Shown piece after piece: positions 1-49,398 of a DNA stretch of 49,398 nucleotides. The position numbers were made by a program, and so were the translations under genes. The stretch is from Chloroflexota bacterium (lineage in GTDB: Bacteria > Chloroflexota > Dehalococcoidia > Lucifugimonadales > UBA1127), in contig JAPONS010000047.1 of assembly GCA_026713825.1 (NCBI GenBank), positions 1-49,398 of the forward strand, given 5' to 3'. Below the pieces are notes generated by a model. That model was not told where the DNA came from. It did not search any database and saw only the letters and a list, made by a program, of their open reading frames with translations. How positions within the stretch are numbered: the first letter of the stretch is position 1; each line of letters starts with the position of its first letter.

Positions 1-41
1 CCGGCTGTGGGCTCCACAAAGCTGAGGAGGAGTTTTTCGCA

Positions 42-1232
<1,191 letters not shown>

Positions 1233-1239
1233 GAGAGTC

Positions 1240-1404
1240 ATGGCGAAGAAAGGCGACCGGAACGCCATTACCTTCCAGTGCACGGATTGCCGGGAGCGCA
1301 ATTACCACAGCCAGAAGAACCGCCGGAATGACCCGCAGCGGCTGGAGCGGCGCAAGTACTGCAGCCGCTGCCGGAGTCACACCCTCCATCGTGAGGTTCG
1401 GTAG
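1240..1404 (+). CDS. rpmG: 50S ribosomal protein L33
   Basis: A 54-residue ribosomal protein of the large subunit that begins seven bases after tuf. It reads [17 protein letters not shown] and ends with SHTLHREVR. Two CxxC pairs (CTDC and CSRC) mark it as the zinc-binding C+ form of L33. The position between tuf and secE is the common bacterial arrangement. The ribosome binding site is the GGAG overlapping the tuf stop. Confidence 0.95.
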
Positions 1405-1409
1405 GCGTA

Positions 1410-1655
1410 ATGGCGCGGCAAAACGTCCGTAGGCCGTCCCTGCAGCAGAGCATGAGCTCCGCCGCACAGCGGAGCATGTTCCGCTTGGGCTTCTTTGGAG
1501 AGGTCTACGCCGAGCTCCGCAAGGCTGAGTGGCCCACTCGCCAGGAGGCCACCCGGCTCACGGGCGTGGTCATCGCGGTGGCCGGCCTGATCGGCGCTAT
1601 CCTTGGACTCCTGGACTTCCTCTTCAGCATCCTGGCTCGAAACACGTTGTCCTAG
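1410..1655 (+). CDS. secE: Preprotein translocase subunit SecE
   Basis: An 81-residue single-span SecE, the clamp subunit of the SecYEG channel in the cytoplasmic membrane. After a polar N-terminus it carries the amphipathic segment FGEVYAELRKAEWPTRQEA (about residues 30-48), the conserved SecE signature, followed by one hydrophobic helix (about 50-75). It starts five bases after rpmG and is followed directly by nusG, the usual secE-nusG pairing. Confidence 0.95.
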   Translation: MARQNVRRPSLQQSMSSAAQRSMFRLGFFGEVYAELRKAEWPTRQEATRLTGVVIAVAGLIGAILGLLDFLFSILARNTLS

Positions 1656-1679
1656 GGCCTTGGTGGAAGGAAGGACGCA

Positions 1680-2279
1680 ATGACTACGCATGAAAACGTA
1701 GACCAGATGGTGGAAGACACCCAGGACACGCCCGACGAGGGGCATTGGTACATCGTCCACTGCTACTCCGGCATGGAGGACCGCGTCAAGAAGAACCTTG
1801 AACAGCGCATTGCCACCATGGACGTGCGAAACAAGATCTTTGAGGTTGTGGTCCCTACGGAAGAGGTGGTGGAGATCAAGGACGGGCGCCGGAGCCCCAA
1901 GCGGGAGAGGCTGTTCCCGGGCTACGTGCTCGTCCGGCTGAACATGGATGACCAGAGCTGGTATGTCGTACGGAACACGCCCGGCATCACCGGCTTCATC
2001 TCCGCCGACGAGGAGGGCGAGCGCAAGGCCCGCCCCGTCCCGCTGACGGAGAAAGAGGTCTATAACATCTTCAAGCGCATGGAAGACGCGCAGCCGCGCG
2101 CCAAGGTTGGGCTGGCCAAGGGCCAGAGCGTCAAGGTCGTCGACGGCCCGTTCAGCGAGTTCATCGGCGTCGTCGACGAGGTCATGGCGGACAAGGGCAA
2201 GGTGCGCGTGCTCGTGTCCTTCTTCGGACGCGAGACGCCGGTGGAGCTCGACTTCCTCCAGGCGGAACGCATCGGCTAG
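1680..2279 (+). CDS. nusG: Transcription termination/antitermination factor NusG
   Basis: A 199-residue NusG. It binds RNA polymerase and couples it to Rho or to the ribosome. The N-terminal NGN domain (about residues 20-130) begins at WYIVHCYSGMEDRVKKNL and includes FPGYVLVRLNMDD. The C-terminal KOW domain (about 145-199) contains GQSVKVVDGPFSEFIGVVDE. The acidic 20-residue N-terminal tail is unremarkable. ATG is preceded by GGAAGGAAGG. It is followed by rplK after about 85 bases with no other gene. Confidence 0.97.
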   Translation: MTTHENVDQMVEDTQDTPDEGHWYIVHCYSGMEDRVKKNLEQRIATMDVRNKIFEVVVPTEEVVEIKDGRRSPKRERLFPGYVLVRLNMDDQSWYVVRNTPGITGFISADEEGERKARPVPLTEKEVYNIFKRMEDAQPRAKVGLAKGQSVKVVDGPFSEFIGVVDEVMADKGKVRVLVSFFGRETPVELDFLQAERIG

Positions 2280-2363
2280 CAGCCGACAGGCACGGACACC
2301 GGGCGCCCGCTCGCCTCGAGAGAACTCGAAGGGCGGCCGGCGCCTCGATTTTGAGAGGCATTC

Positions 2364-2792
2364 ATGGCAAAGAAGGTCAGGGCAATTGTAAAGCTCCAGA
2401 TCCCGGCGGGAGAGGCGACGCCCGCGCCGCCAGTCGGTCCGGCGCTTGGTCAGCACGGCGTCAACATCATGGGCTTCGTCAAGGAGTACAACGCCAAGAC
2501 GGCCAACCAGAAGGGCAACATCGTCCCCGTGGCCATCACGGTGTTTGAGGACCGCTCCTTCGCCTTCGTCACCAAGACCTCGCCCGCCTCGGACCAGCTC
2601 CGCCGCGCTGCCGGCGTCGAGAGCGGCAGCTCCGCGCCCCGCCGCGAGCGGGCCGGCACGGTGACGTTGAGCCAGGTGCGCGACATCGCACGCAACAAGC
2701 TGGAAGACCTCAACTCCCAGGATGTCGAGGCGGCGGTCGAGATGATCAAGGGCACCGCCCGAAGCATGGGCATTGAAGTGGTGGAGGGCTAG
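2364..2792 (+). CDS. rplK: 50S ribosomal protein L11
   Basis: A 142-residue L11, full length. It forms the GTPase-associated centre with L10/L12 and 23S rRNA. The N-terminal domain shows [20 protein letters not shown], the conserved proline-rich segment, and the C-terminal RNA-binding domain ends [13 protein letters not shown]. The stop codon abuts the rplA start with no gap, so the two are presumably translationally coupled. Confidence 0.97.
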
Positions 2793-3527
2793 ATGACGAC
2801 ACAGGCAAGCACCCGCTCCCGAGGAAAGCGCCACGACGATGCTGTCAAGCAACGCGAGCACCTTCACCCCTACCCGCCGGCGGAGGCCATCAAGATCCTG
2901 CGGGAGATGGCCCCGGCCAAGTTCGACGAGACGGTGGAGCTGCACATCAAGACCAACGCAGACCCTCGCCACGCCGACCAGCTCATCCGAAGCGTGACGC
3001 AGCTGCCTCACGGGACGGGCAAGTCCCAGCGCGTGGTCGCCTTCGTCCAGGGCGAGGCTGAGACCATTGCCCGAGAGGCCGGCGCTGACTTCATCGGCGA
3101 CGCCGACCTCATCCGCAAGATCGAGCAGGAAGGCTGGGTGGACTTCGAGGTGTCCATAGCCACGCCGGAGATGATGGGGCAGATCGGACGTCTCGGCCGC
3201 GTCCTGGGCCGGCGCGGCCTTATGCCCAACCCCCGCACGGGCACCGTCGTCCAGCCGCAGGACATTCCCCGGGCCATCCGCGAGGCAAAGGGCGGCCGAG
3301 TCGAGTTCCGGATGGACCGTTCCGCCAACCTGCACATGCCCATCGGCAAGCTGAGCTTTGATGATGAGCAGCTCCTGCAGAACCTGGCGGCTGCCGTGGT
3401 GGCCATTACCGAGGCCCGCCCGGAGGCGGTCAAGGGCAACCTCTACAAGACCATTCACCTGACCTCCACCATGGGCCCCAGCCTTCGATTGAACGTCCAG
3501 GAGACGCAGGCCCTGAAGGTTGAGTAA
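2793..3527 (+). CDS. rplA: 50S ribosomal protein L1
   Basis: A 244-residue L1, slightly longer than the usual ~230 because of a polar N-terminal extension. The signature GLMPNPRTGTVV lies at about residues 145-156. L1 forms the ribosomal stalk that moves the E-site tRNA and in many bacteria represses its own rplKA mRNA; no clear L1 operator was identified here. The ATG follows the rplK stop immediately. The gene is followed by a 188-base leader before rplJ that carries its own hairpins. Confidence 0.96.
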   Translation: MTTQASTRSRGKRHDDAVKQREHLHPYPPAEAIKILREMAPAKFDETVELHIKTNADPRHADQLIRSVTQLPHGTGKSQRVVAFVQGEAETIAREAGADFIGDADLIRKIEQEGWVDFEVSIATPEMMGQIGRLGRVLGRRGLMPNPRTGTVVQPQDIPRAIREAKGGRVEFRMDRSANLHMPIGKLSFDDEQLLQNLAAAVVAITEARPEAVKGNLYKTIHLTSTMGPSLRLNVQETQALKVE

Positions 3528-3543
3528 CCTCCAATTTGGAAGC

Positions 3544-3576
3544 GGGCTGGCACAGCCCAGGGGTTTCCGTTACAAT
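3544..3576 (+). promoter_or_regulatory. Possible internal promoter and hairpin at the start of the rplJ leader
   Basis: A -10-like TACAAT at 3571-3576 is preceded at 18 bases by CTGGCA (3547-3552), a weak -35. The -35 overlaps a short perfect inverted repeat, GGGCTG-GCA-CAGCCC (3544-3558), so this could equally be the end-hairpin of the rplKA transcript. Assignment as a promoter is inference. Confidence 0.35.
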
Positions 3577-3668
3577 TGTCAAGGTCGCCGAAGACCGTGG
3601 GTCGTCGAGAGGCGTAATGGCAAAGGCCCCCCACGCAGGTGGTGTGAAGTGCGCGATTCCGCGCTGCG

Positions 3669-3696
3669 CCCCGGTCTTCGGCCGGGGTTTTATTTT
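3669..3696 (+). terminator. Terminator-like hairpin (attenuator) in the rplJL leader
   Basis: CCCCGGTC and GGCCGGGG-type arms flank a TTC/TTCG loop (3669-3687) and run straight into TTTTATTTT (3688-3696). This is an intrinsic-terminator shape located 20 bases before the rplJ start codon. The rplJ leader of many bacteria contains the L10(L12)-binding leader RNA and a terminator that sets the ratio of the ribosomal-protein operons. Position and shape fit that role; L10 binding itself cannot be read from sequence. Confidence 0.75.
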
Positions 3697-3715
3697 GGCA
3701 ATGGGAGTGTGAGCG

Positions 3716-4270
3716 TTGCCGTCACAGAAGAACGTCGAGACACTGGACGACCTGAAGGAGCGGCTGTCCTCAAGCGATTTCCTCATCAGCACTGGCTTCA
3801 CCGGCCTGAACGTCGCGGCGATGAACGAGTTCCGGCGCAAACTCCAGAGCCAGGGTCTGGAGTACCGTGTCGTGAAGAACACGCTCGCGACCCTCGCGGC
3901 GGAGGAAATCGGCGTCCCACAGGTTGCCCAGATCCTGACGGGCCCCACCGGCCTGATCATGGGCAAGGGTGACCCGGCTGAGGCCGCCAAGCTGCTCACC
4001 GAGCACATTCGCGCCGCGCGCATCACCATGCCGGTCAACGGCGCGATGGTCGATGGGCAGGTGCTCAGTTCCCAGCAGGTAAACGCTCTGGCCACCATGC
4101 CGCCGCGGCCCGTCATCATGGCGCAGCTCATGGGGCAGATCGCGGGGGTGGCTGCGCGGCTCGCCCGCTCCGTCAACAGCCCGGCGCAGGGCCTTGCCCT
4201 CGCCCTGAACGGCCCCGGCCGGGGCGTCGCAACCGTGCTGCAGCGGAACGCAGAGAAGCAAGCAAGCTAA
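3716..4270 (+). CDS. rplJ: 50S ribosomal protein L10
   Basis: A 184-residue L10, the anchor of the L7/L12 stalk. It opens PSQKNVETLDDLKERLSSSDF and contains the core EFRRKLQSQGLEYRVVKNTLA (about residues 39-59). The start is TTG at 3716: an in-frame TGA lies at 3710-3712, so no upstream start is possible, and GGGAG at 3703-3707 is correctly spaced. It follows an attenuator-type leader and precedes rplL by 27 bases. Confidence 0.95.
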   Translation: MPSQKNVETLDDLKERLSSSDFLISTGFTGLNVAAMNEFRRKLQSQGLEYRVVKNTLATLAAEEIGVPQVAQILTGPTGLIMGKGDPAEAAKLLTEHIRAARITMPVNGAMVDGQVLSSQQVNALATMPPRPVIMAQLMGQIAGVAARLARSVNSPAQGLALALNGPGRGVATVLQRNAEKQAS

Positions 4271-4297
4271 CAACAGAAACAAAGAGGAGGAAGGGCA

Positions 4298-4681
4298 ATG
4301 AGCAAGGAAGAGATTCTGGACGGCATCCTTGGCCTGTCCCTGATGGACGCGGCCTGGGTGGTGAAGGAGTTGGAGGACAAGCTCGGCGTTAGCGCAGCCA
4401 TGCCGGTCGCCGCGGCCGTCGCCGCTGCGCCTGCAGCCGCAGCCGAGGCCGCCGCGCCCGAGGACGAGCAGACCGAGTTCACCGTAACCCTGACCGACAT
4501 CGGCGCCAACAAGGTCAACGTCATCAAGGCCGTCCGTGAGGTCACCACGCTGGGCCTGAAGGAAGCCAAGGACCTCGTCGAAGCCGCTCCCCAGGCCGTC
4601 CGCGAGGGCGTGTCCAAGGAAGAGGCGGAAGAGGTCAAGGCCAAGATCGAGGCTGCCGGCGCCCAGGTCACTGTCTCGTAG
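4298..4681 (+). CDS. rplL: 50S ribosomal protein L7/L12
   Basis: A 127-residue L12, the multi-copy stalk protein that recruits translational GTPases. It has an N-terminal dimerisation/L10-binding helix (about 1-33), an Ala-rich hinge (about 34-60) and the C-terminal domain with [30 protein letters not shown] precedes the ATG. In most bacteria rpoB follows; here the next gene is a small zinc-ribbon protein about 200 bases on. Confidence 0.97.
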
Positions 4682-4773
4682 GGACGGGCGCAAGGCGGTC
4701 TATTCGCCCTTCGACAAGATAGGGGCGGGCTCAGGCCGAGCGGCACTGAAGCGAGTCGTTGGCCGCGGGCTTT

Positions 4774-4801
4774 CCTCATACCGGCGAATGCCGGTATGAG
4801 G
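4774..4801. repeat. Perfect 12-bp inverted repeat after rplL
   Basis: CCTCATACCGGC (4774-4785) and GCCGGTATGAGG (4790-4801) are exact reverse complements around a GAAT loop. No U-run follows, so it is not a classical intrinsic terminator. It resembles the CCGGCGAATGCCGG-type REP palindromes scattered in many bacterial genomes. A related degenerate motif (TTCGACAAG...GGCTCAGGCCGAGCGG) lies at about 4709-4743. Confidence 0.7.
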
Positions 4802-4877
4802 AGGCGGGGGGAGCGGACAACCACGAGGGTTGCCACTACCAACGAACCGACTGGCACAAGCGGAAAGGCGGTAGCAT

Positions 4878-5138
4878 ATGAGCCGCCGTAAAGACAAAGA
4901 ACGCTTTCTGGCAAACTGCCGCCAGAACCCTGACTACAAGGGGTTTCGCGGCTATGCCAACGATCCGTCGCGGTCGGGAAACACGCCTCTTGTTGCGGTG
5001 AACTGTTCCGTGTGCGGCAAGAAACGCAACGTGCCCGTTGGGGTTGCCGAGGAGCAGGGAGACGGGTACGTGTGCATGACGTGCCAGGACGAACAGACAG
5101 CCGTCGAGGCAACCGGCCCGTCGTCGCAGGCGCCATAG
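4878..5138 (+). CDS. Small zinc-ribbon protein of unknown function
   Basis: An 86-residue basic-to-acidic protein not assignable to a named family. It starts MSRRKDKERFLANCRQNPDYKGFRGY and has two CxxC pairs, CSVC at about residues 43-46 and CMTC at about 66-69, about 20 residues apart, which is the spacing of a single zinc ribbon. The ATG is preceded by AAAGGCGG. It lies 29 bases upstream of radC and probably shares its transcript. A role in RNA or protein binding is possible, but nothing in the sequence proves it. Confidence 0.7.
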   Translation: MSRRKDKERFLANCRQNPDYKGFRGYANDPSRSGNTPLVAVNCSVCGKKRNVPVGVAEEQGDGYVCMTCQDEQTAVEATGPSSQAP

Positions 5139-5167
5139 ATGAAACGCAATGAGGGAGGACAACCACA

Positions 5168-5881
5168 GTGTCCGAGCTATCGCCTCCCTCCGGGTACCAG
5201 GGCAGAATCCATGACCTCCCCGCTGAGGAGCGGCCCCGTGAGCGGCTCCGCGACCAGGGGCCCGGCGCCCTGAGCAGCCACGAGCTCCTCGCAATTCTGC
5301 TCCGCACCGGCACAAGGGGTGAGGATGTCTTCACGCTCTCCAAACGCCTCCTCGCCATGCGGCAAGGGCTCTCAGGTCTCGCCCAGACCAGCTTCGGCGA
5401 ACTGATGCAGCAGCACGGGCTGGGTCCGGCCAAGGCCGCCGAGGTGATGGCGGCGATGGAACTCGGCAAGCGCATCGCCTCGCTCCCCAGCGACGCTCGG
5501 GCCCGCGTCTCATCGTCGGCTGACGTCGCGCACCTGCTGCTGCCGGAGATGATGTGGTTGAGCAAGGAGAGCCTTCGCGTCCTGCTACTGAACACGCGAA
5601 ACTACGTCATGGGCATCCGTGAGGTCTACAACGGCACCGTGAACTCCGCCGACGTCCGCGCGTCGGAAGTGTTCCGTGAAGCCGTCCGGGAGAACTGCAA
5701 GTCCATCATTGTGGTGCACAACCACCCGTCCGGCGACCCGACGCCCAGCCGCGAGGACGTGCAGGTTACGAGCAGGCTGCTGGAAGCGGGCAAGCTGCTG
5801 GACATAGATCTGCTTGACCACGTCGTCCTGGCCCGCGACGGATACGTGAGCCTCAAGGAGCGGCGGCTCGGGTTTCCTTAG
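5168..5881 (+). CDS. radC: RadC-family JAB/MPN-domain protein
   Basis: A 237-residue RadC homologue of typical length. The N-terminal helix-hairpin-helix-like part (about 20-100) reads ERPRERLRDQGPGALSSHELLAILLRTGT. The C-terminal JAB/MPN domain has the metal motif HNHPSGDPTPSREDV with His184, His186, Ser194 and Asp197. The cellular role of RadC is unsettled despite its historical DNA-repair name. The start is GTG at 5168 with GGGAGG about 10 bases upstream. Confidence 0.93.
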   Translation: MSELSPPSGYQGRIHDLPAEERPRERLRDQGPGALSSHELLAILLRTGTRGEDVFTLSKRLLAMRQGLSGLAQTSFGELMQQHGLGPAKAAEVMAAMELGKRIASLPSDARARVSSSADVAHLLLPEMMWLSKESLRVLLLNTRNYVMGIREVYNGTVNSADVRASEVFREAVRENCKSIIVVHNHPSGDPTPSREDVQVTSRLLEAGKLLDIDLLDHVVLARDGYVSLKERRLGFP

Positions 5882-5936
5882 GACCCAGCCGGCCAACATA
5901 CACCCGCCTCACGGGGCAGAAAGCAGGCGCGTACCC

Positions 5937-7232
5937 TTGAGCACGGGACCCCTCGGCCGAAAGCGTCCCCTGCGCTACTACGGGTGGGTCATCGTCTGGA
6001 TCACCGTCCTCTCCTCCGTGGCCTCCACCGTCATAGTCAATCCAACCGTTGGCGTCTTCGTCAAGCCGATGGTGGAAGACTTCGGCTGGAGCCGCTCGGT
6101 TATTGCGGGCGCCGTGGCCATCGGGACCATTGGCGGCGGGGTTGTCGCCCTGGGTGTCGGCCCCCTCATCGACAGGTTCGGCGCTCGATGGATGCTCTTC
6201 GTGAGTTTCCTCGCGATGGGCAGCCTCTTTGTTTACTGGAGCAGTGTCACGACCCTCTGGCAGTTTTATGGGGTCATCATCCTCACCCGGCTGCTGCTGC
6301 AGGGCGTCATCAACCTTACCAACCAGACCGTCCTGGCCAAGTGGTTCGTACGACTGCGCGGCCGCGCTCTGGCCTACGGCAACCTCGGACAGCGATTCGG
6401 CCAAGGCGCCGTGCCGATCATGGCGCAGACGATCATAAGCGCCGCCAGTTGGCGATGGGCTGCCGCCTCGCTCGGCTTCCTCGTATGGGGGCTTACGCTG
6501 GCGCCGGTGCTTCTCTGGATGCGTCGGCAGCCCGAAGACATGGGCCTTCGCCCCGACGGTGACCCTCCCGAGCGCCATGAGGCCACGGGCGCGCGCACGC
6601 AGGACGGCCCGACGCCCAGGCCTGAGATCCACTTCACGCTGTCGGAAGCGCTTCGGACGCGCACCTTCTACATCTTGTTGGCCGCTCTGTGCCTCACCAG
6701 CTTCGTAAACACGGGGATCAACTTCAACTTCATCCCGTACATGAGCGACCAAGGCCTGACTGAGGCTGAGGCGGTGGCCGTACTGACGATCTGGTCACTC
6801 ATTGGGATCCCCGCCTCACTGGGCGCGGGCCTCATCGTCGAACGCATCTCCGCGCAGGCGGTCATCGCAACATTCCAAGTCGGCATGATTGTCGGCACGC
6901 TGCTGCTGATTGCCTTGGACAACATGGCGATTGGAGCGGTGTTTGCCGTGGTGCACGGCACGGCCTTCGCGGGCTCACTGCTTGCGCAGCAGGTCATTCT
7001 CGCCGACTACTATGGTTCGAGGCACCTCGGCGCGCTACGGGGGGTCGTCATGCCATGGCAGATGGCCACCAACGCCGTTGGCCCGCTGGCCGCCACTCTC
7101 GTCTTCGACACACAGGGCAGCTACGTCGTCATTCTGTGGATATACGTAGCGCTGCAGTCATTGGTCTTCCTGGGTTTGCTGGCAGCGAGGAAGCCCCGGC
7201 ACCATTCCACGAGGGACAGCAGGGAGGGGTAG
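5937..7232 (+). CDS. MFS transporter, monocarboxylate/oxalate-formate-like
   Basis: A 431-residue inner-membrane carrier with about 12 hydrophobic helices in two halves. The first half opens RYYGWVIVWITVLSSVAS and contains DRFGARWMLFVSFLAMG, the loop 2-3 MFS motif. The cytoplasmic middle loop carries QPEDMGLRPDGDPPERH, nearly repeated in the carrier at 9019-10365 (QDMGLLPDGDPPE). The two are therefore members of one family, by resemblance the MCT/OFA-type carriers of small organic acids; the substrate is unknown. The start is TTG at 5937 with a weak AGGCG upstream, so the exact N-terminus is uncertain. Confidence 0.85.
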   Translation: MSTGPLGRKRPLRYYGWVIVWITVLSSVASTVIVNPTVGVFVKPMVEDFGWSRSVIAGAVAIGTIGGGVVALGVGPLIDRFGARWMLFVSFLAMGSLFVYWSSVTTLWQFYGVIILTRLLLQGVINLTNQTVLAKWFVRLRGRALAYGNLGQRFGQGAVPIMAQTIISAASWRWAAASLGFLVWGLTLAPVLLWMRRQPEDMGLRPDGDPPERHEATGARTQDGPTPRPEIHFTLSEALRTRTFYILLAALCLTSFVNTGINFNFIPYMSDQGLTEAEAVAVLTIWSLIGIPASLGAGLIVERISAQAVIATFQVGMIVGTLLLIALDNMAIGAVFAVVHGTAFAGSLLAQQVILADYYGSRHLGALRGVVMPWQMATNAVGPLAATLVFDTQGSYVVILWIYVALQSLVFLGLLAARKPRHHSTRDSREG

Positions 7233-7257
7233 TCCGGCCAGGCGGCGCCCTTTCCGC

Positions 7258-8133
7258 CTACGGCCCACCATTCCCAGCCGCCGGCCGCGTCGACTCAATG
7301 ATGCGCGCCGCCACGTCCGAGGCCGAGGGCGCCCCGTCCGTGTCCAGCTCCAGCGAGCCGAGCCACTGCATCCGCTCGTACGCCGCGCGGTGGATGCTCC
7401 CGTCGAGCCCCAGCGTATCGAGCATCTTTGCGACCTCCGGCATCTCCTCCGCCCGGCGGTAGGCCCGCTTCGGATTGCCGGGGACAAACCGGTCCACGAA
7501 CTGCAGCACTCCCGCCATGGAGCGCGTGTACTGCGCCATCACGGTGTCGGCCACGCCGAGCGCCTCAGCCGCCAGCAGTATGTCCAGCGCCAGCGTGGAG
7601 ACCCCCTTGGTCATGCCAGCGTGGCACAGCTTTGCGCCGGACGCCTGCCCGACAATCGGGCCCAGCAGCACGGTATTGATGCCGTATTCCCGCAGCGAGG
7701 CCACCTCCTGCGCGCGCGGCCCTGAAAGGTAGAAGCTCGCCCCGCCGAGGTTGCCAGGCCCGCCTACGATGCCCCCATCGACGACGTCCATCGCGTCGGC
7801 GGCCGCGTCCGCGATCTCCTGCACCGTGACCGGTGCGATGGCGTTGAACTCGCCGAACAGCGGCCGGACACCCACACGACGGGCCGCGTCCGCCACCTGA
7901 CCCGCAACGAAGGGAGCGGTGTCGGATGCCAGCACCGAGAGGACCAGGTCCGACTGCCGCACCATCTCGTCAACGGAGCCCACGTCCTTGACTCCCGCCG
8001 CCTCCGCGTTTGCGCGCGTCCTTGCGCTGCGGCCCTCCAGCGTGGTCACCACCTGCGTGTGCACTCCCAGCGTCCGCGCGACGGCGCTGCCCATCTCTCC
8101 GATGCCCAGGAGGCCAATCGTGCCAAAGCTCAT
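7258..8133 (-). CDS. NAD(P)-binding 3-hydroxyisobutyrate dehydrogenase-like protein
   Basis: A 291-residue cytoplasmic dehydrogenase of the beta-hydroxyacid/6-phosphogluconate superfamily. The Rossmann motif GLLGIGEMG is at residues 7-15, followed by RSARTRANAEAAG and by DLVLSVLASD. The helical C-terminal half resembles the DUF1932-type domain, with HAGMTKGVSTLALDILLAAEALG. The substrate is unknown. AAGGAG lies 7 bases before the ATG. It is the last gene of a minus-strand run: MFS carrier, alpha/beta hydrolase, this gene, with gaps of only 19-23 bases, pointing to uptake and processing of one small molecule. Confidence 0.82.
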   Translation of the reverse strand: MSFGTIGLLGIGEMGSAVARTLGVHTQVVTTLEGRSARTRANAEAAGVKDVGSVDEMVRQSDLVLSVLASDTAPFVAGQVADAARRVGVRPLFGEFNAIAPVTVQEIADAAADAMDVVDGGIVGGPGNLGGASFYLSGPRAQEVASLREYGINTVLLGPIVGQASGAKLCHAGMTKGVSTLALDILLAAEALGVADTVMAQYTRSMAGVLQFVDRFVPGNPKRAYRRAEEMPEVAKMLDTLGLDGSIHRAAYERMQWLGSLELDTDGAPSASDVAARIIESTRPAAGNGGP

Positions 8134-8152
8134 CCTGTACTCCTTACGAACG

Positions 8153-8995
8153 TCATGCCGCGGATTCTCCCAGCAGGAACGCCGTCACCTCCGCGTTGAA
8201 CCGTTCCGCCTCTTCCATGTGAGGCCAGTGGCCGGCGTCAGGGAAGTAGAGGAAACGTGCCTCCGGGGCCGCCTCGGCCGCCGCGTGCGCGTGCTTCGCC
8301 GGGAACACCGGGTCCAGCGCGCCCCACACAATCATCAGCGGCATCTGCAGGTCTCGCAAGCTGTCAAGCAACCGATAGCGTCGCTTTATCCCGAAGACGT
8401 CGACGCCCTGGCGAAGCGATTTCAGCACGGCATCCCGGCCGCCGGGAAGCGACCTTGTGCGCAGCAATTCCTGAAAGAGCGCCTCAGGGTAGACCTTCCG
8501 CGGCCCGAACACCAACCGCATCATCGCCTTGGCGCTGCGGTGCGTAGGCCCTTCCAAAAACTCGCCCAGGAACGGCAGCGACATCACGCGAAGATAGCCC
8601 GCAATCTCCCGGCCGAGTCCCGCCGTGTTGATGAGCGCCAGATGCGATACGCGGTCCGGGTGATTGAGCGCCGTGAGCAGCGCGATCAGCCCGCCCATCG
8701 AGCTCCCCGCCAGCGCAGCCGTCGGCGCGCCGATGGCGTCAAGGAAGCCGAGGATGAAGGATACGCCCGCGTCCGTGGTGTACTTGATCCCCAGCTTCAC
8801 GCTGTCCCCGTGGCCGGGAATGTCCGGCGCATACACCGAGAACCGTTCGGACAGCGGCCCGATGTTCTCTTCCCACGTGATGCAGGACGCCCCCAGCCCG
8901 TGGAGAAGGACTATGGGCGGCCCCTCTCCCGCGGCGGCATAGTGAATGTCCATGCCATCCACGGAGACGTGCTCGTGTCGCACAGCGGGAATCAT
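8153..8995 (-). CDS. Alpha/beta hydrolase
   Basis: A 280-residue hydrolase. The oxyanion segment LLHGLGAS is at residues 30-37, the nucleophile elbow GSSMG at 97-101 (Ser99), the acid in WGALDPVFP and the catalytic His in DAGHWPHMEE near the C-terminus. No signal peptide is seen, so it is cytoplasmic. The family includes C-C bond hydrolases of aromatic meta-cleavage pathways, esterases and haloperoxidase-like enzymes, and the sequence does not decide between them. Context: the middle gene of the MFS-hydrolase-dehydrogenase operon. Confidence 0.88.
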   Translation of the reverse strand: MIPAVRHEHVSVDGMDIHYAAAGEGPPIVLLHGLGASCITWEENIGPLSERFSVYAPDIPGHGDSVKLGIKYTTDAGVSFILGFLDAIGAPTAALAGSSMGGLIALLTALNHPDRVSHLALINTAGLGREIAGYLRVMSLPFLGEFLEGPTHRSAKAMMRLVFGPRKVYPEALFQELLRTRSLPGGRDAVLKSLRQGVDVFGIKRRYRLLDSLRDLQMPLMIVWGALDPVFPAKHAHAAAEAAPEARFLYFPDAGHWPHMEEAERFNAEVTAFLLGESAA

Positions 8996-9018
8996 TGCAC
9001 TCGCCTTGGAGCTAGAGG

Positions 9019-10365
9019 TTACGAATCGCTCGGCCGAGGCGCCGTCGAGGTTACGGGGATAGGAGGGCGTCTGCAGTTATAGTACAGCAGCCCGGAAACG
9101 CCGTACAACAGCATGAAGACGAAGATGGCTGCACCGTAGCCCGATGTATCCGAGATCCATCCTGCAACGACGGGCCCGGACGCGGCGAAGGGTGTCGTGC
9201 CCATGCTGAGCATCCCCCAGAGGCGCGCGTAATGGCTGTTGCCGAAGTACTCGCCGAGGATTGCACGGTTCAACGCATGCGCGCCTTGTCCAAAGCCAAA
9301 AATGACGATGAAGACGTACACCAGCGGCAATTCATTCAGCAGCAACAGGAACAGTGAGACCGCCTCCAGTCCAACTATGATCCCCATGACCTTGCGCCGC
9401 TGGAAGAGGTCGCTGATGTAGCCTCCTGACAGCGCCCCAACAACCCCCATAGCTGCAAGAATACCCACCAGAACCCCCGCCTCGACGCCGGTGAACCCAT
9501 ACCGGTCCTGAAGCATTGGCGACATGTGCAGCACCATGCCTGCCTGCGCCATTTGACGGAGCGCCAGCGCGCCCATGAAAAGCCAGAACGCGTGGGCCTT
9601 GAACGCCTGCTTGATGGTGAAGTTCCTGCCCGGCATCTCGACCAGGGCGTGCGGCTTTCCGTCGGCTTGCCGGGCATCCAGCATCGCCGTCGATGCGGCC
9701 GATGGCTCCGGCGGATCGCCGTCGGGCAGCAGGCCCATGTCCTGCGGCCGGGTCCGGATGAGCTTGGTGACCGGCATGACCAAGACGAAGATGGCGATTC
9801 CCGTCACCACCGCGCCGGTTTCCCAGCCCCAACGCGAGATGATGAAGGCCAGCATCGGCGCGAGGATCACGCCGCCCATCGCCTGCGACGCCATGCCGAT
9901 TCCCATCGCCCGGCCCTTCTTGCGGTTGAACCAGTTGTTGATCGCCGCCCAGTTCGGGGCAAAACCGCCGATGTTCGCCCCAAGCGACACCATGAACGTC
10001 CAAGTCACCACAAACAGCAGCAAATTCCGGGCAAAGAGGCCAAAGCAGATCATTCCCAGGCCCATGAGGAACATGCCCGTGATGATTGGCGGCCGTGGCC
10101 CAAAGCGGTCTATGAAGTAGCCGACAATCGGCGCGAGCACAGTGTTCTCCGCCCGTGCCAGCGCAATCGCCAGCGACGCGACGGTGCGGCTGATGCCCAG
10201 CGCATGCGATACGGGGTTGAAGAAGACCGTTGCGCCGTAGTTGGTGACGCCGGAGGAGAAGCCCATGACCAGGCAGTTGGCCGCAAGAATGTACCAGCCG
10301 TGGAAAACTCCCCGGCGTCTGCCATCCCAACGGGCTATGGGTTGTGGTGAGTCGCTGATTGCCAT
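9019..10365 (-). CDS. MFS transporter, monocarboxylate/oxalate-formate-like
   Basis: A 448-residue membrane carrier beginning MAISDSPQPIARWDGRRRG. I chose the ATG at 10365: the longer reading upstream is compositionally unlike protein, and GAAAGAG precedes this ATG. About 12 transmembrane helices are visible, with the MFS motif YFIDRFGPRPPIITG between helices 2 and 3. It begins the operon with the hydrolase and dehydrogenase downstream and diverges from the selenoprotein candidate (141 bases between starts). It is related to the carrier at 5937-7232. The substrate is unknown; a small carboxylate is the family expectation. Confidence 0.87.
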   Translation of the reverse strand: MAISDSPQPIARWDGRRRGVFHGWYILAANCLVMGFSSGVTNYGATVFFNPVSHALGISRTVASLAIALARAENTVLAPIVGYFIDRFGPRPPIITGMFLMGLGMICFGLFARNLLLFVVTWTFMVSLGANIGGFAPNWAAINNWFNRKKGRAMGIGMASQAMGGVILAPMLAFIISRWGWETGAVVTGIAIFVLVMPVTKLIRTRPQDMGLLPDGDPPEPSAASTAMLDARQADGKPHALVEMPGRNFTIKQAFKAHAFWLFMGALALRQMAQAGMVLHMSPMLQDRYGFTGVEAGVLVGILAAMGVVGALSGGYISDLFQRRKVMGIIVGLEAVSLFLLLLNELPLVYVFIVIFGFGQGAHALNRAILGEYFGNSHYARLWGMLSMGTTPFAASGPVVAGWISDTSGYGAAIFVFMLLYGVSGLLYYNCRRPPIPVTSTAPRPSDS

Positions 10366-10505
10366 TGCTCTTTCACAATTGTGCGCGTAGGCACAACCTG
10401 CTGAGCATACCTGCTCATTGGCGCGCATAGCAAGCGGAGCGCCGGGGTGCGTTCGGCGGCGATGTGGTGCACAATGAGGGTGGCGCACTCGCCGCGGAGA
10501 GAGAA

Positions 10506-11999
10506 ATGGCGGAAGCAACGGCAGGGGCAATCTACGCACCGGAGTTCCCGGACGGCCTGGAGTGGCTCAACACGAGTGCGCCTGTCCGCCTGGCGGACCT
10601 GAAGGGCAAGCTGGTGCTCCTGGACTTCTGGACATTCTGCTGAGTCAACTGCATGCACATACTTCCGCAGTTGCGGAAGCTGGAAGAGGCCTACCCCGAG
10701 GAGATCGTGGTGCTCGGCGTCCACTCCGCCAAGTTCCCCGCGGAGAAGGAGACCGACGCTGTGCGGCAGGCAATCCTCCGATACGACATCCGGCATCCCG
10801 TGGTGAACGACCGCGACTTCCAAGTATGGCAGCGTTACGCCGCCCGCGCATGGCCCTCCCTCTTCATCATTGACCCGGAAGGCAAGGTGCTCGGCAAGCA
10901 CGAGGGCGAGTATCGCTTTGAGGACCTCGACAATTTCCTGCAGCCCCTCATCGCGGCCTACGACATCAAAGGCCTCATCAAGCGCAGTCCGACGACATGG
11001 ACGTTGGAGCGCGACAAGCAGGCCGCTGAGAACGCCCTTGCCTTTCCCGGCAAGCTGCTCGCCGACGAGGCCAGCAACCGCCTCTTCATCGCCGACTCCG
11101 GCCACCACCGCATCGTCGTAGCCTCGCTCCACGGCGAGGTGCAGGACGTGATCGGCGACGGCGAACCCGGCCTGAGAGACGGAGATTACACCAACGCACA
11201 ATTCAATGACCCGCAGGGCATGGCGCTCGACGGCGACATTCTCTATATCGCGGACAAGGAAAACCACGCCCTGCGCAAGGTAGACCTTGCAGCCCGGAAG
11301 GTGCAGACCATCTCCGGCATAGGACAGGCCGCCATGACCTTCATGCCTCCCGGTCCGGCCGGCGGCATGCCGTTGCGATCGCCGTGGGACGTGACCGTGC
11401 TCAACGGCACGCTCTACATTGCGATGGCCGGCACGCATCAGCTCTGGTCGATGGACCTTGCCAGCGCCATCATCGGCCCCTTCGCCGGCAGCGGACGCGA
11501 GGGCCTTAGCGACGGGCCGCTCGGGCAAGCGTGGCTCGCGCAGCCCACCGGCATCACCCACGACGGCGAGGTCCGCCTCTACTTCGCAGACAGCGAGACC
11601 AGCGCCGTGCGAGCCGCCGGCGCAGCTCCCGGCAGCAACGTCGAAACCCTCGTCGGTATAGACCTCTTCGACTTCGGTGACCGCGATGGCGTTGGGCAGC
11701 GCGCGCTCCTACAGCATGTGCAGGGCGTCTGCTACAGCAAGGGCGTCCTCTACATCGCGGACACCTACAACAACAAGATAAAGCGCGTGGACCCGCTTAC
11801 CAGGGAAACCACGACACTCTTTGGCGGCACGGAGTCCGGCCTTCAGGACGGAGCATGGACAGACACCCGCCTCAACGAGCCGTCCGGCGTATCGTGCGCC
11901 AACGGCGCCCTGTACATCGCGGACACCAACAACCACGCCATCCGCGTAGCAGGCCTGGGCACGGGGCAGGTGGCCACTTTAGAATTAAAGGGACTGTAG
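10506..11999 (+). CDS. Thioredoxin-fold/NHL-repeat protein (NHLRC2-like) with in-frame TGA, candidate selenoprotein
   Basis: Read from the ATG at 10506 (GGAGAG just upstream), the frame stays open for 45 codons, meets TGA at 10641-10643, then continues uninterrupted to 11999, giving 497 residues if TGA is read. The N-terminal thioredoxin fold reads [22 protein letters not shown]. Homologues such as NHLRC2 have the motif CCxNC here, so the TGA replaces the first, catalytic Cys of the Cx2C pair, with Cys49 as partner. Residues about 60-160 complete the fold ([27 protein letters not shown]). Residues about 180-497 form NHL beta-propeller repeats such as [15 protein letters not shown] and [14 protein letters not shown]. 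The TGA is best read as selenocysteine; a nonsense mutation is the alternative. Confidence 0.85.
10641..10643 (+). other. Candidate selenocysteine codon (UGA, residue 46)
   Basis: In-frame TGA flanked by TGC (Cys45) and GTC AAC TGC (Val-Asn-Cys49). The redox motif becomes U-V-N-C, the usual arrangement in bacterial thioredoxin-fold selenoproteins, where Sec replaces the attacking N-terminal Cys. TGA serves as a real stop in other genes of the window (for example gcvPA and the lipoprotein ending at 34633), so the codon is not globally reassigned. Confidence 0.8.
10662..10679 (+). promoter_or_regulatory. Candidate bacterial SECIS hairpin
   Basis: CTTCCGC (10662-10668) and GCGGAAG (10673-10679) form a perfect 7-bp stem closed by the loop AGTT. 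The stem starts 18 nt after the TGA and the loop 25 nt after it, within the range described for bacterial SECIS elements, which lie in the coding region just after UGA and usually carry an early G or GU in the apical loop. An alternative pairing, AACTGC (10647-10652) with GCAGTT (10667-10672), exists. SelB binding is not demonstrable from sequence. Confidence 0.6.
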
Positions 12000-12126
12000 C
12001 CGGCAAGGCAACATTGCATGCCGCCGTTGGGGATAGCATCTGACCATTGGCGAGCGTTGACAGCTTCCACCCCTCTGGCTACCATATCAATACTGCATCG
12101 GGCAGGTCATGTTTGGAGGAGGAGTT

Positions 12127-12477
12127 ATGCCGGAGGCGGTAGCCCCACTGACGATCCACATCACGGAACGCGCAGCGAAGAAGGTAGCCTACTTCGCTGA
12201 CAAGGACCGCAAGGGCGAGGAGTTCGGCCTGCGCGTGGGCGTGAAGGGCGGAGGGTGCTCCGGCCTCACCTACACGCTCTCCGTCGAGGCCGGCCCCCAA
12301 GAGGACGACAAGGTCATTGTGGACCAGGGCATCCGGCTGTTCGTCCCCAAGAAGAGCTTTGTCTTTCTGGCGGGCACAGAGTTGGACTTCTCGGACGGGC
12401 TGAACGGCAAGGGGTTCACCTTCGTCAACCCCAACGCCAAGAGCACCTGCGGCTGCGGGACCAGCTTCTCCGTCTAG
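12127..12477 (+). CDS. erpA: A-type iron-sulfur carrier (ErpA/IscA/HesB family)
   Basis: A 116-residue protein that receives and hands on Fe-S clusters. The three conserved cysteines are present: Cys44 in GGGCSGLTY, and Cys108 and Cys110 in the C-terminal CGCG. The start was set at ATG 12127, because GGAGGAGG lies directly before it; an ATG 18 bases upstream overlaps that ribosome binding site. It lies 77 bases upstream of a YgfZ-like gene, another Fe-S assembly factor, so the two probably act together. ErpA, IscA and SufA cannot be told apart by sequence alone here. Confidence 0.93.
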   Translation: MPEAVAPLTIHITERAAKKVAYFADKDRKGEEFGLRVGVKGGGCSGLTYTLSVEAGPQEDDKVIVDQGIRLFVPKKSFVFLAGTELDFSDGLNGKGFTFVNPNAKSTCGCGTSFSV

Positions 12478-12553
12478 CCCACACACGACGCAAACAGGGC
12501 CGCTTGTCCATGCTCCGCAGGACGGCGGCCTTTGTATATCCGAGGGAGAGGGA

Positions 12554-13633
12554 ATGCAGCGGACACCACTCTACGAGGCCCAGGCGAAACTCGGCGCGAC
12601 GTTCCGCGACGTGGCCGGCTGGGCCGCCGCCGCTGGTTTCGACAACACGGCCGCCGAGCACGATGCTGTGCGCACGGGCGCAGCCATCGCCGACACTTCG
12701 CACCGAGGGCGCATTGTCGCCCGCGGCAAGGACACGCTCGACTTGCTGAACCGCCTCAGCACCAACCTCGTTGACCCGCTGCCGGACGGCGCGGGCCAGA
12801 CCACCGTCATCACCACCGGCAAGGGCCGCGTCCTCGACTGGATCACGGTGCTCCCCTGGGACGAGCGCTTCCTGCTCTTAACCTCGCCGGAGCGCCGCAC
12901 CGAGGTCGCCGAGTGGATAGACATGTTCACCTTCGATGAGGACACCACGATCGAGGACGTCACGGAGGCCACCGCAATGGTCTCCATCCTCGGCCCGAAC
13001 GCCGAGTCCCTCGTCGAGCAGCTTCTCGGCGTCCCGGCCGCCGCCCTTCCGCCCCTTGGCGCCGTCACGGTGTCATGGCAGGGCAGCGAGGCCCTCGTCG
13101 CGAGGACAGCGCCCGCCGGCCAGCCCGGCTTCGACGTCGTCGTGCCCGGCGAGCCGGCGGAGGCGCTATGGGATGCCGCGCTCAACCTGGGCGCGACGCC
13201 CATCGGCCGACACGCGCTCGAAGCGCTGCGCATCGAAGCCCGTGTGCCGCGATGGGGCGCGGAGTTCACTGACGACAACAATCCGCTTGAGGCGGGCCTC
13301 ATCAACGAGGTCTCCTGGACCAAGGGCTGCTACACGGGCCAGGAGGTTGTCGCGAGGCTGTACAATTACCACCGGATACAACGTTTCATGGTAGCCATAG
13401 AGCTACCCGCCGACGCGGAGTGTCCTCCGGGCGCCGTCCTCATGGCCGATGGGTCGTCCGTCGGCCGCGTGACGAGCATCTCGCCCATCGCGCACGACGG
13501 TGTCCAGGAGGCGCTTGCGTCGGTCCGCTCCGGCCACGCGGCCGCCGGCAACACGTTGCACGTCGGAGAGAGCGGCCCGTCGGTTCAAGTCACATGGTCA
13601 CCGGAAGAAGCTCAACAGGGCGCGGCGGCGTAG
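12554..13633 (+). CDS. ygfZ: YgfZ/GcvT-domain folate-binding protein
   Basis: A 359-residue protein of the GcvT fold. The diagnostic YgfZ/IBA57 motif KGCYTGQE is at about residues 256-263 (WTKGCYTGQEVVARL), which distinguishes it from true aminomethyltransferase; the real gcvT is at 22552. YgfZ proteins are folate-dependent helpers in maturing certain [4Fe-4S] enzymes. The N-terminus reads MQRTPLYEAQAKLGATFRDV and the C-terminal barrel domain begins near residue 275. The ATG is preceded by GAGGGAGAGGG. It lies downstream of the A-type Fe-S carrier, giving a small Fe-S maturation pair. Confidence 0.88.
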   Translation: MQRTPLYEAQAKLGATFRDVAGWAAAAGFDNTAAEHDAVRTGAAIADTSHRGRIVARGKDTLDLLNRLSTNLVDPLPDGAGQTTVITTGKGRVLDWITVLPWDERFLLLTSPERRTEVAEWIDMFTFDEDTTIEDVTEATAMVSILGPNAESLVEQLLGVPAAALPPLGAVTVSWQGSEALVARTAPAGQPGFDVVVPGEPAEALWDAALNLGATPIGRHALEALRIEARVPRWGAEFTDDNNPLEAGLINEVSWTKGCYTGQEVVARLYNYHRIQRFMVAIELPADAECPPGAVLMADGSSVGRVTSISPIAHDGVQEALASVRSGHAAAGNTLHVGESGPSVQVTWSPEEAQQGAAA

Positions 13634-13660
13634 CCGCGACATAACTATTGGAGGGCTAGC

Positions 13661-15988
13661 ATGGCATCCAACGGACACGGCAACGGCGACTACACCAACG
13701 GCTACCGCGTGGTGGGCACCCGGCCCGTGCGCCATGACGGCGTCGACAAGGTCACCGGCAACGCCCGCTTCAGCGCCGACATCAACCTGCCGGGCCTGCT
13801 CTACGGCAATGTCCTGCGCAGCCCCCACAGCCACGCCATCATCAAGTCCATCGACACCAGCCGCGCTGAGGCCTATCCCGGAGTCCGCGCCGTCATGACG
13901 GCGAAGGAACTGCCCCAGCTTTCCGGCCTCGTCGAGGACCTTGTTGAGGGATCTCTCCACAACTTCCGCTTCCTTAGCAACAACGTCATGGCCCTCGACA
14001 AGGCGCTCTACAAGGGCCACGCCGTCGCTGCGGTTGCGGCAACGAGCGCCGCAGCCGCCGAGCAAGCCCTCGAACTCATCGACGTCGACTACGAGGTGCT
14101 CCCCGCCGTCACCGACGCCCGGGAGGCACTGAAGCCCGGCGCGCCCATCCTGCACCCGCGCCTCCAGACGATGGAGACCGCCTACATCCGGGCAGGCGGC
14201 TATCGCGGCGAAGACCAGGAGGGCGAGCAGACCAACCTCGCCAACCGCTTCGAGTTCAGCATGGGCGACCTCGAATCGGGCTTCGCCGAGGCCGACGAAA
14301 TCGTTGAGCGCGAGGTCCACACGTCGCCCGTGCACCAAGGCTACATCGAGCCCCACGCCGCGACGGCTCACTGGGGCCCCGACGGCAAGCTCACCATCTG
14401 GTCCAGCAGCCAGGGGCATTTCATGGTGCGTGAGCAGACCTCACGCCTCCTGAACATCCCGATTTCCCGCATCAAGGCCATCCCCATGGAGATCGGCGGC
14501 GGGTTCGGCGGCAAGCTGCTGGTGTACCTGGAGCCCGTGGCCGCGATCCTGTCCCGCAAGTCCGGCCATCCGGTCAAGCTGCAGATGAACCGCGCCGAGG
14601 TCCTCGAGGCCACCGGCCCCACTGCCGGCGCGCACATCCGCGTGAAGATGGGCGCAACCCGTGAGGGCAAGATCACCGCCGCCGAGGCCCACCTTGTCTA
14701 TGAGGCCGGCGCCTTTCCGGGTTCGCCGGTGTCCGGTGGTTGCCAGTGCATGTTCTCGCCCTACGTCATCCCCAACGGCTACATCGAGGGCATCGACGTC
14801 GTTGTGAACCGCCCCAAGAGCGCCGCCTACCGCGCGCCAGGCGTCCCCGCCGCCGCCTTCGCCGTCGAGACAGTCGTCGACGAGCTGTGCGAGAAGATAG
14901 GCATCGACCCGCTGCAGTTTCGCCTCATCAACGCCGCCCGCGAGGGCGAGCGTCGCCTGACGGGGCCCGCCTTCGGCAGTGTGGGAATGTCCGACACTGT
15001 AGCCGCCGTGCAGGCCCACGACCACTACAACACGCCGCTTGAGGGCAAGTGGCGCGGCCGCGGCGTCGCTGCGGGCTTCTGGGGCAACGGCACCGGGCCG
15101 TCGACTGCCACTGCAAGCGTCAACCCCGACGGCACCGTCAGTCTCGTCGAGGGCTCGCCGGATATCGGCGGCACCCGCGCCTCCGCGTCCATGCACGTCG
15201 CAGAGCTGCTTGGGATCCCAGCTGAGGACATCAAGCCCACCATCGGCGACACTGACTCCATCGGCTACACTTCCAACACCGGCGGCAGCTCCGTCACCTT
15301 CAAGACCGGCTGGGCTTGCTATACCGCCGCCGAGGACATAAAGCAGCAGATGATCGCCCGCGCCGCCAAAATCTGGGACGTTGCCGTGGAGGATGTCCTG
15401 TACGAGGGCGGAGTCCTGAAGCACCGAACAGACAGCGCCCTGACGAAGACGTTCAAGGAAATGGCGGCGCAGCTCAACGCCACCGGCGGCCCCATCACCG
15501 GCAACGCGTCCGTAAACCCGCGCGGCCAGGGCGCCACCTTCGCGGTTCACCTCGTCGACGTTGAGGTCGACCCCGAGACCGGCAAAGTGGAAATCCTGCG
15601 ATACACGGCTGCCCAGGACGTGGGCCAGCCCATCCACCCCAGCTACGTCGAGGGCCAGATCCAGGGCGGCGTCGTCCAGGGCATTGGCTGGGCGTTGAAC
15701 GAGGAGTACTTCCTCGACGCCGAGGGACGGATGGTCAATTCCAGCTTCCTCGACTACAGGATGCCCATTGCGCTGGACGTTCCGCTGGTCGAGACGCTGC
15801 TCGTGACGGTGCCCAGCCCGGGACACCCCTATGGCGCGCGCGGCGTCGGTGAGGTACCCATCGTGCCGCCGCCGGCCGCCGTCGCCAACGCCATCCACAA
15901 CGCCATCGGCGTGCGCATGCCGGACCTGCCGATGTCGCCGTGGAAGGTGCAGAAGGCGATTTCGGAAAGCGGCGCGGCCGTCGCCTAG
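13661..15988 (+). CDS. Xanthine dehydrogenase-family molybdenum hydroxylase, large (molybdopterin-binding) subunit
   Basis: A 775-residue large subunit of the xanthine dehydrogenase/aldehyde oxidase/CO dehydrogenase family. The N-terminal a/b-hammerhead domain runs about 17-140 (RPVRHDGVDKVTGNARFSADI). The Mo-cofactor domain follows with GGGFGGK (about 280) and the catalytic Glu in GARGVGEVP (about 730). The substrate is unknown. Such subunits normally work with a [2Fe-2S] subunit and a FAD subunit; neither is encoded here, so partners must lie elsewhere. A GGAGGG ribosome binding site precedes the ATG. Its last four bases overlap the end of the convergent fabL gene. Confidence 0.9.
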   Translation: MASNGHGNGDYTNGYRVVGTRPVRHDGVDKVTGNARFSADINLPGLLYGNVLRSPHSHAIIKSIDTSRAEAYPGVRAVMTAKELPQLSGLVEDLVEGSLHNFRFLSNNVMALDKALYKGHAVAAVAATSAAAAEQALELIDVDYEVLPAVTDAREALKPGAPILHPRLQTMETAYIRAGGYRGEDQEGEQTNLANRFEFSMGDLESGFAEADEIVEREVHTSPVHQGYIEPHAATAHWGPDGKLTIWSSSQGHFMVREQTSRLLNIPISRIKAIPMEIGGGFGGKLLVYLEPVAAILSRKSGHPVKLQMNRAEVLEATGPTAGAHIRVKMGATREGKITAAEAHLVYEAGAFPGSPVSGGCQCMFSPYVIPNGYIEGIDVVVNRPKSAAYRAPGVPAAAFAVETVVDELCEKIGIDPLQFRLINAAREGERRLTGPAFGSVGMSDTVAAVQAHDHYNTPLEGKWRGRGVAAGFWGNGTGPSTATASVNPDGTVSLVEGSPDIGGTRASASMHVAELLGIPAEDIKPTIGDTDSIGYTSNTGGSSVTFKTGWACYTAAEDIKQQMIARAAKIWDVAVEDVLYEGGVLKHRTDSALTKTFKEMAAQLNATGGPITGNASVNPRGQGATFAVHLVDVEVDPETGKVEILRYTAAQDVGQPIHPSYVEGQIQGGVVQGIGWALNEEYFLDAEGRMVNSSFLDYRMPIALDVPLVETLLVTVPSPGHPYGARGVGEVPIVPPPAAVANAIHNAIGVRMPDLPMSPWKVQKAISESGAAVA

Positions 15989-16755
15989 AGCGTCAGCGAC
16001 ATCCCGCCGTCGACGACGATGACTTGGCCGCGGATCATCGCGGCTGCGTCACTGCACAGGAAGGCGACGGCCTTCGCGAGGTCTTCCGCCGTCAGCAACT
16101 CGCCGCCCGGTGTCTTGGACCGTGCGCTGGCCAGCATCTCCTCGCGATTGGGGAAGTGCTGGAGGGCATCTGTCTGCACGTAGCCGCCGGAGACGGCGTT
16201 TACCGTGATGCCCAGAGGCGCCAGTTCGACGGCCATGTAGCGCGTCACGGCTTCCAGCCCCGCCTTCGACACGCCGACTGAGAGGTAGTTCGGGAAGACG
16301 CGACCCGCGCCCAAGCTGCTGATGTTCACTACTCGCCCGCCCTCGCGCATCAGCGGGACGGCTTCCTTTGTGCACAGCCACGGCGCTTTGGTGTTGATGT
16401 TCAATGTCCAGTCCCAGTGCTTCTCCTCAAGCTCCAGCCCCGGCCGGTTCACCCCCGATGCGGCGTTGTTGACGAGGATGTCCAGCCGTCCAAACCGATC
16501 GCGCACTGCGTCCATCAGCTTGCGCACCTGCGCCGGCTCGGCCAGGTGCGCCGCCACGCGGATGCACCGTACGCCGAGCCCCTCAATCTCCTCCTGCGCG
16601 GCGCGCGCCTCCGCGTGATTGCGGAAGTAGTTGACCACGATGTCCGCGCCGAGCGTTGCAAGCTCGCGGGCGATGACGCGTCCGATGCCTCGCGACGCCC
16701 CGGTGACGAGCGCAACTCGCCCGGCGAAGGGTTTTTTGCGTTCGGGAGAGGTCAT
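15985..16755 (-). CDS. fabL: Enoyl-[acyl-carrier-protein] reductase, FabL type
   Basis: A 256-residue short-chain dehydrogenase. It has the nucleotide motif GASRGIGR (19-26) and NNAAS (96-100). The active site is Tyr157 and Lys164 in NYLSVGVSKAG, a Y-x6-K spacing instead of the Y-x3-K of ordinary SDRs. Together with VNAVSGGYVQTDALQHFPNRE and GQVIVVDGGMSL this matches the NADPH-dependent FabL enoyl reductase of Bacillus-type lineages. It performs the last reduction of each fatty-acid elongation cycle. It follows fabG by 7 bases, as the third gene of plsX-fabG-fabL. Confidence 0.88.
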   Translation of the reverse strand: MTSPERKKPFAGRVALVTGASRGIGRVIARELATLGADIVVNYFRNHAEARAAQEEIEGLGVRCIRVAAHLAEPAQVRKLMDAVRDRFGRLDILVNNAASGVNRPGLELEEKHWDWTLNINTKAPWLCTKEAVPLMREGGRVVNISSLGAGRVFPNYLSVGVSKAGLEAVTRYMAVELAPLGITVNAVSGGYVQTDALQHFPNREEMLASARSKTPGGELLTAEDLAKAVAFLCSDAAAMIRGQVIVVDGGMSLTL

Positions 16756-16762
16756 ACCGGTC

Positions 16763-17509
16763 CTAGGAGATCACCAGGCCGCCATCGACGGCGATGGCCT
16801 GGCCGGTGATGTAGCTGGCGGCGTCAGAGGCGAGGTAGCCCACGAAACCCGCAATCTCTTCCGGCATCCCGAATCGCCCCATAGGCACCCGGTCCATGAT
16901 GTATTTTTTCAGCTCCGGCGGCAGGGCTTCGACGATGTCCGTCTCGACGTATCCGGGCGCGACGCAGTTGACGGTGACGTTGCGCGACGCCACTTCCTTG
17001 GCCACGCTCTGCGTGAACCCGACCATGCCCGCCTTCGCAGCCGCGTAGTTCGCCTGCCCCTGGTTGCCGCGAAGGCCCACCACGGAGCCGATGTTGATGA
17101 CCCTGCCCCACCGGCCGCGCACCATCGTGCGGATGCCCGCTCGCGTGCAGAGGAAAACGCTCCGCAGGTCCAGATTGACCACGCTGTCCCAGTCGTCGTC
17201 GGACATGCGCATCAGGAGCGAGTCCTTGATGATGCCCGCGTTGTTCACCAGCACCTCGACGGGGCCGAAGGCCTCGGCCGCCTGTGTGAACAGCCGCTCC
17301 ACGTCCTCTACCCTGGTCACGTCACACTGCAGCGCCACGGCCTTCGTGCCGGCTTCCCTGACGCGTTGCACCACTTCTTCAGCGGCCTCCGCGTTGCTGA
17401 CGTAGTTAACGACAATGCGCATGCCTTGCGAAGCAAGTTGAAGCGCAATCGCCCTGCCAATTCCCCGTGATCCCCCAGTGATCAGGGCTACTCTACCGTC
17501 AGATGACAA
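16763..17509 (-). CDS. fabG: 3-oxoacyl-[acyl-carrier-protein] reductase
   Basis: A 248-residue classical SDR, full length for FabG. It has TGGSRGIGRA (11-20), NNAG (89-92), and the catalytic Ser142, Tyr155 and Lys159 (GSVVG, then YAAAKAG). VNCVAPGYVETD and the C-terminal GQAIAVDGGLVIS are typical FabG. It reduces 3-oxoacyl-ACP with NADPH in fatty-acid elongation. It lies 19 bases after plsX and 7 before fabL, so the three form an operon for acyl-chain synthesis and phospholipid entry. Confidence 0.93.
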   Translation of the reverse strand: MSSDGRVALITGGSRGIGRAIALQLASQGMRIVVNYVSNAEAAEEVVQRVREAGTKAVALQCDVTRVEDVERLFTQAAEAFGPVEVLVNNAGIIKDSLLMRMSDDDWDSVVNLDLRSVFLCTRAGIRTMVRGRWGRVINIGSVVGLRGNQGQANYAAAKAGMVGFTQSVAKEVASRNVTVNCVAPGYVETDIVEALPPELKKYIMDRVPMGRFGMPEEIAGFVGYLASDAASYITGQAIAVDGGLVIS

Positions 17510-17528
17510 GCTCGTTCTCCAGTCTTTC

Positions 17529-18557
17529 CTACTCCGCGGTGCGCGTCCGCAGAGAGTTCAATTCCTCTTCCATCTTCCCGGCAAGCCCGGTCTCACACAC
17601 GCGGACGGCCGTGTGTACCGCACGCGATATTCCGTTCGCCCTTGCCCGCCCATGACCGACGATGACGTTCCCCTTGATGCCGAAAAGCGGCCCGCCCCCG
17701 TTGTACTCAATGCGGTTCAGCAGGTAGTAGATGTCCTGGCCTACAGCGGCGGCGTCGGCCTCGGATAGATGCGAGGCGAGCCGGCCCGTCACGTAGCGGG
17801 CAAGGTCCTCGCCAAGCCCCTCGATGGTCTTTATCAGGATGTTGCCTACGAAACCGTCGCACACCACGACGTCCGCCTTGTCGCTGCCAAGGTCGTGGCC
17901 CTCGAGGTTGCCGACGAAATTCAGCCCGCTGGCCTGGAAGAGGGGGAAGGCTTCCCTGGACTGCCTGTTCCCCTTGCCCTCCTCCGTGCCCACGCTCAGG
18001 ATCCCCACCCGTGGGTCCGTCACATCCAGGTACGTGCGGCTGAACGCGACGCCAAGCGCCGCGAAGTCCACCAGTTGCGACGGCCGACAGTCAATGCTGC
18101 TGCCCAGCTCCATGAAGACGGTCGTGGGCGCGTAGCCGAGGATCGGCCCCCCAAGCGCCGGACGTTCCAGGCCCTCCATCATGCCGAGCAACAGCGCACT
18201 CGCGGCCATCGCCGCGCCGGTGGAACCCATTGTGACGAAGGCGTCGGCAATGCCTTCCTTCACCATGCCAACTCCCACTACGGCGGAGGCCTTCGGCTTG
18301 GCGCGCAATGCCTGCAGCGGCGATTCGCTGTCCAGTATTACGCCCTCGGACGGGATGACCTTGATGGGCAGGCCACCGCCGCCCTGGCGGTCCACCTCCG
18401 GTTGCACGGCGTCGGCGTCGCCGACCAGCAGCACGGCCACGCGGCCTCGTCCCTCAGTTACGGCGGCCACAGCGCCCGCTACCGTCTCCGGCGGCCCGTA
18501 ATCACCGCCCATCGCGTCGAGCGCAATACGCAGGGGTTGTCCGGGTGAATTCGTCAT
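17529..18557 (-). CDS. plsX: Phosphate acyltransferase PlsX
   Basis: A 342-residue PlsX that makes acyl-phosphate from acyl-ACP for phosphatidic acid synthesis. Signatures are RIALDAMGGDYGP at the N-terminus, SEGVILDSESPLQALRAKPKAS, and DVVVCDGFVGNILIKTIEG in the second half, with PLFGIKGNVIVGHGRA near the C-terminus. GAGGAG precedes the ATG. First gene of the plsX-fabG-fabL run. The common upstream partner rpmF is absent. Confidence 0.95.
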   Translation of the reverse strand: MTNSPGQPLRIALDAMGGDYGPPETVAGAVAAVTEGRGRVAVLLVGDADAVQPEVDRQGGGGLPIKVIPSEGVILDSESPLQALRAKPKASAVVGVGMVKEGIADAFVTMGSTGAAMAASALLLGMMEGLERPALGGPILGYAPTTVFMELGSSIDCRPSQLVDFAALGVAFSRTYLDVTDPRVGILSVGTEEGKGNRQSREAFPLFQASGLNFVGNLEGHDLGSDKADVVVCDGFVGNILIKTIEGLGEDLARYVTGRLASHLSEADAAAVGQDIYYLLNRIEYNGGGPLFGIKGNVIVGHGRARANGISRAVHTAVRVCETGLAGKMEEELNSLRTRTAE

Positions 18558-18671
18558 CGGCTCCTCTAACAGCAGGCGGCCCTGCTAAGTCAATGATGCG
18601 CGGATTATACGAAGGGCCGGTCAGGAAAAGCAAGAAGGGCGCCTGACGCACACTTCTCTCACTACGAAGTA

Positions 18672-18701
18672 CGGCGCAAGCGCTGTGACACGCTTGCGCC
18701 G
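18672..18701. repeat. 11-bp inverted repeat between plsX and the unknown gene upstream
   Basis: CGGCGCAAGCG (18672-18682) and CGCTTGCGCCG (18691-18701) are exact complements around the loop CTGTGACA. No T-run follows on either strand. It lies downstream of the minus-strand gene at 18748 and upstream of plsX, so it may end the former's transcript or be a protein-binding dyad. The function is unresolved. Confidence 0.6.
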
Positions 18702-18747
18702 CCGAGTCCACATGACAAGCCGCTCACGATGGCTCGTTCGCGGCCGC

Positions 18748-19320
18748 CTAGCCTTCAGTGATTCTCTCGCCCTCGACCTGAAAGAGGCCGGACAAGCCAT
18801 AGAAGCGACGCGGGGTCTCTGCGGTATCGTAGCAGTGATCTGACAGTCCAATCCCTTGGCCTGGGAAAGCAAGCTGGGCTTGGACACTGATTTCGCCCGA
18901 CCTTAGGAGCCCGCCCAGGTGCCTGTCCGCGGCCGTCCCGTTCGCGAGCGTGCCGGCGAAAATGTATTCGTCGGGTTCAAAGTCAATCACCGTGCCGTCC
19001 GCCAAGCTGCCTGGGTCGGTTGTGGTCCATTCGCCGTCATAGAAGTCCAGGTAGTCGTCGGCGACCCAGTTCCCGTTGGCCCAGTATACGGGGAAGCCCT
19101 CACCGTACACCTCAGGGTTGGTGTAGGTGTTGTCTCGTGCGTCGACGTCAAGGGTGCTGCCCAACACGCGGAATTGGTCTGCGTACGCAGCCAACGCGAC
19201 TACTACTTTGTCGCGAGTGCTTCCACTTCTGACGCCCTTTGTGCTGGATGAGGGGTGTTTCGCAGAAAAGGCCTCGCTTGACTCGACTCTAATCGGGTCA
19301 CTGCCGGACGAGGGGTTCAA
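18748..19320 (-). CDS. Unrecognised acidic protein, start uncertain
   Basis: An open frame of up to 190 codons from a TTG at 19320; no good ribosome binding site precedes it and no better in-frame start is obvious. The protein is acidic and rich in aromatic residues and glycine (VYWANGNWVADDYLDFYDGEWTTTD, in part), with only one Cys near the end (LSDHCYD). No signal peptide or membrane segment is visible from this start. The weak start and the 69-base gap to the MFS gene suggest a decayed or 5'-truncated gene, or one with a misjudged start. I do not recognise a family. Confidence 0.45.
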   Translation of the reverse strand: MNPSSGSDPIRVESSEAFSAKHPSSSTKGVRSGSTRDKVVVALAAYADQFRVLGSTLDVDARDNTYTNPEVYGEGFPVYWANGNWVADDYLDFYDGEWTTTDPGSLADGTVIDFEPDEYIFAGTLANGTAADRHLGGLLRSGEISVQAQLAFPGQGIGLSDHCYDTAETPRRFYGLSGLFQVEGERITEG

Positions 19321-19389
19321 GTCTATTTGGACAAGGCAATAGCCAAGCTCAGGGAGGTTGAAGGCGGAGGCGATATGCGTGGAGCGCCC

Positions 19390-20673
19390 CTACGCCGAGG
19401 CCCGTTCCAGCGCCTGCTGCGTCGTGACGCCGACGATGCGGATCTGGCGCAGCAGCAGCACCGTGAGCGCCACCACCGCGACGACCCCCCCGCCGAGAGC
19501 CACGGCAAACTGCGGGCTCACCCAGTCAGCCACGAGACCCGCCTGCAACGCGCCCAGTGGCAGCATGCTCCATGTGAGGCTGAAGATGCTGAATACTCGA
19601 CCACGGAGCTGATCCGGCACGAGCGCCTGCAGCGATGTTTGCACCATCACCATGTAGAAAGTGGTCGCCGCGCCGCCGATGAACAGCGCCACCAGAGAGA
19701 AGATGTAGTTGGTCGACACCGCAAATGCGATGACCGTCGCGCCGAAGACCACCGCGCCGCCAACCAGCCACAGCCCCTTATTGCGCGATTTGCTCATCGC
19801 CGCCGCCACAAGCGCCATGATTATTGCCCCGCCGCCCGCAACCGCGTGCATCTGTCCGAGGCCTTCCGGCCCCACGTTCAGGATGTCCGTCGCGAAGATG
19901 GGCATCAGGATGACGAAGGACATGCCGAAGAAGCTGTTGAGGAACGACAACCCAATGAGCACTGCGAAGACCTGGTTCTTGACCACGTACCCAATGCCCT
20001 CAATCAGGTTCTGCACCATGCTGCCGCGCGCGGCCCGGGGGATGGGCGGCACGCGCACCATCATCATCGCACCTGCCATCAGCACAAAGCCCGCAACCGC
20101 CAGGAACAGCGCCGACCCGGCGCCGGGCCCTGCGATCAGGGCCCCGGCTACCAACGGGCCGATTACGCGCGTCCCCTGCCACACGATGGAGTTCAGCGCG
20201 ACGGCGTTCATCAGGTCCTTCCGTGCGATGAGGTGCGGGTACAGCGCCTGCCGTGACGGGTTGTCGAACGCCTGCGCCCCCGCGATAAAGAAGGATATCA
20301 GCAGCAGATTCCAGAGGGTGGCCATGTCCATCGTCACGAGCACGCCCATTACGGTCAGCAACACTGCGATGGTGATCGACACCAGGATGATGAGCAGCCG
20401 CTGGTCGAAGCGGTCGGCAATGACGCCGCCGTAAAGGTTCAGGAGCACCGTGGGCACCGCCGTCACCCCGCCCAGGTAGGCCAGCGCCTTTGGGTCGCCC
20501 GTGATGTCCCAGACAAGCCATCCCTGGATGACTAAGAGCATCTGAAATCCGGTGACGGAGAAGAGGAGGCCGGTGAAGTAGAGGCGGTAGTTGCGGTGCT
20601 GCAGCGCCGAGGTCACGGTTGCGAGACGCTCTTTGAGGGCGGGTTTCCGTTCAGACGTGGTCTGGGCTTCCAT
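19390..20673 (-). CDS. MFS exporter, EntS/MFS_3-like
   Basis: A 427-residue membrane carrier with about 12 helices. It begins with a polar stretch ending ALQHRNYRLYFTGLLFSVTGFQMLLVIQGWLVW, the opening typical of the MFS_3/EntS-type efflux group (NFRLYFxGQxxSxxGxW). The loop 2-3 motif reads GVIADRFDQRLLIILV. A second-half motif is GRVFSIFSLTWSMLPLG. It is probably an efflux carrier with unknown substrate. It lies downstream of plsC on the same strand with a 61-base gap. Confidence 0.85.
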   Translation of the reverse strand: MEAQTTSERKPALKERLATVTSALQHRNYRLYFTGLLFSVTGFQMLLVIQGWLVWDITGDPKALAYLGGVTAVPTVLLNLYGGVIADRFDQRLLIILVSITIAVLLTVMGVLVTMDMATLWNLLLISFFIAGAQAFDNPSRQALYPHLIARKDLMNAVALNSIVWQGTRVIGPLVAGALIAGPGAGSALFLAVAGFVLMAGAMMMVRVPPIPRAARGSMVQNLIEGIGYVVKNQVFAVLIGLSFLNSFFGMSFVILMPIFATDILNVGPEGLGQMHAVAGGGAIIMALVAAAMSKSRNKGLWLVGGAVVFGATVIAFAVSTNYIFSLVALFIGGAATTFYMVMVQTSLQALVPDQLRGRVFSIFSLTWSMLPLGALQAGLVADWVSPQFAVALGGGVVAVVALTVLLLRQIRIVGVTTQQALERASA

Positions 20674-20734
20674 CTATGCTGTCTCGCGCGAACGCCCGGT
20701 GGGTGTAGGGCCGCCTGAGGCGCCGCGGCCGCCA

Positions 20735-21406
20735 TTAAGTCGCTGCGTCCGTCCCTGGCTGGGCGTTCCTCCCGTAGACGCCATGATAGCGTTCAGGAAG
20801 GCAGGCCGCAATCCGCAACATAACGCTGTCCATCAACTCCTTGAGACGCTCCGGCTCCAGCCTGCCCTTCACGTCCGGCAGCGTAAACGGCTCACCGATG
20901 GTCACGGCAATGTTCCCCGTCGGCACCGCGACGCGCCAGATGGGCCCGACGCTCTCAGACCCTGCGATGCCCACCGGCAGTATCGGCGTTTGCGTCTTGA
21001 TGGCCATCAGCGCGACGCCCGGCACGCCCTCACGCATGCCTCCCTCCGGGTGCCGGTGTGACTCCGGGAACACGACGACAGCGCGGTCCTCCCGCAGCAG
21101 CTTGCGCATCCACAGCAGCGCCTCAATGTCCTTGCCCTGCTCATCCGGGTTCAGCGCATAGGCGCCGTACGCGCGCAGGAACGTCCCGATGAGAGGCTTG
21201 AACAGCCCCCGCTTGGCGATGAAGTTCAGCCGCCGCGGCAGGCTCGCGCCCAGCAGCGGCGGGTCCAAGTTGCTTATGTGGTTCGCGGCTACCAGCAGCG
21301 GCCCCGCCATAGGCACGTTCTCCGTACCCGTGACGGACCAGTTAGCGAAGAGCCGAAGCGCCCCGCGCATCATCGAATTGGATACGGCGTACGTCTTGTC
21401 AGGCAT
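20735..21406 (-). CDS. plsC: 1-acyl-sn-glycerol-3-phosphate acyltransferase
   Basis: A 223-residue PlsC-type acyltransferase that converts lysophosphatidate to phosphatidate at the membrane. The HX4D motif is in AANHISNLDPPLL (about residues 41-53) and the glycerol-phosphate-binding motif in VFPESHRHPEGGM. I chose the ATG at 21406, which has GGAG five bases upstream; a GTG six bases earlier is the alternative. The start overlaps the end of cmk by 8 bases, the familiar cmk-plsC coupling. Confidence 0.92.
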   Translation of the reverse strand: MPDKTYAVSNSMMRGALRLFANWSVTGTENVPMAGPLLVAANHISNLDPPLLGASLPRRLNFIAKRGLFKPLIGTFLRAYGAYALNPDEQGKDIEALLWMRKLLREDRAVVVFPESHRHPEGGMREGVPGVALMAIKTQTPILPVGIAGSESVGPIWRVAVPTGNIAVTIGEPFTLPDVKGRLEPERLKELMDSVMLRIAACLPERYHGVYGRNAQPGTDAAT

Positions 21407-22079
21407 TCCCACTCCGCTCCCCTGCCATCTCCAGCACCCTCTCGACGACCTGCTCTATTGTGAGGCTGTCCGTATCAATGACCACCGCGTCCTCTGCAGG
21501 TTGCAGCGGCGACGCCTCCCGGCTCGAGTCGATGTGGTCGCGCTCCCTCAGCGCCGCCTCCACTGCCTCCAGCGAGGTCTCCTTGTCCGTGCCCAACCGC
21601 TCCGAGTGGCGGCGCTTTGCCCGCTCCTCAACGCTCGCCTGCAGGTACGCCTTCACGTCCGCGCGCGCCAGCACCACGGTCCCGATGTCGCGGCCAACCA
21701 TGACGATGGCCCCGTCCGCCGCCACGGCCTGCTGCTTCGCCACTAGCACGTGCCGTACGCCCGCGACGGCCGCCACGCGGGACACGACGCCTTCAACGTC
21801 AGGGCCGCGCAGCTTGTCGGTCACATCATCGCCGTCCAGCAGCACTCGCGTGCCCTCCGGCGCGTCGCCCAGCGACAGATCCGACGCGACCGCGCAGGCC
21901 GTCAGGGCATCGTCATCGGTAAGCGGAACATCGCCGCGGAGTGCGGCGAGGGTAACGGCCCGGTACATGGCGCCGCTGTCGAGGAACCGGAACCCCAGCG
22001 CGTCGGCGACACGCCGTCCAACAACGGTCTTTCCGGATGCCACGGGCCCGTCAATCGCGATGGTGGTGACCGTAGGCAC
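21399..22079 (-). CDS. cmk: Cytidylate kinase
   Basis: A 226-residue CMP/dCMP kinase, full length. The P-loop GPVASGKT is at about residues 11-18, followed by FRFLDSGAMYRAV (the CMP-binding motif), and MVGRDIGTVV and DSREASPLQPAEDAVVIDT in the later part. It supplies CDP for nucleic acid and for phospholipid synthesis (CDP-diacylglycerol). It overlaps plsC and lies 41 bases after a small membrane protein gene. Confidence 0.95.
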   Translation of the reverse strand: MPTVTTIAIDGPVASGKTVVGRRVADALGFRFLDSGAMYRAVTLAALRGDVPLTDDDALTACAVASDLSLGDAPEGTRVLLDGDDVTDKLRGPDVEGVVSRVAAVAGVRHVLVAKQQAVAADGAIVMVGRDIGTVVLARADVKAYLQASVEERAKRRHSERLGTDKETSLEAVEAALRERDHIDSSREASPLQPAEDAVVIDTDSLTIEQVVERVLEMAGERSGNA

Positions 22080-22120
22080 CGTACCTCTTTCGCGTGAGGA
22101 TGAGATCTGCCGGGACGCCC

Positions 22121-22396
22121 CTATTGCTCAGCGTCCTCCAACCGGGCTTTGACGTCGTTGTAGTCCAGTGTGATCATCCGGATGAACACGTTCCAGGTCG
22201 CCACCGCGCTGACGCCCACGATGAACGCGAACCAGATGGTGAGGCTCCAGCGCAGCTCATCCCGGCCGATGTTCGCGTCGATGACTGCCGGGATGGCGCC
22301 GAAGCCAACAAGAATGGCGAGGTTGACAATGGTGAATCTGATCGGGCACCCGGGGCTGTCATGCAGCCAGCGGTGTAGCCTGTAGCGCCAACTCAC
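22121..22396 (-). CDS. Small membrane protein, unknown
   Basis: A 91-residue protein starting at GTG 22396, chosen because AAGGAGG lies four to five bases before it; the open frame continues upstream but in sequence unlike a protein. It opens SWRYRLHRWLHDSPG and has two hydrophobic segments, FTIVNLAILVGFGAIPAVI and LTIWFAFIVGVSAVATWNVFI, then a charged tail, LDYNDVKARLEDAEQ. It is therefore a two-span membrane protein. The family is not recognised. It is upstream of cmk on the same strand and divergent from the gcv operon. Confidence 0.7.
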   Translation of the reverse strand: MSWRYRLHRWLHDSPGCPIRFTIVNLAILVGFGAIPAVIDANIGRDELRWSLTIWFAFIVGVSAVATWNVFIRMITLDYNDVKARLEDAEQ

Positions 22397-22494
22397 GGGT
22401 CCTCCTTGCAGCTGTTTGGCCGGAAACAGACCATTTCTAGCGAAACAGCATAGCGGACTGAACGCGAGCGAGCAAGCCGAGACAATGGGCCTCA

Positions 22495-22524
22495 TTGACA
22501 CGTCCTTTTGCGGCTTCATACGAT
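22495..22524 (+). promoter_or_regulatory. Promoter of the glycine cleavage operon
   Basis: TTGACA at 22495-22500 and TACGAT at 22519-22524 are separated by 18 bases, a sigma-70-type promoter whose start point would lie about 20 bases before the gcvT start codon. No glycine riboswitch is visible between it and gcvT; the leader is too short to hold one. Confidence 0.7.
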
Positions 22525-22551
22525 GGATGCAACTGGTAATTGGAGCACGCC

Positions 22552-23691
22552 GTGAACTCCGACTCCGCCCCGCTGCTGCGCACCCCCCTCTACGATAGCC
22601 ACGTCGCCGCCGGCGGGCGGATGGTCCCCTTTGCAGGATGGGAGATGCCCATCCAGTACCACAGCGTCATAGCCGAGGTGAAGGCAGTCCGCAGCGACGT
22701 CGGCATTTTCGACGTTTCCCATATGGGCCGGCTGAACATCTACGGCTCCGGAGCGGCCTCGTTCATGGACAGCCTTGTCACCTTCAGCGTCAAGACGCTC
22801 GCAACAGGGCGGGCGCGCTACGGTTTTATCCTCTCCGACAGCGGCGGCATCCTCGACGACGTCATCCTCTACCACACCCAGTTCGATGACGGCAGCGACT
22901 TGCTGCGCCTCGTCTGCAACGCGTCCAATCGCCTCGCCGTGATCGGGTGGATGGACCAGAATGCAGCAACATTCCCCGGCGTCACCTTCAACGACCACAC
23001 GTACGAGACCGCGCTCATTGCCATTCAGGGCCCCCGCGCTTTGGAAGTCGTCGACGGCCTCTGCATCGGCGACCCCGGCCCCTCCGCGCTACGGCCCTTC
23101 GCCGCGGACACGTTCCCCTTCGCCCTTGGCGACGGTGTTAGAGCGGAGGGATTCGTAGGCCGCACCGGATACACGGGAGAGGACGGCGTCGAGATCGCCA
23201 TCGACGCCGCGCATGCGCCCCGGTTGTGGGAGGCCCTCACCGCCGCCGGTGCAGTCCCCTGCGGTCTCGGGGCCCGCGACGTCCTGCGACTCGAGGCCGG
23301 TCTGCGCCTCCATGGCTCGGACATAGACCTCACCACGACGCCTCTCGAGGCCGCGCTTGAACGCTTTGTGAACATGGACAAGAACATCTTTCACGGCCGC
23401 GACGCGCTCGAGTTGCAGGAGGAGGACGGTCTCCGCCGCCGTCTCGTGGGTTTCCGGCTGCTTGGCGGAGGTGTCCCGCGCCACGGCTGCGCTGTACTCC
23501 ATGAAGGCCACGCCATCGGTGAAGTTACCAGCGGCACATATTCGCCAATCCTTGACACTGGTATTGCCATGGGATACGTTCCGGCTGACCACACTGCACC
23601 GGGCCAATCGGTACAGATCGACCTGCGCGGACGGCTTGTTGAGGCGGAAGTCTCGGAGCTTCCTTTCTACCGGCGTCCTAAAACCAGCTAA
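22552..23691 (+). CDS. gcvT: Glycine cleavage system T protein (aminomethyltransferase)
   Basis: A 379-residue aminomethyltransferase that moves the methylene of glycine from lipoyl-H protein to tetrahydrofolate and releases ammonia. Visible signatures: [25 protein letters not shown] (N-terminus), [11 protein letters not shown] and [12 protein letters not shown]. The start is GTG at 22552, with GGAG six bases before; gcvH has the same GGAGCACACC arrangement before its ATG. First gene of gcvT-gcvH-gcvPA-gcvPB. Confidence 0.95.
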
Positions 23692-23703
23692 TTGGAGCAC
23701 ACC

Positions 23704-24090
23704 ATGACTGAGCACCCCAGCGAGTTGCGCTACACCATCGAGCACGAGTGGGTGCGTGTCGAGGATGACGGCACGGCAACCATCGGCGTGACGTTCTTCG
23801 CGCAAGACCAGCTCGGCGACGTCGTCTACATCGTCCTGCCTGCCGTCGGCTCTATCCTGCAGGCGGGAGCGAGGATGGGCGAGATCGAGTCGGTCAAGTC
23901 TGTCTCCGACCTCTTCGTCCCGGTCAGCGGCGAGGTCATTGATACCAACCAGGAGGTCATCGATCACCCGGAGCGCGTCAATGAGGACCCGCATGGCGCA
24001 GGGTGGATGCTCCGCGTCAGGATGTCTGACCCGTCGGAAGTTGATCGTCTGCTCACCAACGAGCAGTACGACAGCGCAATCGCAACCTAG
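23704..24090 (+). CDS. gcvH: Glycine cleavage system H protein
   Basis: A 128-residue lipoyl carrier. The lipoylated lysine is Lys65 in GEIESVKSVSDL. The N-terminus is LRYTIEHEWVRVEDDG and the C-terminal part ends with NEQYDSAIAT. It shuttles the aminomethyl group between the P and T proteins. ATG at 23704 follows GGAG by six bases and the gcvT stop by 12 bases. Confidence 0.96.
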   Translation: MTEHPSELRYTIEHEWVRVEDDGTATIGVTFFAQDQLGDVVYIVLPAVGSILQAGARMGEIESVKSVSDLFVPVSGEVIDTNQEVIDHPERVNEDPHGAGWMLRVRMSDPSEVDRLLTNEQYDSAIAT

Positions 24091-24104
24091 AACGCAGGGT
24101 GGAA

Positions 24105-25439
24105 ATGCCTACTCCCTTCCCGCATTCCTACCTCCCGCACACGGAAGCGCAGCGCCGGGAGATGATAGACGCCGTCGGCGTTTCTTCCGTCGACGAACTC
24201 TTCGCCGACATCCCTGACGCCTTTCGCAACCCGGACATTACTTTGCCGCCTGCGCTGACCGAACTTGAGCTCCTCAGGGAGATTGGCGGACTTGCGAAGC
24301 GCAATGCCGTACCCGGCGAAGTGCCGTGCTTCGTGGGCGGCGGCGTCTACCGCCACTTCATCCCCAGCGTCGTCGGCGCGATGATTTCCCGCGGCGAGTT
24401 TCTCACCTCGTACACGCCCTACCAGCCAGAGGTGAGCCAGGGCACCCTCCAGGCTACCTACGAGTACCAGAGCATGATCTGCGAGATCACCGCTATGGAG
24501 GCCGCCAATGCCGGCATGTACGACGGCGCAAGCTCCCTCGCTGAGGCCGCTCTCATGGCCTGCCGCGTCACAGGGCGTCACAGCGTCATTGTCCATGACA
24601 CCGTAAACCCGCGCTACCGCGCCGTCGTAGACACCTACCTGGTGCCCCAAGGCGTCGAGGTAATCACCGTCGCGCCCGGCGGCGAGTCTATCTCGGACGC
24701 GACAGCTTGTGTGCTGACGCAATACCCGGACTACTTCGGGGCCGTCCGCGACCTCACCCCGATTGCCGATGCCGCCCACGAGGCCGGCGCCCTGCTCGCC
24801 GTCAGCGCAGACCCGGTCGCCCTCGGCATGTTTCGAGCACCCGGCGAGTTCGGCGCGGACATTGTCACCGGAGAGACGCAGCCCATCGGCGTCAACATGA
24901 GCTTTGGCGGCCCGTTCGTCGGCTACTTCGCCTGCCGCTTGTCGCACATCCGGCAGATGCCGGGCCGCATCGCCGGCCGGACCGTCGACCACGAGGGCCG
25001 CATCGGCTACGCCCTTACGCTCCAGACCCGCGAGCAGCACATCCGCCGCGAGCGCGCCACCTCCAACATCTGTACCTCCGAGGCGCTCATAGCGACGGGC
25101 ACGGCAGTGTGCCTGGCTGCCCTCGGCCCCGGCGGCTTGCGCAGAATGGCCGAGCTCAGCTACCAGAAGGCGCACTACGTCGCCGCGGAGATTGCGGCGC
25201 TGGACAGCTACGAGGTCGTGGACAACGGCCCGTGGTTCAACGAGTTCGTGGTCAGGTGCCCGCACACTGCGCTGGAGACCAACGCCGCGCTGTGGCGACG
25301 CGGCATCATCGGTGGCATAGATGCCGGAAGCGCCGTCGAGAACGGCCTGCTGCTCAGCGTCACCGAGATGCACACTCGCGCCGAGATAGACGCGCTGGTA
25401 TCGGCGCTCCGCGAGATTGCAGGGAAAGGGGCGCAATGA
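24105..25439 (+). CDS. gcvPA: Glycine dehydrogenase (decarboxylating) subunit 1
   Basis: A 444-residue P-protein alpha subunit of the split, two-gene form of glycine decarboxylase. It starts FPHSYLPHTEAQRREMIDAVGV and contains FVGGGVYRHFIPSVV, YTPYQPEVSQGTLQATYEYQ and SMSFGGPF-like NMSFGGPFVGYFAC. It lacks the PLP lysine, which is in subunit 2. ATG 24105 was preferred; a GTG two codons earlier is possible. The stop TGA overlaps the gcvPB ATG (ATGA). Confidence 0.95.
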   Translation: MPTPFPHSYLPHTEAQRREMIDAVGVSSVDELFADIPDAFRNPDITLPPALTELELLREIGGLAKRNAVPGEVPCFVGGGVYRHFIPSVVGAMISRGEFLTSYTPYQPEVSQGTLQATYEYQSMICEITAMEAANAGMYDGASSLAEAALMACRVTGRHSVIVHDTVNPRYRAVVDTYLVPQGVEVITVAPGGESISDATACVLTQYPDYFGAVRDLTPIADAAHEAGALLAVSADPVALGMFRAPGEFGADIVTGETQPIGVNMSFGGPFVGYFACRLSHIRQMPGRIAGRTVDHEGRIGYALTLQTREQHIRRERATSNICTSEALIATGTAVCLAALGPGGLRRMAELSYQKAHYVAAEIAALDSYEVVDNGPWFNEFVVRCPHTALETNAALWRRGIIGGIDAGSAVENGLLLSVTEMHTRAEIDALVSALREIAGKGAQ

Positions 25440-26911
25440 CAACAGACGGCGTCTTCGCGCAGCGAGGCCACCACAGCTTGTGGGACATCTCCGCGCCGGG
25501 CCGCTCCGGCGTGCAGTTGCCGGATTCCGACGTCCCTGAGCAGCCGATGCCGAACGCATCCCTCCTCCGGGAGGAACTGCGGCTGCCGGAGGTCTCGGAG
25601 TTGGACGTCGTGCGGCACTACACGCGGTTGGCGCAGAAGAACTTTTCCGTGGACACCAACTTCTATCCGCTCGGCTCCTGCACGATGAAGTACAACCCCA
25701 AGATCAACGACATGGTCGCGTCCCAGCCCGGCTTTTCCGGCATCCACCCATTACAGCCGGAGGAGACGGTGCAGGGCGCGCTTGAACTGATGTACCGGCT
25801 ACAGCGAGACTTGCAGTCCATCACAGGTATGCCGGCCGGTTCCCTCGCGCCCCTGGCGGGCGCGCATGGCGAACTCGCGGGCGTCCTGATGATCAAGGCC
25901 TATCACGAGGCTCGCGGCGAGCCTCATCGCAAGGTCATGCTCATCCCGGACAGCGCCCACGGCACCAACCCCGCGTCCGCGTCGATGGGCGGCTTTGAGG
26001 TGGTAACCCTCCCCTCCGACATCAACGGCATCCTGGACATCGCCGCCGTCGAAGCCGCCGCCAACGACCGCCTTGCCGGCCTGATGATCACCATCCCCAA
26101 CACCCTCGGGCTCTTCAACCCCAACATCGCGCACATTTGTGAGATCGTCCATAGCGCGGGCGGACTCGTCTACGGTGACGGCGCGAACATGAATGCCCTC
26201 TTGGGCCGTGCCCGCCCGTATGACCTTGGCTTTGACGTCGTGCACCTGAACCTGCATAAGACCACGAGCACGCCACACGGCGGAGGCGGCCCCGGCGCAG
26301 GCCCTGTGTGCGTCGGCGAGCGACTCGCCCGCTACCTACCTTCACCCGTAGTCGAGATGGTGGAGGACACCGAGGGCGCACAGTACCGTTTCGCCACGCC
26401 GACGAACTCCATTGGCGCGATGTCCGCAGGCCACGGCAATTTTGGCGTGCTGGTGCGCGCGTACACGTACCTGCGAGCCCTGGGCGCGGACGGCCTCCGC
26501 CAGGCCAGCGGCGACGCCGTCCTCAACGCCAACTACCTCCGCCGCAAGCTCGAGCACGCCTACCGCGTCGCCGTCGACCGCACCTGCATGCACGAGGTTG
26601 TCTTCACAGGCCGGTCGCAGCGCGAGAAGGGCGTGAAAGCGCTTGACATATCCAAGCGCATGATCGACTACGGCGTGCACCCGCCCACGATGTACTTCCC
26701 GCTCATCGTGGAAGAGGCGCTCATGGTCGAGCCGACAGAGACGGAGAGCAAGGAGACTCTCGACGCCTTCATCGAGGTCATGACAACCATAGCTCGTGAG
26801 GTCGACGAGTCGCCTGAGCTCCTGCACGAGGCTCCGCACGTCACGCCCGTCGGCCGCCTCGACGAGGCCCGCGCTGCGAGACAGCCGGATCTCCGCTGGC
26901 AAGCGCCCTAA
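25436..26911 (+). CDS. gcvPB: Glycine dehydrogenase (decarboxylating) subunit 2
   Basis: A 491-residue PLP-binding subunit. The start is the ATG at 25436, overlapping the gcvPA stop; a much longer open frame upstream is a shadow of gcvPA. The PLP lysine is in HLNLHKTTSTPHGGGGPG. Other signatures are FYPLGSCTMKYNPKIND and IPDSAHGTNPASASM. With gcvPA it decarboxylates glycine and loads the aminomethyl group on GcvH. It is the last gene of the operon; a tRNA-Gly with its own promoter follows. Confidence 0.96.
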   Translation: MTTDGVFAQRGHHSLWDISAPGRSGVQLPDSDVPEQPMPNASLLREELRLPEVSELDVVRHYTRLAQKNFSVDTNFYPLGSCTMKYNPKINDMVASQPGFSGIHPLQPEETVQGALELMYRLQRDLQSITGMPAGSLAPLAGAHGELAGVLMIKAYHEARGEPHRKVMLIPDSAHGTNPASASMGGFEVVTLPSDINGILDIAAVEAAANDRLAGLMITIPNTLGLFNPNIAHICEIVHSAGGLVYGDGANMNALLGRARPYDLGFDVVHLNLHKTTSTPHGGGGPGAGPVCVGERLARYLPSPVVEMVEDTEGAQYRFATPTNSIGAMSAGHGNFGVLVRAYTYLRALGADGLRQASGDAVLNANYLRRKLEHAYRVAVDRTCMHEVVFTGRSQREKGVKALDISKRMIDYGVHPPTMYFPLIVEEALMVEPTETESKETLDAFIEVMTTIAREVDESPELLHEAPHVTPVGRLDEARAARQPDLRWQAP

Positions 26912-26951
26912 AGCCGAGCCTTGCCCCGGCTCCGCCATTCAGCCTCGTTGA

Positions 26952-26981
26952 TTGACACCCCGCAAAGCACGACCCTAGAAT
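26952..26981 (+). promoter_or_regulatory. Promoter of tRNA-Gly
   Basis: TTGACA (26952-26957) and TAGAAT (26976-26981) with an 18-base spacer. The -10 ends 11 bases before the first base of the tRNA, so the transcript starts almost at the mature 5' end. Confidence 0.8.
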
Positions 26982-26992
26982 GAGATTCCACT

Positions 26993-27067
26993 GCGGGCGT
27001 AGCTCAGTGGTAGAGCCCTTGCTTCCCAAGCAAGTTGTCGTGGGTTCGACTCCCATCGCCCGCTCCA
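26993..27067 (+). tRNA. tRNA-Gly (anticodon CCC)
   Basis: A complete cloverleaf: acceptor arms GCGGGCG (26993-26999) and CGCCCGC (27057-27063), D-arm GCTCAGTGGTAGAGC, anticodon stem CTTGC/GCAAG around the loop TTCCCAA (anticodon CCC), and T-arm GTGGGTTCGACTCCCAT. The discriminator is U and the CCA end is encoded (27065-27067). It follows the glycine cleavage operon, perhaps by coincidence. Confidence 0.95.
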
Positions 27068-27093
27068 TCCTAGACAATGTCATACCAGACACA

Positions 27094-27125
27094 AGAAAAC
27101 CCCGCATGTGCATGCGGGGTTTTCT
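27094..27125. terminator. Bidirectional intrinsic terminator between tRNA-Gly and cysH
   Basis: AGAAAACCCCGCATG (27094-27108) and CATGCGGGGTTTTCT (27111-27125) are perfect complements, a 15-bp stem with a TG apex. The stem is flanked by U-rich tracts in either reading direction, so it can stop both the plus-strand tRNA transcript and the minus-strand cysH transcript. Confidence 0.9.
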
Positions 27126-27149
27126 ATTCTGCCAAGTTTCTGCCAGCCG

Positions 27150-27938
27150 CTATCCCCCGGGCGCGAGGTTCTTGAGGATGCTCAGAAAGCCCGGCTTCTT
27201 CTCGACCTGCGGCACATCGAAGTGCAGGCCGCACTCGGTCTTGTCGAAGCCCGCCCACCGGCCGGCCCGCGGGTCCTCACCAATCTGCACCGGGTGCGTG
27301 CAGTGCGTGCAGCCGAGGCTTGGGTAGCCCTGGTCGTTGAGCGGGTTGTAGGGCACGTCGTGCTCAGCGAGGTAGGATCGAGTCTGCGCCTCGTCCCACG
27401 CCGCCAAGGGGTTCACCTTCACCAGCCCGAACTTGGCGTCCCACTCGACGATGGCCACTTCCTTGCGCGTCGAGGACTGGTCGCGGCGGATGCCGGTGAT
27501 CCACGCGTCGAAGTCCTCAAGGGCGCGGGCCGTCGGCTCCACCTTGCGCAGGTCGCAGCACAGATTCGGGTCGCGGGACCAGAGCGCCTCGCCGTACTGC
27601 GCAGCCTGCTCCAGCGGCGTCAGCGCTGACTTGAACGCTTGCGGCTCGATGCCGTACCGCTCGGCGACGAGATCACGGAGCGCGTACGTCTCGGGGAACA
27701 GGAAGTCCGTGTCCGCGTAGAACACAGAGACCGAGCGGTCCAGCTTGAGCGTCATATCGAGCAGCGCCATGCCGCCCACACCGCCGAAGCTGCACGCCAG
27801 TGTGACCTTGCCGGGGAACTGCTTCAGCGCCCACGCCAGTATCTCCTCCGGCGTTGCGCCCTCCAGCCGCCTGTTGGCGTCTTCAAGCTCCTCTGCGGTC
27901 CACTGCCTCTTCTGCGGTTCCAGTGTTGCGTTCTGCAA
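27150..27938 (-). CDS. cysH: Phosphoadenylyl/adenylyl-sulfate reductase (APS reductase type)
   Basis: A 262-residue CysH that reduces activated sulfate to sulfite in cysteine synthesis. It has a PP-loop-type SFGGVGGMALLD near residue 50 and the Fe-S cysteines CC at 127-128 and CTHC at 210-213. This CCx(n)CxxC set marks the [4Fe-4S] APS-reducing type. The catalytic C-terminal Cys is in ECGLH (about 236). I chose TTG 27938, which has GGGAGG five bases upstream. The frame stays open to another TTG at 27974, but that lies inside the U-run of the leader terminator. Its leader encodes a Cys-rich peptide and a terminator. Confidence 0.93.
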   Translation of the reverse strand: MQNATLEPQKRQWTAEELEDANRRLEGATPEEILAWALKQFPGKVTLACSFGGVGGMALLDMTLKLDRSVSVFYADTDFLFPETYALRDLVAERYGIEPQAFKSALTPLEQAAQYGEALWSRDPNLCCDLRKVEPTARALEDFDAWITGIRRDQSSTRKEVAIVEWDAKFGLVKVNPLAAWDEAQTRSYLAEHDVPYNPLNDQGYPSLGCTHCTHPVQIGEDPRAGRWAGFDKTECGLHFDVPQVEKKPGFLSILKNLAPGG

Positions 27939-27978
27939 GGGTTCCTCCCAGTTCTGCTCTGTCTCGGCGTACAAAAAA

Positions 27979-28005
27979 ATCGCCCTGGCTCATCCGCCGG
28001 GCGAT
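27979..28005 (-). terminator. Attenuator terminator in the cysH leader
   Basis: On the minus strand ATCGCCC (28005-27999) pairs with GGGCGAT (27985-27979), extended inside by GGC/GCC with one bulged A, and is followed at once by seven U (27979-27973). It sits about 35 bases before the cysH start codon and downstream of the Cys-rich leader ORF. Its 5' half, CCCGGCGGA (28001-27993), is exactly complementary to a leader segment at 28066-28058, which gives a competing antiterminator. Confidence 0.8.
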
Positions 28006-28036
28006 TGCGTGATCTCTGCGTGCGTTCTGTGTAGTC

Positions 28037-28150
28037 CTAGCCGCTCAGACCCTCCATCCCGGCGGAAGCGGGCATACAACAGCAGCAACACACGCAACTG
28101 AAAGCTGTCGCGCTGTTGACAATCGTTTGTGCCTGCCGGGCCAAGGTCAT
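28037..28150 (-). CDS. Cysteine-rich leader peptide of cysH (candidate attenuator peptide)
   Basis: A 37-codon ORF starting at ATG 28150 (AGG-rich stretch 5-10 bases upstream) and ending with TAG at 28037, wholly inside the cysH leader. Its middle reads SCVCCCCCM: Cys codons at positions 19 and 21-25, six of seven codons (28096-28076). The start lies about 21 bases after the predicted transcription start. The downstream terminator and the complementary segment immediately after the Cys codons (28066-28058) fit ribosome-mediated attenuation, where a shortage of charged tRNA-Cys stalls the ribosome and lets cysH be transcribed. The ORF and pairings are seen; the mechanism is inferred. Confidence 0.75.
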   Translation of the reverse strand: MTLARQAQTIVNSATAFSCVCCCCCMPASAGMEGLSG

Positions 28151-28177
28151 CCGTACCTGCCTATTGATTTGTGACAG

Positions 28178-28206
28178 AGAATACAAGCGCTCTGAAAGCG
28201 TGTCAA
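28178..28206 (-). promoter_or_regulatory. Promoter of the cysH leader transcript
   Basis: On the minus strand TTGACA (28206-28201) and TATTCT (28183-28178) are separated by exactly 17 bases, close to consensus. The start point would be near 28171, giving a leader of about 230 bases before cysH. Confidence 0.85.
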
Positions 28207-28287
28207 CCCCTTGTTCCAAATTGCCTTCACTTGCCCCCATCGCCGGGCGTGCCGATAATGGCTGCGCATTCACGACAGGAGAAGGAA

Positions 28288-28581
28288 ATGCTCGCGGTGG
28301 TCCAGCGTCACGAGCTCGGCGGAGACGAGCATGTCCTGCCGCTCCTTCTTGAGGCCTACCCTATCGACACCGTCGGCCAGCTTCACTACTTCCTCGTGTT
28401 CTGGTGCCAGGCGGGCCGGGAGGCGATGACCGCCGCGATGGGCAAGGACCTCGTCGGCGATATGCTCGCTCTGCTTACCGAGTACGGCATCGACCCGGAC
28501 CGCTGCCGCCTCGAGGAGTCGGACGGCGATGAGGACCCCAGCATCGGTCCGCCGCCCGACTGGTTCAACCGCAGGGACTAG
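28288..28581 (+). CDS. Small conserved-looking cytoplasmic protein, unknown
   Basis: A 97-residue acidic protein starting at ATG 28288, chosen because AGGAGAAGGA lies directly before it; an ATG ten codons upstream lacks such a site. It reads MLAVVQRHELGGDEHVLPLLLEAY and ends with an acidic, proline-rich tail (DGDEDPSIGPPPDWFNRRD). No membrane segment or metal motif is seen (two isolated Cys). The family is not recognised. It lies between the cysH promoter region (divergent) and the convergent JAMM protease gene. Confidence 0.65.
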   Translation: MLAVVQRHELGGDEHVLPLLLEAYPIDTVGQLHYFLVFWCQAGREAMTAAMGKDLVGDMLALLTEYGIDPDRCRLEESDGDEDPSIGPPPDWFNRRD

Positions 28582-28596
28582 GCGCCTGCCGACGTG

Positions 28597-29082
28597 CTAC
28601 GCCTCCCCTGCAAAATGCGCAATCTCCACAAACGTCCGCGCATCGTCCGACCAATCGAACAGCTTGGCCTCGACAACACGCTCCTCGTCGACCCCCACGA
28701 CCAGTTGCTGCACGGGGAACATCTTGCCTTCGCCCCACGGGTCCGTCGCGTTCTCTATGTCCACATTGGAGAGATATGACCGGCCATTGGGGTGCGAGTG
28801 GTAGATGATGCGCGGTGGCTCATCCGAGTCGATGCCCTGGTTGAAGGCCAGCACGTCCTCCTTGCTGAACACGTACGCCGTCTCAGCACCGCGCATCGAC
28901 GCCGTCGGGTGGATTCCCTGCGATTGTGCGTTGTGGCAGGGCCGCACTGTCGTTACCGCGTCGCCATCGCGAGGGCCAGCCAGCCAGCCGCAGCATTCGG
29001 CCGGAAAGGACTCGCGGGCATGTGCGTATACCTCCTGCAGGATGTCTGGTGGAATGGTCAGGGGCACGGGGATATCGGACAT
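28597..29082 (-). CDS. JAMM/MPN-domain metalloprotease (M67 family)
   Basis: A 161-residue single-domain JAMM protein. The zinc motif is HSHPNGRSYLSNVD with His95, His97, Ser105 and Asp108, and the upstream acid is Glu29 in PAECCGWLAG. Bacterial relatives (Mec-like) cut a ubiquitin-like sulfur carrier, for example releasing cysteine from CysO-cysteine, and others process ThiS/MoaD-like proteins. No CysO or ThiS gene is in the window, though cysH is only about 650 bases away on the same strand. GAGGAG precedes the ATG. Confidence 0.88.
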   Translation of the reverse strand: MSDIPVPLTIPPDILQEVYAHARESFPAECCGWLAGPRDGDAVTTVRPCHNAQSQGIHPTASMRGAETAYVFSKEDVLAFNQGIDSDEPPRIIYHSHPNGRSYLSNVDIENATDPWGEGKMFPVQQLVVGVDEERVVEAKLFDWSDDARTFVEIAHFAGEA

Positions 29083-29237
29083 GCGTGACTCCTCGTTGTG
29101 GTGCTATTCACCATAGGAGTTGCGCCGTCAGCAGGCAAGTGGAGTCGAGAAAAATCCGACCACGGGCTAACCTTCCGCACGGCAATTCCGTTCCCAACCT
29201 TGAACACGTTCTGCTGAAGAAACTTCAGGGGGGAACA

Positions 29238-30551
29238 ATGAAGCGATTCTTGGGAATAGGGGCCTTGGCCCTTACGTTGGCTCTCATAGTGCCCGCCGCC
29301 GTGCTCGCCTTTTCGTCGACCCAGGATGACGGGCAGAGGTCGAGGGTCTCCGCCAGCGAGAACGACGGCTCGGCGGACTCCGGCGACAGCGACCCGAAGC
29401 CCTGGGCCGGCCTCTACGTCATGGAAGTCACTGAGCGGCTTGCCGAGAAGCTGGAAATTGACGCGGAAGACGGCGTCGCCGTTGTGAAGGTGGTAGAGGA
29501 CGGACCTGCGGATGACGCGGGCATCGAGCAGGGCGACATCATCGTGTCCATCGGCGACAGCAACATTTCCACGGTGTCAGACGTCCGGGACGCCGTAGGA
29601 GCGGCGTCTGTAGGCGACACGCTCGCATTCACCATCAAGCGCGACGGGAGCGAGTCCACCTACAACGTTACCGCCGGCGAGATGCCCGCCGCTGACAGAG
29701 GCCGAGGATTTATGCACAGAGGGAAGTCCGGCATCATGGGCCCGTCAGGCGTTGGCGCCGTCATCGCATCGCTCAACGCTGACCTCGCCGAGAAGTTGGA
29801 GATCGAGACCGAAGAGGGCGTGGTCATTGTGAAGGTAACCGCAGACGGCCCCGCAGACGACGCCGGTCTGCAGTCGGGCGACGTCATCGTCTCCATTGGT
29901 GGAAACACAGTCGAAACCGTCTCCAATGCCGTGACGGCCGTACGCGACGCGGATGTAGGCGACACCCTCACTTTCGTGGTCGACCGCGAAGGCGAATCAG
30001 CCAACCTCTCGTTCGACGTCACTGTCGAGGAAGGCTATGGTCTCCGCGGCGCAAGCCTGAACTTGCGTGGGCTCGGAAATTTCCGGGGCGTCCTGTCCGG
30101 CGACGAGGAAGGGCCGGTCGACATCACGGTCAGCAAGGTCACGGTTTCAGCGATCGGCGAGGACTCCGTGACGCTGACTCCCACTGAGGATGGCAACGAC
30201 GACATCACCGCCACGGTTACGAACGATTCCATGATCTTCAAGGACGGCGGGAAGGCCGAACTCAGTGACCTGGCCGTCGACGACGAGGGGTACGCAGTCG
30301 TCATTGACGGTGACCTGTCGGTCCTCTTCATCGGCGCCCTGGACGATATTGGCCGCGGCCATAGGCGCTTTGGACGCTTCGGTGGCGACGGTGGTGACGA
30401 CGCCACTACATCCCGCCGGTTCAGCCGCGGTTTCGGCGGCGGCGCCCTCACGCTGCCGCCCGGATTCTCCGGCGGTCGAGATTTCCTCGGTCCGCTTAGC
30501 GGGCTGGAGGGCACGTTGGAGCGTCCGCCGCAGGGTGAGACCACCACGTAG
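29238..30551 (+). CDS. Secreted protein with two tandem PDZ domains
   Basis: A 437-residue exported protein. It has a signal peptide (about 1-24, MKRFLGIGALALTLALIVPAAVLA, in part), an acidic Ser/Asp linker and PDZ1 (about 58-146). PDZ2 (about 170-262) closely repeats PDZ1: LAEKLEI, then VVKV, DGPADDAG, GDIIVSIG versus GDVIVSIG. The C-terminal region (about 290-437) is beta-rich, then Gly/Arg-rich. No protease domain is fused, so it resembles a free-standing PDZ module related to HtrA C-termini. The start is the ATG at 29238, after AGGGGGGAAC. It is followed by a strong terminator. Confidence 0.85.
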   Translation: MKRFLGIGALALTLALIVPAAVLAFSSTQDDGQRSRVSASENDGSADSGDSDPKPWAGLYVMEVTERLAEKLEIDAEDGVAVVKVVEDGPADDAGIEQGDIIVSIGDSNISTVSDVRDAVGAASVGDTLAFTIKRDGSESTYNVTAGEMPAADRGRGFMHRGKSGIMGPSGVGAVIASLNADLAEKLEIETEEGVVIVKVTADGPADDAGLQSGDVIVSIGGNTVETVSNAVTAVRDADVGDTLTFVVDREGESANLSFDVTVEEGYGLRGASLNLRGLGNFRGVLSGDEEGPVDITVSKVTVSAIGEDSVTLTPTEDGNDDITATVTNDSMIFKDGGKAELSDLAVDDEGYAVVIDGDLSVLFIGALDDIGRGHRRFGRFGGDGGDDATTSRRFSRGFGGGALTLPPGFSGGRDFLGPLSGLEGTLERPPQGETTT

Positions 30552-30580
30552 CAGGCCAAAGACCACAGCCCCTCCTAGCA

Positions 30581-30612
30581 GGAGAGGCCGGTTCACGCCG
30601 GCCTCTCCTTTT
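30581..30612 (+). terminator. Intrinsic terminator after the PDZ gene
   Basis: GGAGAGGCCGG (30581-30591) pairs perfectly with CCGGCCTCTCC (30598-30608) around a six-base loop, followed by TTTT. Confidence 0.9.
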
Positions 30613-30759
30613 GCTTTAAATAGAAATCATTGAGCAGGTGTATAGACATAAGGACGTTGCAGCAGGACAATGGTTGCAATACGCGCATTGCCAGACCCTC
30701 ATCGACCGTGTGGCAACCCGGAACTGATACGGCCGTGGTCTGCAGACGAAGGAGGTTCC

Positions 30760-32571
30760 ATGTTTAGCAGTTCTCTGCTCAGAAAGGTAGCCATTCTGGC
30801 CGCCCTGGCTTTGGTCTTGAGTGTGCTCGCAGCCTGCGGCAGTGACACCACCACCTCCACAACCACTACTGCTACGTCCTCTGGGTCCTCTGCTGCACCC
30901 CAGCAACCCCAAGCGCCGATGCCCGCTGAGGCGCCCTCGGGCGTCTTAGCTGACGTCGGGGCTCCCCAGGCGCCGGAAGCTCCTCAGGATCCCGTCGTAA
31001 TCACCCCGCCAAGTATGGTGGAGCCTACGGTCGACCGAGTGGTCATTGCTTTCCCCGCACCTTCCACCGAGGGCAACGACCCGAACTTCGACTTCAGTTC
31101 ACCACCCAGCGTGCAGCTCCGGCCCATGTATGAGTATCTGGTCGGTGTGAACCCGGAGACCGGCGCCTTTGAGCCGCAGCTCGCCGAAACATGGTCCGTC
31201 GAACCGGACGGTTTCGGCTTGCGCTACAAGCTTCGTCAGGGCGTCGAGTTTCACAATGGTTGGGGCACCGTCACGACTGCGGACGTTCAGCACGCGCATT
31301 GGAGCATCTCACGGGATGACTCTCTTCACGGCTTGGCAGCCCAGTTTCGCCGGGAGATTACAGAGATTCAACGGATCAACGATCTGGAATTCGTAATCCG
31401 ACTGAACAAGGCCAACCCCGGCAACTTCAACGGCATCTCCCAGCTTATTGGTGGCTGGGAAATCTCCAGCAAGACCATGTACGACGAAATCGGTCAGCCG
31501 ACGCTCGCGGAACAGCCAATCGCCGGGACCGGGCCCTACAAGTTCTCTGAACGGCAGCAGGGTCAATACGTCCGGTTTGCGCGGCCCTCCAACCCTCACT
31601 GGCGCGTTACCCCTGACTTCCCTGAATTGGAGATCCGCTAGACCTCAGAGGCCTCTACCCGGCTGGCGGCATTGCTGACGGGAGAGATTCACCTGACTCC
31701 CATTCCCTCGGACCTGGAAGCCCAGGTGATTAGCTCGGGTGGACGCCTCCTCAGCGGGAACGTCCCAGGTTTCCGCACTTTTTTCAACTTCCAGGGGTCA
31801 TGGTGGACTGACCACGGGGACCCGTCCTCCGGACGCAAGTTCCCGGACAGCCCTTTGCTCGACCAGAATGTGCGCAAGGCGTTGAGCAAAGCCATCGACC
31901 GCGCCGCGCTTAACGAGGCCTTCTTTGGCAACGAGGCGGAGCAAGGGGTCCACAGCCACTTCCATCCCAGCCGGCTTGGCTGGAACCCGGCTTGGGTTGA
32001 CAGGTTTGACGCCGAATACGGGTACGACCCTGCTGGCGCGCGTGCGGCCCTGGCGGAAGCGGGCTACAACGCCGACAACCCGTTGGAGACGAACCTGCAC
32101 CTGATCAACCTCACCACGTACGCCGGTTCTCTTGACCTCATTGAGTCCGTGTCTGGGTTCTACTCCGACATTGGTGTGAAGGCAAACCTGATCACCCTGG
32201 ACCCGGCCACAAGGAACGCCAAGTCCCGCGCCCACGAGTTCGACAACCACATCGGCCCCGTCTCCACGTCATCGGACATATTCCTGGCCTCGCGGGTCTA
32301 TATGACCTCGTCCCACCCGGTGGCGGGCAACTATCAGGATGCGGAGATCAACGGGTACTACACGGAAGCCACGTCAACATTGAGCTTGGAAGGTCAGGAC
32401 GCCGCGCTTCGCAAGTTGGGTGACCGTTCCTTCGGTCTCAACCAGTCAATCCCACTGTTTTGGATCCCGGCAAAGATTGCGATTGACCCCAGCGTCGTTG
32501 CGGACTACGTGTTCCCCGGCAACATCTCCGGCACTTGGACGCACATGTACAACATCCAGGCTGCCCAGTAG
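30760..32571 (+). pseudogene. Oligopeptide-type ABC substrate-binding lipoprotein interrupted by an amber codon
   Basis: The frame from ATG 30760 (GGAGG four bases upstream) runs to TAG at 31639-31641 and continues in the same frame to 32571, 603 residues if read through. It has a signal peptide and lipobox LAAC, a Thr/Pro/Ala-rich linker, then an SBP family 5 domain (AETWSVEPDGFGLRYKLRQGVEFHN, in part). The neighbour at 32729-34633 is a clear paralogue with Trp at the interrupted site (EIRW versus EIR-stop), so TGG became TAG. No other lesion is visible, implying recent inactivation, suppression, or a sequence error. No permease or ATPase genes are nearby. Confidence 0.8.
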
Positions 32572-32596
32572 CCTGAGTTTCACAGCAACTAACGGT

Positions 32597-32633
32597 AACG
32601 CCCCTGGGGGTACGCCTCCGGGGGCGTTTCTTT
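32597..32633 (+). terminator. Intrinsic terminator after the first binding-protein gene
   Basis: AACGCCCC-T-GGGGG (32597-32610) pairs with CCTCC-G-GGGGCGTT (32615-32628) around TACG, a 14-bp stem with two wobble pairs, followed by TCTTT. Confidence 0.85.
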
Positions 32634-32728
32634 ATGCAACCGCCTCAGGTATAATCGCGGCAATTTCAGCAGCTCCGTCCGGCCTTCAGCAGATCGGGCA
32701 AGCCGTTAGGGACAGTTGGGGGGCCACG

Positions 32729-34633
32729 ATGGGCAAGCGGGCATGTCTAGTTTTTGCCGCAGCAGCGCTGGCGTTGGGCGCTCTGGCTGGCTGCGGTGTT
32801 GAGGAGGAGCGGGTCACCGAGCAGGCGCCCACGCAGGATTCAACCCCGGCTCTCCAGACGCCAACGGCAGTAGTGGCAGTGCCAGCCACACCCATCACGC
32901 CGCCGCCGATCATCCCCACTGCGGTGCCAACAGCCAGCCCTGAGCCTGTCGGCAGCGCGACCCCGATGCCGTCGTCAACGGCGACACCCGCCACAGCCGT
33001 GCCCGCCCCGATGGAGACCCCCATCTCCGTTGCAGCACCCAGCGAGGACGCTACCGTCACCGTTCCGATCCTTGTGCCCGTGGTAGAGCGTGTGGTGTTT
33101 GCGCAGCCAGCCCCATCAGCAGAGGGGTGGGACCCCAACTTTGACTTCGGCCCGCCGGATGACGTGCAGACCCGTCCAATGTATGAGCACCTTGTCGAGG
33201 TCGACCCCGTCACGGGCGCCTTCCAGCCGGCGCTTGCCACGGCATGGAGCTTCGAGCCGGGGGGCCTCGGCATCCGCTTTCAGCTACGCGAGGGTGTTCA
33301 GTTCCACGGCGACTGGGGCGAATTCACCGCCAAAGACGTCGTCCATACCAACTGGAGCATCTCTCGGGAGGGCTCCGGCAACAACGCGTCCGTCTACTTC
33401 CGCTCTATAGTGAAGGAGGTGGAGGCCGTGAACAACTATGAAGTCGTCATCCGGATGACGCAGTCGGATACGGACTTCCCGCGTGCGATTGCGCCCCTTC
33501 AGGGCGCGTTTGCACTCACCAGCAAGGCCAACTACGACGAGGTGGGGCAACCGGCGCTTACGGGACCGCCGTCGGCGGGGACGGGCCCCTACATGCCCGT
33601 GGAGCGGGCTCCCGGAGAGTACATCATTTATGAGGAGGCCCCTCATGAGCACTGGCGCGGGCCTGTCGATTTTCCGGAAATGGAGATCCGTTGGGTCGAT
33701 GACGACTTGGTCCGCCTTGCCTCACTGCTGGCAGGTGAGGTGCACATTGCACCCATCGCCCCCGGCGAGGAGCGAGCCGCTGTCGAACAAGGCATGGTGA
33801 TGGTGCAGGGCAGCGCGCCGGACACCCGCATCTATCTGGACTTCATGGGGTCGTGGTGGAATACCCACGGGGACCCATCGTCCGGGCGGAAGCACTCCCA
33901 CAGTCCGCTGTTGGACCGGAATGTCCGCGCCGCCATGAGCAAGGCCCTGGACCGTGACGCCATCAACGAATTCATTTTTGAGTTCGCCGGAGACAATGCA
34001 GTGTCTGGCCATTTCCATCCCTCGCGGCCCGGCTGGAACGACGATTGGGCAGAGCGCTTCCCGGAGGAGTACAGCTACGACCCGGAAGGCGCCCGTGGAT
34101 TGCTGGCTGCGTCCGGTTACTCCCCGTCCCACCAGCCGCAGGTCGACCTGTATTACGGCGCCCTTCCGGCTTACCCCTGGGGTAATGATCTAATCGAGGT
34201 CGCAGGCGCGTTCTTCCTTGACGTTGGGGTCAGGGTCTCTTTCGTTGTCATGGACGAGACGGAGCGCAACGATCTGGCGCTGGCGCACGAGTTCGACAAC
34301 CGGGTCAACCTCGTTGTGACTTCCACAACGCTGCTGGAAGCCGGCCGGCTGCATATGACGTCACTGGACCCGGTCGCCGGCAACCACCAGGACGCGCACA
34401 TCAACGCCGCATACAACGCGGCAGCAGCCGCGCTGTCGCCGGAGGACCAGGATGAAGCGTTCCGGGCTCTAGGCGACCTGGTATTCGAGGAGTACGCGCA
34501 CATCCCGCTCTTTTGGCTTCCGACGTGGGTGGCTGTCAACCCGGACATCGTCAGCAGCTACACATTCGCGGGCAATGCCTCGGGCAGCTGGGGGAGCTTC
34601 TACAGCATCGGAGCGGTGGAGAAAGAGCAGTGA
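32729..34633 (+). CDS. Oligopeptide/nickel-type ABC substrate-binding lipoprotein
   Basis: A 634-residue extracytoplasmic binding protein starting at ATG 32729 (GGGGGG upstream). It has a signal peptide ending in the lipobox LAGC, a long low-complexity Ala/Pro/Thr linker (about 25-125), then an SBP family 5 domain: WDPNFDFGPPDDVQTRPMYEHLVEVD, AWSFEPGGLGIRFQLREGVQFHGDW and AMSKALDRDAINEFIF (in parts). It binds a peptide-like or other solute; the ligand is unknown. It is a tandem paralogue of the interrupted gene upstream. The membrane subunits are not encoded nearby. Confidence 0.9.
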   Translation: MGKRACLVFAAAALALGALAGCGVEEERVTEQAPTQDSTPALQTPTAVVAVPATPITPPPIIPTAVPTASPEPVGSATPMPSSTATPATAVPAPMETPISVAAPSEDATVTVPILVPVVERVVFAQPAPSAEGWDPNFDFGPPDDVQTRPMYEHLVEVDPVTGAFQPALATAWSFEPGGLGIRFQLREGVQFHGDWGEFTAKDVVHTNWSISREGSGNNASVYFRSIVKEVEAVNNYEVVIRMTQSDTDFPRAIAPLQGAFALTSKANYDEVGQPALTGPPSAGTGPYMPVERAPGEYIIYEEAPHEHWRGPVDFPEMEIRWVDDDLVRLASLLAGEVHIAPIAPGEERAAVEQGMVMVQGSAPDTRIYLDFMGSWWNTHGDPSSGRKHSHSPLLDRNVRAAMSKALDRDAINEFIFEFAGDNAVSGHFHPSRPGWNDDWAERFPEEYSYDPEGARGLLAASGYSPSHQPQVDLYYGALPAYPWGNDLIEVAGAFFLDVGVRVSFVVMDETERNDLALAHEFDNRVNLVVTSTTLLEAGRLHMTSLDPVAGNHQDAHINAAYNAAAAALSPEDQDEAFRALGDLVFEEYAHIPLFWLPTWVAVNPDIVSSYTFAGNASGSWGSFYSIGAVEKEQ

Positions 34634-34677
34634 AGCGCGCCTTAACAGGACAGGAGTGAAGGGGCGCCCCGTCCAAA

Positions 34678-34706
34678 TTGACGCCCTTACCTCGCGCGTG
34701 TATGCT
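34678..34706 (+). promoter_or_regulatory. Promoter of the Rieske oxygenase gene
   Basis: TTGACG (34678-34683) and TATGCT (34701-34706) with a 17-base spacer, about 50 bases before the start codon. Confidence 0.7.
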
Positions 34707-34756
34707 CGCCCGCAATAGCCAGACTGGCTGCAACCGCGACGACGGAGGGAAAGAAC

Positions 34757-36022
34757 ATGCTGACCAAGGAAGAAAACCGGTACATGACGGAGACCGGTCC
34801 GGGCACGCCGATGGGCGACTTCATGCGCCGTTTTTGGCACCCGGTGCTGCTCTCTGAGGAGTTGCCGGAGCCCGACTGCCCGCCCAAGCGGACCAAGATC
34901 CTGAGCGAGGAACTCATTGCTTTCCGCGACACCAATGGGGACGTGGGCCTTGTGGACAACTACTGCCCACACCGCAGGGCGAGCCTCTTCTTCGGCCGCA
35001 ACGAGGAAGCCGGACTCCGCTGTGTGTATCACGGCTGGAAGTTCGACGTGAACGGCGACTGCGTCGACATGCCCTCGGAGCCCGCCGAGTCCAACTTCAG
35101 GGAAAAGGTCAAGATCAAGTCCTACCCCTGCCGAGAGGGCGCCGGCATGGTCTGGGCCTACATGGGCCCGCCGGAACTCCAGCCGGAAATGCCCAAGCTG
35201 GAATACCTGGACATGCCGGAGGACCAGTATGTCTCCACCAAGGTGATGTATGAGTCCAACTACGTCCAGGTCATTGAGGGTGAGATCGACACCGTCCACG
35301 CGTCCATCCTCCACAGCAACCTGAATTCGCTGGCCAAGTCGGACACCGCGACCACCATTGGCGGGCGCTATTCCTACCGCGACCGGCCGGCGCGCTTCTT
35401 CGTCGAGGACACGGATAGCGGCATCCTCATCGGCGCGCGCCGCAACGCTGAGGAGGACAGCTACTATTGGCGCATCTCTCGCTTCCTTTATCCCTACATC
35501 ACCATGATCCCCCGCGAACCGCATGGCTCGGCCCGGTCCGGCCTCATCGTCCCCATCGACGACGAGAACTGCTGGTTCTTCTGGGTCCGCTGGAACCCCT
35601 ACCGCCCGCTGGACGCAGAGGAGGTCCGCGCCTACGAGCTGATGAAGGCCAGCCTCGCCCCCGTCACGTACATGGGCCAGGCCAACAAGCGCAACGACTA
35701 CATGATCGACCGCGAGATGCAAAAGACGGTGAACTACACCGGCATCCCGCAGAACAACGCCCGCGCCCAGGACGCCGCCATGACGGACAGCATGGGGACC
35801 ATCGTCGACCGCTCCCACGAGCACCTCGGCACCACGGACATGGCGATCATCCGCATGCGCCGCCGCCTGGTGCAGGGCGCGCGGGAGCTTGAGGAAGGCA
35901 TCGAGCCGTACGCCGCCGGCCACCCGGAGGTGTTCGCGGTCCGCTCCGGCGGCGCCGTCCTCCCCCGCGACGTTTACTTCACGGAAGACCCGTCCGTGCA
36001 AGACGACATCTTCGTGCGGTAG
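34757..36022 (+). CDS. Rieske-type ring-hydroxylating/demethylating oxygenase, large subunit
   Basis: A 421-residue Rieske non-heme iron oxygenase. The [2Fe-2S] ligands are Cys70-x-His72 (CPHRRA) and Cys89-x2-His92 (CVYHGW). The mononuclear iron site is EGEIDTVHASILH with His181 and His186. Length and layout resemble phthalate 4,5-dioxygenase-like and O-demethylase-like enzymes; the substrate is unknown. No reductase or ferredoxin partner gene is adjacent, so electrons must come from a component elsewhere. GGAGGG lies upstream of ATG 34757, and the gene has its own promoter. Confidence 0.92.
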   Translation: MLTKEENRYMTETGPGTPMGDFMRRFWHPVLLSEELPEPDCPPKRTKILSEELIAFRDTNGDVGLVDNYCPHRRASLFFGRNEEAGLRCVYHGWKFDVNGDCVDMPSEPAESNFREKVKIKSYPCREGAGMVWAYMGPPELQPEMPKLEYLDMPEDQYVSTKVMYESNYVQVIEGEIDTVHASILHSNLNSLAKSDTATTIGGRYSYRDRPARFFVEDTDSGILIGARRNAEEDSYYWRISRFLYPYITMIPREPHGSARSGLIVPIDDENCWFFWVRWNPYRPLDAEEVRAYELMKASLAPVTYMGQANKRNDYMIDREMQKTVNYTGIPQNNARAQDAAMTDSMGTIVDRSHEHLGTTDMAIIRMRRRLVQGARELEEGIEPYAAGHPEVFAVRSGGAVLPRDVYFTEDPSVQDDIFVR

Positions 36023-36104
36023 GACACTTGGCTAGGTACAGAAGGAGCTCCCGGCGTGGCAGCCGCGCCGGGGGCTCCTTCTACTGTTGATGCATCTACG
36101 CGAG

Positions 36105-36902
36105 TCAGGAGCCGTCGCCGGTGGGCGACGGCTTCCCGGTTCGCAGCATCCCATGCCCGCGCAACCACATGTCGCGCAAGCGACTGCGGTACGACGAGGC
36201 GTGGCCGCGCAAGAAAAGGCGGTCGCGGCCCGCCGGCGTCTCCCCGCAGCCGCAAACGCACGGCCCGCCGTTCGCGCGCTTCCACAAGCGCTCATCATAA
36301 GCGGCGGCCTCGTCAACAAGGACCGGCTTGCCACTGACACGCATGGACTCGACCACTGCAGCGACATTGTCCCATTGAGGCTGCGCGGTCACATAGCGCA
36401 CACCCTCTTCCGCGACTTTGGCGGGCGGGCGCGGTGCACGGTTTGCCCAGGGAAGGTTCTGGTAGGGGTAAACATATGCAGGACCCTTGCTGGAGGAAAC
36501 GGCGCGTTTTGGCCGCCAATCGGGCTCGTGGCGGAGCCTGTCCCGGACGTCGACTGCCTGGGCGATAAATGCGCTGTCGGCCACGTTGGGCAGCATCGGC
36601 AGGTTGGCTTGCTTCACCATCTCCATCACATGCCTGCGGAGCGCGGCGTTGATGGCTGTCTGGTAGTTCGACCTGCCGTCGGAGGCGTCCTGCCGGAACC
36701 ACTCCAGCACGTCGGCGTCCAGCCGCAGAGTGATCTGCACTTTAGGCGGCTTGTAGAAGAGGCCGCTTACGGCGTTGTCCCAGACTTCCAGGCCCGTGGC
36801 CTCCGGTATGTCGGACAGGTCTATATCGCTATCCGGCAACGCCGCCAGCTTTGCCAGATCCGCCTTCTGTTTGGCCGTCAGTCTAGGTGCGTGTTTGTTC
36901 AT
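36105..36902 (-). CDS. brnA: BrnA-type antitoxin with long C-terminal extension
   Basis: A 265-residue protein, two to three times longer than ordinary BrnA. Residues about 50-100 carry the BrnA ribbon-helix-helix DNA-binding domain (PPKVQITLRLDADVLEWFRQ, then YQTAINAALRRHV). Residues about 105-215 are unrecognised. Near the C-terminus VCGCGETP, then FLRGHASSYRSRLRD, resembles a small Cys/His putative metal-binding motif (CxCGC...GHxxxxxSxLR). BrnA neutralises BrnT and represses the operon; the extension's role is unknown. The start, ATG 36902, overlaps the brnT end by 20 bases. Confidence 0.8.
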   Translation of the reverse strand: MNKHAPRLTAKQKADLAKLAALPDSDIDLSDIPEATGLEVWDNAVSGLFYKPPKVQITLRLDADVLEWFRQDASDGRSNYQTAINAALRRHVMEMVKQANLPMLPNVADSAFIAQAVDVRDRLRHEPDWRPKRAVSSSKGPAYVYPYQNLPWANRAPRPPAKVAEEGVRYVTAQPQWDNVAAVVESMRVSGKPVLVDEAAAYDERLWKRANGGPCVCGCGETPAGRDRLFLRGHASSYRSRLRDMWLRGHGMLRTGKPSPTGDGS

Positions 36903-37170
36903 ACCATCGCTTTTCGCGGGATGTCATACGCCTTGCGGAAATAAGCCTGCCAATTGCTCCAGCTTCAACCTCGTCGATTCGTCCGGTATGAATAACCACG
37001 ATGTACGCATTGCCTATCATTCCAAAACTGTGCCACCGCTGCTCACCCCCATGCCAGTCCTCCCGAATGCGGAGGAATCCATCGAAGAACACATGCACAG
37101 CCGTCTCAAAGTCGATGCCGTGCTTGCTCAGGTTCGCGGCGTTCTTGGCTTCGTCCCATTCCCAGGGCAC
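36883..37170 (-). CDS. brnT: BrnT-type ribonuclease toxin
   Basis: A 95-residue toxin with the BrnT pattern: WEWDEAKNAANLSKHGIDFETAVHVF at the N-terminus and LISARRMTSREKRWYE at the C-terminus. BrnT proteins are RelE-like RNases that arrest translation until bound by BrnA. The start is GTG at 37170 with GAGGGA five to six bases upstream. It is the first gene of brnT-brnA and its promoter is near consensus. Confidence 0.9.
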   Translation of the reverse strand: MPWEWDEAKNAANLSKHGIDFETAVHVFFDGFLRIREDWHGGEQRWHSFGMIGNAYIVVIHTGRIDEVEAGAIGRLISARRMTSREKRWYEQTRT

Positions 37171-37182
37171 TAGTCCCTCTTC

Positions 37183-37222
37183 GTAGTGACATTAGTGTAG
37201 TTACATGCAATTGAATTGTCAA
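37183..37222 (-). promoter_or_regulatory. brnTA promoter with repeated operator-like half-sites
   Basis: On the minus strand TTGACA (37222-37217) and TACACT (37199-37194) are 17 bases apart. The plus-strand octamers GTAGTGAC (37183-37190) and GTAGTTAC (37197-37204) are direct repeats 14 bases apart that overlap the -10, a plausible binding site for the ribbon-helix-helix domain of BrnA. The promoter is read directly; operator function is inferred. Confidence 0.7.
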
Positions 37223-37247
37223 GACATGGAGCTACACGTCATCGCGT

Positions 37248-38858
37248 CTAAAGCGGCTCGTTTGCGCGCTGGCGCCCGAGCAGCCACCACTCCAGGCTAT
37301 CATGCAGCGCCATCCACGACGCCTCGATGATGTTGGCTGAGCAGCCCATCGTGTGCCACCTCGACTCGCCGTCCGTGGATTCCACGAGTACCCGCACCAC
37401 GGCGCCCGTGCCCGTCCCCTGGTCGACGACGCGCACCTTGTAGTCCAGCAGCCGGACAGTTTCCAGTTCCGGGTAGAACGAGAGCAGTCCTTTGCGCGCC
37501 GCCTGGTCCATGGCGTTTACCGGGCCGTTGCCGCTCGCAGCAGTGTGGATGACCTGCCCGTTTACCTGCACCTTCACCGTCGCCTCGCACGCGACGCTGT
37601 CGGCATCGACGTCAGCCGGCCGGCGGTGCTTCTCCACGATGACCATGAAGTCCACCAGGTCAAAGGGCGGCCTGTAGTCCGGCATGGACCGGCGCACGAG
37701 CATCTCAAAGGACGCTTCTGCACCCTCGTACTGGAAGCCCGTGTTCTCCTTTTGCTTGATGGCGGCCAGGATGTCCAGCACAACCCCATTTTCGATGGTC
37801 TCCCGAGAGTCGTAGATGCCCATCTCCACCAGCTTCTGCACGACGTTGGCCCGGCCCGCCAGCTCGGATACGAGGATGTGGTTGGTGTTGCCCACCAGAC
37901 CCGGCGCGACGTGCTGATAGCTCTCTTCCAGCTTGGCCACCGCCGAGGCATGGAGCCCCGCCTTGTGCGTGAATGCGCTGGCCCCCACGTATGGCTGGTA
38001 GGGGTTGGGCGTCCGGTTCACGATCTCACTGACGAAGTGCGACACCTCCATCATGCTCTTGAGCTGCTCCGCCGAGACGCACTCGTAGCCCATCTTGAGC
38101 TGCAGGTCGCCGATGACGGAGATGAGGTTGGCGTTGCCGCACCGCTCGCCGTAGCCGTTCACCGTGCCCTGCACCTGCGTCGCGCCGGCCATCACTGCGG
38201 CCAGCGCGTTGGCCACCGCGACCTCGCCGTCGTTGTGAGGGTGGATGGCAATTTCCGCCTCCGGTACGCTCTCCCTCACCTTGGCGACTATGGCCGAGAC
38301 CTCATGCGGCAACGCCCCTCCGTTGGTGTCGCAGAGGACCACCCTGTCAGCCCCGGCTGCGGCTGCGGCCCGTACGCACTGCAGTGCGTACTCCTCATTG
38401 GCCTTGAAGCCGTCAAAGAAGTGCTCAGCGTCCAGGAGGACGGTCTTGCCGTGCCTCTTGAAGAAGGCCACGCTGTCGGAGATCATCGCCAGGTTCTCTT
38501 CCAGGTTGGTCTCCAGGATGTGCGTGACGTGCATGTCCCACGTCTTGCCGACCATGGTCACGACGGGCGTGTTCGCCTCCATGGCGTGCCGCAGCGTTGG
38601 GTCTGTCTCCGCCGAGCCGTTGGCGTGCCGGGTGCTGCAGAACGCCGCCAGCTTGGCGTGCCGCAGCTCCAGTGACTGCGCCTGCTGGAAGAACTCCGCG
38701 TCTTTCGGGTTGGCCCCCGGCCAGCCGCCCTCGATGTAGTCGATCCCCAGATCGTCCAGCTTCCGGGCAATCTTCAGCTTGTCCTCGACAGAGAGCGACA
38801 TGCCCTCCTGCTGCGTCCCGTCCCGCAGCGTGGTGTCGTAAAGTTCAATCTTTGCCAT
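37248..38858 (-). CDS. cimA: (R)-citramalate synthase
   Basis: A 536-residue enzyme of the isopropylmalate/citramalate synthase family that joins pyruvate and acetyl-CoA, the entry to the threonine-independent isoleucine route. Metal and active-site motifs are LYDTTLRDGTQQEG at the N-terminus and IAIHPHNDGEVAVANA. The last ~130 residues form a LeuA-type regulatory dimer domain, the usual seat of end-product feedback. The length and sequence fit CimA better than LeuA. ATG 38858 was chosen (MAKIELYD); the frame is open 15 codons further. It is controlled by a T-box leader. Confidence 0.88.
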   Translation of the reverse strand: MAKIELYDTTLRDGTQQEGMSLSVEDKLKIARKLDDLGIDYIEGGWPGANPKDAEFFQQAQSLELRHAKLAAFCSTRHANGSAETDPTLRHAMEANTPVVTMVGKTWDMHVTHILETNLEENLAMISDSVAFFKRHGKTVLLDAEHFFDGFKANEEYALQCVRAAAAAGADRVVLCDTNGGALPHEVSAIVAKVRESVPEAEIAIHPHNDGEVAVANALAAVMAGATQVQGTVNGYGERCGNANLISVIGDLQLKMGYECVSAEQLKSMMEVSHFVSEIVNRTPNPYQPYVGASAFTHKAGLHASAVAKLEESYQHVAPGLVGNTNHILVSELAGRANVVQKLVEMGIYDSRETIENGVVLDILAAIKQKENTGFQYEGAEASFEMLVRRSMPDYRPPFDLVDFMVIVEKHRRPADVDADSVACEATVKVQVNGQVIHTAASGNGPVNAMDQAARKGLLSFYPELETVRLLDYKVRVVDQGTGTGAVVRVLVESTDGESRWHTMGCSANIIEASWMALHDSLEWWLLGRQRANEPL

Positions 38859-38899
38859 ACCTGTTCCCCTATTCGGCGCCTGATGCGCCCGTCTGTTGC

Positions 38900-39147
38900 G
38901 CACAACAAAAGACCCGTCCCACCAAGGGACGGGCTCTCACCCGCGGTACCACCCTTATTCCTCCCCTCAGGGAGACGCTTGGAGGGCGCCATCACGCCCC
39001 TTCCCGGTAACGGCGGGATACCGTTGCGCCTACTGCCCGTTTCAACGCAATGCTCGGGAGGGATTTTCGGCGGGCGCTCACCTGTCCGCTCTCACCATAC
39101 CGGACTCGCTGAAGGCTGCATCCCCGGCTACTCGTCTCCGTCAACGC
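38900..39147 (-). promoter_or_regulatory. T-box leader of cimA (candidate isoleucine specifier)
   Basis: The minus strand contains the diagnostic T-box sequence AGGGTGGTACCGCGGG (plus-strand complement at about 38939-38954), which pairs with the uncharged tRNA acceptor end. Upstream are GACGAGTAG (the AGTA element at the base of Stem I) and GAAAATCCCTCCCGAGC, in which ATC (39064-39062) sits at the expected specifier position and would read tRNA-Ile. That agrees with citramalate synthase feeding isoleucine. The T-box motif is certain; the specifier assignment is by pattern. Confidence 0.88.
38907..38934 (-). terminator. T-box terminator hairpin
   Basis: On the minus strand CCCGTCCC and GGGACGGG form an 8-bp stem around TTGGT, followed by TCTTTTGTT. 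It lies directly after the T-box sequence and about 50 bases before cimA. Confidence 0.85.
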
Positions 39148-39153
39148 AAACTT

Positions 39154-39183
39154 AGGCTAGCACGAGTGTGCGGCACCGGTCAA
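39154..39183 (-). promoter_or_regulatory. Promoter of the cimA T-box transcript
   Basis: On the minus strand TTGACC (39183-39178) and TAGCCT (39159-39154), spacer 18. The start would fall near 39147, immediately before Stem I of the T-box. Confidence 0.7.
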
Positions 39184-39243
39184 GGAACGGCGTATTTAAG
39201 CCAACCCTGCGGTTTTTCGCTGGCATTGCCGCACTACCGCTGT

Positions 39244-39251
39244 GCGATAAT
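39244..39251 (+). promoter_or_regulatory. Possible extended -10 promoter of recG
   Basis: TGCGATAAT (TG-N-GATAAT, -10 at 39246-39251) is an extended -10 element; no good -35 is seen. Transcription from it would begin near 39258, before the GTG start at 39277. Confidence 0.45.
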
Positions 39252-39276
39252 GCCTGTACTCCCGCAGAGGTGCTCC

Positions 39277-41739
39277 GTGACCCTGAAACGCGCTCCGACA
39301 TTCGCCCAGCGGCTGCGAGATTTTCGCCGAGTCCTGCAGCTCGAGGAGCGGCGCGGCTATGCCGACCGCGCAGTCGTTGGCGGCCTCGGCCGTTTCCTCG
39401 ATCGCTGGCGAGCCGAACTCACGGAGGAGGAGGCCGACTCCCTGCCGCCGAGCCTCACAGCCGCGCTCGCGCAACGCCGGTACCACGACCTTTCGGCGGA
39501 GCTGCGGGAACGCTGGGTCCACGAGGCCCTCACCGCGCTCGGCGATCACGCCGCCGCCTTGGAGCCGCCACCAAAGGAGCGTCCTCCCCGTGCCGTAACA
39601 CCACGCAAACTCACCCCGCCGCCCGCCGCGCCAACGCTCGATTCACCGCCAACCATCGTCCGAGGCGTAGGGCCCGGCATCGCGGCCAAGCTGGAGAACC
39701 TCGGCATCACCAGCGTCAACGACCTCTTGCGACACTACCCCTCGCGGCACCTCGCCGTAACCAGCGTCTCCGAGCTTGAGGGGGCACAGGAGACCGCCAT
39801 TGCCGGCACGGTGTGGAGCGTTGGACGCCGGGGCTTCGGTCACGGCCAGCAGATGCAGGCGACGGAGGCCGTCGTTGGTGACGCCTCCGGCAACATTCAG
39901 GTCGTGTGGTTCAACCAGCCATTCGTCGCCCGGTACGTCAGCAGCGGCGACCGAATCCTGGTCAGCGGTTACTTCCGCGCCTACCGCGGCAGGCCTACTC
40001 TGGAAGCCAACAACTTTGAAGTCCTTCAGGAAGACGCTGACCCGCTCATGCCAGGGAGCCTCGTGCCCGTCTATCCCGCCACCAAAGGCCTCACACAACG
40101 CACGCTACGCCGGATCGTCGGCAACGCTCTCGACGCGTGGCTGCCCCGGCTCGCTGAACTGTTGCCTGACGACGTCCGTGAGCGGCAGCGGCTGCTGCCA
40201 CTGCCAAAGGCCCTTGGCACGTACCACCGGCCGGAATCCGTTGAAGCCAAAGAGGAGGCCCGCCGCCGCCTCGCCTTCGATGAGATGATCGTACGGCAGC
40301 TTTTCCTGCTGGCCCGCAAGCACAACTGGCAGGAGGCGCCCGCCGTCCGGCTGCCGATGCACGTCGAGGTCCTCCGATCCTACGTCGACGCGTTGCCGTT
40401 CAAGCTAACCCGCGCCCAGCGCCACGTTCTGCGCGAGACGTTGGACGACATTGCGGAGGCGAAGCCGGCCCATCGCCTTGTGGAGGGCGATGTGGGCAGC
40501 GGCAAGACGGTTGTCGCCCTTGGCGCGATGCTCAATGCTGCTGCCCATGGCTACCAGGCCGCAATGATGGCCCCCACGGAGCTCCTTGCAGAGCAGCATT
40601 TTCAGACCGTTTCCAATCTGCTCGTGGGGTTCCAGAGGCCCATCAACGCGCCCAACCGCATCGCGCTTTACATCGACCCGCTGCCGCGCCCAGTCGTCGT
40701 TGGCCTGCTCCTCGGCAGTCACACGCAGCGGGAGAAGGCGGCCCTCCGCCGAGAGGCCCGCGACGGTGGTGTCGACATCCTCGTGGGCACCCACACGTTG
40801 CTGCAAGAGGCCACCGCCATCCCCAACCTCGCGCTGGCCGTGGTCGACGAGGAGCACCGCTTTGGTGTCGCTCAGCGCAACGCGCTCATGGGGAAGGGCG
40901 GCCTGCGCCCCCACCTCATCAGCATGAGCGCCACACCTATCCCTCGAAGCCTTGCCCTCACGGTCTACGGCGACCTGGACATTTCGACCATCGACGAGCT
41001 CCCGCCAGGCCGTAGGCCCAACCGCACGCGCTGGCTCCGGCCCGACGAGCGCGATCAGGCGGTCCGGTTCATCCGGAAGGAGGTCCGCGAGGGTCACCAA
41101 GCCTTCGTCGTCTGCCCAATCATCGAGGAATCCGAGTCGCTGCAAGTCAGCGCGGCGGTAGAGGAGCACCGGCGCCTGTCTGACGAAGTCTTCCCACATT
41201 TGCGCGTGGGCCTGCTGCACGGCCGCATGTCCCTGCCCGAAAAGAACGCCGCAATGGACAGCTTCCGCGATGGCGGGCTCGACATCCTCGTGTCAACGCC
41301 CGTGGTGGAGGTGGGCGTCGATATTCCCAACGCAACCGTGATGATGGTTGAGGCCGCCGACCGCTTCGGCCTCTCCGCGCTGCACCAGCTTCGCGGCCGC
41401 GTTGGCCGAGGTGAGGCGCCCGGCTACTGCATCCTCATGGCTGACGAAGTCAGCGACACCACTCGCATGCGCCTCGAGGTCCTCGAGGAGGAGACTGATG
41501 GCTTCCGCGTGGCTGAGGCCGACCTCCGCCTCCGCGGCCCGGGCGAACTCGCCGGCACGCGGCAGAGCGGCCTGCCCGATCTCCGGCTCGCGGACCTGCA
41601 CGATGTTGATCTCGTGACCGCTACCCGTGACGAGGCAAACACAATCCTCACCCGCGACCCGCAATTGCAGGAGGACGAGCACCGCCTCCTCTCGGAGACG
41701 GTTGCGCGGCTTGCCGCGCGCATTGCCGAGCAGCCATAG
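39277..41739 (+). CDS. recG: ATP-dependent DNA helicase RecG
   Basis: An 820-residue branch-migration helicase that reverses stalled forks. An N-terminal helical extension (about 1-125) is followed by the wedge/OB region beginning VGPGIAAKLENLGITSVNDLLRHYPSRH (about 130). Walker A GDVGSGKT lies near 403 and the motif II box VVDEEHRFG near 521, then the C-terminal helicase lobe (VSTPVVEVGVDIPNA) and the RecG-specific tail. I chose GTG 39277 with GAGG 7 bases upstream; an ATG at 39250 overlaps the likely -10. It is divergent from cimA. Confidence 0.94.
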   Translation: MTLKRAPTFAQRLRDFRRVLQLEERRGYADRAVVGGLGRFLDRWRAELTEEEADSLPPSLTAALAQRRYHDLSAELRERWVHEALTALGDHAAALEPPPKERPPRAVTPRKLTPPPAAPTLDSPPTIVRGVGPGIAAKLENLGITSVNDLLRHYPSRHLAVTSVSELEGAQETAIAGTVWSVGRRGFGHGQQMQATEAVVGDASGNIQVVWFNQPFVARYVSSGDRILVSGYFRAYRGRPTLEANNFEVLQEDADPLMPGSLVPVYPATKGLTQRTLRRIVGNALDAWLPRLAELLPDDVRERQRLLPLPKALGTYHRPESVEAKEEARRRLAFDEMIVRQLFLLARKHNWQEAPAVRLPMHVEVLRSYVDALPFKLTRAQRHVLRETLDDIAEAKPAHRLVEGDVGSGKTVVALGAMLNAAAHGYQAAMMAPTELLAEQHFQTVSNLLVGFQRPINAPNRIALYIDPLPRPVVVGLLLGSHTQREKAALRREARDGGVDILVGTHTLLQEATAIPNLALAVVDEEHRFGVAQRNALMGKGGLRPHLISMSATPIPRSLALTVYGDLDISTIDELPPGRRPNRTRWLRPDERDQAVRFIRKEVREGHQAFVVCPIIEESESLQVSAAVEEHRRLSDEVFPHLRVGLLHGRMSLPEKNAAMDSFRDGGLDILVSTPVVEVGVDIPNATVMMVEAADRFGLSALHQLRGRVGRGEAPGYCILMADEVSDTTRMRLEVLEEETDGFRVAEADLRLRGPGELAGTRQSGLPDLRLADLHDVDLVTATRDEANTILTRDPQLQEDEHRLLSETVARLAARIAEQP

Positions 41740-41867
41740 CTGATGCTGCCTTTCCACTTGCGCGGGGGATTGCTGTATACTTTACCTACCAGGCACACGC
41801 CGATTGGTGACCGTGCCCACCTTTGATCCGGCGGTGAGCTACCCCTTGCCGCAAAGCGTGAGTGAGT

Positions 41868-43529
41868 ATGCACGTTCGTGACCTTGTTGCGGCCCGCGTG
41901 ACTGAGGCCCTCAACAAAGCGCAGACAGATCAGGCCCTTCCCACTGTTCCGGCACCCGGCAGCATCGTGGAACGCCCGCAGAACCCTGAGCACGGCGACT
42001 TCGCCAGCAGCGCTCCGCTCAAACTCGCCCGCACCATGCGTATGGCCCCCATGGACATCGCCCAGGCCCTCGCCGACTGCATTGCCATCGACCGCGAGAT
42101 CGCGACAGTGGAAATTGCACCGCCCGGCTTCATCAATTTCACCCTCTCACCCGAGTGGCTGCAGCAACAAGTCGAAACGATACTCAAGGCAGGCGAGTCT
42201 TTCGGTTCCACGGACGCGGGCGCGGGCAAGCGTGTGCAGGTAGAGTTCGTCAGCGTCAACCCGACGGGCCCTGTCCACGTCGGCCACGCACGCGGCGCGG
42301 TCATCGGCAGCGTGCTCGCGTCGAGCCTCGCCGCCGCCGGCTACGAGGTCTCCCGCGAGTACTACCTGAACGACGCGGGCAGCCAAATAGACCTCTTCCA
42401 CCAGTCACTGTTCGCCCGGTACGCACAGACGCTCGGCCGGGACGTCGAGTTGCCCGCCAGTGGGTACCAGGGCGACTACATGACGGAGTTCGGCGCGGAT
42501 CTCGCGCAGGCCCATGGCGACGCCTTCCTGCAGATGCCCGAGGACGAGGGCGTCCGCGCAGTCGGCGTCATCGGCATCGAGCGCATGATTAAGAATATCC
42601 GGGACGACCTCGCCGCCCTCCGCGTCGAGTTCGACGTGTGGTTCAGCGAGCAAAGCCTCTTCGAGGCATCTGATTACGACACCGCCATGTTGATGCTCCG
42701 CGAGGGCGGGCACGTGACGGAGCGCGAGGGCGCGACGTGGTTTGTGTCCACCGCTCTCGGCGAGGACAAGGACAACGTTCTCATCCGCTCCAACGGCCTC
42801 CCTACCTACTTCGCCTCTGACGCCGCTTACCACTACAACAAATTCGTGGTGCGCAGCTTTGACCTCGTGACGGACATCTGGGGAGCGGACCACCAGGGCC
42901 ACGTGAATCGCGTCAAGGCCGTCGTGGGCGCTCTCGGCGTGGACCCCGACCGGCTCAACATCATCATCGGCCAGATGGTCGCCCTGAAGCGCGGCGGCGA
43001 GTCCGTGCGAGCGTCCAAGCGCACCGGCGACATCATCACATTGCGCGAGCTCGTCGACGAAGTGGGCCCTGACGCCTGCCGCTACTTCTTCCTGTCGCGC
43101 TCGGCCGAGGCCCAGATGGAGTTTGACCTGGAGCTCGCCACCAAGGAGTCCCAGGAAAACCCCGTCTACTATTTGCAGTACGCCCACGCTCGAATCGCCG
43201 GGATCCTTCGCAACGCGCGCGAACGGGGGCTCGACTTCGCTGAGGGAGACGTGCACTTGCTCCGCGAGCCCGAGGAGCTCGCGCTGGTACGCCAGCTCCT
43301 TCTCTTGCCCGAGATCATCGAGACCATCGCCGAGACGATGGAGCCGCACCGGCTGCCCCACTACACGCTGGAGCTAGCCACCGCCTTTCACTGGTTCTAT
43401 GACCAGTGCCGCGTCATTTCCGACGATGAGTCACTCACAAAGGCAAGACTCAAGCTGGTGGAGGCGTCACGGATTGGTCTGGCGCGGTGCCTGTCGCTGA
43501 TGGGCATGGCCGCGCCCGAGCAGATGTAG
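41868..43529 (+). CDS. argS: Arginyl-tRNA synthetase
   Basis: A 553-residue class I synthetase that charges tRNA-Arg. The N-terminal additional domain (about 1-120) is followed by the HIGH-type motif in NPTGPVHVGHARGAVIGSVL and the late loop VRASKRTGDIITL, in which no canonical KMSKS exists, as often in ArgRS. The C-terminal anticodon-binding DALR domain ends LMGMAAPEQM, the ending typical of ArgRS (here shifted). ATG 41868 is preferred; a GTG two codons earlier is possible. A TATACT box at 41776-41781 may be its promoter -10. Confidence 0.95.
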   Translation: MHVRDLVAARVTEALNKAQTDQALPTVPAPGSIVERPQNPEHGDFASSAPLKLARTMRMAPMDIAQALADCIAIDREIATVEIAPPGFINFTLSPEWLQQQVETILKAGESFGSTDAGAGKRVQVEFVSVNPTGPVHVGHARGAVIGSVLASSLAAAGYEVSREYYLNDAGSQIDLFHQSLFARYAQTLGRDVELPASGYQGDYMTEFGADLAQAHGDAFLQMPEDEGVRAVGVIGIERMIKNIRDDLAALRVEFDVWFSEQSLFEASDYDTAMLMLREGGHVTEREGATWFVSTALGEDKDNVLIRSNGLPTYFASDAAYHYNKFVVRSFDLVTDIWGADHQGHVNRVKAVVGALGVDPDRLNIIIGQMVALKRGGESVRASKRTGDIITLRELVDEVGPDACRYFFLSRSAEAQMEFDLELATKESQENPVYYLQYAHARIAGILRNARERGLDFAEGDVHLLREPEELALVRQLLLLPEIIETIAETMEPHRLPHYTLELATAFHWFYDQCRVISDDESLTKARLKLVEASRIGLARCLSLMGMAAPEQM

Positions 43530-43533
43530 CGCG

Positions 43534-44712
43534 ATGAGCGAAGGGAGACACACCATCACCAACCGCAGGATCGCCATCACACTCCTCTGCCTCCTCATCG
43601 CACTCGCCGCCGGCGGCGGCTACCTCTACATCGACGAGCGCACCACGAGGAACCACCTGCAGCAGTCCCTCCACGACGCAGACCAAGCTCTCGCCGTCGA
43701 GCGGGAGGCCCGCAAGGAAGTCGAGATCCACAACCTCACTCTCCTCCAAGACAACACGGCCCTCACCTCGTCTCTCGCCGGCGTCAACGCCCAGCTCACC
43801 ACAGCCGCGGACCTGGAGACCCAGCTCCGCAGCGAGATTGAGAACGCCGCCGACCGCTACGCCACGCTCACCAAAACGAAGGATAGCATCGACAACGAGC
43901 GCCGCGAGCTCTTCGCCGAGAACCAAACGCTCATCGCCACCCACGGCGACATCGCCACCCTGGAGGCCAAAAAACTCGATGTCCTCAGCGCCATCGCGGC
44001 CCTCGAGGACAGACGGCGCGCCCTCATCATCCCGGTAACACACACCGAGGGCTTCGCCTGCACCGGCTCCATGGAACCCAAGATCACCTGCCTCGACACC
44101 GCCACGTGGCTCACCAACCCTGAACCCCACGAGGTAGTCGTCGGCAGCGTCATTGCTTTCAACTCATCGGTCTGCTGGGACGAGGAAGACACTAGCTTCA
44201 TCGCGCACCGCGTCATAGACATCGACGTCCGCGCCAGACAGGTCGACTACCGCCATCTCCCCCAGTTCTACGCCCGCCAGAACAACTACCTCACCAAGGG
44301 CGATGCCAACCCCGACACCGACTGCTGGGTCCCGCACGCGGCCGTCGCCGCCTATATCATCGAGCTCCACAAGAACACGCGGCCCGAGAACGCCTGGCTC
44401 CGCGACAGCGTCAACGCCGCCAAACGCGACTTCTTCCGCGCTCTCGACGACCACCAGGCCAAATACGACCACTATGTCGAGCTCCGCAACCTCCACAACT
44501 GCCCGGCCAGGGTCAGCCAGCCCTGCACCCGGTCTGACACCGACTTAATCCGCGCCTTCAACGCCGAGGAAAGAGCATCCACCATCCTCGATATCGAGAG
44601 GAGTCACTACACGTGCTGGATCAAAGTCGCGAGATCATCCTCCCCGTCTACTTTGCATGGAGACATCTGCGGGATCAACAGGGACTTCCTGCTCACCCAA
44701 CGGACAACATGA
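43534..44712 (+). CDS. Membrane-anchored coiled-coil protein with signal peptidase I (S26B-like) domain
   Basis: A 392-residue protein with an unusual layout. One transmembrane helix (about 11-32, ITLLCLLIALAAGGGYLYI) is followed by about 125 residues of predicted coiled coil (about 37-163). Then comes an S26-type catalytic domain: TGSMEPK with Ser179, AHRVIDI with His225 and KGDANPDTDCW with Asp257 and Asp261/263. Ser-His-Asp fits the archaeal/ER (SipW/SEC11) type rather than the Ser-Lys bacterial type. Extra Cys residues occur after position 330. It starts four bases after argS. Substrates are unknown. Confidence 0.78.
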   Translation: MSEGRHTITNRRIAITLLCLLIALAAGGGYLYIDERTTRNHLQQSLHDADQALAVEREARKEVEIHNLTLLQDNTALTSSLAGVNAQLTTAADLETQLRSEIENAADRYATLTKTKDSIDNERRELFAENQTLIATHGDIATLEAKKLDVLSAIAALEDRRRALIIPVTHTEGFACTGSMEPKITCLDTATWLTNPEPHEVVVGSVIAFNSSVCWDEEDTSFIAHRVIDIDVRARQVDYRHLPQFYARQNNYLTKGDANPDTDCWVPHAAVAAYIIELHKNTRPENAWLRDSVNAAKRDFFRALDDHQAKYDHYVELRNLHNCPARVSQPCTRSDTDLIRAFNAEERASTILDIERSHYTCWIKVARSSSPSTLHGDICGINRDFLLTQRTT

Positions 44713-44735
44713 GACACCACAAACACCCGCCACAG

Positions 44736-44765
44736 GCCCTTCAACAGGCTCAGGGGGAACGGCAG
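44736..44765. repeat. REP-like motif (CCCTTCAACAGGCTCAGGG)
   Basis: AGGCCCTTCAACAGGCTCAGGGGGAACGGC-type sequence (about 44736-44765) matches the widespread intergenic CCCTTCGACAGGCTCAGGGCGAACGG palindrome family. A degenerate relative is at about 4709-4743. Only these two copies are noticed, so this is a remnant rather than an array. Confidence 0.5.
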
Positions 44766-44791
44766 GGTCAACCGCCGCCGGGGGCAGCGGC

Positions 44792-45322
44792 ATGATGAGC
44801 CGTCAGCCGGCGCAGGCCCCGGTGCGCGCCGGCATGCTCAGCGGAGGAGTCGCCGCTGTCGCCGCCGCCCTACTCTCGCTCCCGCTGGAGTCACCCCACG
44901 ACGGGCTTCTGAACACGGTCAGCGTCGTTGTCATAACACTTATCGCTGGGGGCGTGGCCGGGTTCGCCTGGAAGCTCATTCCCGCCGGCCGGCCACGCAC
45001 GATTCGCTTTTTCGCTCTCATGCTGCTCGGCTTTGCCCTGACCGCGGGCGCGACTGCGTTGGCGCAAACGCAGTTGGAGCGGGCCGTATCCTTTGGGCTG
45101 CCCATCGCGGCGCTGGTGGCGGTCATCATCAGCGGCGGCGTGCCGCTGCTTGCCGACAAGGGCCGCGCGTTGCCGTGGTGGCTGGCGCTGGCTGCGGTCG
45201 TGGTCGCGCTGGCTGTGGGCATCGCGCTGGGAGGCCAAGGCGACCAGGAGAGCGGGGAGCTGGAATTGCCGCCGCGCACTGCTGACTTTCAGCCCCACCT
45301 CAACGTTATCCTACACGGATGA
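44792..45322 (+). CDS. Small multi-span membrane protein, unknown
   Basis: A 176-residue protein starting at ATG 44792 (a second ATG follows directly; GGGGG is 7 bases upstream). About five hydrophobic helices are seen, beginning AGMLSGGVAAVAAALLSLPL and including VSVVVITLIAGGVAGFAWKLI, with a short polar C-terminal tail ELELPPRTADFQPHLN. I do not recognise the family. It lies between the signal-peptidase-like gene and the YceI lipoprotein on the same strand; the upstream 79 bases include a REP-like sequence. Confidence 0.7.
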   Translation: MMSRQPAQAPVRAGMLSGGVAAVAAALLSLPLESPHDGLLNTVSVVVITLIAGGVAGFAWKLIPAGRPRTIRFFALMLLGFALTAGATALAQTQLERAVSFGLPIAALVAVIISGGVPLLADKGRALPWWLALAAVVVALAVGIALGGQGDQESGELELPPRTADFQPHLNVILHG

Positions 45323-45363
45323 CTCCACGGCTGGACTGCGGTCAGAACACTAGAAAGGCAAGA

Positions 45364-46137
45364 ATGTCGATGTTCAACGCAACCTTCGGGCGACTCATGA
45401 CCCTTGCTCTACTCTCGGTGATCCTGCTCATCACGTTTGCAGCCTGCGGCGGCGATTCGGACGACGATACGGCCCCGGCGGAGCAGCCGTCCGCTTCCAC
45501 CTCTATCGCGCCGGCCGCCGAACCGACGACCGCGGCACAACCCGTCGAGGAGCCGACCACAGCGCCGGCGCCCACAGCCGTGCCAACTGAACCAGCGCCC
45601 GAGCCACGGGTGACGGGTGAGGTTGACGGCATCACCTTCATCGTGGGCGCGGGGTCGGAGGCCACGTTCACCGTCGGCGAGGTGCTCACCAGCGTGCCGC
45701 TGCCCATCGAGGCCGTCATGCGGACTGAGGATCTCTCAGGCGAGGTCTATCTGGACGGCCGCGAATCCCGCGTAAGCATCAACCTGCAGACACTGTCCAG
45801 CGACCAGGAATTCCGCGATCGATGGGCCCGCAGCCGCCTGTTTGGTCAGCACCCCACCGGCACGTTCATCCTGCCCACCGCCATTCCTCTGCCGGAGGGC
45901 TTCACAGAGGGCGAGACGGTGAACACGGAGGTGACCGGCACGCTGGAGCTGCTGGGGCAAACGTTCCCCGTTACCTTCGAGATTCAGGCGCGGGACGATG
46001 GGGATGTCGTGGTCATCCTGGGGAAGACGACATTCACGTGGGATGACTTCAACATCGAGAAGCCGACCGCCCGGTCTGTGGTGTCGATCGAGGACGAGGT
46101 GCGGGTGAACGTGCTGATCAGCGCGAGGCCGGTGTAG
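45364..46137 (+). CDS. YceI-like domain lipoprotein
   Basis: A 257-residue lipoprotein: signal peptide and lipobox FAAC (near residue 26), an Ala/Pro/Thr-rich linker (about 30-85), then a YceI-type beta-barrel domain (about 90-257) with VNLQTLSSDQEFRDRW-like ISINLQTLSS and TGTLELLGQTFPVTFEI. YceI proteins bind lipid or polyisoprenoid-type ligands in the periplasm or outside the cell; the ligand here is unknown. ATG 45364 follows AAAGG by five bases. Stops six bases before the convergent carbonic anhydrase gene. Confidence 0.85.
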   Translation: MSMFNATFGRLMTLALLSVILLITFAACGGDSDDDTAPAEQPSASTSIAPAAEPTTAAQPVEEPTTAPAPTAVPTEPAPEPRVTGEVDGITFIVGAGSEATFTVGEVLTSVPLPIEAVMRTEDLSGEVYLDGRESRVSINLQTLSSDQEFRDRWARSRLFGQHPTGTFILPTAIPLPEGFTEGETVNTEVTGTLELLGQTFPVTFEIQARDDGDVVVILGKTTFTWDDFNIEKPTARSVVSIEDEVRVNVLISARPV

Positions 46138-46143
46138 GGGCGC

Positions 46144-46680
46144 TCAGCTTACCTCGCCCCCGTCGTCGAAGCCGCCCAGCTCGAGGTACTTTGCGCCGAG
46201 GGCTACGTAATGGTCCGCGTTGCGCTTGAAGCGCTCGATGTGGCGGTCCGTGACCTCGCCCTTGACCTCGGCCGGGACGCCCGTCATGAACGTGCGCGGC
46301 GGCACCTTGGCGTTCTCACGCACAACTGCGCCTGACGCGATGATGGAGTAGTCGCCGATCTCCGTCAGCCCGCCGTTGACCACCGCGCCGTTGCCGATCA
46401 CTACGCCGTCGCCCACCTTGTCGGCGTGGCAGAGCACCCTATGGCCCATCACTACGTTGTCGCCGATGACCGCGCCGCGACCGTCGGTGTGGATGGTACT
46501 GTTGTCCTGGATGCAGGTGTTCTTGCCTATCAACACCTTGCCGATGTCGCCGCGGATGACCGTGCCGGGCCAGACGCTGCTGCCAGCGCCGATCTCCACG
46601 TCGCCTATGACGTAGGCGAACTCACTGACGAAGGCCTCCGGGTGGATCCTGGGCGTGAGCCCGTTCCATGAGCGTATCAT
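46144..46680 (-). CDS. Gamma-class carbonic anhydrase-like hexapeptide protein
   Basis: A 178-residue left-handed beta-helix protein made of hexapeptide repeats (IGDVEIGAGSSVWPGTVIRGD, in part). The three putative metal histidines are present: His64 (STIH), His80 (MGH) and His85 (LCH), with the H-x4-H spacing of the family. It may hydrate CO2 or be an inactive paralogue; both occur. It is downstream of the HNH and phosphohexomutase genes on the same strand. Confidence 0.87.
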   Translation of the reverse strand: MIRSWNGLTPRIHPEAFVSEFAYVIGDVEIGAGSSVWPGTVIRGDIGKVLIGKNTCIQDNSTIHTDGRGAVIGDNVVMGHRVLCHADKVGDGVVIGNGAVVNGGLTEIGDYSIIASGAVVRENAKVPPRTFMTGVPAEVKGEVTDRHIERFKRNADHYVALGAKYLELGGFDDGGEVS

Positions 46681-46726
46681 CTGTCGTCGTACTCCCTGGT
46701 CAGATTGCGAGATTGCGAGGCGCGGG

Positions 46727-47278
46727 CTACTTCAGCCACGGCATGAACTTGCGCCATTCATCGAGGATTGCCCTGCGATGGAACATGGCGTAGGGATTGG
46801 GCTTGGGGGCGCGGGGTTCAGTGCGGAGGGCCATTCGGGCTTCCCTAGGGGTGTTTCCGGCTTTCTTATGGTTGCAGGGGATGCAGGCGCTGGTGACGTT
46901 TTCCCATGTATGGGGGCCGCCTCTGTGGCGGGGCATTACGTGGTCGATGGTGAGATCTTTGGTCTGCTTGCCGCAGTATTGACAAGTGTAGCCGTCTCTC
47001 AAGAACACCTCCTGTCTTGAGAGGCGTCTTTGCTGGACCGGTCGCTTGACCATGTAGATGAGCCGGATGACGGAGGGGACGTCAACTTCCTGCTGCGTCG
47101 TGTGGATAACGCCCCTGCCGTTCTCCAGCATTTCCGCCTTGCCCCGGCCAAGGAGCACAACCGCACGGCGGACGTTGCAAACGTTCAGAGCCTCGTAGTT
47201 CTGGTTCAGCAACAGTACCGGCAGCTCAAGGGCGCCCACTTGCGGCCTCCCCACTGGTATGGTTCCTGACAGCGACAT
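46727..47278 (-). CDS. HNH endonuclease-domain protein
   Basis: A 183-residue protein from ATG 47278 (an upstream TTG at 47305 is possible; neither has a clear ribosome binding site). The first ~95 residues (VLLLNQNYEALNVCNVRRAVVLLGRGKAEML, in part) are the conserved leader of this HNH group. The HNH module has CQYCGK, IDHVMPRHRGG and CIPCN, the two zinc CxxC pairs and the His-Asn active site. Chloroflexota and cyanobacteria commonly carry this housekeeping-like HNH protein; its role is unknown. Confidence 0.85.
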   Translation of the reverse strand: MSLSGTIPVGRPQVGALELPVLLLNQNYEALNVCNVRRAVVLLGRGKAEMLENGRGVIHTTQQEVDVPSVIRLIYMVKRPVQQRRLSRQEVFLRDGYTCQYCGKQTKDLTIDHVMPRHRGGPHTWENVTSACIPCNHKKAGNTPREARMALRTEPRAPKPNPYAMFHRRAILDEWRKFMPWLK

Positions 47279-47318
47279 AGTAGCAGAACTAGCGACTCTG
47301 CCCAACTCCCCCGACCGG

Positions 47319-48755
47319 CTACACCCCCGTCAGCGCGCGCGTGGCATCCAAGAGCTCTCGCACGCGGTCCGTGGACGGGGCCTCTGCGTAGATGCGGATG
47401 AGCGGCTCCGTGCCCGAGAAGCGCACGACGGCCCACTCGCCGCCCTCCATGCGGTAGCGGATGCCGTCGACGGCGTCGATGCCGACGACGGGGGCGCCCG
47501 CGAGCTGGTTGGGCGACATCTCGTGCAGGCGGTTCTCCACGGCGGCACGCTCCGAGCCATCGAAGACGACGTCCAGACGGTCGTAGTGGTGCGGGCCCAC
47601 GAGGTCGTAGATCTCCTCTATGACGGCCGAGAGGGTCTTGCCCTTTCGCGCCACCAGGTCCAGCAGGAAGAGGGCGCTGAGGACGCCGTCGCGCTCCGGG
47701 ATGTGGCCGCGAAAGCCGAAACCGCCGCTCTCCTCGCCGCCGATGAGCGCGTCCGTCTCCAGCATGAGCGGCGCGATGTACTTGAAGCCGACGGAGGTCT
47801 CGTGCACGGGCACGCGGTAGCGCTCGCCCAGCCGCAGCACCATGTTGCTGGTGGTCAGCGATTTCACGAGCGGGCCGCGAAAGCCGCGCACCTCCAGCAT
47901 GTAGTAGGAGAGCAGGGTGAAGACCTGCAGCGCGGTGATGTACTCGCCGGAGCCGTCAATCGCGCCGACGCGGTCGGCGTCACCGTCCATGGCGACGCCG
48001 ACGAGGGCGTTGGAACTGCGGACGGCCTCTCGGAGCGGGTCCAAGTTGCGCTCGATGGGCTCCGGGTTGTGCATTCCGGGGAAGGCGGGGTTGATCTCGC
48101 CGCGGACCTCGGTGAGGGTGGTCGCGCCGCCGGAGAGGAGGTCGCTCAGGTAGCCCGCGCCCGCGCCGTGCATCGCGTCAACGGCCACGCGGCAGCCGAC
48201 GGCCCGGAGGGCGTCGAGGTCCACCAAGCGCGCGACGTGGGCGATGTACTCGGGCGCGGGGTCAATGTCCGTGACAAGGCCGGCGTCCTTCGCGGATTGG
48301 AGCGGGAGGCTGCGGACCTCTCCCGCGTCCTGGACTCGCTGGATCTCCGCCTCAAGGGCCGAGAGCACCTCGGGCGGGGGGCTTCCTCCAGAGCTGCCGC
48401 GGTACTTGAAGCCGTTCCATTGCGACGGGTTGTGGCTGGCGGTGATCATGACGCCGCCGGCCGCGCCGTAGTGCACGAGGTTGTAGCCGACGACGGGCGT
48501 CGGCGCGGGGGCGGTGCAGCGGAAAACGCGCAGGCCGTTGCCAGCGAGCACCTCGACGACGGCGTCAGCGAACTCCGCGGACTGGAAGCGGGTGTCGTAG
48601 CCAACGATGATGGGCTCACCACTGAGCCCCTGCTGCGCGTGGTAGTCGGCGACGCCCTGGGCGCAGAACCGGACGTTCTGGAAGGTGAACTCCTCAGCGA
48701 TGATGGCGCGCCAGCCGTCTGTGCCGAACCTCAAGCGGACGTTGGTAGGGGGCAT
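47319..48755 (-). CDS. Phosphohexomutase (phosphoglucomutase/phosphomannomutase family)
   Basis: A 478-residue alpha-D-phosphohexomutase. The phosphoserine motif is TASHNP (Ser107), the metal loop DGDADRVGAID, and the sugar-selecting loop GGEESGGFGF; the C-terminal phosphate-binding segment reads RFSGTEPLIRIYAE. N-terminus: RFGTDGWRAIIAEEF. It interconverts glucose- or mannose-1- and 6-phosphates; specificity is not decided by sequence alone. GGAGGAG precedes the ATG. It begins the minus-strand run with HNH and carbonic anhydrase. Confidence 0.92.
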   Translation of the reverse strand: MPPTNVRLRFGTDGWRAIIAEEFTFQNVRFCAQGVADYHAQQGLSGEPIIVGYDTRFQSAEFADAVVEVLAGNGLRVFRCTAPAPTPVVGYNLVHYGAAGGVMITASHNPSQWNGFKYRGSSGGSPPPEVLSALEAEIQRVQDAGEVRSLPLQSAKDAGLVTDIDPAPEYIAHVARLVDLDALRAVGCRVAVDAMHGAGAGYLSDLLSGGATTLTEVRGEINPAFPGMHNPEPIERNLDPLREAVRSSNALVGVAMDGDADRVGAIDGSGEYITALQVFTLLSYYMLEVRGFRGPLVKSLTTSNMVLRLGERYRVPVHETSVGFKYIAPLMLETDALIGGEESGGFGFRGHIPERDGVLSALFLLDLVARKGKTLSAVIEEIYDLVGPHHYDRLDVVFDGSERAAVENRLHEMSPNQLAGAPVVGIDAVDGIRYRMEGGEWAVVRFSGTEPLIRIYAEAPSTDRVRELLDATRALTGV

Positions 48756-48816
48756 GCATCTCCTCCGGGCAATCTGTGGATGCTAGTGGGCTGCCGGGTG
48801 GGACAGCGTCACAAGG

Positions 48817-48846
48817 ATGGTAGTGCATCCGGCGGGGTTGCGCCAA
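48817..48846 (-). promoter_or_regulatory. Possible promoter of the phosphohexomutase gene
   Basis: On the minus strand TTGGCG (48846-48841) and TACCAT (48822-48817), spacer 18, about 60 bases before the start codon. Moderate match to consensus. Confidence 0.4.
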
Positions 48847-48849
48847 GGC

Positions 48850-49398
48850 CAGGGATGTTAATGGGAGCGGCCATGGCGGACACCTAGGATTCGATTCGAT
48901 TCGAGTCGCTCCATGTGAAGTTCTGCAGAACGAGTCCCCTATGAAATGGGCATCTGCAGATACGACTCGATTGAACAGGGAGAGAGGGTACCGAGCCTTG
49001 ACGAGCCGCCTACGAGTTACAAAGGACTGCGTTTTGGTGCAGTTTTGTGTCGCTCTTTCGGTACTCGGGGTGGTTGCGCGCCCGATGTTCTCGTGGTGGT
49101 TGCGCTTGGATGCGTATGTCATGGACTGAGGGTAGCGGGGGCGGCGGGTTCTGCGCGAGGGGGTTGTGTCAGGGTGGGGGAGAAACGCGGGGACGCCACC
49201 CCGCGTCCGCCCTTGCCCTGGGTTCCCGCCCCCGTATCGGGGTACGGGGCAAGCTTCGCGGGAACGACGGGGGGGGAGCGGATGCGGCGAAGAGGGTTGG
49301 GGGAGAGGGCTCCCCACCCGGCTCCTGGATACCGGCGTCCGCCCGGATGGAGGCGGTGGGTATTTGGGAGGCGAGAGTTTGTCTGGGAGAGGCAGGCC
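48850..49398. other. Region without a supportable gene, rich in short repeats
   Basis: No convincing gene is seen over the last ~550 bases. Near 48890-48910 there is a short run of ATTCG repeats (GATTCGATTCGATTCGAGTCG-like). From about 49190 several GC-rich inverted repeats occur: GCGGGG/CCCCGC at about 49188-49205, CCCCGTATCGGGG at about 49231-49243 and GTTCCCGCC/CGCGGGAAC-like arms. They resemble REP-type elements of the GGGAACC/CGCGGGAA kind. A 62-codon open frame at 48941-49129 has no ribosome binding site or recognisable content. Confidence 0.5.

Follow-up and report, generated by a model that had tools for sequence, protein, structure and literature searches.

Cysteine-rich leader peptides in front of sulfur genes have been described in mycobacteria. 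They were predicted there in a comparative study in which no conserved terminator hairpins accompanied them (Seliverstov et al. 2005, PMC1262725). In 2015 attenuation directed by cysteine was still called unprecedented, in a study that also saw mycobacterial polycysteine leaders (PMC4633059), and Canestrari et al. 2020, as cited in PMC13236596, described cysteine-responsive attenuation in mycobacteria as translational. A version acting on transcription has been predicted for uORFC-8-2, which precedes cysS in Rhodobacterales and would combine ribosome-mediated attenuation on Cys codons with an intrinsic terminator (PMC8632094). In the literature that we searched, whose coverage was incomplete, attenuation by Cys codons and a terminator was reported neither for sulfate-assimilation genes nor for Chloroflexota, and nothing relevant turned up on a cysH leader peptide or on Cys attenuation in Chloroflexi or Acidobacteria.

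Here we analysed a stretch of 49,398 nucleotides from a Chloroflexota genome (the window), for which an initial annotation had proposed a cysteine-sensing attenuator of the trp/his type in front of cysH. Its impression that a transcriptional version would be new has to be narrowed, as uORFC-8-2 had already been predicted, and holds in the literature searched for sulfate-assimilation genes and for Chloroflexota. The principle is known; the combination of amino acid, gene set and lineage is absent from the searchable literature.

Results

Parts of the cysH leader

All features of the locus described here lie on the minus strand unless stated otherwise. Profile matches identified the gene at 27938-27150, with a TTG start at 27938, as cysH, encoding an assimilatory adenylyl/phosphoadenylyl-sulfate reductase. 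Its product matched PF01507 at 1.7e-47 and scored above the cut-offs for NCBIfam NF002537 and TIGR00434 (cysH/phosphoadenylyl-sulfate reductase), and 2goy was among the solved structures related to CysH. A terminator-like hairpin, AAAACCCCGCATGCACATGCGGGGTTTTC, can be read 3' of the gene at 27123-27094, and the cysH of the window is a predicted single-gene unit.

A promoter scan located a sigma-70-type promoter, TTGACA-17-TATTCT, at 28206-28178, which matches the consensus at 10 of 12 positions and is kept in the same-genus loci L002 and L003. It is followed by a leader peptide ORF of 37 codons (MTLARQAQTIVNSATAFSCVCCCCCMPASAGMEGLSG), running from ATG 28150 to TAG 28037, with a weak AGG 5 nt 5' of its start. 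The regulatory Cys codons, TGC GTG TGT TGC TGC TGT TGT, occupy 28096-28076, the last of them being 28078-28076. The initial annotation had recognized the leader as Cys-rich; the regulatory run is properly counted as six Cys codons, the CCCCC after CV making five. Among the short ORFs of the window, only 28150-28037 exceeds four Cys in seven codons. On the plus strand, a divergent ORF listed as 28171-28581 probably starts at ATG 28258.

Sequence and folds together define an antiterminator strand, GCCCGCTTCCGCCGGG, at 28073-28058. Its 9-nt core, TCCGCCGGG (28066-28058), starts 9 nt past the last Cys codon and is the exact reverse complement of CCCGGCGGA (28001-27993), the 5' arm of an intrinsic terminator. 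Dinucleotide shuffling of the 70-nt segment produced such an exact complement 18 times in 5000. The terminator itself consists of a hairpin at 28005-27979 (−17.6 kcal/mol, z −4.3 against dinucleotide shuffles) and a run of seven U at 27979-27973; it is detected by RNA folding and was overlooked by a simple terminator scanner because the hairpin has a bulge. The cysH Shine-Dalgarno sequence GGGAGGA (27949-27943) lies outside the hairpin. Taken together, the anatomy of the leader is well beyond chance, and on checking the minus strand nearly every coordinate initially assigned to promoter, 37-codon ORF, 9-nt segment, terminator and cysH proved correct.

Conservation in the genus and across the order

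The CysH proteins of three same-genus relatives are 92% (G002), 85% (G001) and 64% (G004) identical to that of the window (loci L002-L004), and their leaders keep SCVCCCCCMPASAG or CICCCCCCMPASAG (SCVCCCCC/CICCCCCC). The TCCGCCGGG core is identical in all three, and the terminator arm CCCGGCGGA is retained in G002 and G001, with TCCGGCGGA at this position in G004. Within the genus the N-terminal half of the leader diverges while the Cys run stays. One comparative outcome had been named in the initial annotation as telling against it, namely that close relatives keep cysH but lose the Cys run or the complementarity. This did not occur: G001, G002 and G004 keep both, and among distant relatives dozens keep the leader design with unrelated sequence. 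The CysH of G003 (L014, same genus) is only 43% identical, yet it has its own leader, MFQTFIPCCCCSDN, and terminator; the gene may have been exchanged along with its attenuator.

The gene was present in 87 of 250 genomes of the order, and 87 distinct cysH loci were examined. An upstream short ORF with at least three Cys codons in seven was found at 45 of them, compared with at most 10 for any other two-codon set and 4 for Cys codons on the opposite strand, in counts where related loci are not independent. When a strong terminator was required as well, 31 loci remained for Cys versus at most 4 for other codon sets. An intrinsic terminator with a U-run follows 44 of the 45 Cys leaders (that of L200 is a poor hairpin), at a hairpin-to-gene distance of about 40 to 207 nt.

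Since these leaders are too divergent to align, pairing was compared between own and swapped arms as an analogue of covariation. The segment after the Cys codons paired with its own terminator 5' arm at a mean of −16.7 kcal/mol, against −13.7 ± 0.37 with swapped arms, a difference reached in none of 5000 permutations; when each of 20 genera was represented by a single locus, z was about −5.4 (range −4.2 to −7.2). The centre of the pairing segment lies 5-25 nt past the last Cys codon in 39 of 44 leaders. The comparison of relatives' cysH leaders that had been proposed at the outset is thus borne out for Cys-rich ORFs as well as for pairing.

Leaders with two Cys codons and a terminator were read by eye at about 12 further loci (L021, L024, L025, L160, L162, L163, L174, L191, L201, L204, L206 and L210), and where cysH is internal to an operon, the leader stands at the operon start in about 10 loci. 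About 20 of the 87 loci, some at contig ends, are without a leader of at least two clustered Cys codons. The spacing and neighbours of the Cys residues vary widely (CVCCCCC, CACACC, CLCSCSC, ECSC, CPC, CLC). A promoter matching at least 9 of 12 positions precedes 26 of 52 leaders in the order (2.2 expected). Outside the window's genus, usually only about 10 nt or less separate the −10 box from the leader start, and such mRNAs may therefore be leaderless.

Two loci, L197 and L199, retain a terminator 90-230 nt before cysH and have a leader without Cys codons; L204, whose leader region resembles theirs, has NCFC. Natural loss of the sensor at L197 and L199 is possible. At L216 (G011:C9), two Cys leaders about 195 nt apart, VHCACTCCTNSVGQGLCA and MCSCMCCCTCTPDWGGTE, precede one operon at 1218 and 1023 nt ahead of the cysH match, each with a terminator-like hairpin, in the manner of tandem attenuators.

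Computed folds of the leader RNA

Folds were computed on the RNA free ahead of the ribosome, with a footprint assumed to reach about 11-12 nt beyond the A codon. With the A site on Cys codon 1, 2 or 3, the antiterminator was favoured at about −42 kcal/mol. In this fold GCCC-GCT-TCCGCCGGG (28073-28058) forms 4+3+9 bp with both terminator arms, its partners being CCCGGCGGA, AGC and GGGC; the 9-nt complement first noted is exact, but it understated the pairing. With the A site on Cys 4 the antiterminator was still favoured (−35.0), and once the ribosome had reached Cys 5-6, or the stop codon, the terminator prevailed. The proposed comparison of the two folding energies therefore gives antiterminator at Cys 1-4 and terminator at Cys 5-6 and stop.

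The footprint of a ribosome halted at the stop codon does not plainly extend over 28066-28058. In the fold of the RNA behind that ribosome, CCCGGC (28140-28135) can hold GCCGGG (28063-28058), making CCCGGCAGGC (28140-28131) a candidate protector, or segment 1. Its CCGGC is kept in L002 and L003, and other genera are arranged otherwise: in the window's genus upstream codons can pair with segment 2, and elsewhere its partner lies between or downstream. No segment 1 conserved across genera was found among the order leaders compared. The leader ORF, terminator and antiterminator strand of the trp/his scheme initially recognized stand; the segment 1 of the classical scheme, which would overlap the regulatory codons, is not kept across the genera compared.

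For the whole untranslated leader, the thermodynamic minimum also contains the antiterminator helix, a point against the attenuator reading. In the RNA transcribed before the terminator, the antiterminator segment is sequestered in the computed fold. Default termination would therefore need the order of co-transcriptional folding or a translating ribosome.

Leaders of NirA-like genes

Further Cys leaders in the window's genome were sought by a TGY x4 pattern and by gene family; most of the TGY x4 matches lay inside longer frames and were dismissed. Contig C48 carries the Cys leader MVTVLVNNCCCRLHTG (scanned as VTVLVNNCCCRLHTG; L279:992-1091) and contig C99 the Cys leader MNIAVTTCACCRRP (L411:1365-1480), both with a terminator and each directly 5' of a gene of the NirA/sulfite-reductase family that scores below the NCBIfam cut-offs. 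Their pairing segments are weaker than at cysH (−13.1 and −10.3, respectively). A leader before the counterpart of the C48 gene is retained in G002, where it has three Cys codons, and in G001 and G004, where it has two. About 20 NIR_SIR loci of the order have Cys leaders, and a Cys leader with a strong terminator was found on 23 of 100 NIR_SIR strands scanned, versus at most 5 for other codon sets. None of 30 cysS loci scanned in the order has a Cys leader directly before the gene, and no convincing one directly precedes the order's ATP-sulfurylase genes; leaders of other units lie near some of these cysS and ATP-sulfurylase loci. The NirA-like genes behind Cys leaders are probably sulfite reductase genes. 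The best reading of these patterns is a small cysteine regulon in which each operon has a sensor of its own; it is predicted to take in NirA-like genes and, in most members of the order that have cysH, this gene or the operon around it.

Occurrence beyond the order

A Cys leader with a terminator also precedes cysH or its operon in L036 (Acidobacteria gp22), L097 (Anaerolineae), L084 and L107 (other Chloroflexi) and L106 (Eremiobacterota). In L096 (Blastocatellia), a Cys leader beginning MYCICCSALQ and a terminator lie about 1050 nt before the cysH match, ahead of a gene resembling uroporphyrin C-methyltransferase, which would supply siroheme for sulfite reductase. Complementarity was strong in L096 (1/200 shuffles), L107 (5/200) and L036 (8/200), fair in L097 (14/200), and not significant at L084 and L106 (200 shuffles). 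No convincing leader was found at about 88 loci from elsewhere in the phylum (28 of L310-L338 and sixty in L339-L398); a few scanner matches in L310-L398 were rejected as weak stems in coding DNA. Many genome-contig matches (Paenibacillus, Nitrospira) were without a leader.

Discussion

The Cys specificity, the terminators, the own-arm pairing and the folds support the trp/his-type attenuation first proposed, and we consider it highly likely that the locus is a ribosome-mediated, cysteine-responsive transcription attenuator of cysH. From its anatomy, conservation, complementarity and computed energetics we infer how transcription start, translation, stalling and termination would follow one another in the cell. 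Transcription would begin near 28170, and the 37-codon leader would be translated. When Cys-tRNA is plentiful, the ribosome would pass the Cys codons, and 28073-28058 would then be covered or held by upstream leader RNA, so that the hairpin at 28005-27979 forms and RNA polymerase halts at the U-run, short of cysH. If Cys-tRNA is scarce, the ribosome would stall on the Cys codons and leave 28073-28058 free to pair with the arms of the terminator hairpin; polymerase would continue into cysH, and the read-through would raise the supply of sulfide and cysteine. Very probably, then, these bacteria switch on sulfur assimilation when their ribosomes lack cysteine.

The leader might instead act on translation: a stalled ribosome would expose a cysH ribosome-binding site otherwise buried in RNA structure, and the hairpin would not serve as a terminator. 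The Cys leaders of M. smegmatis, the closest ones studied by experiment, are reported to act on translation (Canestrari et al. 2020, as cited in PMC13236596), and many leaders of the order start no more than about 10 nt from the −10 box, like the leaderless mycobacterial ones. Here, however, the hairpin ends in a U-run and leaves the Shine-Dalgarno sequence outside, U-runs follow the hairpin in all but one of the leaders, and the distance from hairpin to gene varies several-fold, which makes this reading quite unlikely. We attach very little probability to the view that the nascent peptide senses metal, Fe-S or redox state, not Cys-tRNA. Clustered Cys residues could coordinate metal; CysH and sulfite reductase are themselves metalloenzymes, and both families use Fe-S or siroheme cofactors. 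Redox was also raised in the 2015 mycobacterial study (PMC4633059). Against such sensing, the spacing and neighbours of the Cys residues vary freely among leaders, and the Cys clusters adjoin the RNA switch; the genes they precede also belong to sulfate assimilation.

That chance alone placed a spurious ORF between an ordinary promoter and a terminator without regulatory role is hardly credible: short ORFs do abound in high-GC DNA, and shuffled sequence did on occasion yield the 9-nt complement, but Cys specificity and own-arm complementarity recur over 20 genera, and the comparative tests contradict chance. Ribosome-mediated transcription attenuation thus remains our preferred reading of the cysH leader.

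With less assurance, we think it reasonably likely that the APS/PAPS and sulfite reductase genes of Dehalococcoidia-type Chloroflexota form an order-wide, ribosome-only cysteine regulon, in which each would have its own Cys-codon transcription attenuator on mostly nearly leaderless mRNAs, and that this arrangement recurs in Acidobacteriota, Eremiobacterota and Anaerolineae as a terminator-based counterpart of the mycobacterial translational Cys system. It gives a concrete, testable rule by which a large and mostly uncultured order could monitor cysteine with no protein regulator devoted to it. Annotation would benefit too: a NirA-like gene preceded by a Cys leader suggests a sulfite, not a nitrite, reductase. 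The divergent leaders also illustrate how antiterminator and terminator can co-vary freely when only codon identity and pairing are constrained.

Among known systems, T-box leaders likewise respond to aminoacylation through a terminator/antiterminator pair, but they read tRNA directly, without a leader ORF. Up to E=10, Rfam covariance models matched no T-box, other leader or riboswitch at 27938-28206. Elsewhere in the window, a T-box leader (RF00230, 108.6 bits, above cut-off) occupies 38922-39153 on the minus strand, just 5' of an ORF resembling citramalate/isopropylmalate synthase (37248-38903, minus strand); a tRNA-reading leader for one pathway and putative ribosome-read leaders for cysteine thus occur in the same organism. 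The mycobacterial polycysteine short ORFs share with the present leaders their place before sulfur-assimilation operons, their often leaderless start and their occurrence several times per genome; where the mycobacterial type is defined by a structure sequestering the ribosome-binding site and by the lack of an intrinsic terminator, the leaders described here have a strong terminator with a U-run and an antiterminator strand. In uORFC-8-2 two tandem Cys codons precede a cysteinyl-tRNA synthetase gene in alphaproteobacteria, whereas the targets here are cysH and NirA-like genes. With the trp, his, leu and phe attenuators of enterobacteria, the cysH leader shares an ORF with a run of regulatory codons, control of the matching biosynthetic gene and, as read from sequence and computed folds, a mutually exclusive antiterminator and intrinsic terminator. 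It differs from them in its Cys codons, its sulfate-assimilation genes and its lineage, in an antiterminator strand that lies inside the leader ORF and starts only a few nt from the Cys codons, and in showing no segment 1 conserved across the genera compared. Ribosome-mediated transcription attenuation would thereby extend to cysteine and to sulfate assimilation.
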